Shown here: one piece after another, positions 1 through 36,599 of the stretch | Layout: every line of letters begins with the position of its first letter | How positions within the stretch are numbered: position 1 is the first letter of the stretch | Virus record (IMG/VR): IMGVR_UViG_3300024520_000238 | Location: 1 to 36,599 of that record | Strand: one strand, 5' to 3' | DNA: 36,599 nt | Origin: a virus | Notes under the pieces: generated by a model | The model's input: the letters and a program-made list of their open reading frames with translations, nothing else | The model's database searches: none | Told to the model about the DNA's origin: nothing | Program-made: the position numbers and the translations under genes

Positions 1-560
1 GTGTCACAGGAACGGACGCGACGAAGCTCGCTATTGCTAACAACTTAAGCGATCTGAATAATGCAGTGACAGCAAGAACAAACCTTGGACTTGGTACTGC
101 AGCAGTTAAGAATCATGGAACGACAAATGGAGATCTTGTCTTACTCGATGCTGTTGGACTTCCTGCCGTTAATGGATCACAGCTAACCGGTGTCACAGCG
201 ACAGACTCTAGTAAACTCGCCATTGCTAACAATCTTAGTGATCTGAATAACGCAGTGACAGCAAGAACCAACTTGGGACTCGGTACAGCCGCAGTTAAGA
301 ATCATGGAACGACAAATGGAGATCTTGTTCTTCTCGATGCTGTTGGACTTCCTGCCGTTAATGGATCACAGCTAACCGGTGTCACAGCGACAGACTCTAG
401 TAAACTCGCTATTGCTAATAATCTTAGTGATCTGAATAACGCAGTGACAGCAAGAACCAACTTGGGACTTGGTACGGCGGCAACTCAAACAGTTGGAACA
501 GGTGCAAATAATGTTGTTCAACTGACTGCGGCTTCAAAGCTTCCTGCTGTCGATGGTTCA
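1..560 (+). repeat. 189-bp tandem repeats of the fibre gene (left part)
   Basis: Equivalent codons recur at 66, 255 and 444, exactly 189 bp apart. Some segments of adjacent copies are identical for about 100 bp. The array continues from the right end of the window (35771 to 36599). Bases 1-138 match 36462-36599 except at base 20 (G here, A at 36481). Confidence 0.9.
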
Positions 561-890
561 TTATTGACCAACCTCCCGTCATCAGGAGGAGGATTGACTT
601 ATGCAGCCAAGACCACGACGACACATAGTCCTTTGACTCCTTCTGCTGATTATCATTATTCAATCAATGCAGACAGTGCTACATTCGTTGTGAATCTTCC
701 TGCTCTCAGCTCGTTGACAGATGGTCAGCAGATCAGATTCAAGTTACAAGCGAGAGTAAATGCGGCTTATGATGTGACCATTAATCGAGCAGGTAGTGAC
801 ACAATCGATGGCGCAACATCACAGACTTTAAGCGTGACATATTCCTCAATCACTCTTGTCGTTGGTGCTTCAGAATGGGAGATCGTATGA
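1..890 (+). CDS. Tail fibre, C-terminal part (gene crosses the contig ends)
   Basis: This is the 3' part of a fibre gene that begins at 35414 and crosses the contig junction. The frame is open from base 3 with no start needed. It holds three copies of a 63-residue (189-bp) repeat, with the codons opening TARTNLGLGTAA at 66, 255 and 444 and a core of NLSDLNNA; the last copy diverges. A C-terminal domain of about 120 residues follows, ending ASEWEIV, probably the folded tip. NLSDLNN/TARTNLGLGTAA repeats are typical of trimeric phage side-tail fibres. The 138-bp end overlap joins both parts in frame, giving about 645 residues with seven repeats, although assembly may have lost or gained copies. 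The stop overlaps the next gene's start (ATGA at 887). The role is inferred to be host-surface adhesion. Confidence 0.85.
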   Translation, partial: VTGTDATKLAIANNLSDLNNAVTARTNLGLGTAAVKNHGTTNGDLVLLDAVGLPAVNGSQLTGVTATDSSKLAIANNLSDLNNAVTARTNLGLGTAAVKNHGTTNGDLVLLDAVGLPAVNGSQLTGVTATDSSKLAIANNLSDLNNAVTARTNLGLGTAATQTVGTGANNVVQLTAASKLPAVDGSLLTNLPSSGGGLTYAAKTTTTHSPLTPSADYHYSINADSATFVVNLPALSSLTDGQQIRFKLQARVNAAYDVTINRAGSDTIDGATSQTLSVTYSSITLVVGASEWEIV

Positions 891-1537
891 GTCATAATAA
901 AATTAAAGTGGCAGGTCAAGGGCCGAATGCAAGCGGTGAGATTTCATTAACATCTTTGACAGTTGAAGACCTTAGTAATGTTACAATCACAACGCCGGCG
1001 GCTGATCAAGTGCTTGCGTACAGCTCAGGAAACTGGATTAATTTAGATGCTCCAGCTGGATCAGCTGAATATATTTTAATAGGACAAGGAGAAAGCTCTG
1101 CATATTCAAACAGCGGCGCAAGCAATTTGAGTCAAAATTCATATATTGAAATATATGATACAAGCCCGATTAATAATATAGCGGGCGCAAGTGTTAATGT
1201 GGGATCCGTTGCGAATTGGTATAATGATATCACATTACCCGCCGGTCAATATTTTGTACAATGTCAAACTAGAGTTAGTTTTATAGCTAGTGGATATCTT
1301 CTTTTTTCACTAGCTAAAACATCTGATAATTTAAATGTTTCAGCTAGCGCACTGATTGGAGATAACTCAACCAGCTATGCTAGCGGCGTTGCATCTAGTA
1401 TTCAATCTCATATAAATCTAACGACAACTACGACAATTGGATTAAAGCTTGGACAAGTTTCTAATTTAAATGTCAAAGCGTCTCAGGGTACAGACATTAG
1501 CGAGTATACTTATTTATTAATTGTGAAGATTGGTTGA
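887..1537 (+). CDS. Short tail-fibre or receptor-binding protein, paralogue 1
   Basis: The protein has 216 residues. ATG 887 is chosen because it overlaps the fibre stop (ATGA) and has GGGAG just upstream; an earlier in-frame codon adds only MGDR. The N-terminus MSHNKIKVAG and the phrase VLAYSSGNWINLDAP recur in the next gene (MSHNKITVNN, IIKYDGANWINAQSP), so both probably share a virion-attachment module. The remaining ~130 residues are Ser/Thr/Asn-rich, beta-strand-like, and end YLLIVKIG, resembling C1q/TNF-like tip domains. It follows the long fibre without a gap, so co-expression is likely. The receptor-binding role is inferred from context and architecture. Confidence 0.65.
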   Translation: MSHNKIKVAGQGPNASGEISLTSLTVEDLSNVTITTPAADQVLAYSSGNWINLDAPAGSAEYILIGQGESSAYSNSGASNLSQNSYIEIYDTSPINNIAGASVNVGSVANWYNDITLPAGQYFVQCQTRVSFIASGYLLFSLAKTSDNLNVSASALIGDNSTSYASGVASSIQSHINLTTTTTIGLKLGQVSNLNVKASQGTDISEYTYLLIVKIG

Positions 1538-1541
1538 TGTT

Positions 1542-2189
1542 ATGAGTCATAATAAAATCACTGTAAACAATCAAGCGGCGGCAAGTGACAGCAATATTCC
1601 GCTAAATATGAATACATATATTACAGAGTCTACACCGACGAATAATCAGATCATCAAATATGATGGTGCAAACTGGATTAATGCTCAAAGTCCATCAAGT
1701 CCCGGCTTCGATTTGGTATCAGGATGGAATCATAGAAGCGGCTCATATTCGAATGGTAATTATTATTATAGAACTAATCATTATCATATAAATAGAAAGA
1801 ATGCGAGTACAGCAAACGTATATAATAATGGAGCTTCTCAAACATCTGCAACGAGCATCAATACGCCTTTAACAAGTAATAATACAAGTTGGTTTGAGAG
1901 CGTCTCTTTAAGCGTTGCCGCTACTTATTTATGTATGTATTCGCTGAACTGCCCGAGCGGTACTAGTTTAGATTATCGTTGGGAAGATCATAGCGGGGTT
2001 CCGTTCGGTAATAAAGTCACAGTTCATAAAAATAGTAATAGTTGGGGGGTTACATGCTGCGGTATTATTACGACAACGACAACGAGCCGAAAAATTAGAG
2101 TAGTATGTCAAGCCTATTCGGGCAATGTAGAAATAACAGAATACCAAGAAGCGTTTGCTTCATCATTAACAATCATTAAATTAAGCTGA
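1542..2189 (+). CDS. Short tail-fibre or receptor-binding protein, paralogue 2
   Basis: The protein has 215 residues. ATG 1542 gives the MSHNKI N-terminus shared with the preceding gene; the TTG at 1530 would only add four residues upstream. The first ~70 residues align with paralogue 1 around the NWIN phrase, and the remainder is different. The distal part (WFESVSLSVAATYLCMYSLN to a terminal SSLTIIKLS) has the look of a C1q-like jelly roll ending on a strand. It starts 5 bp after the preceding stop. It is probably an alternative or additional receptor-binding tip, an inference from the shared adaptor and diverged end. Confidence 0.65.
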   Translation: MSHNKITVNNQAAASDSNIPLNMNTYITESTPTNNQIIKYDGANWINAQSPSSPGFDLVSGWNHRSGSYSNGNYYYRTNHYHINRKNASTANVYNNGASQTSATSINTPLTSNNTSWFESVSLSVAATYLCMYSLNCPSGTSLDYRWEDHSGVPFGNKVTVHKNSNSWGVTCCGIITTTTTSRKIRVVCQAYSGNVEITEYQEAFASSLTIIKLS

Positions 2190-2200
2190 AGGAGATTATT

Positions 2201-2563
2201 ATGGCATGGATCAAAATTAAATGTAGTAGCGATATAACTACAGGAGATGTGTTGGCGCATGATTCAACATCTAATATTTATACAAAAGCATTCGACATGA
2301 ATGCACCTCTTTATGTCGCAATGAACGACGCACAAGAAGACTCTGAAAACCTCGGCTCATACTTAGTTAAAGGAAAAGCGCAAGGGCAGATTGAAGCTAA
2401 ATGCTCACGTAACATTTCGGATGAGGGCGGCTTTGTAGCTATTGAAAATGGAGCTGTATATATAGATAATAGTAATACAGCATCACCTGCGATTATTTGG
2501 AATAATTTTATTAATGCACAGCCGCGCGCCGCGGGTGATTTAGTCACTATCACATTGAGATAA
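2201..2563 (+). CDS. Small virion-like protein (decoration or fibre-cap style)
   Basis: The protein has 120 residues and a good ribosome binding site (AGGAG, positions 2189-2193). No signal peptide or membrane segment is visible. The pattern GDVLAHD..., LYVAMNDAQ, GSYLVKGKAQGQ, GGFVAIENGAVYI resembles the small beta-barrel decoration or fibre-associated proteins of phages and loosely recalls the product at 19359. Its position after the short fibres suggests a virion or baseplate part. No family is firmly recognised. Confidence 0.55.
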   Translation: MAWIKIKCSSDITTGDVLAHDSTSNIYTKAFDMNAPLYVAMNDAQEDSENLGSYLVKGKAQGQIEAKCSRNISDEGGFVAIENGAVYIDNSNTASPAIIWNNFINAQPRAAGDLVTITLR

Positions 2564-2567
2564 TAAT

Positions 2568-2843
2568 ATGACAATTAGCTCAGATACACTCTTTCAAATC
2601 CTCGGATTACTTGGAACTCTTGTAGCTGTGATTTGGTATACAAGCAGTATTCTGAGTAAGATCAATCAAGATCTCTCAACATCTGCACAGCTTAACACTA
2701 TGCAAGAGGAGAAGATTCAGAACGCTAATGAACAGATCAGAAGTAATTATGAAGCATGCAAACAGGGACGCATCGAGATATGGCGTGATCTAAATGATCT
2801 TAAATTAAAAGTTGCAAAGCTCGAAGCCAAAGATAAATCATAG
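2568..2843 (+). CDS. Small N-anchored membrane protein with coiled coil
   Basis: The protein has 91 residues. Residues ~7-28 (LFQILGLLGTLVAVIWYTSSIL) form one hydrophobic segment, followed by a charged, heptad-like helix to the end (EEKIQNANEQIRSN ... LKLKVAKLEAKDKS). It starts 4 bp after the previous stop with no strong Shine-Dalgarno, so translation is probably coupled. Its architecture matches the product at 3632. It could be a holin accessory, spanin-like or superinfection-exclusion protein. Function is not recognised. Confidence 0.55.
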   Translation: MTISSDTLFQILGLLGTLVAVIWYTSSILSKINQDLSTSAQLNTMQEEKIQNANEQIRSNYEACKQGRIEIWRDLNDLKLKVAKLEAKDKS

Positions 2844-2851
2844 TAGTTTTT

Positions 2852-3280
2852 TTATTTAATAATGCTGTATGTTGTCGCACCGATGGCGACAGACCCAAGT
2901 CCGATAGCGATATACTTCCATGCTTTGGATTGATACTTTACAATCTTGATCTCTTGCCGACTGTCTGCAAGATTCAATTGTAATGTTTTAATTAAAGTCT
3001 TTTGATAGTCGGGAATGCTTCCGCAGGTATCATGACAGACATCAAGTTGATGCTTGCAAATTGCAATACCATCATTAATAATTGCTTTGCACTCTCCATC
3101 ATTCGACTCGATGAGTCCTTTCATTAGTATCCAGTCGCCGGGAGTCACGGCCATCAGATCGACATCGACTTGAGTATCAGCAGTTACAACGATTCCTTTT
3201 ATGCGATGATTCTCATTAAGTGATATCTCAGTCAAGATTGAAGAGAGCAACATGATTGGAGTGAGTAGTATGTGGATCAT
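2852..3280 (-). CDS. Exported or membrane protein, possible lysis accessory
   Basis: The protein has 142 residues. The start is set at the ATG at 3280 (MIHILLTPIMLLSSILTE), which has GGAGG ~8 nt upstream and overlaps the preceding stop as ATGA; the longer MWRFQ start lacks a ribosome binding site. It has an N-terminal signal-like segment, a cysteine-rich middle (GECKAI, AICKHQLDVCHDTC), a helical region, and a C-terminal hydrophobic segment (WKYIAIGLGSVAIGATTYSII). Both ends may be membrane-associated. With its upstream partner it could form a spanin-like or envelope-modifying pair. It is transcribed against the flanking genes. Function is unknown. Confidence 0.5.
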   Translation of the reverse strand: MIHILLTPIMLLSSILTEISLNENHRIKGIVVTADTQVDVDLMAVTPGDWILMKGLIESNDGECKAIINDGIAICKHQLDVCHDTCGSIPDYQKTLIKTLQLNLADSRQEIKIVKYQSKAWKYIAIGLGSVAIGATTYSIIK

Positions 3281-3609
3281 TTGGAACCTCCACATTTGAA
3301 TTCATGCATAAGTTTTTTATAGCTGTTAATTGCATCGCTTACTTGTCGAGTGCATATGGGTTTGCAAACATCGAGATGACATGATGCTTTGCATTGTGTT
3401 AAAGACTCCAAGTTCTCTTTCTGCATATCAATCAAATCTTTGTGACATTGATCAAGCCACGTTATCTCATCACTGCACAAGGATTCTTTGGGGATAAAGC
3501 CATCATCAAGCCCGGCTTGATATGAAATGTAAGATAGTGCAAGCATCGACAAAACCATTGTGATGATGATTTTATCTGATATAAATGATATTATTTTTTC
3601 ATGGATCAT
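3277..3609 (-). CDS. N-anchored cysteine-rich periplasmic-type protein
   Basis: The protein has 110 residues. ATG 3609 (MIHEKIISFISDK) is preferred because GGAGA lies just upstream; the longer frame to 3789 runs through the oppositely oriented neighbour. Residues ~13-32 (IIITMVLSMLALSYISYQ) form one transmembrane segment. The rest is helical with about eight cysteines (CHKDL, QCKASCHLDVCKPIC, FKC), suggesting disulphides outside the cytoplasm. An inner-membrane spanin-like role is possible from topology, but no homology is recognised. It is translationally coupled to the gene at 3280 and divergent from the gene at 3632. Confidence 0.5.
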   Translation of the reverse strand: MIHEKIISFISDKIIITMVLSMLALSYISYQAGLDDGFIPKESLCSDEITWLDQCHKDLIDMQKENLESLTQCKASCHLDVCKPICTRQVSDAINSYKKLMHEFKCGGSK

Positions 3610-3631
3610 GGTTTCTCCAAAGGGCTTAGTT

Positions 3632-3886
3632 ATGGATATTAGTTCAATTAATATACTTGCTTCATTTGTTTCAATCGTCGGAGTGGTATTGGCATACCTT
3701 TCTTTTTTAAAAGAGAAGTTGAAGTCAGCTGAGGACTTCGGCCAATTAAAGCAAAAGGTCGTTACTCTTGAAGAGCAATCCAAGATCAACGAGAACAGAT
3801 TCCAAACGATTGAAAAAAAACTAGATAATATTCAAGTAACACTTACAAGAATTGATACATCAGTTGCGAATTTATTAAAAGACTAA
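3632..3886 (+). CDS. Small N-anchored membrane protein with coiled coil
   Basis: The protein has 84 residues. ATG 3632 is chosen for AAGGG seven bases upstream; an upstream ATG at 3608 would overlap the divergent gene. Residues ~6-25 (INILASFVSIVGVVLAYLSFL) form a transmembrane helix, followed by a long amphipathic coiled coil (KQKVVTLEEQSKINENRFQTIEKKLDNIQ...). Its architecture resembles the product at 2568. It could be a holin-family or lysis-control protein, or an exclusion factor. Only topology supports this. Confidence 0.5.
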   Translation: MDISSINILASFVSIVGVVLAYLSFLKEKLKSAEDFGQLKQKVVTLEEQSKINENRFQTIEKKLDNIQVTLTRIDTSVANLLKD

Positions 3887-3946
3887 TTGCACTAAGAGAA
3901 TTCTTTTCATAATCTGATTATTCATCAATTGTGAAAAGAGAGACAA

Positions 3947-5959
3947 ATGCAAAATAAAATCTTAGGAGAGGTGTCCTTCGCTGCTCAATATGCAAAGAGT
4001 ACGAAAGGGGGGAGGGAGTCTTGGGAGGATGCTGTCAATCGAGTTGAGCAAATGCATATTAAGAAGTACAATAAGTATAAAATAGATGATGAGATCAAGT
4101 GGGCGTTTAGTCTTGTTAAACAAAAGAGAGTTTTTCCAAGCCAGAGATCGGTGCAGTTTGGGGGGCGAGCAATTGAACTAAACAATATGAGAATGTTTAA
4201 TTGTACGTTTTCCCCTTGCGACCGTACCCGCTTCTTTAGTGAAGCCTTCTGGTTATTGCTAAGTGGTTGTGGTACTGGGTTCTCAATACGCAAAAGACAC
4301 GTTAATAAATTACCGACGTTAATTAATGCTGAGCATTGGAAGTTAAGACCGGAGAGGATTCATATCGTACCAGACTCAATCGAGGGCTGGGCTAATGCGG
4401 CTTGGATGCTTATTGAAAGCTATTGCAGAGGGAGTTATTACAATATTGAGCATGACAAAGAGCTGATCTTTGACTATGACAACATCAGACCCAAGGGCAG
4501 CAAAATAAACTCCGGTGGTCTAGCTCCCGGCTATGGACCTTTAAAGATTGCACTCGATAAGATTAGAACACACTTAAGAAGTATTACAGAAGATACAAGA
4601 AAGTTTAAGCCCATCGACTGTTTAGATATTGCTATGTATCTTTCAGAGGCCGTATTAAGTGGAGGCGTAAGAAGATCAGCATCAATCGCTATATTTGATC
4701 AGGATGATTATGAAATGATGGCAGCTAAGCAGGGAGACTGGTGGGAGGATAATCCACAGCGAGCTTATGCTAACATCTCAGCATCTATTAAGTTAGATGG
4801 CAATGAAGAGAAGCAAGTCATCGATGAGATCATTAATAACGCTAGGGAGTGGGGGGAGCCGGGGGTTGCATTCTTTAAATCAAATCAACATGGAACCAAT
4901 CCTTGCGCCGAGATTGGCTTGATGGGCTGTCATATTAAGAATCAATACAATCAAACTCCAGATGAGATTACGCTTGAGATCTTAGATCTATGTGATGATG
5001 TTGAGATTAATAGAGCGTATTCTTTTAGAAGTGGATGGCAGGGTTGCAATCTTACAGAGATCAATATGGCAAAGAATAAGACTCTTGTTGAGTTCCTAGA
5101 GTCTTGCAAAGCGGCTGCTTTTATAGGCACACTACAAGCAGGATATACTAACGAGGGATATCTAGGAGCGGCATCTGGTCACATCATGAAGTACGAAGCA
5201 TTAATAGGAGTATCATTGACTGGCATGTGCGAGAATGAACTATCATTTAATCCTAAAGTCTTAAGAGAAGGAAGCCAGCTAATAGAAGATGAGAATAAAA
5301 GAGTTAGTGATCTCATCTATATAGCGTGGGCGAGTCGTACCACATGCATTAAGCCAAGCGGTAATACATCAACGGTCGCGGGTGGTATCTCAGCTGGTAT
5401 ACATCCTCATCATGCTAAGAGATATATTAGAAGAATGAGACTAAGTAAGATCAATCCGATATGGAAGGAGCTAAGTCATAAGGTTCCTTTGGCTTGTGAA
5501 TCACTTGATGATAATACCGGCGTTGTATCATTTGCATGCTCAGCGCCTAAAGGATCATTGACTAGAGAAGATGATACAGCATTAAAACATTTAGAACGTG
5601 TTAAGCTAGTCTATGAGAATTGGGTGGCACCCGGCTCTAAGAATTCAAGAGTCAAAGGTTTAACTCATAACGTTAGTAACACATGCACAGTAAAAGATAA
5701 TGAATGGGATGGCGTCGCTAGCTTTATCTATGATAATCGCGAGAGTCTTAGAGGCGTTGCTTTACTCGGCTATGTTGCTGATCACAAGTATAAGATGGCT
5801 CCCTATCAAACCGTAATAGAAGGCACTGAGTCAGAACAGATATGGGATAGCTTATTAAGAGTGGACTGGTCTCTAGTAGATTTAAACATCAGCGGAGATG
5901 GAGAAGATCCTGTATTAGATCCAGCATGTAGCGGCGGCGAGTGTATCACAAGTTTTTAA
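3947..5959 (+). CDS. nrdJ: Adenosylcobalamin-dependent (class II) ribonucleotide reductase
   Basis: The protein has 670 residues, a usual length for monomeric class II ribonucleoside-triphosphate reductases. It converts ribonucleotides to deoxyribonucleotides using a B12-generated thiyl radical. Visible landmarks are C86/C91 in MFNCTFSPC, GTGFSIRKRHV, SGGVRRSASIAIFDQDD, NPCAEIG with C320 and E322 (active-site motif), GCNLTEINM with C367, the CIKPSGNTSTVAG glycine-rich stretch, and a C-terminal redox pair C661-x4-C666 (ACSGGEC). ATG 3947 follows AAGAGAG. It stands alone on the plus strand, with no activating enzyme or small subunit, as expected for class II. Its stop codon lies inside the first plus-strand repeat of the CRISPR array. 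The substrate phosphate level is not determined here. Confidence 0.9.
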   Translation: MQNKILGEVSFAAQYAKSTKGGRESWEDAVNRVEQMHIKKYNKYKIDDEIKWAFSLVKQKRVFPSQRSVQFGGRAIELNNMRMFNCTFSPCDRTRFFSEAFWLLLSGCGTGFSIRKRHVNKLPTLINAEHWKLRPERIHIVPDSIEGWANAAWMLIESYCRGSYYNIEHDKELIFDYDNIRPKGSKINSGGLAPGYGPLKIALDKIRTHLRSITEDTRKFKPIDCLDIAMYLSEAVLSGGVRRSASIAIFDQDDYEMMAAKQGDWWEDNPQRAYANISASIKLDGNEEKQVIDEIINNAREWGEPGVAFFKSNQHGTNPCAEIGLMGCHIKNQYNQTPDEITLEILDLCDDVEINRAYSFRSGWQGCNLTEINMAKNKTLVEFLESCKAAAFIGTLQAGYTNEGYLGAASGHIMKYEALIGVSLTGMCENELSFNPKVLREGSQLIEDENKRVSDLIYIAWASRTTCIKPSGNTSTVAGGISAGIHPHHAKRYIRRMRLSKINPIWKELSHKVPLACESLDDNTGVVSFACSAPKGSLTREDDTALKHLERVKLVYENWVAPGSKNSRVKGLTHNVSNTCTVKDNEWDGVASFIYDNRESLRGVALLGYVADHKYKMAPYQTVIEGTESEQIWDSLLRVDWSLVDLNISGDGEDPVLDPACSGGECITSF

Positions 5960-6220
5960 GCCACCTATGCGGTGGTTAACGGTAGTTAAATCCTTCTATA
6001 AGCTCTTTGTATTTTCTAAGCCACCTATGCGGTGGTTAACTAGGCCCTCCAATGATAGACTAACATGAGCATTTTCTAAGCCACCTATGCGGTGGTTAAG
6101 ATACTGTTTCGCCTGTGTCAATGTCTTTGGTGTTTCTAAGCCACCTATGCGGCGGTTAATCGGTCAAAGGTCAAAGAATGTTTAATACGACTTTTCTAAG
6201 CCACCTATGCGGCGGTTAAC
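5953..6220 (-). CRISPR. Orphan type I-F CRISPR mini-array (5 repeats, 4 spacers)
   Basis: Repeats lie at 5953-5980, 6013-6040, 6073-6100, 6133-6160 and 6193-6220, each 28 bp with an exact 60-bp period. The four intervening 32-bp spacers are unrelated. Read on the minus strand, a repeat is GTTAA, stem CCACC, loop GCATA, stem GGTGG, then CTTAGAAA. This is the type I-F layout: 28-nt repeat, 5-bp Cas6f hairpin, 8-nt CUUAGAAA crRNA handle, 32-nt spacers. The two leader-side repeats carry CCGCC, which still pairs through one G-U. The 6100 and 6160 ends vary at the first base. The repeat at 5953 has a degenerate handle (CTTAAAAA), as expected for a terminal repeat. There are no cas genes in the window. 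In the crRNA sense, spacers begin AGTCGTATTAAACATT (nearest 6220), CACCAAAGACATTGAC, ATGCTCATGTTAGTCT and ATACAAAGAGCTTATA. Confidence 0.93.
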
Positions 6221-6284
6221 TTGAATCGTGACAAATCAGAAAAGCAATCATAAATGCTGACATTTAAGACGATATCGATATAAA
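6221..6284 (-). promoter_or_regulatory. Possible leader of the CRISPR array
   Basis: These 64 AT-rich bases separate the stop of the RecT-like gene from the first repeat, on the side expected for a leader. A TATGAT-like -10 element is present on the minus strand, but no matching -35 at standard spacing was found. The array may therefore be read through from the upstream operon. No canonical IHF site was seen. Confidence 0.3.
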
Positions 6285-6878
6285 CTAAAATGGTGTAGTG
6301 TCATCTTGCTTCGGTGGAGTAGAACCTTTTGGTACACGCTCGCCAGTAGCACTTGCAAAGACGATCTCATCTCTTAGTTTCTCATCTTGAATCATTGACT
6401 CTGCTAATTCATCAGGACTATATGATTGGCCAATGATCTCTGGATATGCAACTCTAAGTAAAGCAGTTAAGCAGCGTTTATGTAACATGTTCTTCGTCAT
6501 GTTTTTCCATGCTCTTTGATTAAGTAGTCCTCGTTGCTTTGCGTCATCAGTAGTAAAAGTCCAAGTATGTTCAAAGTCAAAATCCATCTCATCTCTTCTG
6601 CGGGTTCCGATTGTACAAGTCTTATCTGATAACTCTAGGATTCTGATGTAAGCACATATCTTAACACCATTATGATCTTTATATCTTCTCACTACTCCCG
6701 CCATCGCATCAGCATTCAGAGCGGGCTTGCCACTGATTACGTAAGTGTTAGCCAAAGTGACAGCAACGTTATTCTCGAAGAGATGTCCAAATGTAAGGAA
6801 TGCCTTGACGTTGTCATCCATGTCCTTGGGGCTTTTAGAAAGGTTCTGTATTACGTTTAAAGTGTTTTGATTTAACAT
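6285..6878 (-). CDS. RecT-like single-strand annealing recombinase
   Basis: The protein has 197 residues; AAGGA precedes the start at 6878. The run NTYVISGKPALNADAMAGVVRRY, a beta-rich middle (TRRRDEMDFDFEHTWTFTTDDAKQRGLL), then W-x-N-x-T-x-N-M-L-x-x-R-x-L-x-x-x-L-R-x-x-Y-P-E-I-I-G matches phage RecT-family annealing proteins. It would anneal ssDNA during replication and recombination. Oddly, its tail is PPKQDDTTPF, resembling the acidic SSB C-terminal tip (DDIPF) that the phage SSB lacks. It is the last gene before the CRISPR array in the leftward operon. The family call rests on motif resemblance. Confidence 0.65.
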   Translation of the reverse strand: MLNQNTLNVIQNLSKSPKDMDDNVKAFLTFGHLFENNVAVTLANTYVISGKPALNADAMAGVVRRYKDHNGVKICAYIRILELSDKTCTIGTRRRDEMDFDFEHTWTFTTDDAKQRGLLNQRAWKNMTKNMLHKRCLTALLRVAYPEIIGQSYSPDELAESMIQDEKLRDEIVFASATGERVPKGSTPPKQDDTTPF

Positions 6879-6900
6879 GTGTATGTCCTTAATTTATTGT

Positions 6901-7275
6901 TTAGTAAAGTGTTGAAATGAATTGTGATACTTGCTTATCACTATAATTTTTAATCATGTGTTGATATACATTGACGAGTCTAGCAAAGTCTTTTGGTTCT
7001 AGCATAAGAGACTCAGCTGGGAACTCGCCGCGGCTAAAGCAAAGATCATCTGCTTCTTGCTCAATCTTTTCTTTAGTCATTCGTCCAGAGTTAATTAAAA
7101 ATTGAATATCCTCCTTCTCTCTATTCTCAATGTTTTTCATAGTCTGAAAGATAGCGAGCATTGTGTTAGCGTTAAGCTGTAAAGAGTGACGGCTAACTTC
7201 CAAGACTGGCTCATCATCAGATCTCATGATTAAAGTGATTAATAAAGCGATTGTGATTAATATTAAGTATGTCAT
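6901..7275 (-). CDS. Membrane-anchored protein of unknown function
   Basis: The protein has 124 residues; a strong GAGGAG lies 7 nt before the ATG at 7275. Residues 2-17 (TYLILITIALLITLIM) form an N-terminal membrane anchor. The rest is soluble, helical and acidic (EVSRHSLQLNANTMLAIFQTMKNIENREKEDIQFLINSGRMTKEKIEQEADDLCF...). It lies 2 bp downstream of the XRE gene stop and 22 bp upstream of the RecT-like gene, so it is part of the early leftward operon. No family is recognised. Confidence 0.6.
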   Translation of the reverse strand: MTYLILITIALLITLIMRSDDEPVLEVSRHSLQLNANTMLAIFQTMKNIENREKEDIQFLINSGRMTKEKIEQEADDLCFSRGEFPAESLMLEPKDFARLVNVYQHMIKNYSDKQVSQFISTLY

Positions 7276-7277
7276 GA

Positions 7278-7490
7278 TTACTCCTCGATAAAGTCTGCGA
7301 TTGTATAAGTGACACCCGTTAAGGCGTGCATGTGTCGAATGATCTCTCTCATGGTTCCAAGTCTCATGTCAGAATGTATTAGACGAATAGATAAAGCACT
7401 ACTGCCAATACCCAAGGCATCAGCTAGATCTTTCTGGGTCTTTCCTGCTGTATACAGATCACCTTTGATTTTGTTTCTTAGCTTACTCAT
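7278..7490 (-). CDS. Small XRE/Cro-type DNA-binding regulator
   Basis: The protein has 70 residues; AAGGAGC lies upstream of the ATG at 7490. A helix-turn-helix is visible at ~19-45 (TQKDLADALGIGSSALSIRLIHSD), typical of Cro/C1-type domains. It is too short for a cleavable CI-type repressor, having no C-terminal dimerisation or LexA-like domain. It probably controls the divergent early promoters around 7900-7990 or its own operon. It follows a hairpin at 7530-7544 that separates it from the gene at 7573. Confidence 0.75.
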   Translation of the reverse strand: MSKLRNKIKGDLYTAGKTQKDLADALGIGSSALSIRLIHSDMRLGTMREIIRHMHALTGVTYTIADFIEE

Positions 7491-7525
7491 GTTGTTGCTC
7501 CTTTTTATTCATTGCTTTCACTGAC

Positions 7526-7544
7526 AAAACCGGCTTAAAGCCGG
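7526..7544 (-). terminator. Candidate terminator or attenuator in the leftward operon
   Basis: On the minus strand, CCGGC and GCCGG arms (positions 7530-7544) enclose a five-base loop and are followed by TTTT (7529-7526). It lies between the gene at 7573 and the XRE gene, so it may reduce read-through into the rest of the operon. Confidence 0.5.
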
Positions 7545-7572
7545 CTTTATCATGATTTATCTAATCATTTAT

Positions 7573-7851
7573 TTATTTATTATCTGCAATCTTTTTGCAT
7601 TCAATTAAGACTTCTAACCATTCATCTTTGCTCACGTTGTGATGTCGCATAGTTTGACTTAAAGTTTCTGCAATCCCACCACCGCCCAATCTTCTTATTT
7701 TGTTAGAAGAATCACTTGGTTTTAATCCTCCAAACTTAGTAGATTTAATTAAGCTTTGAAGTTGAGTAGAATTTAAGTAATTTCCAACTGCTAAAACAAA
7801 ATTGTTTTTATCTAAGATTTTGCCGTCTTCAAGTGCTTTATTATTAAACAT
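7573..7851 (-). CDS. Hypothetical early protein
   Basis: The protein has 92 residues; AGGAAA precedes the ATG at 7851. It is soluble, with a Gly-rich turn (RRLGGGGIAETLSQTMRHHNVSKDEWLEVLIECKKIADNK) and no membrane segment. It is the first gene leftward of the divergent control region. It could be a small regulator, since the C-terminal half is helical, but no family is recognised. Confidence 0.55.
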   Translation of the reverse strand: MFNNKALEDGKILDKNNFVLAVGNYLNSTQLQSLIKSTKFGGLKPSDSSNKIRRLGGGGIAETLSQTMRHHNVSKDEWLEVLIECKKIADNK

Positions 7852-8020
7852 TGGTTTCCTTTTGTTGTGAACATCATTGCTCGTTGTTGATGATCAATAT
7901 CTATCATACCTGTTTTACATATGTCAAATACTTTTTTAAAAAAGTTAAATTAAGTTTGACAATAGAGTGAGCATATATATATAAAGAACATGTCCACACC
8001 AACTAACGAAAGGATGGGAC
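7852..8020. promoter_or_regulatory. Divergent early control region
   Basis: This region separates the leftward early operon from the rightward replication genes. Rightward: TTGACA at 7956-7961 with TATATA (7978-7983, 16-bp spacer) or TATAAA (7980-7985, 18-bp spacer), about 36 bp before the start at 8021. Leftward: a TTGACA on the minus strand at 7922-7927, with only a poor -10. It is a likely target of the XRE regulator. Confidence 0.6.
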
Positions 8021-8752
8021 ATGAAAGAGTTTGAATTAAGACCGCATATATTGAGCGCAAATATAAAGCCGGCTTCTAAAGTAATAATGCAAGTGATCAT
8101 TGATAGAGTAGATTGGAAGACTTGGAGGGGCAAGGTGACCCAATTATACTTATCAGAATATTGCAAGATATCTAAAAGCACTGTCAGCAGATCACTAACA
8201 GAACTAGAGAATGTTAAGTGGATTACTAGATACACTGAAAGAGTAGGAGCTAAGAATTCGCCGACGCTTATAACTGTCAACGTAAGAGAGATATCATGTA
8301 GTCAAAATGACACTATGCATGATGTCAAAATGACTATAGTCAAAATGACGTCATGTCAAAATGACACTATGCATGATGTCAAAATGACTATACCCTATGG
8401 TCAAAATGACACTATGCATGATGTCAAAATGACTAACAAAACAATAGATAACAATATTATTCAATATAATAACAATACAGACAGAGCTATTGGAGGTAAG
8501 GATTACTATAGAGATTTATATTTAAAATTATATAAAGTAGATGTTGATATGCCTGCCAATTATATGAACATGTCACAGCTAAGTCTTGATACAGTTATGC
8601 AGCATGAGCCAACATGGCAAAGTCTTGATAGCTATGAATCAAAGGCGTTACATTATGAGCTAGTGCGTAGAGTCAAGTGGTTAGGCTTTTCAGCAGGTCA
8701 GCATGCTAATGAGTTCATCAAAGCAGAAAAGAGCAGAGAGGGTGTATCATGA
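8021..8752 (+). CDS. Replication initiator (lambda O-like)
   Basis: The protein has 243 residues; the start follows GAAAGGATGGG. The N-terminal ~90 residues contain a winged-helix motif (LYLSEYCKISKSTVSRSLTELENVKWITRY), typical of phage replication proteins that bind origin iterons. Residues ~94-140 are low-complexity repeats (QNDTMHDVKMT three times) because the origin iterons lie in the coding sequence. The C-terminal part (YYRDLYLKLYKVDVDMP...) may contact the helicase loader. It overlaps the loader gene by 4 bp (ATGA). The arrangement matches lambda O/P logic. Binding to the iterons is inferred. Confidence 0.75.
   Translation: MKEFELRPHILSANIKPASKVIMQVIIDRVDWKTWRGKVTQLYLSEYCKISKSTVSRSLTELENVKWITRYTERVGAKNSPTLITVNVREISCSQNDTMHDVKMTIVKMTSCQNDTMHDVKMTIPYGQNDTMHDVKMTNKTIDNNIIQYNNNTDRAIGGKDYYRDLYLKLYKVDVDMPANYMNMSQLSLDTVMQHEPTWQSLDSYESKALHYELVRRVKWLGFSAGQHANEFIKAEKSREGVS
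8301..8480 (+). other. Candidate replication origin: seven iterons plus AT-rich segment
   Basis: TCAAAATGAC occurs at 8302, 8325, 8340, 8356, 8379, 8401 and 8424. Each is part of the partial palindrome GTCA-AAA-TGAC. A longer unit, iteron-ACTATGCATGATG-iteron, appears three times. An AT-rich run (8434-8480) follows immediately, suitable for duplex unwinding. Iterons inside the initiator gene followed by an AT-rich stretch is the lambda ori design. Confidence 0.8.
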
Positions 8753-9615
8753 ATCGATTTGGAGACATTGATTTAAATAAGATCATCGGGAATCTTTCTA
8801 ACGCTTCTAAAGCACCCAAGCCTTTAATATTGGACTCGGATGCTGTGACACCTGACAATCTTCATAACATGGGATTGATTAAAAAAGGTGAGTCTAGATA
8901 TATCATCGCTGGTGAGTTCCCTTGTAGCTGTGCGCATGGTCGAATATTTAAGAGAGTCGGATCAACTCCTAACGCTTACCCATGCCCCAACTGTTATCAT
9001 GTTGTACAAGGTATTAGAAGGATTCAAAGAGCGCACTTACCTAATGATGCTTATGATGCAAATCTTAATGATTATATTTATGATAGTGAGAGACAGAGCA
9101 TGATTGTCATTGATATGCTGTCATGTACTAAGCCTCAATTACCTCCATCATTATTCATGCATGGCAAGCCGGGGAACGGTAAGAGTACAATAAGCTACAT
9201 ACTAGCAAGACATCTATGTATGACTGGGTATAAAGTTAAGTATCTACATCATCATGACGCATTCCAGAAAGAGAAAAGCACGTGGGGAACTAATAGAGAA
9301 TATCTTAATAAGATTGTTGACGGTGTAGATGTTTTAATCTTTGATGAGTTCGGAGGGCTTGGTGGTCGATCTAAATATAGCGAATGGTTTACGACTACAA
9401 CAATAGAACTTACAAAGATACTCTATGAGAAGTATAAAGCTGGTCAGCTAAGCATTATACTAATGAGCAACTTGACACCTAAGCAGATCTTCAAAGACCT
9501 ACTGGATCGCAATGATGCAGCTTTATCAAGACTAGAGTCTATGTTTGGGATACCGTTGGAAATGATGGGACCAGATAGAAGACCAAAGCGCGATCAAGTA
9601 AGTAAGTGGGTGTGA
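8749..9615 (+). CDS. DnaC/IstB-like helicase loader ATPase
   Basis: The protein has 288 residues. Walker A is GKPGNGKS (139-146) and Walker B is VLIFDEFGGL; a later MSNL fits the AAA+ sensor-1 position. An N-terminal zinc-ribbon-like set C59-x-C61-x17-C79-x2-C82 precedes the ATPase. It would load the host replicative helicase at the origin next door. It overlaps the initiator gene by 4 bp. The C-terminal codons form one arm of a perfect hairpin shared with the convergent deaminase gene. Confidence 0.85.
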   Translation: MNRFGDIDLNKIIGNLSNASKAPKPLILDSDAVTPDNLHNMGLIKKGESRYIIAGEFPCSCAHGRIFKRVGSTPNAYPCPNCYHVVQGIRRIQRAHLPNDAYDANLNDYIYDSERQSMIVIDMLSCTKPQLPPSLFMHGKPGNGKSTISYILARHLCMTGYKVKYLHHHDAFQKEKSTWGTNREYLNKIVDGVDVLIFDEFGGLGGRSKYSEWFTTTTIELTKILYEKYKAGQLSIILMSNLTPKQIFKDLLDRNDAALSRLESMFGIPLEMMGPDRRPKRDQVSKWV

Positions 9616-9643
9616 GGATTAGAGTCGTATTATCCTCACACCC
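9608..9643. terminator. Perfect 12-bp inverted repeat between convergent genes
   Basis: GGGTGTGAGGAT (9608-9619) and ATCCTCACACCC (9632-9643) pair perfectly across a 12-base loop. The stop codons of both convergent genes lie inside the structure. There is no U-tract on either strand, so it may protect 3' ends or block convergent read-through rather than act as a classic intrinsic terminator. Confidence 0.6.
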
Positions 9644-10059
9644 AAGGAGCCAAGATACTCTATTCCATCATTTGAATAAAAGCAATCCTTTGGTATATAA
9701 ACTCTCTTGATTCCGGCATGATGAATAAGTCTTGCACATGCTAGGCACGGTTTAACATTGATAACGATCCAAGTACCTTCTAAAGATATGCCCTTCCTAG
9801 CTGCGTTAACGATAGCATTCTGCTCTGCATGATGGCAGCCTATCTCTATGCGAGTACCTGACCTTATGTTCATGTCATCTCTGTTACACTTGTCATCTCC
9901 ACACAGTGATCCACTTGCTCCTCTCGGAGGTCCATTGAACCCAGCGCTAATAGGGTTGTTATTCTCATCAATAATAAAGGCTCCGACCTTAGCACGTGGG
10001 CAAGGTGACATACTTGATACTAGTACAGCATGCTTATGCCAGTGACTAGGCCACTTCAT
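9619..10059 (-). CDS. dCMP deaminase
   Basis: The protein has 146 residues. Zinc-site residues are H77-A-E79 (CHHAEQNA) and P104-C105-x2-C108, the cytidine/deoxycytidylate deaminase signature. The insert GFNGPPRGASGSLCGDDKCNRDDM is typical of dCMP deaminases. It converts dCMP to dUMP, the substrate of ThyX encoded two genes upstream. Start and preceding stop overlap (ATGA), so translation is coupled to the sigma-like gene. Confidence 0.9.
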   Translation of the reverse strand: MKWPSHWHKHAVLVSSMSPCPRAKVGAFIIDENNNPISAGFNGPPRGASGSLCGDDKCNRDDMNIRSGTRIEIGCHHAEQNAIVNAARKGISLEGTWIVINVKPCLACARLIHHAGIKRVYIPKDCFYSNDGIEYLGSLGVRIIRL

Positions 10060-10535
10060 GTCATGACCTTTTTTAGCTTCTTTCTAATTGCAGTTTGTCT
10101 GGAGAATATTGTGCGCATCGAGGTATTATAATGGTTCCCTATTTCTTTAAACGTATATCCTTCCATGATCATGTCAATAACATCTAGCTCATGGTCATTC
10201 TTTAAATGCTTTTTTAAAGATTCATACAGTAAAGCAAAATCACTAATCGAGGGATTAAAGCTAGTTGCTTTCTTATAGTGAGAATAAAGACATTGGATCT
10301 CAGTATGCCTATTAGACTTCTCAACTCTTCTTAAGTGAGTTCTTAACATGACGACTTTTACAAATTGCAAAAAGTCAGATCCTTCTAGCTTACTATATCG
10401 TTCAGGCTTTGACATTAGCTTGATACACGTATCATGTAGTAATTCATCAGCATCATCATAAGCGAGCTTTAGGGCCATCATTCTCATCTTGTTATATCTT
10501 GACATAATTAACTTGTCTATCTCATTCCGATTCAC
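10056..10535 (-). CDS. Sigma-70/ECF-like transcription factor
   Basis: The protein has 159 residues; a GTG start at 10535 follows GGGGG, and it overlaps the thyX 3' end by 14 bp. Region-2-like residues ~18-75 (MALKLAYDDADELLHDTCIKLMSKPERYSKLEGSDFLQFVKVVMLRTHLRRVEK) and a C-terminal helix-turn-helix like region 4 (GYTFKEIGNHYNTSMRTIFSRQTAIRKKLKK) match small sigma factors of the ECF type. It may redirect host RNA polymerase to phage genes. Its embedding between thyX and the deaminase gene is unusual. Which promoters it reads is unknown. Confidence 0.65.
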   Translation of the reverse strand: MNRNEIDKLIMSRYNKMRMMALKLAYDDADELLHDTCIKLMSKPERYSKLEGSDFLQFVKVVMLRTHLRRVEKSNRHTEIQCLYSHYKKATSFNPSISDFALLYESLKKHLKNDHELDVIDMIMEGYTFKEIGNHYNTSMRTIFSRQTAIRKKLKKVMT

Positions 10536-11190
10536 AGCATACCCCCATGATATAAGCCATTCCTTTATCTCTTAACATGATCTCTTTGACAGCTTGAGCA
10601 TAGTACTGAATCTCTACTTGAGCATGACTATGAAGCCTTAGAGTAATGAAGTGTAACAACGCTTGAAGGCTACAGGTCCAATAACATTCACTAAATAAAG
10701 AGAGTGGTAAGACTATGCGAGCCTGTTCTCTACAGACTCCTTTATCTAGCAAAGAGCAGTACTCGGCATGTAGATGTCTAACGATAGATTTATATTGCTC
10801 GTTGATGTCATCTTGATTATCAAGAGGTCCGCCAGATCCTTGCTTTACATTCCTTATCGATTTGCGCCATATTTCTGGCTGATAAAAAGAAGGTTCAAAC
10901 TGTACATATCTTCCACTGATCTCATTAAAATTAGATCCGACTTGATGTTTCATCCATTGACGTAAGACAAAGATCGGCGCTTTAATATGAAATGTAAATG
11001 TAACATGCCTGAAAGGTGATGTATGCTTATTATCCCACAGGTATTTAATAAGACGTTTATCGTTATCAGTTAAGTCAGGACCTAGCGCCATCTTGCCAAA
11101 GCTGACCCTAGCGGCATTAACGATAGATAAAGCATCTCCCATTTGATTGATTAAAGCGACCTCTCCCATCCCACTGTTTACTCGTTCCAT
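10522..11190 (-). CDS. thyX: FAD-dependent thymidylate synthase ThyX
   Basis: The protein has 222 residues. ATG 11190 is chosen over the earlier ATG at 11214 because AGGAGAAGTT lies directly upstream. The ThyX signature region is RQWMKHQVGSNFNEISGRY (77-95), a variant of RHRxxSxNxxSxRY, preceded by TSPFRHVTFTFHIKAPIFV, and followed by a typical R-x-Q-x-R-x-x-L-P region (CREQARIVLP). It methylates dUMP to dTMP using folate, FAD and NADPH. It is first in the leftward operon with the sigma-like protein and dCMP deaminase, forming a dCMP-to-dTMP route. Confidence 0.92.
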   Translation of the reverse strand: MERVNSGMGEVALINQMGDALSIVNAARVSFGKMALGPDLTDNDKRLIKYLWDNKHTSPFRHVTFTFHIKAPIFVLRQWMKHQVGSNFNEISGRYVQFEPSFYQPEIWRKSIRNVKQGSGGPLDNQDDINEQYKSIVRHLHAEYCSLLDKGVCREQARIVLPLSLFSECYWTCSLQALLHFITLRLHSHAQVEIQYYAQAVKEIMLRDKGMAYIMGVCCESE

Positions 11191-11230
11191 AACTTCTCCT
11201 AAATTAATAAACAATTTATTTGTTTACAGG

Positions 11231-11246
11231 TGTTATGATAATAACA
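11231..11246. promoter_or_regulatory. Palindrome between thyX and the RHH gene, possible operator
   Basis: TGTTAT-GATA-ATAACA is a perfect 6-bp inverted repeat with a 4-base centre. It overlaps TATGAT/GATAAT -10-like elements 14 bp before the RHH gene start and 41 bp before thyX. It is a candidate site for the RHH protein. No good -35 was found. Confidence 0.4.
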
Positions 11247-11259
11247 GAAAGGATAAATT

Positions 11260-11514
11260 ATGAAAACCCAATTCTCTATTTCAGTTTCATCAGATCAGAA
11301 AAAGTATATTGATGCTATGGCAAGAAGTCATTACATCAGCAAGAGTCAAGCGATACGTCAATTATTACAGCTTGGCATTGACTTTATGAGGACTCAAGAG
11401 CCTACTCAAGATGAGGAGCTTAATGAGCTAGATAAAAAACTTACTGAAGCAAGAGAGTATATCGAGCGCTTAAGTTATCAAAGAGATGTTTTAAAAGGAA
11501 GGCTAGCACCATGA
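11260..11514 (+). CDS. Ribbon-helix-helix DNA-binding protein with coiled coil
   Basis: The protein has 84 residues; AAAGGA precedes the start. Residues 3-45 (TQFSISVSSDQKKYIDAMARSHYISKSQAIRQLLQLGIDFM) fit a MetJ/Arc-type ribbon-helix-helix fold. A coiled coil follows (DEELNELDKKLTEAREYIERLSYQRDVLKGRL). It is probably an autoregulator of the SSB/terminase transcript and perhaps of divergent thyX. Its stop overlaps the SSB start (ATGA). Confidence 0.7.
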   Translation: MKTQFSISVSSDQKKYIDAMARSHYISKSQAIRQLLQLGIDFMRTQEPTQDEELNELDKKLTEAREYIERLSYQRDVLKGRLAP

Positions 11515-11933
11515 ACAAAGTGATATTATTGGGCAATCTAGGGGCCGATCCAGAGCCTATTCAAAATAGTAAAAATCTACCTATCGTAAAGATGAGGTTA
11601 GCGACCACTGAAAGATGGAAGGATCAAGAGCGTACTGAGTGGCATAGTCTGAAAGCATTTGGAAAGACCGCCGAATATTGTATGCGTAATCTAACAAAGG
11701 GATGCAAGATCATGATTGAAGGTAAGATCAAGAGTGACTCTTATGAGAAAGACGGCGTCAAGAGAAAGACTTATGAAGTCATTATTGACACAGTTCAAAA
11801 CGTTGTTAAGAGTCCAAATAGTCAAGCCCGTTATAACAGTCAAGCGTACGAAGGAACTTCTGTCAATGTACCAGCACAAGCGAACCAACCAGAGATGAGT
11901 CTAGATACTGCTTTTGAAAGCGCTTGGAAATGA
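11511..11933 (+). CDS. ssb: Single-stranded DNA-binding protein
   Basis: The protein has 140 residues; GGAAGG lies upstream. The OB-fold spans ~1-105 with MNKVILLGNLGADPEP, EWHSLKAFGKTAEYCMRNLTKGCKIMIEGKIKSDSYEKDGVKRKTYEVIID, a canonical bacterial-type SSB. A short Gln/Asn/Ser linker follows. The tail ends SLDTAFESAWK and lacks the acidic DDIPF tip that recruits partners. It protects ssDNA during replication and recombination. It overlaps the small terminase start by 4 bp. Confidence 0.92.
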   Translation: MNKVILLGNLGADPEPIQNSKNLPIVKMRLATTERWKDQERTEWHSLKAFGKTAEYCMRNLTKGCKIMIEGKIKSDSYEKDGVKRKTYEVIIDTVQNVVKSPNSQARYNSQAYEGTSVNVPAQANQPEMSLDTAFESAWK

Positions 11934-12430
11934 ACAACGAAGACCTAACAGGACTCGGTAGACGTGAGGCTATGAGTCATAGTGATCACAATGATAAAGA
12001 GGTCTTAGAAGTCGCACAGCCTACGCATACGCGCAAGAAGATCAAATATACAGAGCAAAGAGCAGATAGGATCTGTGAGCTATTAAAGACTGGCTGTACT
12101 ATTGAGATCGCTTGTAGAGCAGCAAGGATATCAACTCGCACTTTTAGCCGATGGAAGAAAGACATTCCAGAGTTTAGGGAGAGGGTGGAGGCTGATGAGA
12201 TTTTTATCGAACCGATGCTCTTAGAGAAGATGATCGAGCATGGTATTACTGACTGGCGAGCTTTGGCATGGATACTCGAGAGGAGATTCCCTGCGAGATG
12301 GGGAGCTAAGCAAGAGGTCAAGTTAGAAGTTGAAAAGAGTAATGGGACTCCTGAAGTCTTAGGAATGTTACAGCAAGTACAGGCTAAATTAAAAACCCCC
12401 ATCAGTACGCAAGATACTGATGAGGGTTAA
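11930..12430 (+). CDS. terS: Terminase small subunit
   Basis: The protein has 166 residues. ATG 11930 overlaps the SSB stop (ATGA); the TTG at 11924 would add two residues. A helix-turn-helix (ICELLKTGCTIEIACRAARISTRTFSRWKKDIPEF) is followed by the typical DWRALAWILERRFPARWG segment of phage small terminases. It recognises phage DNA for packaging and stimulates TerL. It is separated from terL by a nuclease-like gene, which is unusual. Confidence 0.8.
   Translation: MNNEDLTGLGRREAMSHSDHNDKEVLEVAQPTHTRKKIKYTEQRADRICELLKTGCTIEIACRAARISTRTFSRWKKDIPEFRERVEADEIFIEPMLLEKMIEHGITDWRALAWILERRFPARWGAKQEVKLEVEKSNGTPEVLGMLQQVQAKLKTPISTQDTDEG
12387..12428 (-). terminator. Reverse-facing intrinsic terminator-like hairpin in the end of terS
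   Basis: AACCC (12394-12398) and CATCAGTA (12400-12407) pair with TACTGATG (12415-12422) and GGGTT (12424-12428), with one mismatch and a 7-base loop. Only on the minus strand is the hairpin followed by a run of U (TTTTTAATTT). It would stop leftward transcription. Confidence 0.5.
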
Positions 12431-12466
12431 ACACATGTTACACACTTTATAACGAAAGGGTATACA

Positions 12467-13528
12467 ATGAATACATTAAGCGAAACAGATAATCAAGAGC
12501 TACCGGTGGAAGTGTTGAATGTAGACGTACATAATAGGGCATTATTTATGTTCTTATCCATGTTGAAATGTTCACCAATGGGGAACTATAAACTTAGAGA
12601 GAATGCATATGTGGCTAGGGAGTCAGTGCATCAAGAAACTAGATACTTTGATGCAGTCTGGTATAATCCTAAAGATGAATGGGATCAGCTCCTTATTGAG
12701 ATGAAGACAAGAAAAGTAGGAGAGTATGAGGTGGGGCATGTAGACAGAATTATTAAAGATGTAATGTCTAAGATAAGTGGTCTTTTAGACCTCAAGCAGG
12801 CCCCATATGTAGTGCCTATAGTTATATATAAGAAAGAGCATAGGTCATTCAATGGATTATGGGGGGCTGATATGCTGATGATGTGGGGAGGAAAGAATGG
12901 TCACTGTAACGGCTCGGTCTTTACTCTTGCCCAGTGGTCTTCAATCTTAAGACAAGTGCATGACGTTGATGATCTCATGTTGACATTAGCACAAATAGAC
13001 CAACGGCAAGAGGCTTGCGAATGTGAGCAAGATGATATTTCTTATTCTATTCAAAATGAGGATCAACAGATAAATGTAAAATGGGGTGATGGTAGTCAGC
13101 CAGCAAGAGAAGAAAGGCGATTTAGTTTAGCGGCTATAGGTTACATGGTGATGCACTTTTTACTCAAGGTAAGTGATCAACTAGTTACGGTTGAGGAGAT
13201 TTCAGAACGAGTTAAAAAACTCTCACACCTCCCCATAAATAAACAATTAAAACGCCCATCATGGTGGAAAGAATCTTTACCCAAGATGATAAGAGATGAC
13301 TTAATCAAGATGATCGCAGTAAATGATTTAGATGCTTTTGAAGTAACTAAAGATAACATTATAAAGGATGAGACCTCTCGAACTTTTTTTAACTTTAAGA
13401 TAGAAGACTATCAGCTTCTAATAGAGTCAAAACAAATGAGTGATGAGGAATTAGAGTGTTTAAAAATACCATCATCGCAGCATGAGTTAATCCGAGAGGA
13501 AGGCGAGAGGCTAAATGATTCTGAATGA
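12467..13528 (+). CDS. PD-(D/E)XK-like nuclease of unknown role
   Basis: The protein has 353 residues; GAAAGGG precedes the start. The run YFDAVWYNPKDEWDQLLIEMKTRKV contains D62, E78 and K80, spaced as in PD-(D/E)XK nucleases, with an earlier conserved-type E45. The middle (YVVPIVIYKKEHRSFNGLWGADMLMMWGG) would complete the fold. The C-terminal ~150 residues look helical, possibly winged-helix (VTVEEISERVKKLSHLPIN...). It overlaps the terL start by 14 bp, so its expression is tied to packaging. It could trim DNA for packaging or attack foreign DNA. The family call is by motif only. Confidence 0.5.
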   Translation: MNTLSETDNQELPVEVLNVDVHNRALFMFLSMLKCSPMGNYKLRENAYVARESVHQETRYFDAVWYNPKDEWDQLLIEMKTRKVGEYEVGHVDRIIKDVMSKISGLLDLKQAPYVVPIVIYKKEHRSFNGLWGADMLMMWGGKNGHCNGSVFTLAQWSSILRQVHDVDDLMLTLAQIDQRQEACECEQDDISYSIQNEDQQINVKWGDGSQPAREERRFSLAAIGYMVMHFLLKVSDQLVTVEEISERVKKLSHLPINKQLKRPSWWKESLPKMIRDDLIKMIAVNDLDAFEVTKDNIIKDETSRTFFNFKIEDYQLLIESKQMSDEELECLKIPSSQHELIREEGERLNDSE

Positions 13529-14873
13529 GCTACAGCTATCTATCATCCAAGGGATAGCTAACAAGGATAAGGTCATAGCGGCTCGCTGTGGGTGGGGCAG
13601 TGGAAAGACTTCGTCGCTAGTCTTCTCTATGTTATTCATTAGCAAGATAAGACCTAATCGATCTAGCTTAATAGTCACAGATACGACTCCAAGATATAAC
13701 AGCGTACTTATGCCAGAGATGCAAAAATGGTTAGTTCCTCTGGGTTGGATATACAACCATGGAAATAAGTTATGGACAGATACTCATACAGGATCAACGG
13801 TATGGTGTAGATCTTATTATAGACCCGGAACGAGGGACGCTACCCACAATCCTTTGGAGGGTTTAAATGTAACTAGTGGGGTTTGCTTGATTGATGAATG
13901 TCAAACCCTTACTAGTGAAGTCGCTCATAAAGCATTGGGACGTTTAAGAAGTGGACCTAGTCCCATCATGATCCTAGTAGGCTTGCCGGTGATAGATGCG
14001 TGGTGGTGCAAGTTAGCCGAAGTGGCAAACTGTCAGCCGCTCTTCTTCTCATCATATGTCAATCAAGATAATCTAAGTGATGAATGGTTCGAAGCAACGA
14101 AGCTCCTACCTCCCGACGAGAGGGAGGCTATGGTCATGAATCGACCTAAGCCTCCAAGTGGTTTGGTCTATGGAGAGTTTAGTCCAGATAGGCATATCAT
14201 CGATGACTTTGTTTATCATCCTTCAATGACTGGGCGTATCTCTATCGACTGGGGATTTAGGAAGCCATCAGTATTAATAATTGTTTATGATGAAGAGCGA
14301 GAGGCTAGCGTGGTAATCAATGAGATTAACCCCAAAGAGGTAACAATAGAGCAGCTTAGTCAAATGATTCTTAGTATAGCTTGGCCAAGGTCAATCCAAT
14401 CAAGCGCACCATCTGCAAGGATATGGCTTGATACAGGAGTGGCAGATAAAGCCGGTAAGGCTAGAAGTGATCACACAGGACTCTCAGCGTTTAGAGTGAT
14501 TAGGTCTCAGCCATCGCAGGGAGGTATTGGACTTCCCTTAAGATCGACTACTGATCCAGTAAGAATTGATGTACTTAATGGAGTACAAAGGCTTAAGCGC
14601 GCTTTCAACTCTAATAAGTACTTGATTACTCGCAAGGTGTGGGAACGTGGCGAGCGAGTCTCTGGTAACTCATTACGTAAAGCATTACTAAGTTACGCAT
14701 GGGATAAGAAAGAGCAGCCTAAAAAAGATGGGCGAGAGGATCCTCTAGATGCTTTAAGATATGATTGTATCTTCCATCATTGGACAGATTCAAATAGAAC
14801 ATATCAAAAGAATTCAACCGCGGCGAGAGGTCGAAAGGTTAAAGTAGGATCATCAAAGAGAAGGGATTTTTAA
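13515..14873 (+). CDS. terL: Terminase large subunit
   Basis: The protein has 452 residues; GAGAGG precedes ATG 13515. Walker A is GWGSGKT (26-32) and Walker B is VCLIDECQT at ~131. The C-terminal RNase H-like nuclease is indicated by ISIDWGFRKPSVL, IWLDTG and EDPLDALRYD. It drives ATP-dependent DNA translocation into the prohead and cuts the concatemer. The adjacent methyltransferase begins on the base after its stop. Confidence 0.93.
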   Translation: MILNELQLSIIQGIANKDKVIAARCGWGSGKTSSLVFSMLFISKIRPNRSSLIVTDTTPRYNSVLMPEMQKWLVPLGWIYNHGNKLWTDTHTGSTVWCRSYYRPGTRDATHNPLEGLNVTSGVCLIDECQTLTSEVAHKALGRLRSGPSPIMILVGLPVIDAWWCKLAEVANCQPLFFSSYVNQDNLSDEWFEATKLLPPDEREAMVMNRPKPPSGLVYGEFSPDRHIIDDFVYHPSMTGRISIDWGFRKPSVLIIVYDEEREASVVINEINPKEVTIEQLSQMILSIAWPRSIQSSAPSARIWLDTGVADKAGKARSDHTGLSAFRVIRSQPSQGGIGLPLRSTTDPVRIDVLNGVQRLKRAFNSNKYLITRKVWERGERVSGNSLRKALLSYAWDKKEQPKKDGREDPLDALRYDCIFHHWTDSNRTYQKNSTAARGRKVKVGSSKRRDF

Positions 14874-16103
14874 ATGATAATTCATGGAGATTCATTTGAG
14901 GAGGTCAAGACCTTCGAAGACAATTCAATCGATGCACTGGTGACAGATCCACCATACGGCATGAGCAACATCTCACACACTGCCTTTATGGATTGCATGA
15001 CAAATTGGTGTTCTGATGATGACATGTATCTTCCCAAGGCAAAAGGATTTATGAATAAATCTTGGGACGGTTTTGTCCCTCCTCCGGGCTTCTGGAAAGA
15101 AGTCTTAAGAGTGTTAAAGCCGGGAGCCTATGGTCTTGTCTTTGCAAGCTCAAGAACGCAAGATCTCATGGGGCTGTCTTTACGGATTGCAGGGTTTGAG
15201 ATTCGCGATTGTGTTACTTGGCTTTATGGCTCGGGCTTCCCAAAGTCTCATGATGTTAGTAAGGGGATTGATAAGCTCAAATGTTGTGAGAGAAAAATTT
15301 TATATACTGAAAAGAGATACAATGAGCCTTCAGGACTTGTAAGAGTAGGGCAAGGGGAAAGAACATTAATAGAAAGAAATATCACAACTCCATCATCACA
15401 AGAAGCCCAACAATGGGAAGGATGGGGAACATCATTAAAGCCATCCTATGAGCCTGCTCTCTTGATTCGCAAGCCATTCAAAGGATCAGTAGCGAGTAAT
15501 GTTCTTGAGTGGGGAGTGGGGGGGATTAATATTGATGGGTGTCGGGTTGATACTGATGAAGTGTTTGTTTCTGGAGATCATTATGGAGGAGGGTCAACTG
15601 GATTTGGTGGGTATGGTGAAGGAGGTAAAGTGTATGACAAAGGCAGATTCCCAAGTAATACAATCATGGATGATGTAGCCTCAAGCCTCTTAAAAGACGA
15701 GTCAAGATTCTTTTACACTGCCAAGGCTTCACCAAGTGAAAGATCAGCAGGTCTTGAATCTTTTGAAGTCAAAGAGATTGGGACTCTTGTAGGTCGATGT
15801 GATGGTTCACTCGGTACTATAACAAAAAAAAGGAACATTCATCCAACTGTTAAACCCATTGAAATCATGAGATACCTTTGCAGACTGATCACTCCTCCCA
15901 ATGGATTAATATTAGAGCCATTCTTGGGAAGTGGAACAACTGCCATCGCCGCAGAAAAGGAAGGATTTGACATCATAGGGATTGAACGTGAAAAGGAATA
16001 TTATGATATTGCTCAAGCTCGGATCAAATATTGGGCAACTCATGATCATGCTATGACTCCTCAAAATCCTCCTGATGAAGAAGTTCAGCTGACATTATTT
16101 TAA
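14874..16103 (+). CDS. DNA N6-adenine or N4-cytosine methyltransferase (beta-type order)
   Basis: The protein has 409 residues. Motif IV DPPY (25-28) precedes motif I FLGSGTT (350-356), the beta-class permutation. Other conserved parts are GFWKEVLRVLKPGAYGLVFAS, RFPSNTIMDD and HPTVKPIEIMRYLCRLITPP. The ~200-residue middle holds target recognition. It probably methylates phage DNA to evade restriction. No partner endonuclease sits beside it. It starts one base after the terL stop. Confidence 0.9.
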   Translation: MIIHGDSFEEVKTFEDNSIDALVTDPPYGMSNISHTAFMDCMTNWCSDDDMYLPKAKGFMNKSWDGFVPPPGFWKEVLRVLKPGAYGLVFASSRTQDLMGLSLRIAGFEIRDCVTWLYGSGFPKSHDVSKGIDKLKCCERKILYTEKRYNEPSGLVRVGQGERTLIERNITTPSSQEAQQWEGWGTSLKPSYEPALLIRKPFKGSVASNVLEWGVGGINIDGCRVDTDEVFVSGDHYGGGSTGFGGYGEGGKVYDKGRFPSNTIMDDVASSLLKDESRFFYTAKASPSERSAGLESFEVKEIGTLVGRCDGSLGTITKKRNIHPTVKPIEIMRYLCRLITPPNGLILEPFLGSGTTAIAAEKEGFDIIGIEREKEYYDIAQARIKYWATHDHAMTPQNPPDEEVQLTLF

Positions 16104-16113
16104 GGATTGAATT

Positions 16114-16281
16114 ATGAAACAAAGTACAGTCCATACAATCGTATTATTATCAAAATATCTAATCACAGACCCGGCAAAACATTGTACTCTTGAAGAGAGT
16201 CTTGACTCGATTAGATTATTTAATGAGGTCGTAAGCGCACTTATAGAAGGTGAGGACGAGAGTGTTAATGATGATGATTAA
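16114..16281 (+). CDS. Small acidic hypothetical protein
   Basis: The protein has 55 residues, from ATG 16114 (MKQSTVHTIVLLSKYL) to a very acidic end (EGEDESVNDDD). AAGGA lies upstream. It is not recognised. It fills the gap between the methyltransferase and the late promoter. Confidence 0.5.
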   Translation: MKQSTVHTIVLLSKYLITDPAKHCTLEESLDSIRLFNEVVSALIEGEDESVNDDD

Positions 16282-16303
16282 ATAGTTATCAAAAATATAA
16301 CAT

Positions 16304-16332
16304 TTGACAAATGATAGTATCAAAATGATAAT
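16304..16332 (+). promoter_or_regulatory. Strong sigma70-like late promoter
   Basis: TTGACA (16304-16309), a 17-bp spacer and GATAAT (16327-16332) lie 36 bp before the portal start. The spacer contains a perfect palindrome TGATA-G-TATCA (16312-16322). Upstream, GTTAT (16285) and ATAAC (16297) form a looser inverted repeat. It is the best consensus promoter seen in the window and precedes about 19 kb of same-strand structural genes. Confidence 0.75.
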
Positions 16333-16367
16333 ATACCCACGCGAGATAAAACCTTGTGGGGTCAATA

Positions 16368-17780
16368 ATGGATCAAAGAACACGCAAGCCTAAACACTTA
16401 AGAGCATTTAATCCGAGATTTAAGACTCTGGGTATTACTGGAACACAGCTATCTGGTGGTACTATTACTGGCTATGAACAGAACGCACAGCTTACAGGAT
16501 TGTCATGGGTAAGAGCTGCAGAGGAGATGCTAAGAACGGATCCAGTAGTTAGAAGGTCTTGGCACATGTTAAGACAAACCTTGCTGTCGGCGACTTGGAG
16601 ATTTGAAGCTGGGCTTGAAGGTGATCCACTGAGCGAGGAGTTAGCACGTTACTCTAATGAGGCATTTGGCTTCGATGGCAATAGCGGGCAAATGTCTATT
16701 AGTTGGGAGGAGCAGCTTGGATATTTATTCGAGTATGTAACTATAGGCTATAGATATGCAGAAGAAGTATATAAGATTGGCTGTGACTCACAGGGTAATG
16801 TTAAAGTCTTTTTAGATTACTTTGCAGACAGAGAACCCTCAGCGCATAATGAATGGCTGTCTAGAGATGGTCAACACTTAGATGGCATAGTCCAAAACAC
16901 GATAGGCATTGGGAAGACTCCGAGACCTATACCTGCTAACAAACTTTTATTATTAACACTAAACAGAACAGGGTCCAACTTTGAAGGCATCGGAATGCTT
17001 AGGCCTGTGTGGTGGTGGTGGAAAACAAAGCAGAGGGTAGCCAATCTAATGTGCGTCGGTGTGGATCGATGGGCGATCCCAACTCCGAAGGTTACAGTAG
17101 ATAGAGCGCAAGCCGAACTCCAAGGATTAACAGATGGAGATATCGACGCCATGATTAATGAAGCCGAGGCACAAGCCCAAGCCTTCTTAGCTACAGAGCA
17201 ACAATATCTGGTAGAGAATGCGGCAGTTAAGTTTGACTCCTATTCGACTACTCCATATCTATATTCCCAAGGTCCTTTAGACATTATCAAAGAATGCGAC
17301 AATCAAATTAGTCAAGCCTTCTTAGCTCAGTTTGCTAACCTTGGGATAAGTGACACTGGCTCTAGGTCAGTAGGTGAAATACACTTATCAGTCTTTAGAA
17401 GAGCAGCTATTAATCTATGTGACGTTGTAGCTAGCCAAGTCAGTGGACCAGACCGCCGTGGTGGTGGGACTATTGGAAGGCTGATAAGGTTTAACTATGG
17501 AGCTGTCGATACTGGCAAGCTACCACGCCTTACTCATTCCGGACTTGATACTGATGACCTAGCTCAATCCATGGGAATGCTAGGGCCTCTCGTTCAATTC
17601 GGCTTACTGACACCAGACGACGAACTTGAGCGAGCGATTAGAGAAAGACTAGGAGCGGGCGACTTGCCGGAGGATGCTCACAGATCCTCACTTGAAAGAA
17701 CAGCAAGCGCTGGAGGATCAGGTGGGGCTGCCATCTTAGCTGAGCAACTCATTAAGAGGAGGCGCAAAGATGGCAAGTAA
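16368..17780 (+). CDS. Portal protein (Mu gp29/DUF935-like)
   Basis: The protein has 470 residues. ATG 16368 is chosen over a GTG at 16356 because GGGG lies at a suitable distance. Features of the DUF935/Mu gp29 family are a mid-region of GWSR-like content (EEQLGYLFEYVTIGYRYAEEVYKIG), PANKLLLLTLNRTGSNFEGIGMLRPVWWWWKTKQ, WAIPTPKVTV, and a helical C-terminus. It forms the dodecameric channel at one capsid vertex for DNA entry and tail attachment. It overlaps the next gene by 11 bp. Confidence 0.85.
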   Translation: MDQRTRKPKHLRAFNPRFKTLGITGTQLSGGTITGYEQNAQLTGLSWVRAAEEMLRTDPVVRRSWHMLRQTLLSATWRFEAGLEGDPLSEELARYSNEAFGFDGNSGQMSISWEEQLGYLFEYVTIGYRYAEEVYKIGCDSQGNVKVFLDYFADREPSAHNEWLSRDGQHLDGIVQNTIGIGKTPRPIPANKLLLLTLNRTGSNFEGIGMLRPVWWWWKTKQRVANLMCVGVDRWAIPTPKVTVDRAQAELQGLTDGDIDAMINEAEAQAQAFLATEQQYLVENAAVKFDSYSTTPYLYSQGPLDIIKECDNQISQAFLAQFANLGISDTGSRSVGEIHLSVFRRAAINLCDVVASQVSGPDRRGGGTIGRLIRFNYGAVDTGKLPRLTHSGLDTDDLAQSMGMLGPLVQFGLLTPDDELERAIRERLGAGDLPEDAHRSSLERTASAGGSGGAAILAEQLIKRRRKDGK

Positions 17781-19356
17781 AAAAATTAAACGAAGAAAGC
17801 AGAAGGCTTATGTGACTAATACTATTCTGTCTATTCCAGACAAGTATTCACATATTGACTTTACACCACCAAAGAAAGCAAGCGAAGCCTCAGAGCGAGC
17901 CTTAAGACGGAGGTCTCAGAAGCCTCCGAGTCAAAGAGGCATGACTGCAATAGGACTCGCTCGAGCTAGAGAATTAATCAATAGAAAGCAGATGTCACCT
18001 AAGACAGTCAAACGGATGCTAGCTTACTTCACACGCCATGAGATCGATAAACAAGGATCAACATGGGACGACTATGGCAAGGGCCGCCAAGCGTGGGACG
18101 GTTGGGGTGGAGATGCTGGCTTTGCTTTTGCTAGAAAAGTGGTTAAACAAATGAATGCAGCAGACGAGAAAACTAATAAGCTAAGAGCTTATGGAGAAGC
18201 AATACAATTAAATGCATCTAATGACTACGAGGTCCCGGAGGGTCTGACAGTTGGACAATCCTTTAAGACCTTATCGTTAGGTCAAGTATCATCTAGAATG
18301 AGCGGCGATCAGATTGGTAAGACAATAGATCAAGACTTATTGAATGAACTTGTACGAGTATTTAACGAGCGCAAAATTAATGATCCAGTGATCATCGATT
18401 GGCAACATGCCACATCTCCTTTCCAAGGAGGCACACCGGCCCCACCTGATACAGGTATGGCGCTTGGTATGATCATAGATCTTGAAGTGAAGAGCGACGG
18501 TCTTTATGCAATCCCCGCTTATAACGAGGAGGGCCTAAAGGTAGTCGAGAAGTCTGGGGGGATCCTTTGGAGTTCTCCGGAGTACATTCACGGCGAGATA
18601 TTCACAAGAGATGGAGGGGACAAGGTGGGAGATGCTCAACTATTAGCTATCACTCTTACCCCTCGACCAGCTCAATCCCACAACAAAATAGACAGAGTCA
18701 CTTTATCCGAGGAGGTAAATATGGATGATCAAGTCAAAGAGCTAACGGCTAAACTCGCAGCAAGTGAAGAGCTTGTCGCAGAGCTAAAAGCTAAGCTTGA
18801 AGAAAAGAATGAAGAGCAAGATGCTGTCATGGCTGAGTCTGATGACAATGAAAAGCAAGCTGAGTCTGATGACAATGAAAAGCAAGCTGAGTCTGATGAC
18901 AATGAAAAGCAAGATGATGATGATGATGAAAAAGACAAAGTTAAGATGTCGGAATCATTCTCTAAAGATATATCACTGCTTTCTGAGGTGCAGTCATTGC
19001 GCGAATCAGTAAAGAAGCTAGAAGCTGAAAACACTAAGATTAAATGTGATGAGGCTGTCAGTGCTTTATTGCGAGATGGTAAGATCAGCGTAGCAGAAAA
19101 AGACGTCGCTTCTAAAGCATGGAACATTAAAGGACTTCAACCTGAGTTTTGGTCAATGTTTAGCGAGCGTCAGGCTAACACAAGCGTCCCCCTTCAAGAA
19201 GTGGGTCATGGTGCAAGCGGTCAAGAGATCAGCAAAAAGACACTTGATTTAAAAGTACGTTCTTTAGCTGAAGAGAAATCAATTAATTATAGTGACGCTC
19301 TAAACTTATTTAGAGAGCAAAATCCAGACTTTTACCGTCAAGCTTTCGGAGGCTAA
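17770..19356 (+). CDS. Capsid maturation protease-scaffold fusion (Mu gpI-like)
   Basis: The protein has 528 residues; GAGGAGG lies upstream. Residues ~40-135 (RGMTAIGLARARELINRKQMSPKTVKRMLAYFTRHEIDK...WGGDAGFAFA) are a small domain seen in phage head proteins. Residues ~145-315 match the Mu gpI-type protease (VIIDWQHATSPFQG...GMALGMIIDLEVKSDGLYAIPAYNEEGLKVVEKSGGILWSSPEYI). The remainder is a scaffold: coiled coil, an acidic repeat and helices. It would cleave scaffold and capsid during prohead maturation. An internal start at 18721 makes the scaffold alone. Confidence 0.82.
   Translation: MASKKIKRRKQKAYVTNTILSIPDKYSHIDFTPPKKASEASERALRRRSQKPPSQRGMTAIGLARARELINRKQMSPKTVKRMLAYFTRHEIDKQGSTWDDYGKGRQAWDGWGGDAGFAFARKVVKQMNAADEKTNKLRAYGEAIQLNASNDYEVPEGLTVGQSFKTLSLGQVSSRMSGDQIGKTIDQDLLNELVRVFNERKINDPVIIDWQHATSPFQGGTPAPPDTGMALGMIIDLEVKSDGLYAIPAYNEEGLKVVEKSGGILWSSPEYIHGEIFTRDGGDKVGDAQLLAITLTPRPAQSHNKIDRVTLSEEVNMDDQVKELTAKLAASEELVAELKAKLEEKNEEQDAVMAESDDNEKQAESDDNEKQAESDDNEKQDDDDDEKDKVKMSESFSKDISLLSEVQSLRESVKKLEAENTKIKCDEAVSALLRDGKISVAEKDVASKAWNIKGLQPEFWSMFSERQANTSVPLQEVGHGASGQEISKKTLDLKVRSLAEEKSINYSDALNLFREQNPDFYRQAFGG
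18721..19356 (+). CDS. Scaffold protein from an internal in-frame start
   Basis: The predicted product has 211 residues, in frame with the protease. Internal ATG 18721 (MDDQVKELTAKLAASEELVAELKAKLEEK) directly follows a strong GAGGAGG ending 5 nt upstream. Lambda (C/Nu3) and Mu (I/Z) use the same nested-scaffold strategy. The domain boundary falls exactly where the protease ends and the coiled coil begins. Confidence 0.75.
   Translation: MDDQVKELTAKLAASEELVAELKAKLEEKNEEQDAVMAESDDNEKQAESDDNEKQAESDDNEKQDDDDDEKDKVKMSESFSKDISLLSEVQSLRESVKKLEAENTKIKCDEAVSALLRDGKISVAEKDVASKAWNIKGLQPEFWSMFSERQANTSVPLQEVGHGASGQEISKKTLDLKVRSLAEEKSINYSDALNLFREQNPDFYRQAFGG
18832..18912 (+). repeat. Three tandem 27-bp repeats, acidic linker
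   Basis: Three near-identical 27-bp units encode AESDDNEKQ three times, then DDDDDEKDK. It lies between the scaffold coiled coil and its C-terminal domain. Confidence 0.9.
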
Positions 19357-19358
19357 TC

Positions 19359-19742
19359 ATGTCTAGTACAAAAATTATAAATTCATTTATTGCGGCAAGC
19401 ACAATCACAGAGTTTGCTTTAGTCTCAGTTGATGTTAATGGGAAGATCGCTGTAACTTCAGCGGGTAATGATGTCACTTGCATCGGTGTAGCTCAAAGAG
19501 CCGCTGTAGCGGGTGACTCGGTTGATGTTGTAACGTTTGGCGAGACTCGAGTTATTGCGGGCGGAGCCATCGCACCAGCTACGGAGCCTCGCCTATCAGC
19601 TCATACCGGCGGCACAGCAACAGCAGCCTCGGTGGGTCGTTACCCAGTGGCTCGCATCATTCCAAATATTAACCAAGTCTCAGCGGCTACAAACGATCAA
19701 ATCTTAGTATTGTTTACAGGCCCAACAGTTATCCACGCTTAG
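19359..19742 (+). CDS. Capsid decoration protein (DUF2190-like)
   Basis: The protein has 127 residues and lies directly before the major capsid gene. It is small, glycine- and valine-rich and beta-like: SFIAASTITEFALVSVDVNGKIAVTSAGNDVTCIGVAQRAAVAGDSVDVVTFGETRVIAGGAIAPATEPRLSAHTGG. This matches the usual size, composition and place of head-stabilising decoration proteins. No active site is visible. Confidence 0.7.
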   Translation: MSSTKIINSFIAASTITEFALVSVDVNGKIAVTSAGNDVTCIGVAQRAAVAGDSVDVVTFGETRVIAGGAIAPATEPRLSAHTGGTATAASVGRYPVARIIPNINQVSAATNDQILVLFTGPTVIHA

Positions 19743-19751
19743 GAGTAAACC

Positions 19752-20756
19752 ATGGCAAGTTCATATAGTAATATACATCCAGTAGATCAGATCTTAACTA
19801 GCTTAATGAGTGACGTGGTCCCTAGTGACAGTCAACTCATTGCAAATGATATTCTAGAGAATGTCAATATCCCAGAAAGAAGTGGAACTTTTCTTTTAGA
19901 GAATAGCCGAAACTTCATGGGCGCAGGCGTTGGTCTAGATTTAGAACGTGCGCCGGGCGCGGGCCGTGCTAACATTGGATCATTTGATAGAAGTAGTTTA
20001 ACATTTAAAGCGTCGATCTACTCTGCGCAAGACTCCATCGCTATGGAGGATATTATTGATAGTCAATATCCCGGCGGTGAAGAGGCCCGCATTGCTAGAA
20101 AAGTAAGACGCGCAATGATGCTCTCTAAAGAAAAGCGAGCGGCTGACTTGTTATTTGATACAGGCTCATTCTCAAACGACACATGTACTAACGTCATGGG
20201 TGGAAAAGTTGATGCGGCTGGTACTGATGGCTTAACAGGTCTTGACAAATTAAAAGATCTGATCTTTGGTCAAGCCCACGGCATTAATCCAGACACTCTT
20301 ATCTTCGGCCGTGGTGTATTCCGCGCCTTAGCACGTAATCCAGAAGTGCGTGGATATGCTGGTACAGCAAGCGCGGGCCTTGCCACTGGTAACATGATCT
20401 TAACTGATGAAGCGACTAAGCAAGTATTGCGAGACATTCTAGGCATCCCACATATTCATGTCGGAGAAGCTAGACGAGAGACAGCAGTACCGGGAGCGAC
20501 TTCAAGCGAATCTCAGATCTGGAATACAGAGTCAATCTTTTGTGGTATACTCAAGGGAGCTGATGCGATTGTACAAAAAAGCGGTAACGTTAAAGGGATG
20601 CCTGTGGCTGCTCTTAACTTCTCATTTGGTGGAATGGTTGCGGGTCAATATGATTCTTTAGATGCAACTCGTCGCTATGTTTATGCTGAAGAAGTACAAC
20701 AATTTAAAGCGATTGATTCTACTCTTGGTTACATCTTGACTGACTGTCTAGTGTAA
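19752..20756 (+). CDS. Major capsid protein (HK97 fold, Mu gpT-like)
   Basis: The protein has 334 residues; GGAG precedes ATG 19752. Position, size and the segments RARKVRRAMMLSKEKRAADLLFDT, PDTLIFGRGVFRALARNPEVRGYAGT, ILGIPHIHVGEARRET and WNTESIFCGILKGAD fit phage major capsid proteins. The N-terminal region GAGVGLDLERAPGAGRANIGSFDRSSLTFKASIYSAQDSI resembles the E-loop/N-arm part. It forms the icosahedral shell. There is no obvious N-terminal propeptide, consistent with a separate scaffold. Confidence 0.87.
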   Translation: MASSYSNIHPVDQILTSLMSDVVPSDSQLIANDILENVNIPERSGTFLLENSRNFMGAGVGLDLERAPGAGRANIGSFDRSSLTFKASIYSAQDSIAMEDIIDSQYPGGEEARIARKVRRAMMLSKEKRAADLLFDTGSFSNDTCTNVMGGKVDAAGTDGLTGLDKLKDLIFGQAHGINPDTLIFGRGVFRALARNPEVRGYAGTASAGLATGNMILTDEATKQVLRDILGIPHIHVGEARRETAVPGATSSESQIWNTESIFCGILKGADAIVQKSGNVKGMPVAALNFSFGGMVAGQYDSLDATRRYVYAEEVQQFKAIDSTLGYILTDCLV

Positions 20757-20769
20757 GCAAAGGTTTGAC

Positions 20770-21675
20770 ATGTGCGATACTCCATCAATAATATTATTAT
20801 CTGAGGATGCTGATCAAAAAGCTATTGATGATTTATCAAGACAGCTTAAGCAGCAATCCGGAGAGATCGCACAGTTGACTAAAGCTAAGATTAAAGAATT
20901 AAAAACTTTAGTTAAAGCAGAAAAATCTATGAAGTCGGTTCTTGAAAAATCAAGAGGCCGATTCCTAAAGACGCTGGGAGACGCTGTCAAAATGACAGAC
21001 CCTCTTAGCTTATTAGCTCTGCCTAGAGATCAAATGATTGATTTCATAATTAGGGGCGGCTTTGATATCTCAATAGATGAGTTTATCGAGCAGACAGACA
21101 ACATAGCTAAAGCAGTGGAGAACACTGCTAAGGTAATCCAACCAGATTTAGGATTGACTCCTATCCAGCAAAAGATTGACTTGATGCAGGCTGTGACAGT
21201 GCAACAAGTCTTTGATGACGTTGTACTCCCGACGGTAGCAAATGGTACTAGGGACTCATTGACAGCTATGACCCTAGATGTCCCTCCTAAAGATGCTTTA
21301 TCTTCACTAGCTCAAAGAATGAAGCAAGCGACTGGTAAGCAGCTCACTGAGATTAATACTAAGTCTTCCATGTTTGGAAGATCTGTAACAGCTCAAATAG
21401 CAGAGGAAGCAGGCTTAAGCCTTTTCTTATATACAGGTCCACTCGATGGCGTAACAAGGAAATTCTGTGATCCATTAGTGGATAAAGTCGTTAGTGATTC
21501 TCAAATGAGAAAGCTAAACAATGGGCAAGGATTACCAGTACGGACCGCCGGGGGTGGTTATAATTGTCGCCATTCTTGGAGTCCAGTGAGTAAGGGATTT
21601 ATTAAAGCTGCTAACTTAACGAGGGCAACAACAAGAGATATTAGCGACGCCAACACCGGAGGTAAACGCAAATGA
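20770..21675 (+). CDS. Minor head protein, Mu gpF-like
   Basis: The protein has 301 residues. The C-terminal ~80 residues (LSLFLYTGPLDGVTRKFCDPLVDKVVSDSQMRKLNNGQGLPVRTAGGGYNCRHSWSPVS) match the Mu gpF/SPP1 gp7 head-morphogenesis C-terminal motif (CxH-type). The N-terminal part is helical (SRQLKQQSGEIAQLTKAKIKELKTLVKAEKSMKSVLEKSRGRF). It probably sits inside the capsid and may be ejected with DNA. It lies after the capsid gene rather than beside the portal, which is less usual. Confidence 0.7.
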   Translation: MCDTPSIILLSEDADQKAIDDLSRQLKQQSGEIAQLTKAKIKELKTLVKAEKSMKSVLEKSRGRFLKTLGDAVKMTDPLSLLALPRDQMIDFIIRGGFDISIDEFIEQTDNIAKAVENTAKVIQPDLGLTPIQQKIDLMQAVTVQQVFDDVVLPTVANGTRDSLTAMTLDVPPKDALSSLAQRMKQATGKQLTEINTKSSMFGRSVTAQIAEEAGLSLFLYTGPLDGVTRKFCDPLVDKVVSDSQMRKLNNGQGLPVRTAGGGYNCRHSWSPVSKGFIKAANLTRATTRDISDANTGGKRK

Positions 21676-22625
21676 TACGTAAAGCAATCACAGGCCAAGA
21701 CTATCTATTTGAATGGAACGCACCCAAGCCAATTAGTGGCAATCCTTCAATCACGTTTAAAGCGTCATCTACTGTGACATCAGTAATGAGTCATTCACGA
21801 TCTGATATTTCAGTCAGTGCAATAGCAAACGATAGACGGACTTTAACAATTGCAAGCAGTGACTCTTTGCAACGTGATCAAGCCTTAGCCTTCCTTAAGA
21901 CCGATGGAGATACATGGTACTCTGTTAAAGTAATTCGAATAGTAGGGACTACGGCGATCTTAGCTGAGCCTCTACCACGTGAAATAGACCTAACAACATC
22001 AGCCTCCATAGAATTCGCAATGTGGTACTATACAGCATTATCTGCTAATGTGACGAGTACATCAGGAACCTTTCAATACATAATAGATTATACTGCTAAC
22101 TTAGGTCAGAACAATATATCTAAGTTAGATAAAGGTATTATTAAAGTTACGCCACGGCCATTTGATACTGGCTTAGATCATGATTCATTTGTAAGCCGAT
22201 TCGCTCCACTCGCTGACATGATACCTAGAAGACAATCCGACTTTGCTCCTCAAATCAAAGCCGCACTTGATGAGATCTCTTTAATCTTGCGTGATAAGTT
22301 ATCATCATCAGAAGTCACAGAAGATGAGATCTTTAATGCTGAGTCATTCCAGTTAAGCCATGCTTACTGTACAGCTGCTAGAATCTATGAAATGAATCTA
22401 CAGCTAGATGCGACTGATGCTATGCGCTCTAGGTGTGGGGAGCTATTAGACCTTGCATTAAGATCCATTGACTTAGATCTTGATGGCGATGGTATTATAG
22501 ACACAGGTGAGATTGACCTTGAGAAAGCAGGGGGGAAGTCTACGGACTTTCGGGCTAGTTGGAAATCATATACTAAAACAGGACAAGGCAAAGACTTTAA
22601 TCCTACTAGATCTATGGGACATTAA
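21672..22625 (+). CDS. Head-tail connector or adaptor protein
   Basis: The protein has 317 residues and overlaps the preceding stop (ATGA). The N-terminal beta-rich half (DYLFEWNAPKPISGNPSITFKASSTVTSV...) is followed by a helical connector-like half (DFAPQIKAALDEISLILRDKLSSSEVTEDEIFNAESFQLSHAYCTAARIYEM). An acidic Ca-binding-like loop DLDGDGIID is visible (positions 22482-22505). Helical adaptors at this position join portal and tail. The exact family is not recognised. Confidence 0.6.
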   Translation: MIRKAITGQDYLFEWNAPKPISGNPSITFKASSTVTSVMSHSRSDISVSAIANDRRTLTIASSDSLQRDQALAFLKTDGDTWYSVKVIRIVGTTAILAEPLPREIDLTTSASIEFAMWYYTALSANVTSTSGTFQYIIDYTANLGQNNISKLDKGIIKVTPRPFDTGLDHDSFVSRFAPLADMIPRRQSDFAPQIKAALDEISLILRDKLSSSEVTEDEIFNAESFQLSHAYCTAARIYEMNLQLDATDAMRSRCGELLDLALRSIDLDLDGDGIIDTGEIDLEKAGGKSTDFRASWKSYTKTGQGKDFNPTRSMGH

Positions 22626-22780
22626 TGAAACATATAATTAAGAAATTACCTAAAAGATTTAAATGGTCAATTCACAACCTTGTCGCTCATCCATTAATGG
22701 AGATAGCGAAGCAACTGGGATTAAATGAATTATCAGAAAAGATTCATGACTCTACTTTGCCAATAAATAACGAAGATTAA
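22625..22780 (+). CDS. Small conserved-type phage protein
   Basis: The protein has 51 residues, from an ATG overlapping the previous stop (TAATG). The sequence WSIHNLVAHPLMEIAKQLGLN...KIHDSTLP resembles a short phage protein family built around the HNLVAHPLMEI phrase, of unknown function. It may be a small adaptor or early protein. Confidence 0.55.
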   Translation: MKHIIKKLPKRFKWSIHNLVAHPLMEIAKQLGLNELSEKIHDSTLPINNED

Positions 22781-22791
22781 AGGCATTAATC

Positions 22792-23316
22792 ATGGCATCT
22801 AAAGTTAAGTTAAAACTACCAGCTAGCATATGGACTGAAAAGGATACTAAGGTCTTAGCATCTAATACACTAGCAACGATTAAAAGACGTACTTCTAAGG
22901 GACTATCTTCTAATGGTGGTAAGTTTAAAGACTACTCAACTAAGTCCATGTATGTATCCTTTAGAGGTGCTAGACTTAAGCCCAAGGGTGGACGATTGTC
23001 TAGGACTGGCAACTCTGTCTTCTATGCTGGAGGCTATGAGCAATACAAGCATGATTCACGTAAGAGAAGCCGCACAGCAACGAAGGGGCAAAGCGCCGAA
23101 GTAGATCTAGTCTTATCTGGTCAGCTGATGAATAACCTTGTAGTGCTAGAGGCTTCATTAACACGCTTTAGGATTGGCTTAACTAAGCACGTCCAGCATT
23201 ATGGATATGCAGTACATGAAAAGCGTCCATACATCGGACTAACAGATGATGAGATTAACATACTAGTTAATGCTGTATCTTATGATATCTCTGAGAAGCT
23301 GAGGAAAGGGAAATAA
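22792..23316 (+). CDS. Tail completion/virion morphogenesis protein
   Basis: The protein has 174 residues and is basic (KRRTSKGLSSNGGKFKDYSTKSMY...). The end YGYAVHEKRPYIGLTDDEINILVNAV resembles virion-morphogenesis/tail-completion proteins (Mu gpG or HK97 gp10 type). It lies between connector and tail terminator. It shares its stop with the next start (TAATG). Confidence 0.65.
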   Translation: MASKVKLKLPASIWTEKDTKVLASNTLATIKRRTSKGLSSNGGKFKDYSTKSMYVSFRGARLKPKGGRLSRTGNSVFYAGGYEQYKHDSRKRSRTATKGQSAEVDLVLSGQLMNNLVVLEASLTRFRIGLTKHVQHYGYAVHEKRPYIGLTDDEINILVNAVSYDISEKLRKGK

Positions 23317-23780
23317 TGAGTCGAGGCATAATACAATCATTAATAAAACTAAAGGCAATGATAGAAGCGATTGAGCCTAAGACAGATTCTCATAATGGCT
23401 TTGTATGTATCGACGACGGTACCGGCCTGACCTCTCCTTTAAATGCTAGATTTGAAAGTCAGAGACAGTTTGCTTTCGAGCTAACATCTTTAGCGATGGA
23501 TGATGGAAGCGCGGGCCTAAGTGGTCGGAAGCGTGTTAGCGTAGACGTGGTTATTAGATACGCTATTCCTAAAGAGCATGGATTTAGAATGAGGATCATG
23601 ACAGAAGATAGTAGTAAAATGATAGACACTATCAAAGGTCCTCAATACGAGTTTAATATAACCGGCATAATATCAGTAATACCTAATCAAGCTAGAACTG
23701 AAGAAATAACAGATGACATAGGAGAGACCATCGGTCATCTTTTAATCATCCCCTTTGACCTACTTTACTTGGAGGCATAA
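23316..23780 (+). CDS. Tail terminator-like protein
   Basis: The protein has 154 residues and is mixed alpha/beta (FDYEL-like strands: FVCIDDGTGL, SVDVVIRYAIPKEHGF, PFDLLYLEA). Size and position immediately before the tail tube gene match lambda gpU/HK97 gp10-type tail terminators, which cap tail polymerisation. The assignment is contextual. Confidence 0.55.
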   Translation: MSRGIIQSLIKLKAMIEAIEPKTDSHNGFVCIDDGTGLTSPLNARFESQRQFAFELTSLAMDDGSAGLSGRKRVSVDVVIRYAIPKEHGFRMRIMTEDSSKMIDTIKGPQYEFNITGIISVIPNQARTEEITDDIGETIGHLLIIPFDLLYLEA

Positions 23781-23781
23781 A

Positions 23782-25083
23782 ATGAGCGTAACGCATAGAA
23801 GTTTATCAGTAGCGATTGAAACCGTTTATGGATCGTTGTCAACTGTCAACAATCTCCCAGACAATAGTGGCTTGGCTTATGCTTCTATTCCTTGCGAGAG
23901 AGACCCCATCTTAATCTATGGGGACGTAGTTGCGAGTGAGAGAAATGATGCAAGAGATGGCTCTTACTTTTTACCACCTGAGCCAGATACCGTTTGGAGT
24001 GGGGGGAATCGTGTAAGACGCCGTACTGGTCAAGTAAGTCTTAGAGTTGACTTATCAACGATTGGAAGCAGCGCGGCTAATTATAACGCTAATTATTTAG
24101 GGATGCTTTTAGGAGCTGGATTCTTAACACAGCTTAATGGCGTTGCAGGTGTTACAGCATCAAGTGTGACTGATATTAATAATTTTGTAGGAGCGGGATA
24201 CGCTGCCACTGATGTAGGTACTCTAATCTCATCGATTATAAAGGGAGCTGTAGAGTATAGCGCAATCACCGAAGTTGATGGGACAGACATTAGTGTATCT
24301 CCTGCGTTCTCAGCGGGATTTACAGGGACTCCGGCGATTAGAGGTACTCAGACTTGGTATCCCGGATCAAGAGATCTAACAGGCACACGAACTCATTCCC
24401 TTTCCTTTAGAGTCGACGGCGTCAACTTTAGATCATATGCTTATGGCTGTGTATTAGAGTCATTGAGTATCTCCTTAGATAATGGTCGCCTGATGGCTGA
24501 CTTTAATTATCAAGCGGCTTTAATTCAAGATGATCATGGAAATGCAGTAGGACCTTTTGAACCCACATATAATACCGGCGCTCCTGCTTTCTTTAGGAAT
24601 AGCTATGTTGTAATCAGTAGTACATCTCCTAACTCTACCAGTAACGCAACTACAGCTAATACCTTGGGACGCACTTCTTTAGATTGTGAAGACTTCAGTC
24701 TTACGGTAACGAATACACTTACTCCACTCGGAACAAGTCAATCAATTCTAGCAATGTCTGGAATGGAAATAACTGATTTAGACGTAGAGTTGACTTTGAC
24801 TTTATCGACTGTAAACACAAGTATTAATCAAGATTACTTTAACAGAACAGTCCGACAAGTGTTAGTAGGTACAGGCCCCCAAGCCGATGGAGAGGGTTGT
24901 GCGATCATGATACCGGCCGCACAGCTTTCTAATGATCCATCTCAATATGATGTAAGCGGTAATGATATCGTTCGTCAAACCCTTACATATAAGCAAACCA
25001 GATATGCTGGTGATGTAAACAGTGGGGCAGCTTATGAGACAGGCGCCGGTTGCTCACCTTTCCGAATCGCTTTAGGAGTTTAA
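23782..25083 (+). CDS. Major tail tube protein
   Basis: The protein has 433 residues. ATG 23782 has GGAGG upstream; an earlier start at 23755 would overlap the terminator. It is rich in Thr/Ser/Gly and beta strands (VSLRVDLSTIG, LSFRVDGVNFRSYAYGCVLESLSISLDNGRLMADF, DLDVELTLTLSTVNTS). This is long for a tube protein, suggesting an added surface domain. Position before the frameshifted chaperones and tape measure is standard. Confidence 0.72.
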   Translation: MSVTHRSLSVAIETVYGSLSTVNNLPDNSGLAYASIPCERDPILIYGDVVASERNDARDGSYFLPPEPDTVWSGGNRVRRRTGQVSLRVDLSTIGSSAANYNANYLGMLLGAGFLTQLNGVAGVTASSVTDINNFVGAGYAATDVGTLISSIIKGAVEYSAITEVDGTDISVSPAFSAGFTGTPAIRGTQTWYPGSRDLTGTRTHSLSFRVDGVNFRSYAYGCVLESLSISLDNGRLMADFNYQAALIQDDHGNAVGPFEPTYNTGAPAFFRNSYVVISSTSPNSTSNATTANTLGRTSLDCEDFSLTVTNTLTPLGTSQSILAMSGMEITDLDVELTLTLSTVNTSINQDYFNRTVRQVLVGTGPQADGEGCAIMIPAAQLSNDPSQYDVSGNDIVRQTLTYKQTRYAGDVNSGAAYETGAGCSPFRIALGV

Positions 25084-25086
25084 TAA

Positions 25087-25596
25087 ATGGCTTTGCACTT
25101 TCTTACGTCAACAAATCAAACTAAAGAAATCGTCGTCACTTGTGATCCATCTGTCAGCGGCACAGAGGAACAACAAAGAGAATATATAAACACGGGCGAC
25201 TTATCAAAGTTAGACATTAAGGAAGATGCAACTAGATTTATATTAAAGCCACTTGGGCCAGCTGAAAGAGAAAGAGCAGAGATTAGAGCGGGTGCTTTTA
25301 GTAGATCAGAACTGGGTAGACTGCTTTGGATAGAAGCTCCCAACGATTCAAAGAATAAGGCTAGATGGCATCACAAGCTAGATATAGATGAGCGAGAGGC
25401 ACTAGGCTCTTATGAGTCTTACATCTCAAGAGTATATCTAGAGATGATTAGCGAGTCTCTTGTTAGCATCGATGGCAAAGAAGCAAGTATTGAATCAATA
25501 CAAAAGATTAGGCCTGACTCTTTTAGACTATCTACTATAACCGAATTAGTCTTGCATATTCAAAGAATGAGTCTCATAGGTGACGAGGGAAAATAG
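25087..25596 (+). CDS. Tail assembly chaperone, short form (lambda gpG-like)
   Basis: The zero-frame product has 169 residues and ends ...LIGDEGK at TAG 25594. Position between tube and tape measure, size and the downstream slippery site identify it as the gpG-like chaperone that coats the tape measure during tail assembly. It is not a virion component in the known systems. Confidence 0.8.
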   Translation: MALHFLTSTNQTKEIVVTCDPSVSGTEEQQREYINTGDLSKLDIKEDATRFILKPLGPAERERAEIRAGAFSRSELGRLLWIEAPNDSKNKARWHHKLDIDEREALGSYESYISRVYLEMISESLVSIDGKEASIESIQKIRPDSFRLSTITELVLHIQRMSLIGDEGK

Positions 25597-26018
25597 CGCT
25601 AGCCTCCTCGATTTGGCTCCCCTTCACTAGGGGAAGAGGCTGGGATTGTAGCCAATGCAAAACGAACCCTAAGCTAAGAAGGCAGAGGGGGAACTGCGGT
25701 GAAGTCTTTAAACGACAATTACCTCAATCCCAAAACGATAGTGTAGGCGTATTTGTTCCCGGCTATAGAGTCGCGCCCAATAGTGGAGAATCATATAGCG
25801 ATCTTAAAATAAGATCCTGTCCTATTGCTAACATGAATAGAGTTGCATCAATCGTCCAAAACTATAGTAGAATTAAAACAGGCTTAATTAAAATTGATGA
25901 CATTTATCCTAGGCCTACATGTGCTATCATTGAATCATTAGAGATAATAGAATATAATCATTCTCAAATGATGCAGAGACAGCATGACCAAAGCATGATG
26001 GAGGCTCAACATGGCTAA
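25087..26018 (+). CDS. Tail assembly chaperone, long form made by -1 frameshift (gpGT-like)
   Basis: Zero frame to K169 (25593), then a -1 shift on G GGA AAA (25587-25593) opens 141 more codons starting ATA GCG to TAA 26016, giving about 310 residues. The extension carries a cysteine set (GWDCSQCKTNP...GNCGEV) and a helical tail. A two-part stem-loop lies 8 nt downstream. The extension frame has no own strong start and is open throughout, which argues for a frameshift rather than a separate gene. This mirrors lambda G/GT. Confidence 0.85.
25587..25640 (+). other. -1 ribosomal frameshift site: slippery heptamer and stem-loop
   Basis: GGGAAAA at 25587-25593 is in the correct register (G GGA AAA). 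Eight bases later, outer stem GCCTC (25602-25606) pairs with GAGGC (25636-25640), and inner stem TCCCC (25618-25622) with GGGGA (25630-25634). The slip occurs one codon before TAG 25594. Confidence 0.85.
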
Positions 26019-28095
26019 AGGTGGAACAATAGAAATAGATGTTGAGTTATCAGGAGGCCAAGACATCAGACAAGGCTTTGATCAGATCGGGTCAGCTGGT
26101 AAAGCATTGACTGAGACAATGGGCGCGACCAATGAGAAGCTGGGCGAGGGCCTAGCAGGCGTAGGAGAGTCTGTCTTTGGGCTTGCTGATACGTTCGGAG
26201 AGTTAAAGAATGGGATTAAGAACGTTGGTCAGACCGGTGCTAAAGGATTGATTGGATTACTTGGCCCCATCGGGATGGTAGTAACCGCAGGCTTTGCACT
26301 TTATGAATCATTTAGGATGATTAGTGGGGCAGCTCAAGAAGCAGAAGAGAACCAAGCGGCAATGGCTGCGGCGGCTGGTGATCTTCAAAGCAAGCTAGAA
26401 GCATTAAGTGAGAAAGGGATCCAACCGACTGTCAAAGAGCTAGCTGAGTTCTCTAGAGTAACTATAGAGGGACAGTTTGCAAAAGATAAGCTACAGGTCG
26501 GACAAGAGAAGCTGACTAAGACTTTTCAGAAAGCATACGAGATAGAGCTAAAGGTTAATAAACTAAGAGAGCAAGCATCAAAAGGAATTAATGCAAGAGC
26601 GATACTTGACGGACAATTGAAAGAAGCAATAGAAGATTTAAATAAAGCTCGAAAAGCTGAAATAACTAAAATAGAAAAACATCTTAAATTACAAATAGAA
26701 GTTAATAAAAAAATCAAAGCTGGTGAAGAGATATATAAGAAGCATGAAGAGACAAGTGCCGAGTTCTTAAAGTCTAAAATACTAGAGAATGCAGAGATCC
26801 TAAAAGCAATTCAACTAAGAGAAGCTGAGAATAATGAGACCGGCGAGGCTTTAGAGAATAGTAAAATAGAGATAGAGCGTATCAATGAACTCACTAAAGT
26901 AAAAGCCAAAGCTAATGAAGAGAATCAAAAACAGCTTCTAGCACAGAGCAAAGCTCTGGAGGCTGAGATTAAAAAGACTAATCAAGTTGACTTAGCAAAT
27001 GAGACAGCGCAAAGAAAGCGAGATGATAGAGTACTAGAATCTATCAAGAAGCAAGAGGAGGCTAGAGCTAAGAGCCGACAAAGAATAGCAGAATCAAGAA
27101 GAAGGCAGGAAGCTGAAGAACAGCAACGAATACAGAAAGAAAGGCAGGACGAGCTTAGGCGTATTTCTGAGAGTGCTAGAATAAAGCAGTTAATGATTGA
27201 GTCTGAAGAAGACTCGACACTAAAACAAATCAAGTTAGCTAGACATCGATATGAGACTACTAAAGAGCTAGCTAAGAATAATTCAAATCAGCAACTCATT
27301 GCTAGACTTGCATTTGAGAATCAAGTCAAAGCAATCAATAAGCAAGCGATGAATGAGAAGCTAGAAGTCGAAAGAGAACAAGAAGAGAAGCGCAGATCTT
27401 TCGCACTTGAGACCAGAGAATTTAATATACAGCAAATACAAGATGAGACTCAAAGAGACTTAGCTATGTTGAGGATGCAGTATGATGAGCGCTATGAGAT
27501 TGCTAAAAACAACCAAGAACAAACTAACGAACTACAAAGAAGATACACGATAGAAAGACTACAGATCCTGAGTCGTGAGACTAACGCAATGAGATCAAAA
27601 TTTAAAGACATGTTTGCAGACATGGGCCGAGGGTTTGCCGATGCGGCTGTAGGTGCAATGCTGATGGGGGAGTCATTTAAAGACGGCATCGCTTTAGTCT
27701 TACAAGGACTAGCAAGACAAGCCGGAGTGGAAGCACTAATGCAAACAGCAAAGGGTCTCGCCGCTTTAGTCTTATTCCCGGCGGCGGCGTCAAATCACTT
27801 CGCAGCGGCAGGGGCATTTGGTAGCGCGGCACTTGCCGCCGGTGTTGCTTCAAGTGCGATGGGTGGAGGTGGTGGTGGTATTGGTGGAGGTGGTGGTGGG
27901 AGGTTCTCTCCGAGTGGATCGCCTCAGTCCTCTCAAGCTCCTCCGCGAGAAGAGGCAACCGCTTCTAGTATGGTCTTCAATGTCAACTTCTCAGGCGCTG
28001 TAATCTATGATACTAAGAAAGCAGCAGAGCAAGCCATGGCTGATAGAATAACTAGAGTAATGAAATCAAATAGACGTGGATCGCCTAGGAGCTAA
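26011..28095 (+). CDS. Tape measure protein
   Basis: The protein has 694 residues and its start overlaps the frameshift product's end. A hydrophobic segment at ~80-110 (TGAKGLIGLLGPIGMVVTAGFALYESF), a long charged coiled coil at ~130-560, and a hydrophobic C-terminal region (LAALVLFPAAASNHFAAAGAFGSAALAAGVASSAM) then polyglycine are typical. It sets tail length; by the known ~1.5 angstrom per residue rule the tail would be roughly 100 nm, suggesting a siphovirus. Confidence 0.88.
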   Translation: MAKGGTIEIDVELSGGQDIRQGFDQIGSAGKALTETMGATNEKLGEGLAGVGESVFGLADTFGELKNGIKNVGQTGAKGLIGLLGPIGMVVTAGFALYESFRMISGAAQEAEENQAAMAAAAGDLQSKLEALSEKGIQPTVKELAEFSRVTIEGQFAKDKLQVGQEKLTKTFQKAYEIELKVNKLREQASKGINARAILDGQLKEAIEDLNKARKAEITKIEKHLKLQIEVNKKIKAGEEIYKKHEETSAEFLKSKILENAEILKAIQLREAENNETGEALENSKIEIERINELTKVKAKANEENQKQLLAQSKALEAEIKKTNQVDLANETAQRKRDDRVLESIKKQEEARAKSRQRIAESRRRQEAEEQQRIQKERQDELRRISESARIKQLMIESEEDSTLKQIKLARHRYETTKELAKNNSNQQLIARLAFENQVKAINKQAMNEKLEVEREQEEKRRSFALETREFNIQQIQDETQRDLAMLRMQYDERYEIAKNNQEQTNELQRRYTIERLQILSRETNAMRSKFKDMFADMGRGFADAAVGAMLMGESFKDGIALVLQGLARQAGVEALMQTAKGLAALVLFPAAASNHFAAAGAFGSAALAAGVASSAMGGGGGGIGGGGGGRFSPSGSPQSSQAPPREEATASSMVFNVNFSGAVIYDTKKAAEQAMADRITRVMKSNRRGSPRS

Positions 28096-28098
28096 CAA

Positions 28099-29316
28099 AT
28101 GAATCCTTCCCCCTCTCCCAACTTTGCGCTATTAACTAGTGTAGACTTTTCTCAATTTAACGCGAAGCCCTTTAGCAGAGGAGCCACTGCTATTAGTGCA
28201 ACATGGTCTAGTGATTATGAAGACATGATCAGCTTCCTCAACGGCCGAGGTATGGATAATGGTAAAAATTTACCTGACTCCCTGCTCGCTTCATCTAGCT
28301 TTGGAACGAATTGGCACATCGGAATAAATGCAAGTGATAAGATTGAGATAAGCTCCACTCATGCATTCCGGATCAGGTTTGATCCAGCGTCAATCTATGC
28401 TGATGATACCGACGCTCTAGGCATCGGGACGGATTGGGTTTTATACAGTGGATCAGCTACTATTGGGTCACCTCTTCTCTCCTTTAAAGCGACGGCCCCA
28501 TCAGATTGGATTAGAGGTGAGGTTATAGCATTCTCATATGAGATTGAAGAAGTGGGGTCCGGTAGTGGTGCCTTTCTGTTTAACTTCTCTGGGGGGGTAC
28601 AAGACTTAATAGTAGCTTGTCGCGAGCGGGGGAATGGTGATATTGATGACTTGAATATAGCAACTCTGGAAGGAGCTGACATTGCGGCGACGAGTGGAGA
28701 TACTCGATGGTATATCAATAATAATGGCCATGTTGTAAACTCGAGCATCGGCATAACAGCACTAACATGGAACTCTTCAGCCTTGGACATGAGAAACTTT
28801 TTAGGATTCACAGGAGACGAGTCAAGCGTTTATGTTAATGGATATACAGTACTAACGGCAACACACCCATGCAATACTATCCTAGTGCCATCTAGACCAT
28901 ACCAACAAAACCATGTAGGCACCGAGAATGTATCACAGTCTAAAAGACGTATTGGAGGTGGTTATACTAGCAACTATATTGGCACTTATAGAACCACAAT
29001 ATTAGGCTTTGATGTAGATGCTAATTTAGACCTGATAGACTTATATCAACACTTCATCTATAAGTTTTTTAATTATGCCAGTACCGGCGAAAGAATTAAC
29101 TTCTATCAAGTCTGGGGAGACTCAAGAAGAATGTTAATCACTGGAGATGTCTTATCTAGTCAGCCTGCTCATGATCTTATTTATACTTCATCTCGTAACG
29201 GATTCGAGGGTCGTATCAGAGCCTGTATGATTTCAAAGCAGTTAGATTTGGCTTTTCCTCGCAACCTTAGAAGACGTGTACCTGTGACTATTAGAATGGA
29301 GCATCTCAATGAGTAA
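28099..29316 (+). CDS. Distal tail protein-like
   Basis: The protein has 405 residues and lies directly after the tape measure. It is beta-rich with no membrane segment (FSRGATAISATWSSDYEDMISFLNGRG...FRIRFDPASIYADDTDALGIGTDW). The C-terminal FNYASTGERINFYQVWGDSRRMLITGDVLSS...RIRACM is compatible with a tail-tip adaptor. The first of four consecutive tail-tip genes. Family not firmly recognised. Confidence 0.5.
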   Translation: MNPSPSPNFALLTSVDFSQFNAKPFSRGATAISATWSSDYEDMISFLNGRGMDNGKNLPDSLLASSSFGTNWHIGINASDKIEISSTHAFRIRFDPASIYADDTDALGIGTDWVLYSGSATIGSPLLSFKATAPSDWIRGEVIAFSYEIEEVGSGSGAFLFNFSGGVQDLIVACRERGNGDIDDLNIATLEGADIAATSGDTRWYINNNGHVVNSSIGITALTWNSSALDMRNFLGFTGDESSVYVNGYTVLTATHPCNTILVPSRPYQQNHVGTENVSQSKRRIGGGYTSNYIGTYRTTILGFDVDANLDLIDLYQHFIYKFFNYASTGERINFYQVWGDSRRMLITGDVLSSQPAHDLIYTSSRNGFEGRIRACMISKQLDLAFPRNLRRRVPVTIRMEHLNE

Positions 29317-30424
29317 TTCCTATGATGCATCTAATATACTAGCTGACCCAAGCGGCACAGTCGCGGGCAAAGATATAATATTTACAACACCGGACCGGAT
29401 GGCTCAATCTATCAATTATAGCTTTGCCGCCGGGGGTTGTCATAATGTTTTAAGTCAAGCCTATGCTGATACTGTATTCGTTCAGGACTCGACTAGTTTT
29501 GTAGAGATGAGTCAATGGCGCATTCCTTTAGTGTCTCTTGAGCATACTGAGCTTGAGGTCGTAATCAACTATAAACTAGATGGAGTGTCAACGGCCTGCA
29601 ATGCAACGCTGACTTTAGATATCGGTGCTAGCTCTTCAAGCGTGACTATCAATTTACCCACATCGACTAATAACATAGTCAATGATTCAATTAATATAAC
29701 AATGCCAGCTAGTAATGAGTATTATGGAACTTTAACTATAGAGGTTCAAGCCGATAGCACGACCGCAGAAGTACAAGTCTTTAGCTTGATGGCATCTTGG
29801 AAGCGTATAAATAGTCCAATTTCAGCAGGTCAAAAGAATCAGTATTTAACGACTGAAAATTTTAGGCCGTTTGGCACTGTTAGAACTAATGCAGATAATG
29901 CTTTAACTTCAAGATTTGCTCATAACATGATTGATGATATTGTAATCTTAAGAACTAGATACAAGTCTTATTTGACGTGGTCCGGCGTTTATGCTCCATC
30001 TTCAAGCAGTGCCTTAACTGACGCGGCGGCTAGTGCCGTGTATGTTGGCACAGGTCACATCGATAATCTCATAGGGTTCCCCATGCTGCCGAACGGATGG
30101 GAGGAGCTAACAGGTAACAAATTAGAGTTACATGTTAGAGCTATAGGAGATGTGACCTTTGATTTCATGGGCAATGAGATTATTATAAACCAAGCTACTA
30201 GCTTTACAGTTGGGTGGTCTATCTTTACATTGGAAATTGATAATGCTGATCTATCAAATATAGGTGATTTAAACTTACCTTATTATCAAGCGACAGTAGA
30301 TAACACCTCACAAAACTATGGGAATCTAGCTGGTTATCTGCCGTCTCCATTCACCACTAGATTCCCGGTGGTGAACAGTGGGAATAGTGGAGCTATTTTA
30401 TCATTATCATTGATGGGGGTTTGA
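29309..30424 (+). CDS. Tail-tip protein
   Basis: The protein has 371 residues and overlaps the previous gene by 8 bp. It is Ser/Thr/Asn-rich and beta-rich, with lectin-like or carbohydrate-binding look (LELHVRAIGDVTFDFMGNEIIINQATSFTVGWSIFTLEIDNADL). Located in the tail-tip cluster. Function is inferred only from position. Confidence 0.5.
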   Translation: MSNSYDASNILADPSGTVAGKDIIFTTPDRMAQSINYSFAAGGCHNVLSQAYADTVFVQDSTSFVEMSQWRIPLVSLEHTELEVVINYKLDGVSTACNATLTLDIGASSSSVTINLPTSTNNIVNDSINITMPASNEYYGTLTIEVQADSTTAEVQVFSLMASWKRINSPISAGQKNQYLTTENFRPFGTVRTNADNALTSRFAHNMIDDIVILRTRYKSYLTWSGVYAPSSSSALTDAAASAVYVGTGHIDNLIGFPMLPNGWEELTGNKLELHVRAIGDVTFDFMGNEIIINQATSFTVGWSIFTLEIDNADLSNIGDLNLPYYQATVDNTSQNYGNLAGYLPSPFTTRFPVVNSGNSGAILSLSLMGV

Positions 30425-30425
30425 T

Positions 30426-31139
30426 ATGCTGATACAGACAGCTTACAATCTATTACCAAATAAGAAGTCCTGTAATAATGGGGCTGTATTGTTTGGGTCT
30501 TCAGTATCATCTATGTCAATGTCGTTATCACAGTTAAGTCATGTTAAGATGTTAGGGCATGCAAACTATAGCATAATGAGATCATGTTATAATGAATTCC
30601 TATTTGCCGGAGGTCCTGATCAAATAAACACTAGGATTAGCGCCTCATCAGGCGGGATACACAAAGGCTTTGCTGAGTCTCATAAGTTAATGTATCAATC
30701 TACTTTATTATCAAGATGGTTATGTATATTAGTCGGATATGAGAGCGGGGCCAATAGTCGAGACTCTGCAAACCCAGCCTACTCTCCACAGATAGATGTT
30801 AAATTAAACTTACTGCATGATTCAGGATCTGGCTATGCTGATGTGGGGACTTTCGATGAGGGCATAAGGTTAGATGCTGTTGATGCCTTGCGTCAGTCTT
30901 CTTATGCTAGTAGTGACTTCTCGGGACAGTTTGTCGCAAGTAGTGGGATCACGATACCAAGCGCTGCTCCTACCAATGTCAGCCCAGTCCCTCCGAGACC
31001 TCTATACATTCCTGAAGACAAAGTACTCGGAGGGACTCTATACACCGTGAGAGGTGGGATGATTAATATTGTTGTATCTTGTTTGGATTGTAAACTAAGA
31101 TCATTAACAGTATTTGATATCTATGAGGCTGACTTATGA
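30426..31139 (+). CDS. Tail-tip protein
   Basis: The protein has 237 residues, starting 1 bp after the previous stop and overlapping the hub gene by 4 bp (ATGA). Ser/Gly-rich beta-type sequence (NNGAVLFGSSVSSMSMSLSQLSHVKMLGHANYSIM...). The close packing implies co-translation with the hub. No family recognised. Confidence 0.5.
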   Translation: MLIQTAYNLLPNKKSCNNGAVLFGSSVSSMSMSLSQLSHVKMLGHANYSIMRSCYNEFLFAGGPDQINTRISASSGGIHKGFAESHKLMYQSTLLSRWLCILVGYESGANSRDSANPAYSPQIDVKLNLLHDSGSGYADVGTFDEGIRLDAVDALRQSSYASSDFSGQFVASSGITIPSAAPTNVSPVPPRPLYIPEDKVLGGTLYTVRGGMINIVVSCLDCKLRSLTVFDIYEADL

Positions 31140-34100
31140 TTATAAATAATAATGGCCGTCGTGTATTCGCTTTACAAGTCGCAGGACTATCGACTAGATA
31201 TCATTCAATAGCTCCCCCATCATCTTCTAATCTATCCTCTAATATTGCAACGTCAATAGGTTATTCTGATGTGCGAGGGATTGTCACGGTCGGAGCCTTT
31301 ACTAGTAGCATCGATCCGAGTGGAGGGATATCCTCACACTCTCCACTGTCTATTGAGTTATCAATCCTAAAAGATGGATCAAGTCATGATCCGGGTGTGA
31401 TATTCGGCAGAGTAGGCAAGAGGTCAAGCAGTGTTACACAGACTAATCTAGATGAAAACATTAGCTTTGATTCTTTACCTCTGACTATAGACATAGACAA
31501 AGACTTGAGCGCTTTGTCTGTACCTCGTTTAATACATGTAGGGAGCGAGACCTTTAGAGTTAATGCCTTTACATCTTCATCAATGACAATAGATGAGCGA
31601 GCCTTGGGAGGCTCTCAATATCAGAGCCATGATATAGGCCTGCAAGGTTCATCCATCCCGATTGCGTCAACCGACATAACTACTTTTAGGGGGCGTAGAT
31701 GTAAGCTTTATATTGCACATCAAGACATGGGGGGGAATGTATCGGATTATGTAGAGATCATAAACGGATTCATTGAGTCTTCTCCCTATATTGAGGGTGG
31801 AGAAACTGTATCATTATCAATCCTTCCCTTAGTCAGCTTGCTAGATTCTGAACTCGCAGATCAGAAGCAGGGCAAGACTTTTCTTTTGCAAGGAAAGCAT
31901 TATTTCGGAAATAGATCTAATATCTTTGAATTCGGAAGCGCATTCCGTAACCCGTACCAATTAACTTTAGAGAATGCCGTTGCTACATCAGCCACAACCA
32001 CGACGATAGACGTTAGCTTTCCAGTGCTACCACTTGGAAGTATCTTTGACGTTAGCTTACCAGACGGCGTTGGCAATGAGATACCGTGGTATCATCCACG
32101 CTATCCTTTTATGGTTGGATCAAACCACGGTCATTTATTATTTCCCATCTCTTTATCAACAAATGGAGCGGGCTGGCCTCAGATTGTTATAGACCATACT
32201 GTTGATGGGGCAACATCTCAGACCGCTGTAGTCAATGCAATAAATACTCCGATTGATGATGCAGGGTATCCTGCTTATATGCCGAAGCGTGGGGAAATAA
32301 AAAGAGTTACATTAGCGACCAATGCATTAAAAGATTGGCCAGACATAATTAACGAGCAAGTTAATGCATCTATTACAACACATACTGGAATTGATGGGGC
32401 ATTCTCTGCTGTAAATGTGTACTCAGATAAAGTAAGAGGAATCCCCTTTGCTGACCAAAGAGGTTTTAAGCCATCCCATAGTGGAGTGATACATTTATGG
32501 TACTCGTCAGAATGGTATAAGAACTCCAGAAACTACGGGTATCAGTATTGGAATAGCGCAAGGATAGGAGACGGTCGCAAGCTACCAAATAAAAGAAGAG
32601 TATTCTATCCTTTGGACTTCTGGAATGACGGTAGCAAACCTAACGACGCTGGCACATCTAGACTAGTAAAAGCTTTAGACTTCCCAAATGAAAGAAGGAC
32701 TTCTATAGAAGAGCCGATGAATGCAGCCCTTGCTTACTTTCAATCAAACGAAAAAGTAATACTAGTATCTAGCTCTTTAGGACTACCATCCACCGATACC
32801 GGAGATAAATTCGGTATCCAAGTAGAAACATATGATTACTTTAATGATCGTATTAAAACCCTTTACTTTGAAGCGAGTCATGAGACAACAATAACCGGCG
32901 GGATCTTAATCCATCTCACATCTAATAGAGAGAATAACAGACAGGGTCACTTTGGGGATTGGAGAAATCAGGAAAGAACAAAGATCTCAAGAGGGATCTT
33001 AACTCTTTACTCGTCGCCCGGTGAGATCATGCTTAAGATTTTGCAAAGTGGGGGCGGGGGTAACAATGGAACTTATGATACGCTAGGAAGTGGTCTATCA
33101 ATCCATGAAGACAATATTGATATTGACTCTTTTCTAAGTAGTGGAACGACTAACATAAGCGCATTGAATCGCGGCTTTAGTACTGATGACTTCAATCCAA
33201 GAGACTTCTTTGACTCACTGCTAAAGTCGCTTGGTTGTATCTTAATAATGAAGCGTTCTAGCGCGGGAATAAGTAAGCTAACATTACAGCCTTTGGCAAC
33301 TGAGAGAAGCGACTTTTCAAGCGCTACAATAAGCCAAGGGGACTGGTTAGTAGACACTCCTCCGACGTGGTCAATTTATGAAGATATCGTCACACAAGTA
33401 GAGATTAAGTATCAGTGGGATAATGATACAAATGAATTCCTAGAGAACATTATTTTTAATAATCAAGATGCTATCAACAGATATGGCGGCGAGAAGTCAA
33501 AAGTATCTATTGAGCTGTACGGTCTTGAGTCGATGGATTTAGGTAGTGGGACTGGGGATGTATATAACTTCTTACTACCGATCGCTTCTAGAATATTTAA
33601 TACACTTAGTAATCCTATGAGGCTTTGGAAGGGGTCAATAGGAACTGGTCCAAGCATCTATCTAGATGTTGGATCTTATGTGACTTGTAGCTCCCCACAC
33701 TTAAAAGGTCTTAGCGATTCTTATGGAATCACGGATCAAGTCGGAATGATTAAATCAATCCATCAGGAGTTGATGCTGGAAGGCTGCGAGCTAGAAATCG
33801 TTCGCACTGGAATAAGTGTAGTAAATTGGAATAGTACTCTAGAAGTTACAGGCGTTCCGGCGGCTAATCAATTGATAGTTTCATTTACTACATATAGCGA
33901 TAATGACGCACCATTTTTTAATGTTAATGATGTACTTGATTTCCTTCCTCACGGCGACGAAGACAATAGTACGAACGGTTTAGTTATTCAGAGCATATCT
34001 GTAGGCACTAATACAATAACGTTTACAGCGAATCACGGAATCACTCCCGCAGTTAATATTGGAACGCTTGAGCCTACGACTTTTATAAACGCTACGGCAT

Positions 34101-34177
34101 CTCACACTAAAGATGCTTATCTTGCAAATGCTTCTAGTATTCTAGGAGCATCTACTGAAGCTCAGGAGTACGCATGA
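31136..34177 (+). CDS. Tail hub/central tip protein
   Basis: At 1013 residues this is the largest product. It has a hub-like N-terminal half (LIHVGSETFRVNAFTSSSMTIDERALGGSQYQSHDIG, RRCKLYIAHQDMGGNVSDYVEIINGFIESSPYIEGGETVSLSILPLVSLLDSEL) and a long beta-rich rest with a C-terminal domain that may form the tip (VVNWNSTLEVTGVPAANQLIVSF). Such proteins organise the distal tail, and contact fibres and host surface. The last stop overlaps the hydrolase start (ATGA). Confidence 0.6.
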   Translation: MIINNNGRRVFALQVAGLSTRYHSIAPPSSSNLSSNIATSIGYSDVRGIVTVGAFTSSIDPSGGISSHSPLSIELSILKDGSSHDPGVIFGRVGKRSSSVTQTNLDENISFDSLPLTIDIDKDLSALSVPRLIHVGSETFRVNAFTSSSMTIDERALGGSQYQSHDIGLQGSSIPIASTDITTFRGRRCKLYIAHQDMGGNVSDYVEIINGFIESSPYIEGGETVSLSILPLVSLLDSELADQKQGKTFLLQGKHYFGNRSNIFEFGSAFRNPYQLTLENAVATSATTTTIDVSFPVLPLGSIFDVSLPDGVGNEIPWYHPRYPFMVGSNHGHLLFPISLSTNGAGWPQIVIDHTVDGATSQTAVVNAINTPIDDAGYPAYMPKRGEIKRVTLATNALKDWPDIINEQVNASITTHTGIDGAFSAVNVYSDKVRGIPFADQRGFKPSHSGVIHLWYSSEWYKNSRNYGYQYWNSARIGDGRKLPNKRRVFYPLDFWNDGSKPNDAGTSRLVKALDFPNERRTSIEEPMNAALAYFQSNEKVILVSSSLGLPSTDTGDKFGIQVETYDYFNDRIKTLYFEASHETTITGGILIHLTSNRENNRQGHFGDWRNQERTKISRGILTLYSSPGEIMLKILQSGGGGNNGTYDTLGSGLSIHEDNIDIDSFLSSGTTNISALNRGFSTDDFNPRDFFDSLLKSLGCILIMKRSSAGISKLTLQPLATERSDFSSATISQGDWLVDTPPTWSIYEDIVTQVEIKYQWDNDTNEFLENIIFNNQDAINRYGGEKSKVSIELYGLESMDLGSGTGDVYNFLLPIASRIFNTLSNPMRLWKGSIGTGPSIYLDVGSYVTCSSPHLKGLSDSYGITDQVGMIKSIHQELMLEGCELEIVRTGISVVNWNSTLEVTGVPAANQLIVSFTTYSDNDAPFFNVNDVLDFLPHGDEDNSTNGLVIQSISVGTNTITFTANHGITPAVNIGTLEPTTFINATASHTKDAYLANASSILGASTEAQEYA

Positions 34178-34845
34178 AAATAACAAAGAATGAATTAATC
34201 GACAAGCTCAAGAAACAAGAGGATGATTTAAGGCGCTTAAGAAGATCTTTAGCAATGAGCGAGATTGATCTACCTGCTAGAGAGTTTATTAATGCGTCAT
34301 CTAATGAGACCACAGTAAGCGAGCATAGTAGAGAAGTATTGCAAAGAGGATTTGTGGAATGGGATAATAATGTGACAGAGCCAGAGTACAAAGGCGACTG
34401 GCAACGAATCAATACATACATTAAGGGGACGGATGGAATTGGGTGGACGTGGGTCGATGACTATGTAAAAAATGGGCAGTTTGCATGGTGTGGAGCTTTC
34501 GCTGCTTTCTGCTATACAAAGATTAGATCAAAGATAAGACAGAAGATCTTTCCATCTTGTTGGAGACTTTGGGATAACTGGGGAGGGACTCATAGAAAAG
34601 TGTCTAACATAAGCCCCGGTGATATCGTTGTGGTATATACTTCATCTGAATGCAGTCCATCATATGGCAATCATATAACGATTGCATCTAGCTATCTATT
34701 AGATGACGGAGACTTTGAGACTATAGAAGGTAACGCCAAAGGCCAAGGTCCAAACGGAAGTGTTGAGGGCGTCATCAGAAGAAAAAGAAATATTAAAGAT
34801 GTTGCGCATATCTATAGACCATCAAGTGAGGATTATGATGAGTAA
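34174..34845 (+). CDS. CHAP-like cell-wall hydrolase (endolysin)
   Basis: The protein has 223 residues. Residues 1-65 are helical; the catalytic part spans ~75-223. A papain-like triad is visible: C106 in AWCGAF, H167 in YGNHITIAS and N187 in EGNAKG, as in CHAP/NlpC-type amidases. GDIVVVY precedes the histidine strand. No signal peptide is seen, so it probably relies on the overlapping holin gene for release. It directly follows the tail hub, so a virion-associated role is also possible. Confidence 0.75.
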   Translation: MKITKNELIDKLKKQEDDLRRLRRSLAMSEIDLPAREFINASSNETTVSEHSREVLQRGFVEWDNNVTEPEYKGDWQRINTYIKGTDGIGWTWVDDYVKNGQFAWCGAFAAFCYTKIRSKIRQKIFPSCWRLWDNWGGTHRKVSNISPGDIVVVYTSSECSPSYGNHITIASSYLLDDGDFETIEGNAKGQGPNGSVEGVIRRKRNIKDVAHIYRPSSEDYDE

Positions 34846-35032
34846 ATTAATTAAGAGCCTCGGCGGTCGCAAGTCAGCAATGTTTTTAATCACCTTAATC
34901 ACAGTGTGCTTATTATGTTTTTTTAATAAAGCATCTACTGAAGTCCTCGGACTCATTGACACATTATATCTAGTTTACGCTGGCTCTAATGTAGCAGCTA
35001 AAAAGAAAGAGAGTAAAACGAATGAGCAATAA
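34838..35032 (+). CDS. Holin-like protein
   Basis: The protein has 64 residues; ATG 34838 (MSKLIKSL) follows GAGG at 6-nt spacing, and overlaps the hydrolase end. Two hydrophobic segments (AMFLITLITVCLLCFF and EVLGLIDTLYLVYAGSNVA) plus a basic, charged tail (AAKKKESKTNEQ) fit class II holins. It would permeabilise the inner membrane for the hydrolase. Context is strong, family identity modest. Confidence 0.65.
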   Translation: MSKLIKSLGGRKSAMFLITLITVCLLCFFNKASTEVLGLIDTLYLVYAGSNVAAKKKESKTNEQ

Positions 35033-35411
35033 ATTATCAGTACAAAATCCAATCTCAGCCGGTCAAGTTATCGGAGCTTATAATGCTTCAGGTGTCAGCA
35101 ATACAGATTGGCACTCTTTGACAAGCGCTGACTTCTATGACCCAACGTTGGGAACTCAGCTTGATGCATCTTTAAAGTTTGCATATCTCGGAGCTGTGTC
35201 ATCAAATACAACGACTGTTTCTTATGTTAAATTAAGAGCTGCCGCAGGTGCCGGAGATGGTGTGACTAACAGCGATGGAGTGATACCATTACTTTCATCT
35301 TACTCGATTGATAGTCAAGCCCTTTCATCTTCTAACATTACTAGCATTGCATACAAGAAAGCTGACTCAGCTGATTCTTTTGTTGTGTATTGTGGATTTA
35401 ATCGAGGTTAA
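35022..35411 (+). CDS. Small virion-associated protein, unknown
   Basis: The protein has 129 residues, overlapping the holin end. It is Ser/Ala/Gly-rich and beta-like (NPISAGQVIGAYNASGVSNTDWHSLTSADFYDP...AYKKADSADSFVVYCGFNRG) and lies directly before the fibre gene. It may be a fibre-base or decoration protein. No family is recognised. Confidence 0.5.
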   Translation: MSNKLSVQNPISAGQVIGAYNASGVSNTDWHSLTSADFYDPTLGTQLDASLKFAYLGAVSSNTTTVSYVKLRAAAGAGDGVTNSDGVIPLLSSYSIDSQALSSSNITSIAYKKADSADSFVVYCGFNRG

Positions 35412-35413
35412 TT

Positions 35414-36599
35414 ATGAGCATTAAATTCGAATCATTCAAAGGAACTGGCGGCGGTGCGGTGACAGGTGGACTTGTTTACAAGGGTTCATATAATGCAACC
35501 ACATCAAGTCCATCATTAGTCACAGCAACAAAAGGGGACTTCTATATTGTGTCAGTCGCTGGAGCTCTGGCAGGTGTCACGCTTAATGTTGGTGATCACA
35601 TTGTATTCAATCAAGATGCTGCTAATCCTGTAACATCTGCCATGTTTGATACAATTGATAATACGGATGCAGTGGCAAGCGTCAACAGTCAAACTGGCGT
35701 TGTAGTTTTAAACGCTGCTAATGTTGGAGCTTTGGCAATAACATCGAATCTAAGTGATCTTAATAATGCAGTGACAGCAAGAACGAATCTTGGTCTTGGT
35801 ACAGCCGCAGTCAAAGACCATGGAACGACCAACGGTGATCTTGTTATTCTCGATGCAACTGGACTCCCTGCCGTTGATGGATCCCAATTAACAGGAGTCA
35901 CAGGAACGGACGCAACAAAGCTCGCTATTGCTAATAATCTTAGTGATCTTAACAATGCAACAACAGCAAGAACAAACCTTGGTCTTGGTACTGCAGCAGT
36001 TAAGAATCACGGAACGTCGAACGGAGATCTTGTTCTTCTTGATGCGACTGGACTTCCTGCTGTTGACGGTTCACAGCTTACAGGGATCACAGCAACAGAC
36101 TCCAGTAAACTCGCTATTGCTAACAATCTTAGTGATCTTAACAATGCAACAACAGCAAGAACAAACCTTGGTCTTGGTACTGCAGCAGTTAAGAATCACG
36201 GAACGACCAACGGTGATCTTGTTATTCTCGATGCAACTGGTCTTCCTGCCGTTAATGGATCACAGCTAACCGGTGTCACAGGAACGGACGCAACGAAGCT
36301 CGCTATTGCTAACAACTTAAGCGATCTGAATAATGCAGTGACAGCAAGAACAAACCTTGGACTCGGTACAGCCGCAGTTAAGAATCATGGAACGACCAAC
36401 GGTGATCTTGTTATTCTCGATGCAACTGGACTCCCTGCCGTTAATGGATCACAGCTAACCGGTGTCACAGGAACGGACGCAACGAAGCTCGCTATTGCTA
36501 ACAACTTAAGCGATCTGAATAATGCAGTGACAGCAAGAACAAACCTTGGACTTGGTACTGCAGCAGTTAAGAATCATGGAACGACAAATGGAGATCTTG
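35414..36599 (+). CDS. Tail fibre, N-terminal part (continues at position 1)
   Basis: ATG 35414 (MSIKFESFKGTGGGAVTGG) follows GAGG. Residues 1-~100 form the attachment domain; ASVNSQTGVVVLNAANVGA is the widespread phage fibre linker. Residues from ~119 are 63-residue repeats, with equivalent codons at 35771, 35960, 36149, 36338 and 36527, each 189 bp apart. No stop occurs before the window end; the 138-bp overlap with bases 1-138 extends the gene to 890. Confidence 0.88.
   Translation, partial: MSIKFESFKGTGGGAVTGGLVYKGSYNATTSSPSLVTATKGDFYIVSVAGALAGVTLNVGDHIVFNQDAANPVTSAMFDTIDNTDAVASVNSQTGVVVLNAANVGALAITSNLSDLNNAVTARTNLGLGTAAVKDHGTTNGDLVILDATGLPAVDGSQLTGVTGTDATKLAIANNLSDLNNATTARTNLGLGTAAVKNHGTSNGDLVLLDATGLPAVDGSQLTGITATDSSKLAIANNLSDLNNATTARTNLGLGTAAVKNHGTTNGDLVILDATGLPAVNGSQLTGVTGTDATKLAIANNLSDLNNAVTARTNLGLGTAAVKNHGTTNGDLVILDATGLPAVNGSQLTGVTGTDATKLAIANNLSDLNNAVTARTNLGLGTAAVKNHGTTNGDL
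35771..36599 (+). repeat. 189-bp tandem repeats of the fibre gene (right part)
   Basis: Five units (the last partial) start at 35771, 35960, 36149, 36338 and 36527. Variants shuffle GVTGTDATK with ITATDSSK and NNAV with NNAT, pointing to exchange between copies. Confidence 0.9.

Follow-up and report, generated by a model that had tools for sequence, protein, structure and literature searches.

A type I-F CRISPR array without cas genes or a host-type leader in a variable slot of a phage genome

A CRISPR array in a phage record that holds no cas gene raises the question of what a phage could do with guides for which it carries no enzymes. The window analysed here is the whole stretch of 36,599 nucleotides of IMG/VR record IMGVR_UViG_3300024520_000238. 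At positions 5953-6220 it holds five 28-nt repeats with an exact 60-bp period, separated by four unique 32-nt spacers and with the minus strand as coding sense (Table 1). An earlier note made from the letters of the sequence had described this anatomy, which was confirmed by the coordinates and by a periodicity test. At the 60-bp period, 26 of 28 positions matched over four successive repeat pairs, and in 200 first-order Markov simulations of the window the highest value was 13. The simulations exclude chance, and the array is real as a sequence.

The minus-strand repeat unit reads GTTAACC(G/A)CCGCATAGGTGGCTTAGAAA, the standard type I-F form. A 5-bp hairpin (stem CCRCC/GGTGG, loop GCATA) is present in every repeat, and the CTTAGAAA handle is kept in four of the five. 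In array order, from high to low coordinate, the repeats begin or read GTTAACCGCCGCATAGGTGGCTTAGAAA, ATTAACCGCC..., CTTAACCACC..., GTTAACCACC... and GTTAACCACCGCATAGGTGGCTTAAAAA. The variation is confined to position 1 (G, A, C, G and G in repeats 1-5), which lies outside the stem; to position 8 (G in repeats 1-2, A in repeats 3-5), where a G-U or an A-U pair retains the stem; and to the handle of the last repeat. The sole handle change, GAAA to AAAA, affects a repeat that precedes no spacer, and all other positions are constant. The differences fall where they would be expected to be neutral or least harmful, which is suggestive only, as the changes are few in total. Two repeats (3 and 4) were above the gathering score of Rfam CRISPR-DR4. 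The hairpin, the handle, the Rfam match and identity with a bacterial repeat described below support the type I-F assignment already proposed, and the anatomy fits functional crRNA units that would depend on host Cas6f and Cascade.

Table 1. Coordinates of the array and flanking features in the window.
Feature	Position	Strand	Sequence or remark
I-F repeat 1 (leader-side)	6193..6220	-	GTTAACCGCCGCATAGGTGGCTTAGAAA
Spacer 1	6161..6192	-	AGTCGTATTAAACATTCTTTGACCTTTGACCG; protospacer searched, not found
I-F repeat 2	6133..6160	-	ATTAACCGCCGCATAGGTGGCTTAGAAA
Spacer 2	6101..6132	-	CACCAAAGACATTGACACAGGCGAAACAGTAT; protospacer searched, not found
I-F repeat 3	6073..6100	-	CTTAACCACCGCATAGGTGGCTTAGAAA; Rfam CRISPR-DR4 match
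Spacer 3	6041..6072	-	ATGCTCATGTTAGTCTATCATTGGAGGGCCTA; protospacer searched, not found
I-F repeat 4	6013..6040	-	GTTAACCACCGCATAGGTGGCTTAGAAA; identical to the P. lutiphocae repeat; Rfam CRISPR-DR4 match
Spacer 4	5981..6012	-	ATACAAAGAGCTTATAGAAGGATTTAACTACC; protospacer searched, not found
Terminal I-F repeat 5	5953..5980	-	GTTAACCACCGCATAGGTGGCTTAAAAA; final bases overlap the RNR stop codon
Leader-side intergenic stretch, 64 bp, 70% A+T	6221..6284	-	
RecT-like single-strand annealing protein gene	6285..6878	-	directly upstream of the array
Ribonucleotide reductase (RNR), class II type insertion domain	3947..5959	+	convergent; stop inside the last repeat

The array is phage-borne, as the note had stated, given the portal, major head protein, terminase and tape measure genes on the same contig; RNR, thymidylate synthase, a replication initiator, a DnaC-like loader and a DNA methylase are also encoded. 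No Cas protein was found among the 40 window proteins scanned against PADLOC, and Cas6f (PF09618) was absent from a six-frame search of the window, in agreement with the claim that the phage has no cas gene. The record is probably near-complete, if not proven so, because both its ends fall in one repetitive tail-fibre reading frame. This tail-fibre-like gene lies across both record ends (35414-36599 and 1-890) and is built of a 189-bp (63-residue) repeat, inside which the contig probably broke. An assembly chimera was considered; the terminal repeat is continuous into the RNR stop, yet no second contig covers the array, and a contig of 99.99% identity ends at window position 6657, short of it. 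Because the I-F array is intact but the cas genes are absent, the phage most likely borrows host CRISPR enzymes. The need for host I-F Cas proteins, which the note had put forward, follows from the orphan I-F array, and a plausible type of host or donor exists.

That host or donor type was sought through the repeat. The search of a relaxed form of the repeat against 84,980 species found 21 stretches, and the exact repeat was present only in Psychrobacter lutiphocae, in 19 copies; comparison with host I-F arrays, a check suggested in the note, thus returned an exact match. The P. lutiphocae genome encodes Cas6f, with a csy3-like frame (recognised by eye) adjoining. One further repeat at most one mismatch away was found in 249 Moraxellaceae genomes, and no repeat that close was present in 248 Glaciecola-order genomes. 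The repeat hints that the host or donor is Psychrobacter-like and has a type I-F system. The host is not proven, because the phage is without a close relative among 50,697 phage records, in which the terminase and major head protein had no relative and the RecT-like protein distant relatives only. A terminase search of 239 Moraxellaceae and 369 class-level genomes was empty, an outcome that shows little, and 530 host-array spacers compared with the phage family gave, among the matches listed, only short chance-like ones. The Psychrobacter plasmid pA11BP5 carries csy1, csy2, csy3 and cas6f with a long array of a related repeat (positions 3761-5169 of locus L110); I-F systems therefore move on plasmids in Psychrobacter.

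The array occupies a cargo slot that is variable among relatives, a point that goes beyond the note and was drawn from sequence comparison. The recT-like gene (minus strand) and the RNR gene (plus strand) converge, and the 325 bp between them hold the array. For comparison, 25 IMG/VR loci were found by RecT, 15 of which, some near-duplicates, also show the RNR end. The recT-RNR gap in these 15 relatives ranges from a 4-bp overlap to 875 bp. It holds an N6/N4 DNA methylase in L008 and L009, an HNH nuclease in L012 and L019, an HNH-like frame (by eye) in L011, or otherwise short sequence. No I-F repeats were found in the slot of the 15 relatives, the array being present in one of 16 examined junctions, and the array was therefore gained by this phage or by close kin of it.

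The junction itself lies at the RNR stop. The RNR ends of the array-free relatives L011, L012, L019, L020 and L021 also read AGTTTTTAA, so the TTTTTAA that closes the last repeat is RNR sequence. As the odd base of that repeat belongs to the RNR stop region, the array is fused at the RNR stop, and the apparent decay of the terminal repeat is better explained by RNR-derived sequence. The resemblance of the RNR TTTTTAA to the TTTCTAA of the repeat suggests that the array was joined through short similarity.

To judge how the array might be expressed, its leader side was compared with six host I-F leaders. The 120 bp on this side were at or near the shuffle level, with a best result of 6 of 200 shuffles, and no host-type leader was found. 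As a control, Moraxellaceae leaders (P. lutiphocae against P. piechaudii and Moraxella atlantae) matched one another, with 0 of 200 shuffles. A leader adjoining the first repeat, one of the features looked for in a type I-F array, is missing here, again a point beyond the note. Leaders are typical of active arrays; orphan arrays can be without one. No minus-strand promoter consensus was found near repeat 1 and no terminator on the leader-side stretch. Since leader, promoter consensus and terminator were not found, read-through from recT is probably the likeliest source of an array transcript. The missing leader would make the gain of new spacers through host Cas1-Cas2/3 unlikely.

The spacers had been proposed to be aimed at competitors or host islands, a proposal for which no supporting match emerged from the collections searched. 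The suggested search of the four 32-mers, with attention to a CC PAM, gave no credible protospacer for any spacer in phages, plasmids, IMG/VR or 477 bacterial genomes. The array and its spacers returned no protospacer from phage and plasmid records, and seed patterns with every sixth base free returned from IMG/VR a best full-length match of 24/32, without an adjacent CC. Back-translated peptides of spacers 2 and 4, in guessed reading frames, gave no protospacer, nor did 239 Moraxellaceae genomes (spacer 2 by pattern, all spacers by BLAST). In 238 Glaciecola-order genomes, BLAST found nothing better than E 0.003, many of the matches straddling joins of the concatenated spacer query. Open frames in the spacers might have pointed to coding targets, but this idea was abandoned because stretches this short frequently lack stop codons by chance. 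In any array the majority of spacers go unmatched, and as this phage group is also poorly sampled, the negative result is weak. Against the phage and 25 relative loci the best matches were 20-22/32, equal to shuffled spacers, so that by this comparison the phage itself is not among their targets. Unique spacers with no self-match beyond chance are what a non-suicidal guide set requires.

The reading that we favour, and hold to be reasonably probable, is that of a captured guide set for host Cas6f and Cascade against competing elements. A type I-F mini-array without cas genes would have been captured by a tailed phage into the variable recT-RNR slot and joined at the RNR stop. It would be transcribed from the minus strand, probably as recT read-through, and host Cas6f would cut the transcript into four crRNAs with the CUUAGAAA handle. 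Once loaded into host I-F Cascade, the crRNAs would direct Cas2/3 against competitors in the same cell, whether related phages, plasmids or satellites. The exact geometry, the I-F repeat identity, the neutral-position variation, the lack of self-targeting and the variable slot were counted in its favour; the lack of a protospacer, promoter consensus, host-type leader or terminase match to a host in the searches was counted against it. Competition is placed first because published viral mini-arrays mostly target related viruses (PMC11656645, PMC6858448). A broader idea, offered tentatively, is that a leaderless guide cassette expressed from the recT recombination operon is swapped with nuclease and methylase genes in a dedicated slot, and that phages of this group trade inter-element weapons in modular form, a guide set for host Cascade being one such module.

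The same observations may be read in other ways. The repeats could mimic those of the host and occupy Cas6f and Cas7f, blocking host I-F immunity with the spacers as filler, a Racr-like device in five units. RacrIF1 acts in this manner against type I-F (PMC10651486), neither protospacers nor a leader were found, and, regardless of their spacers, non-productive crRNAs would take up host Cascade and dilute it. However, a Racr is encoded by a repeat that stands alone, and SRUFinder classes repeats that cluster within 100 bp as arrays and excludes them; the exact 32-nt spacing and a handle kept intact in four units are in keeping with real crRNAs and are not needed by a decoy. We consider this explanation unlikely. 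Quite unlikely, in our estimate, is a counter-defence role, in which the guides would be directed at islands or satellites that the host carries and that block the phage, in the manner of the ICP1 I-F system, which targets PLE in Vibrio cholerae. The slot alternates with an HNH nuclease in L012 and L019, much as the ICP1 CRISPR locus does with Odn (PMC11656645), but ICP1 has its own cas genes, and no spacer matched in 239 Moraxellaceae or 238 Glaciecola-order genomes, outside both of which the true host may lie.

The array could also be a fragment of a host array, gained by recombination and now without function. The leader and promoter consensus that were not found, the presence of the array in a single junction among those compared, and repeats that have begun to differ are all consistent with such a passenger. 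On the other hand, each of the four crRNA units has kept its hairpin and handle, the spacer lengths are exact, and the changes fall at expected-neutral positions, although these are too few for a strong argument; we rate this as the least probable of the explanations considered. If the captured guides are indeed used, the phage turns host immune enzymes on its rivals while carrying none itself, and the slot is a place to seek more such weapons in related phages.

The precedents named in the note, phage mini-arrays and ICP1 with a full I-F system, are borne out by the literature (PMC6858448, PMC11656645). Viral mini-arrays use host Cas proteins and mostly target related viruses (PMC6858448, PMC11656645), and in a review they are described as having 1-2 spacers (PMC11656645). 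Each mini-array of SPV1 and SPV2 contains 1-2 spacers behind a host-type leader that includes a promoter, and viral targets have been matched to the spacers (Medvedeva et al. 2019, PMC6858448); the addition of new spacers by host machinery was proposed for these arrays (PMC6858448). The present array resembles these in its intergenic viral location, repeats like those of cellular CRISPR, unique spacers and the absence of viral cas genes from a probably near-complete record. It differs in having four spacers (the limit of 1-2 being descriptive, not mechanistic), no leader, the I-F subtype and no target found, its relatives being thinly sampled. Its repeat matches that of P. lutiphocae exactly, which points to a putative type of host or donor. 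The chromosomal I-F array of P. lutiphocae DSM 21542 likewise has 32-nt spacers in a genome that encodes Cas6f; in contrast, it has 19 intact repeats with a degenerate end, a Moraxellaceae-like leader and all-different spacers.

Other mobile elements carry comparable repeats. In the Pasteurella phages Pmp3 (L030, 3003-3090) and Pmp1/Pmp2 (L112 and L113, 519-606), two unannotated I-F-type repeats 60 bp apart enclose one 32-nt spacer, and the spacer of Pmp3 is not that of Pmp1/Pmp2; Pmp14 (L111, 503-530) has a single altered repeat. An IMG/VR contig with lambda-like tail genes (L003, 3932-4079) has three identical I-F repeats at 60-bp spacing, for which no protospacer was found in phages. Single I-F repeats in two viral contigs (L002, 2175-2202; L004, 1307-1334) are candidate solitary repeat units. 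The Shewanella baltica conjugative plasmid pSB01-1 (L031, 5857-6162) holds a run of I-F-like repeats spaced mostly at 48-49 bp, which leaves 20-21 nt from one repeat to the next, and no cas gene is annotated close by; these gaps are too short for normal I-F spacers, and the run is possibly a decoy set.

RacrIF1 is likewise a phage-encoded I-F repeat able in principle to engage host Cas6f (PMC10651486), whereas the present locus has five repeats within 268 bp with regular spacers. ICP1, a Vibrio phage, shares the I-F type, the phage-borne location and a slot that varies between relatives and elsewhere holds a nuclease gene, its CRISPR locus alternating with the nuclease Odn (PMC11656645). In contrast to this phage, ICP1 encodes both cas genes and an adaptation module. 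Viral mini-arrays are thus already known, and what is particular here is the I-F subtype, the four spacers, the absence of a leader and a variable slot that resembles that of ICP1. The array adds a leaderless, four-guide type I-F case to the short list of viral mini-arrays, from a phage group without a close relative among the phage records searched.
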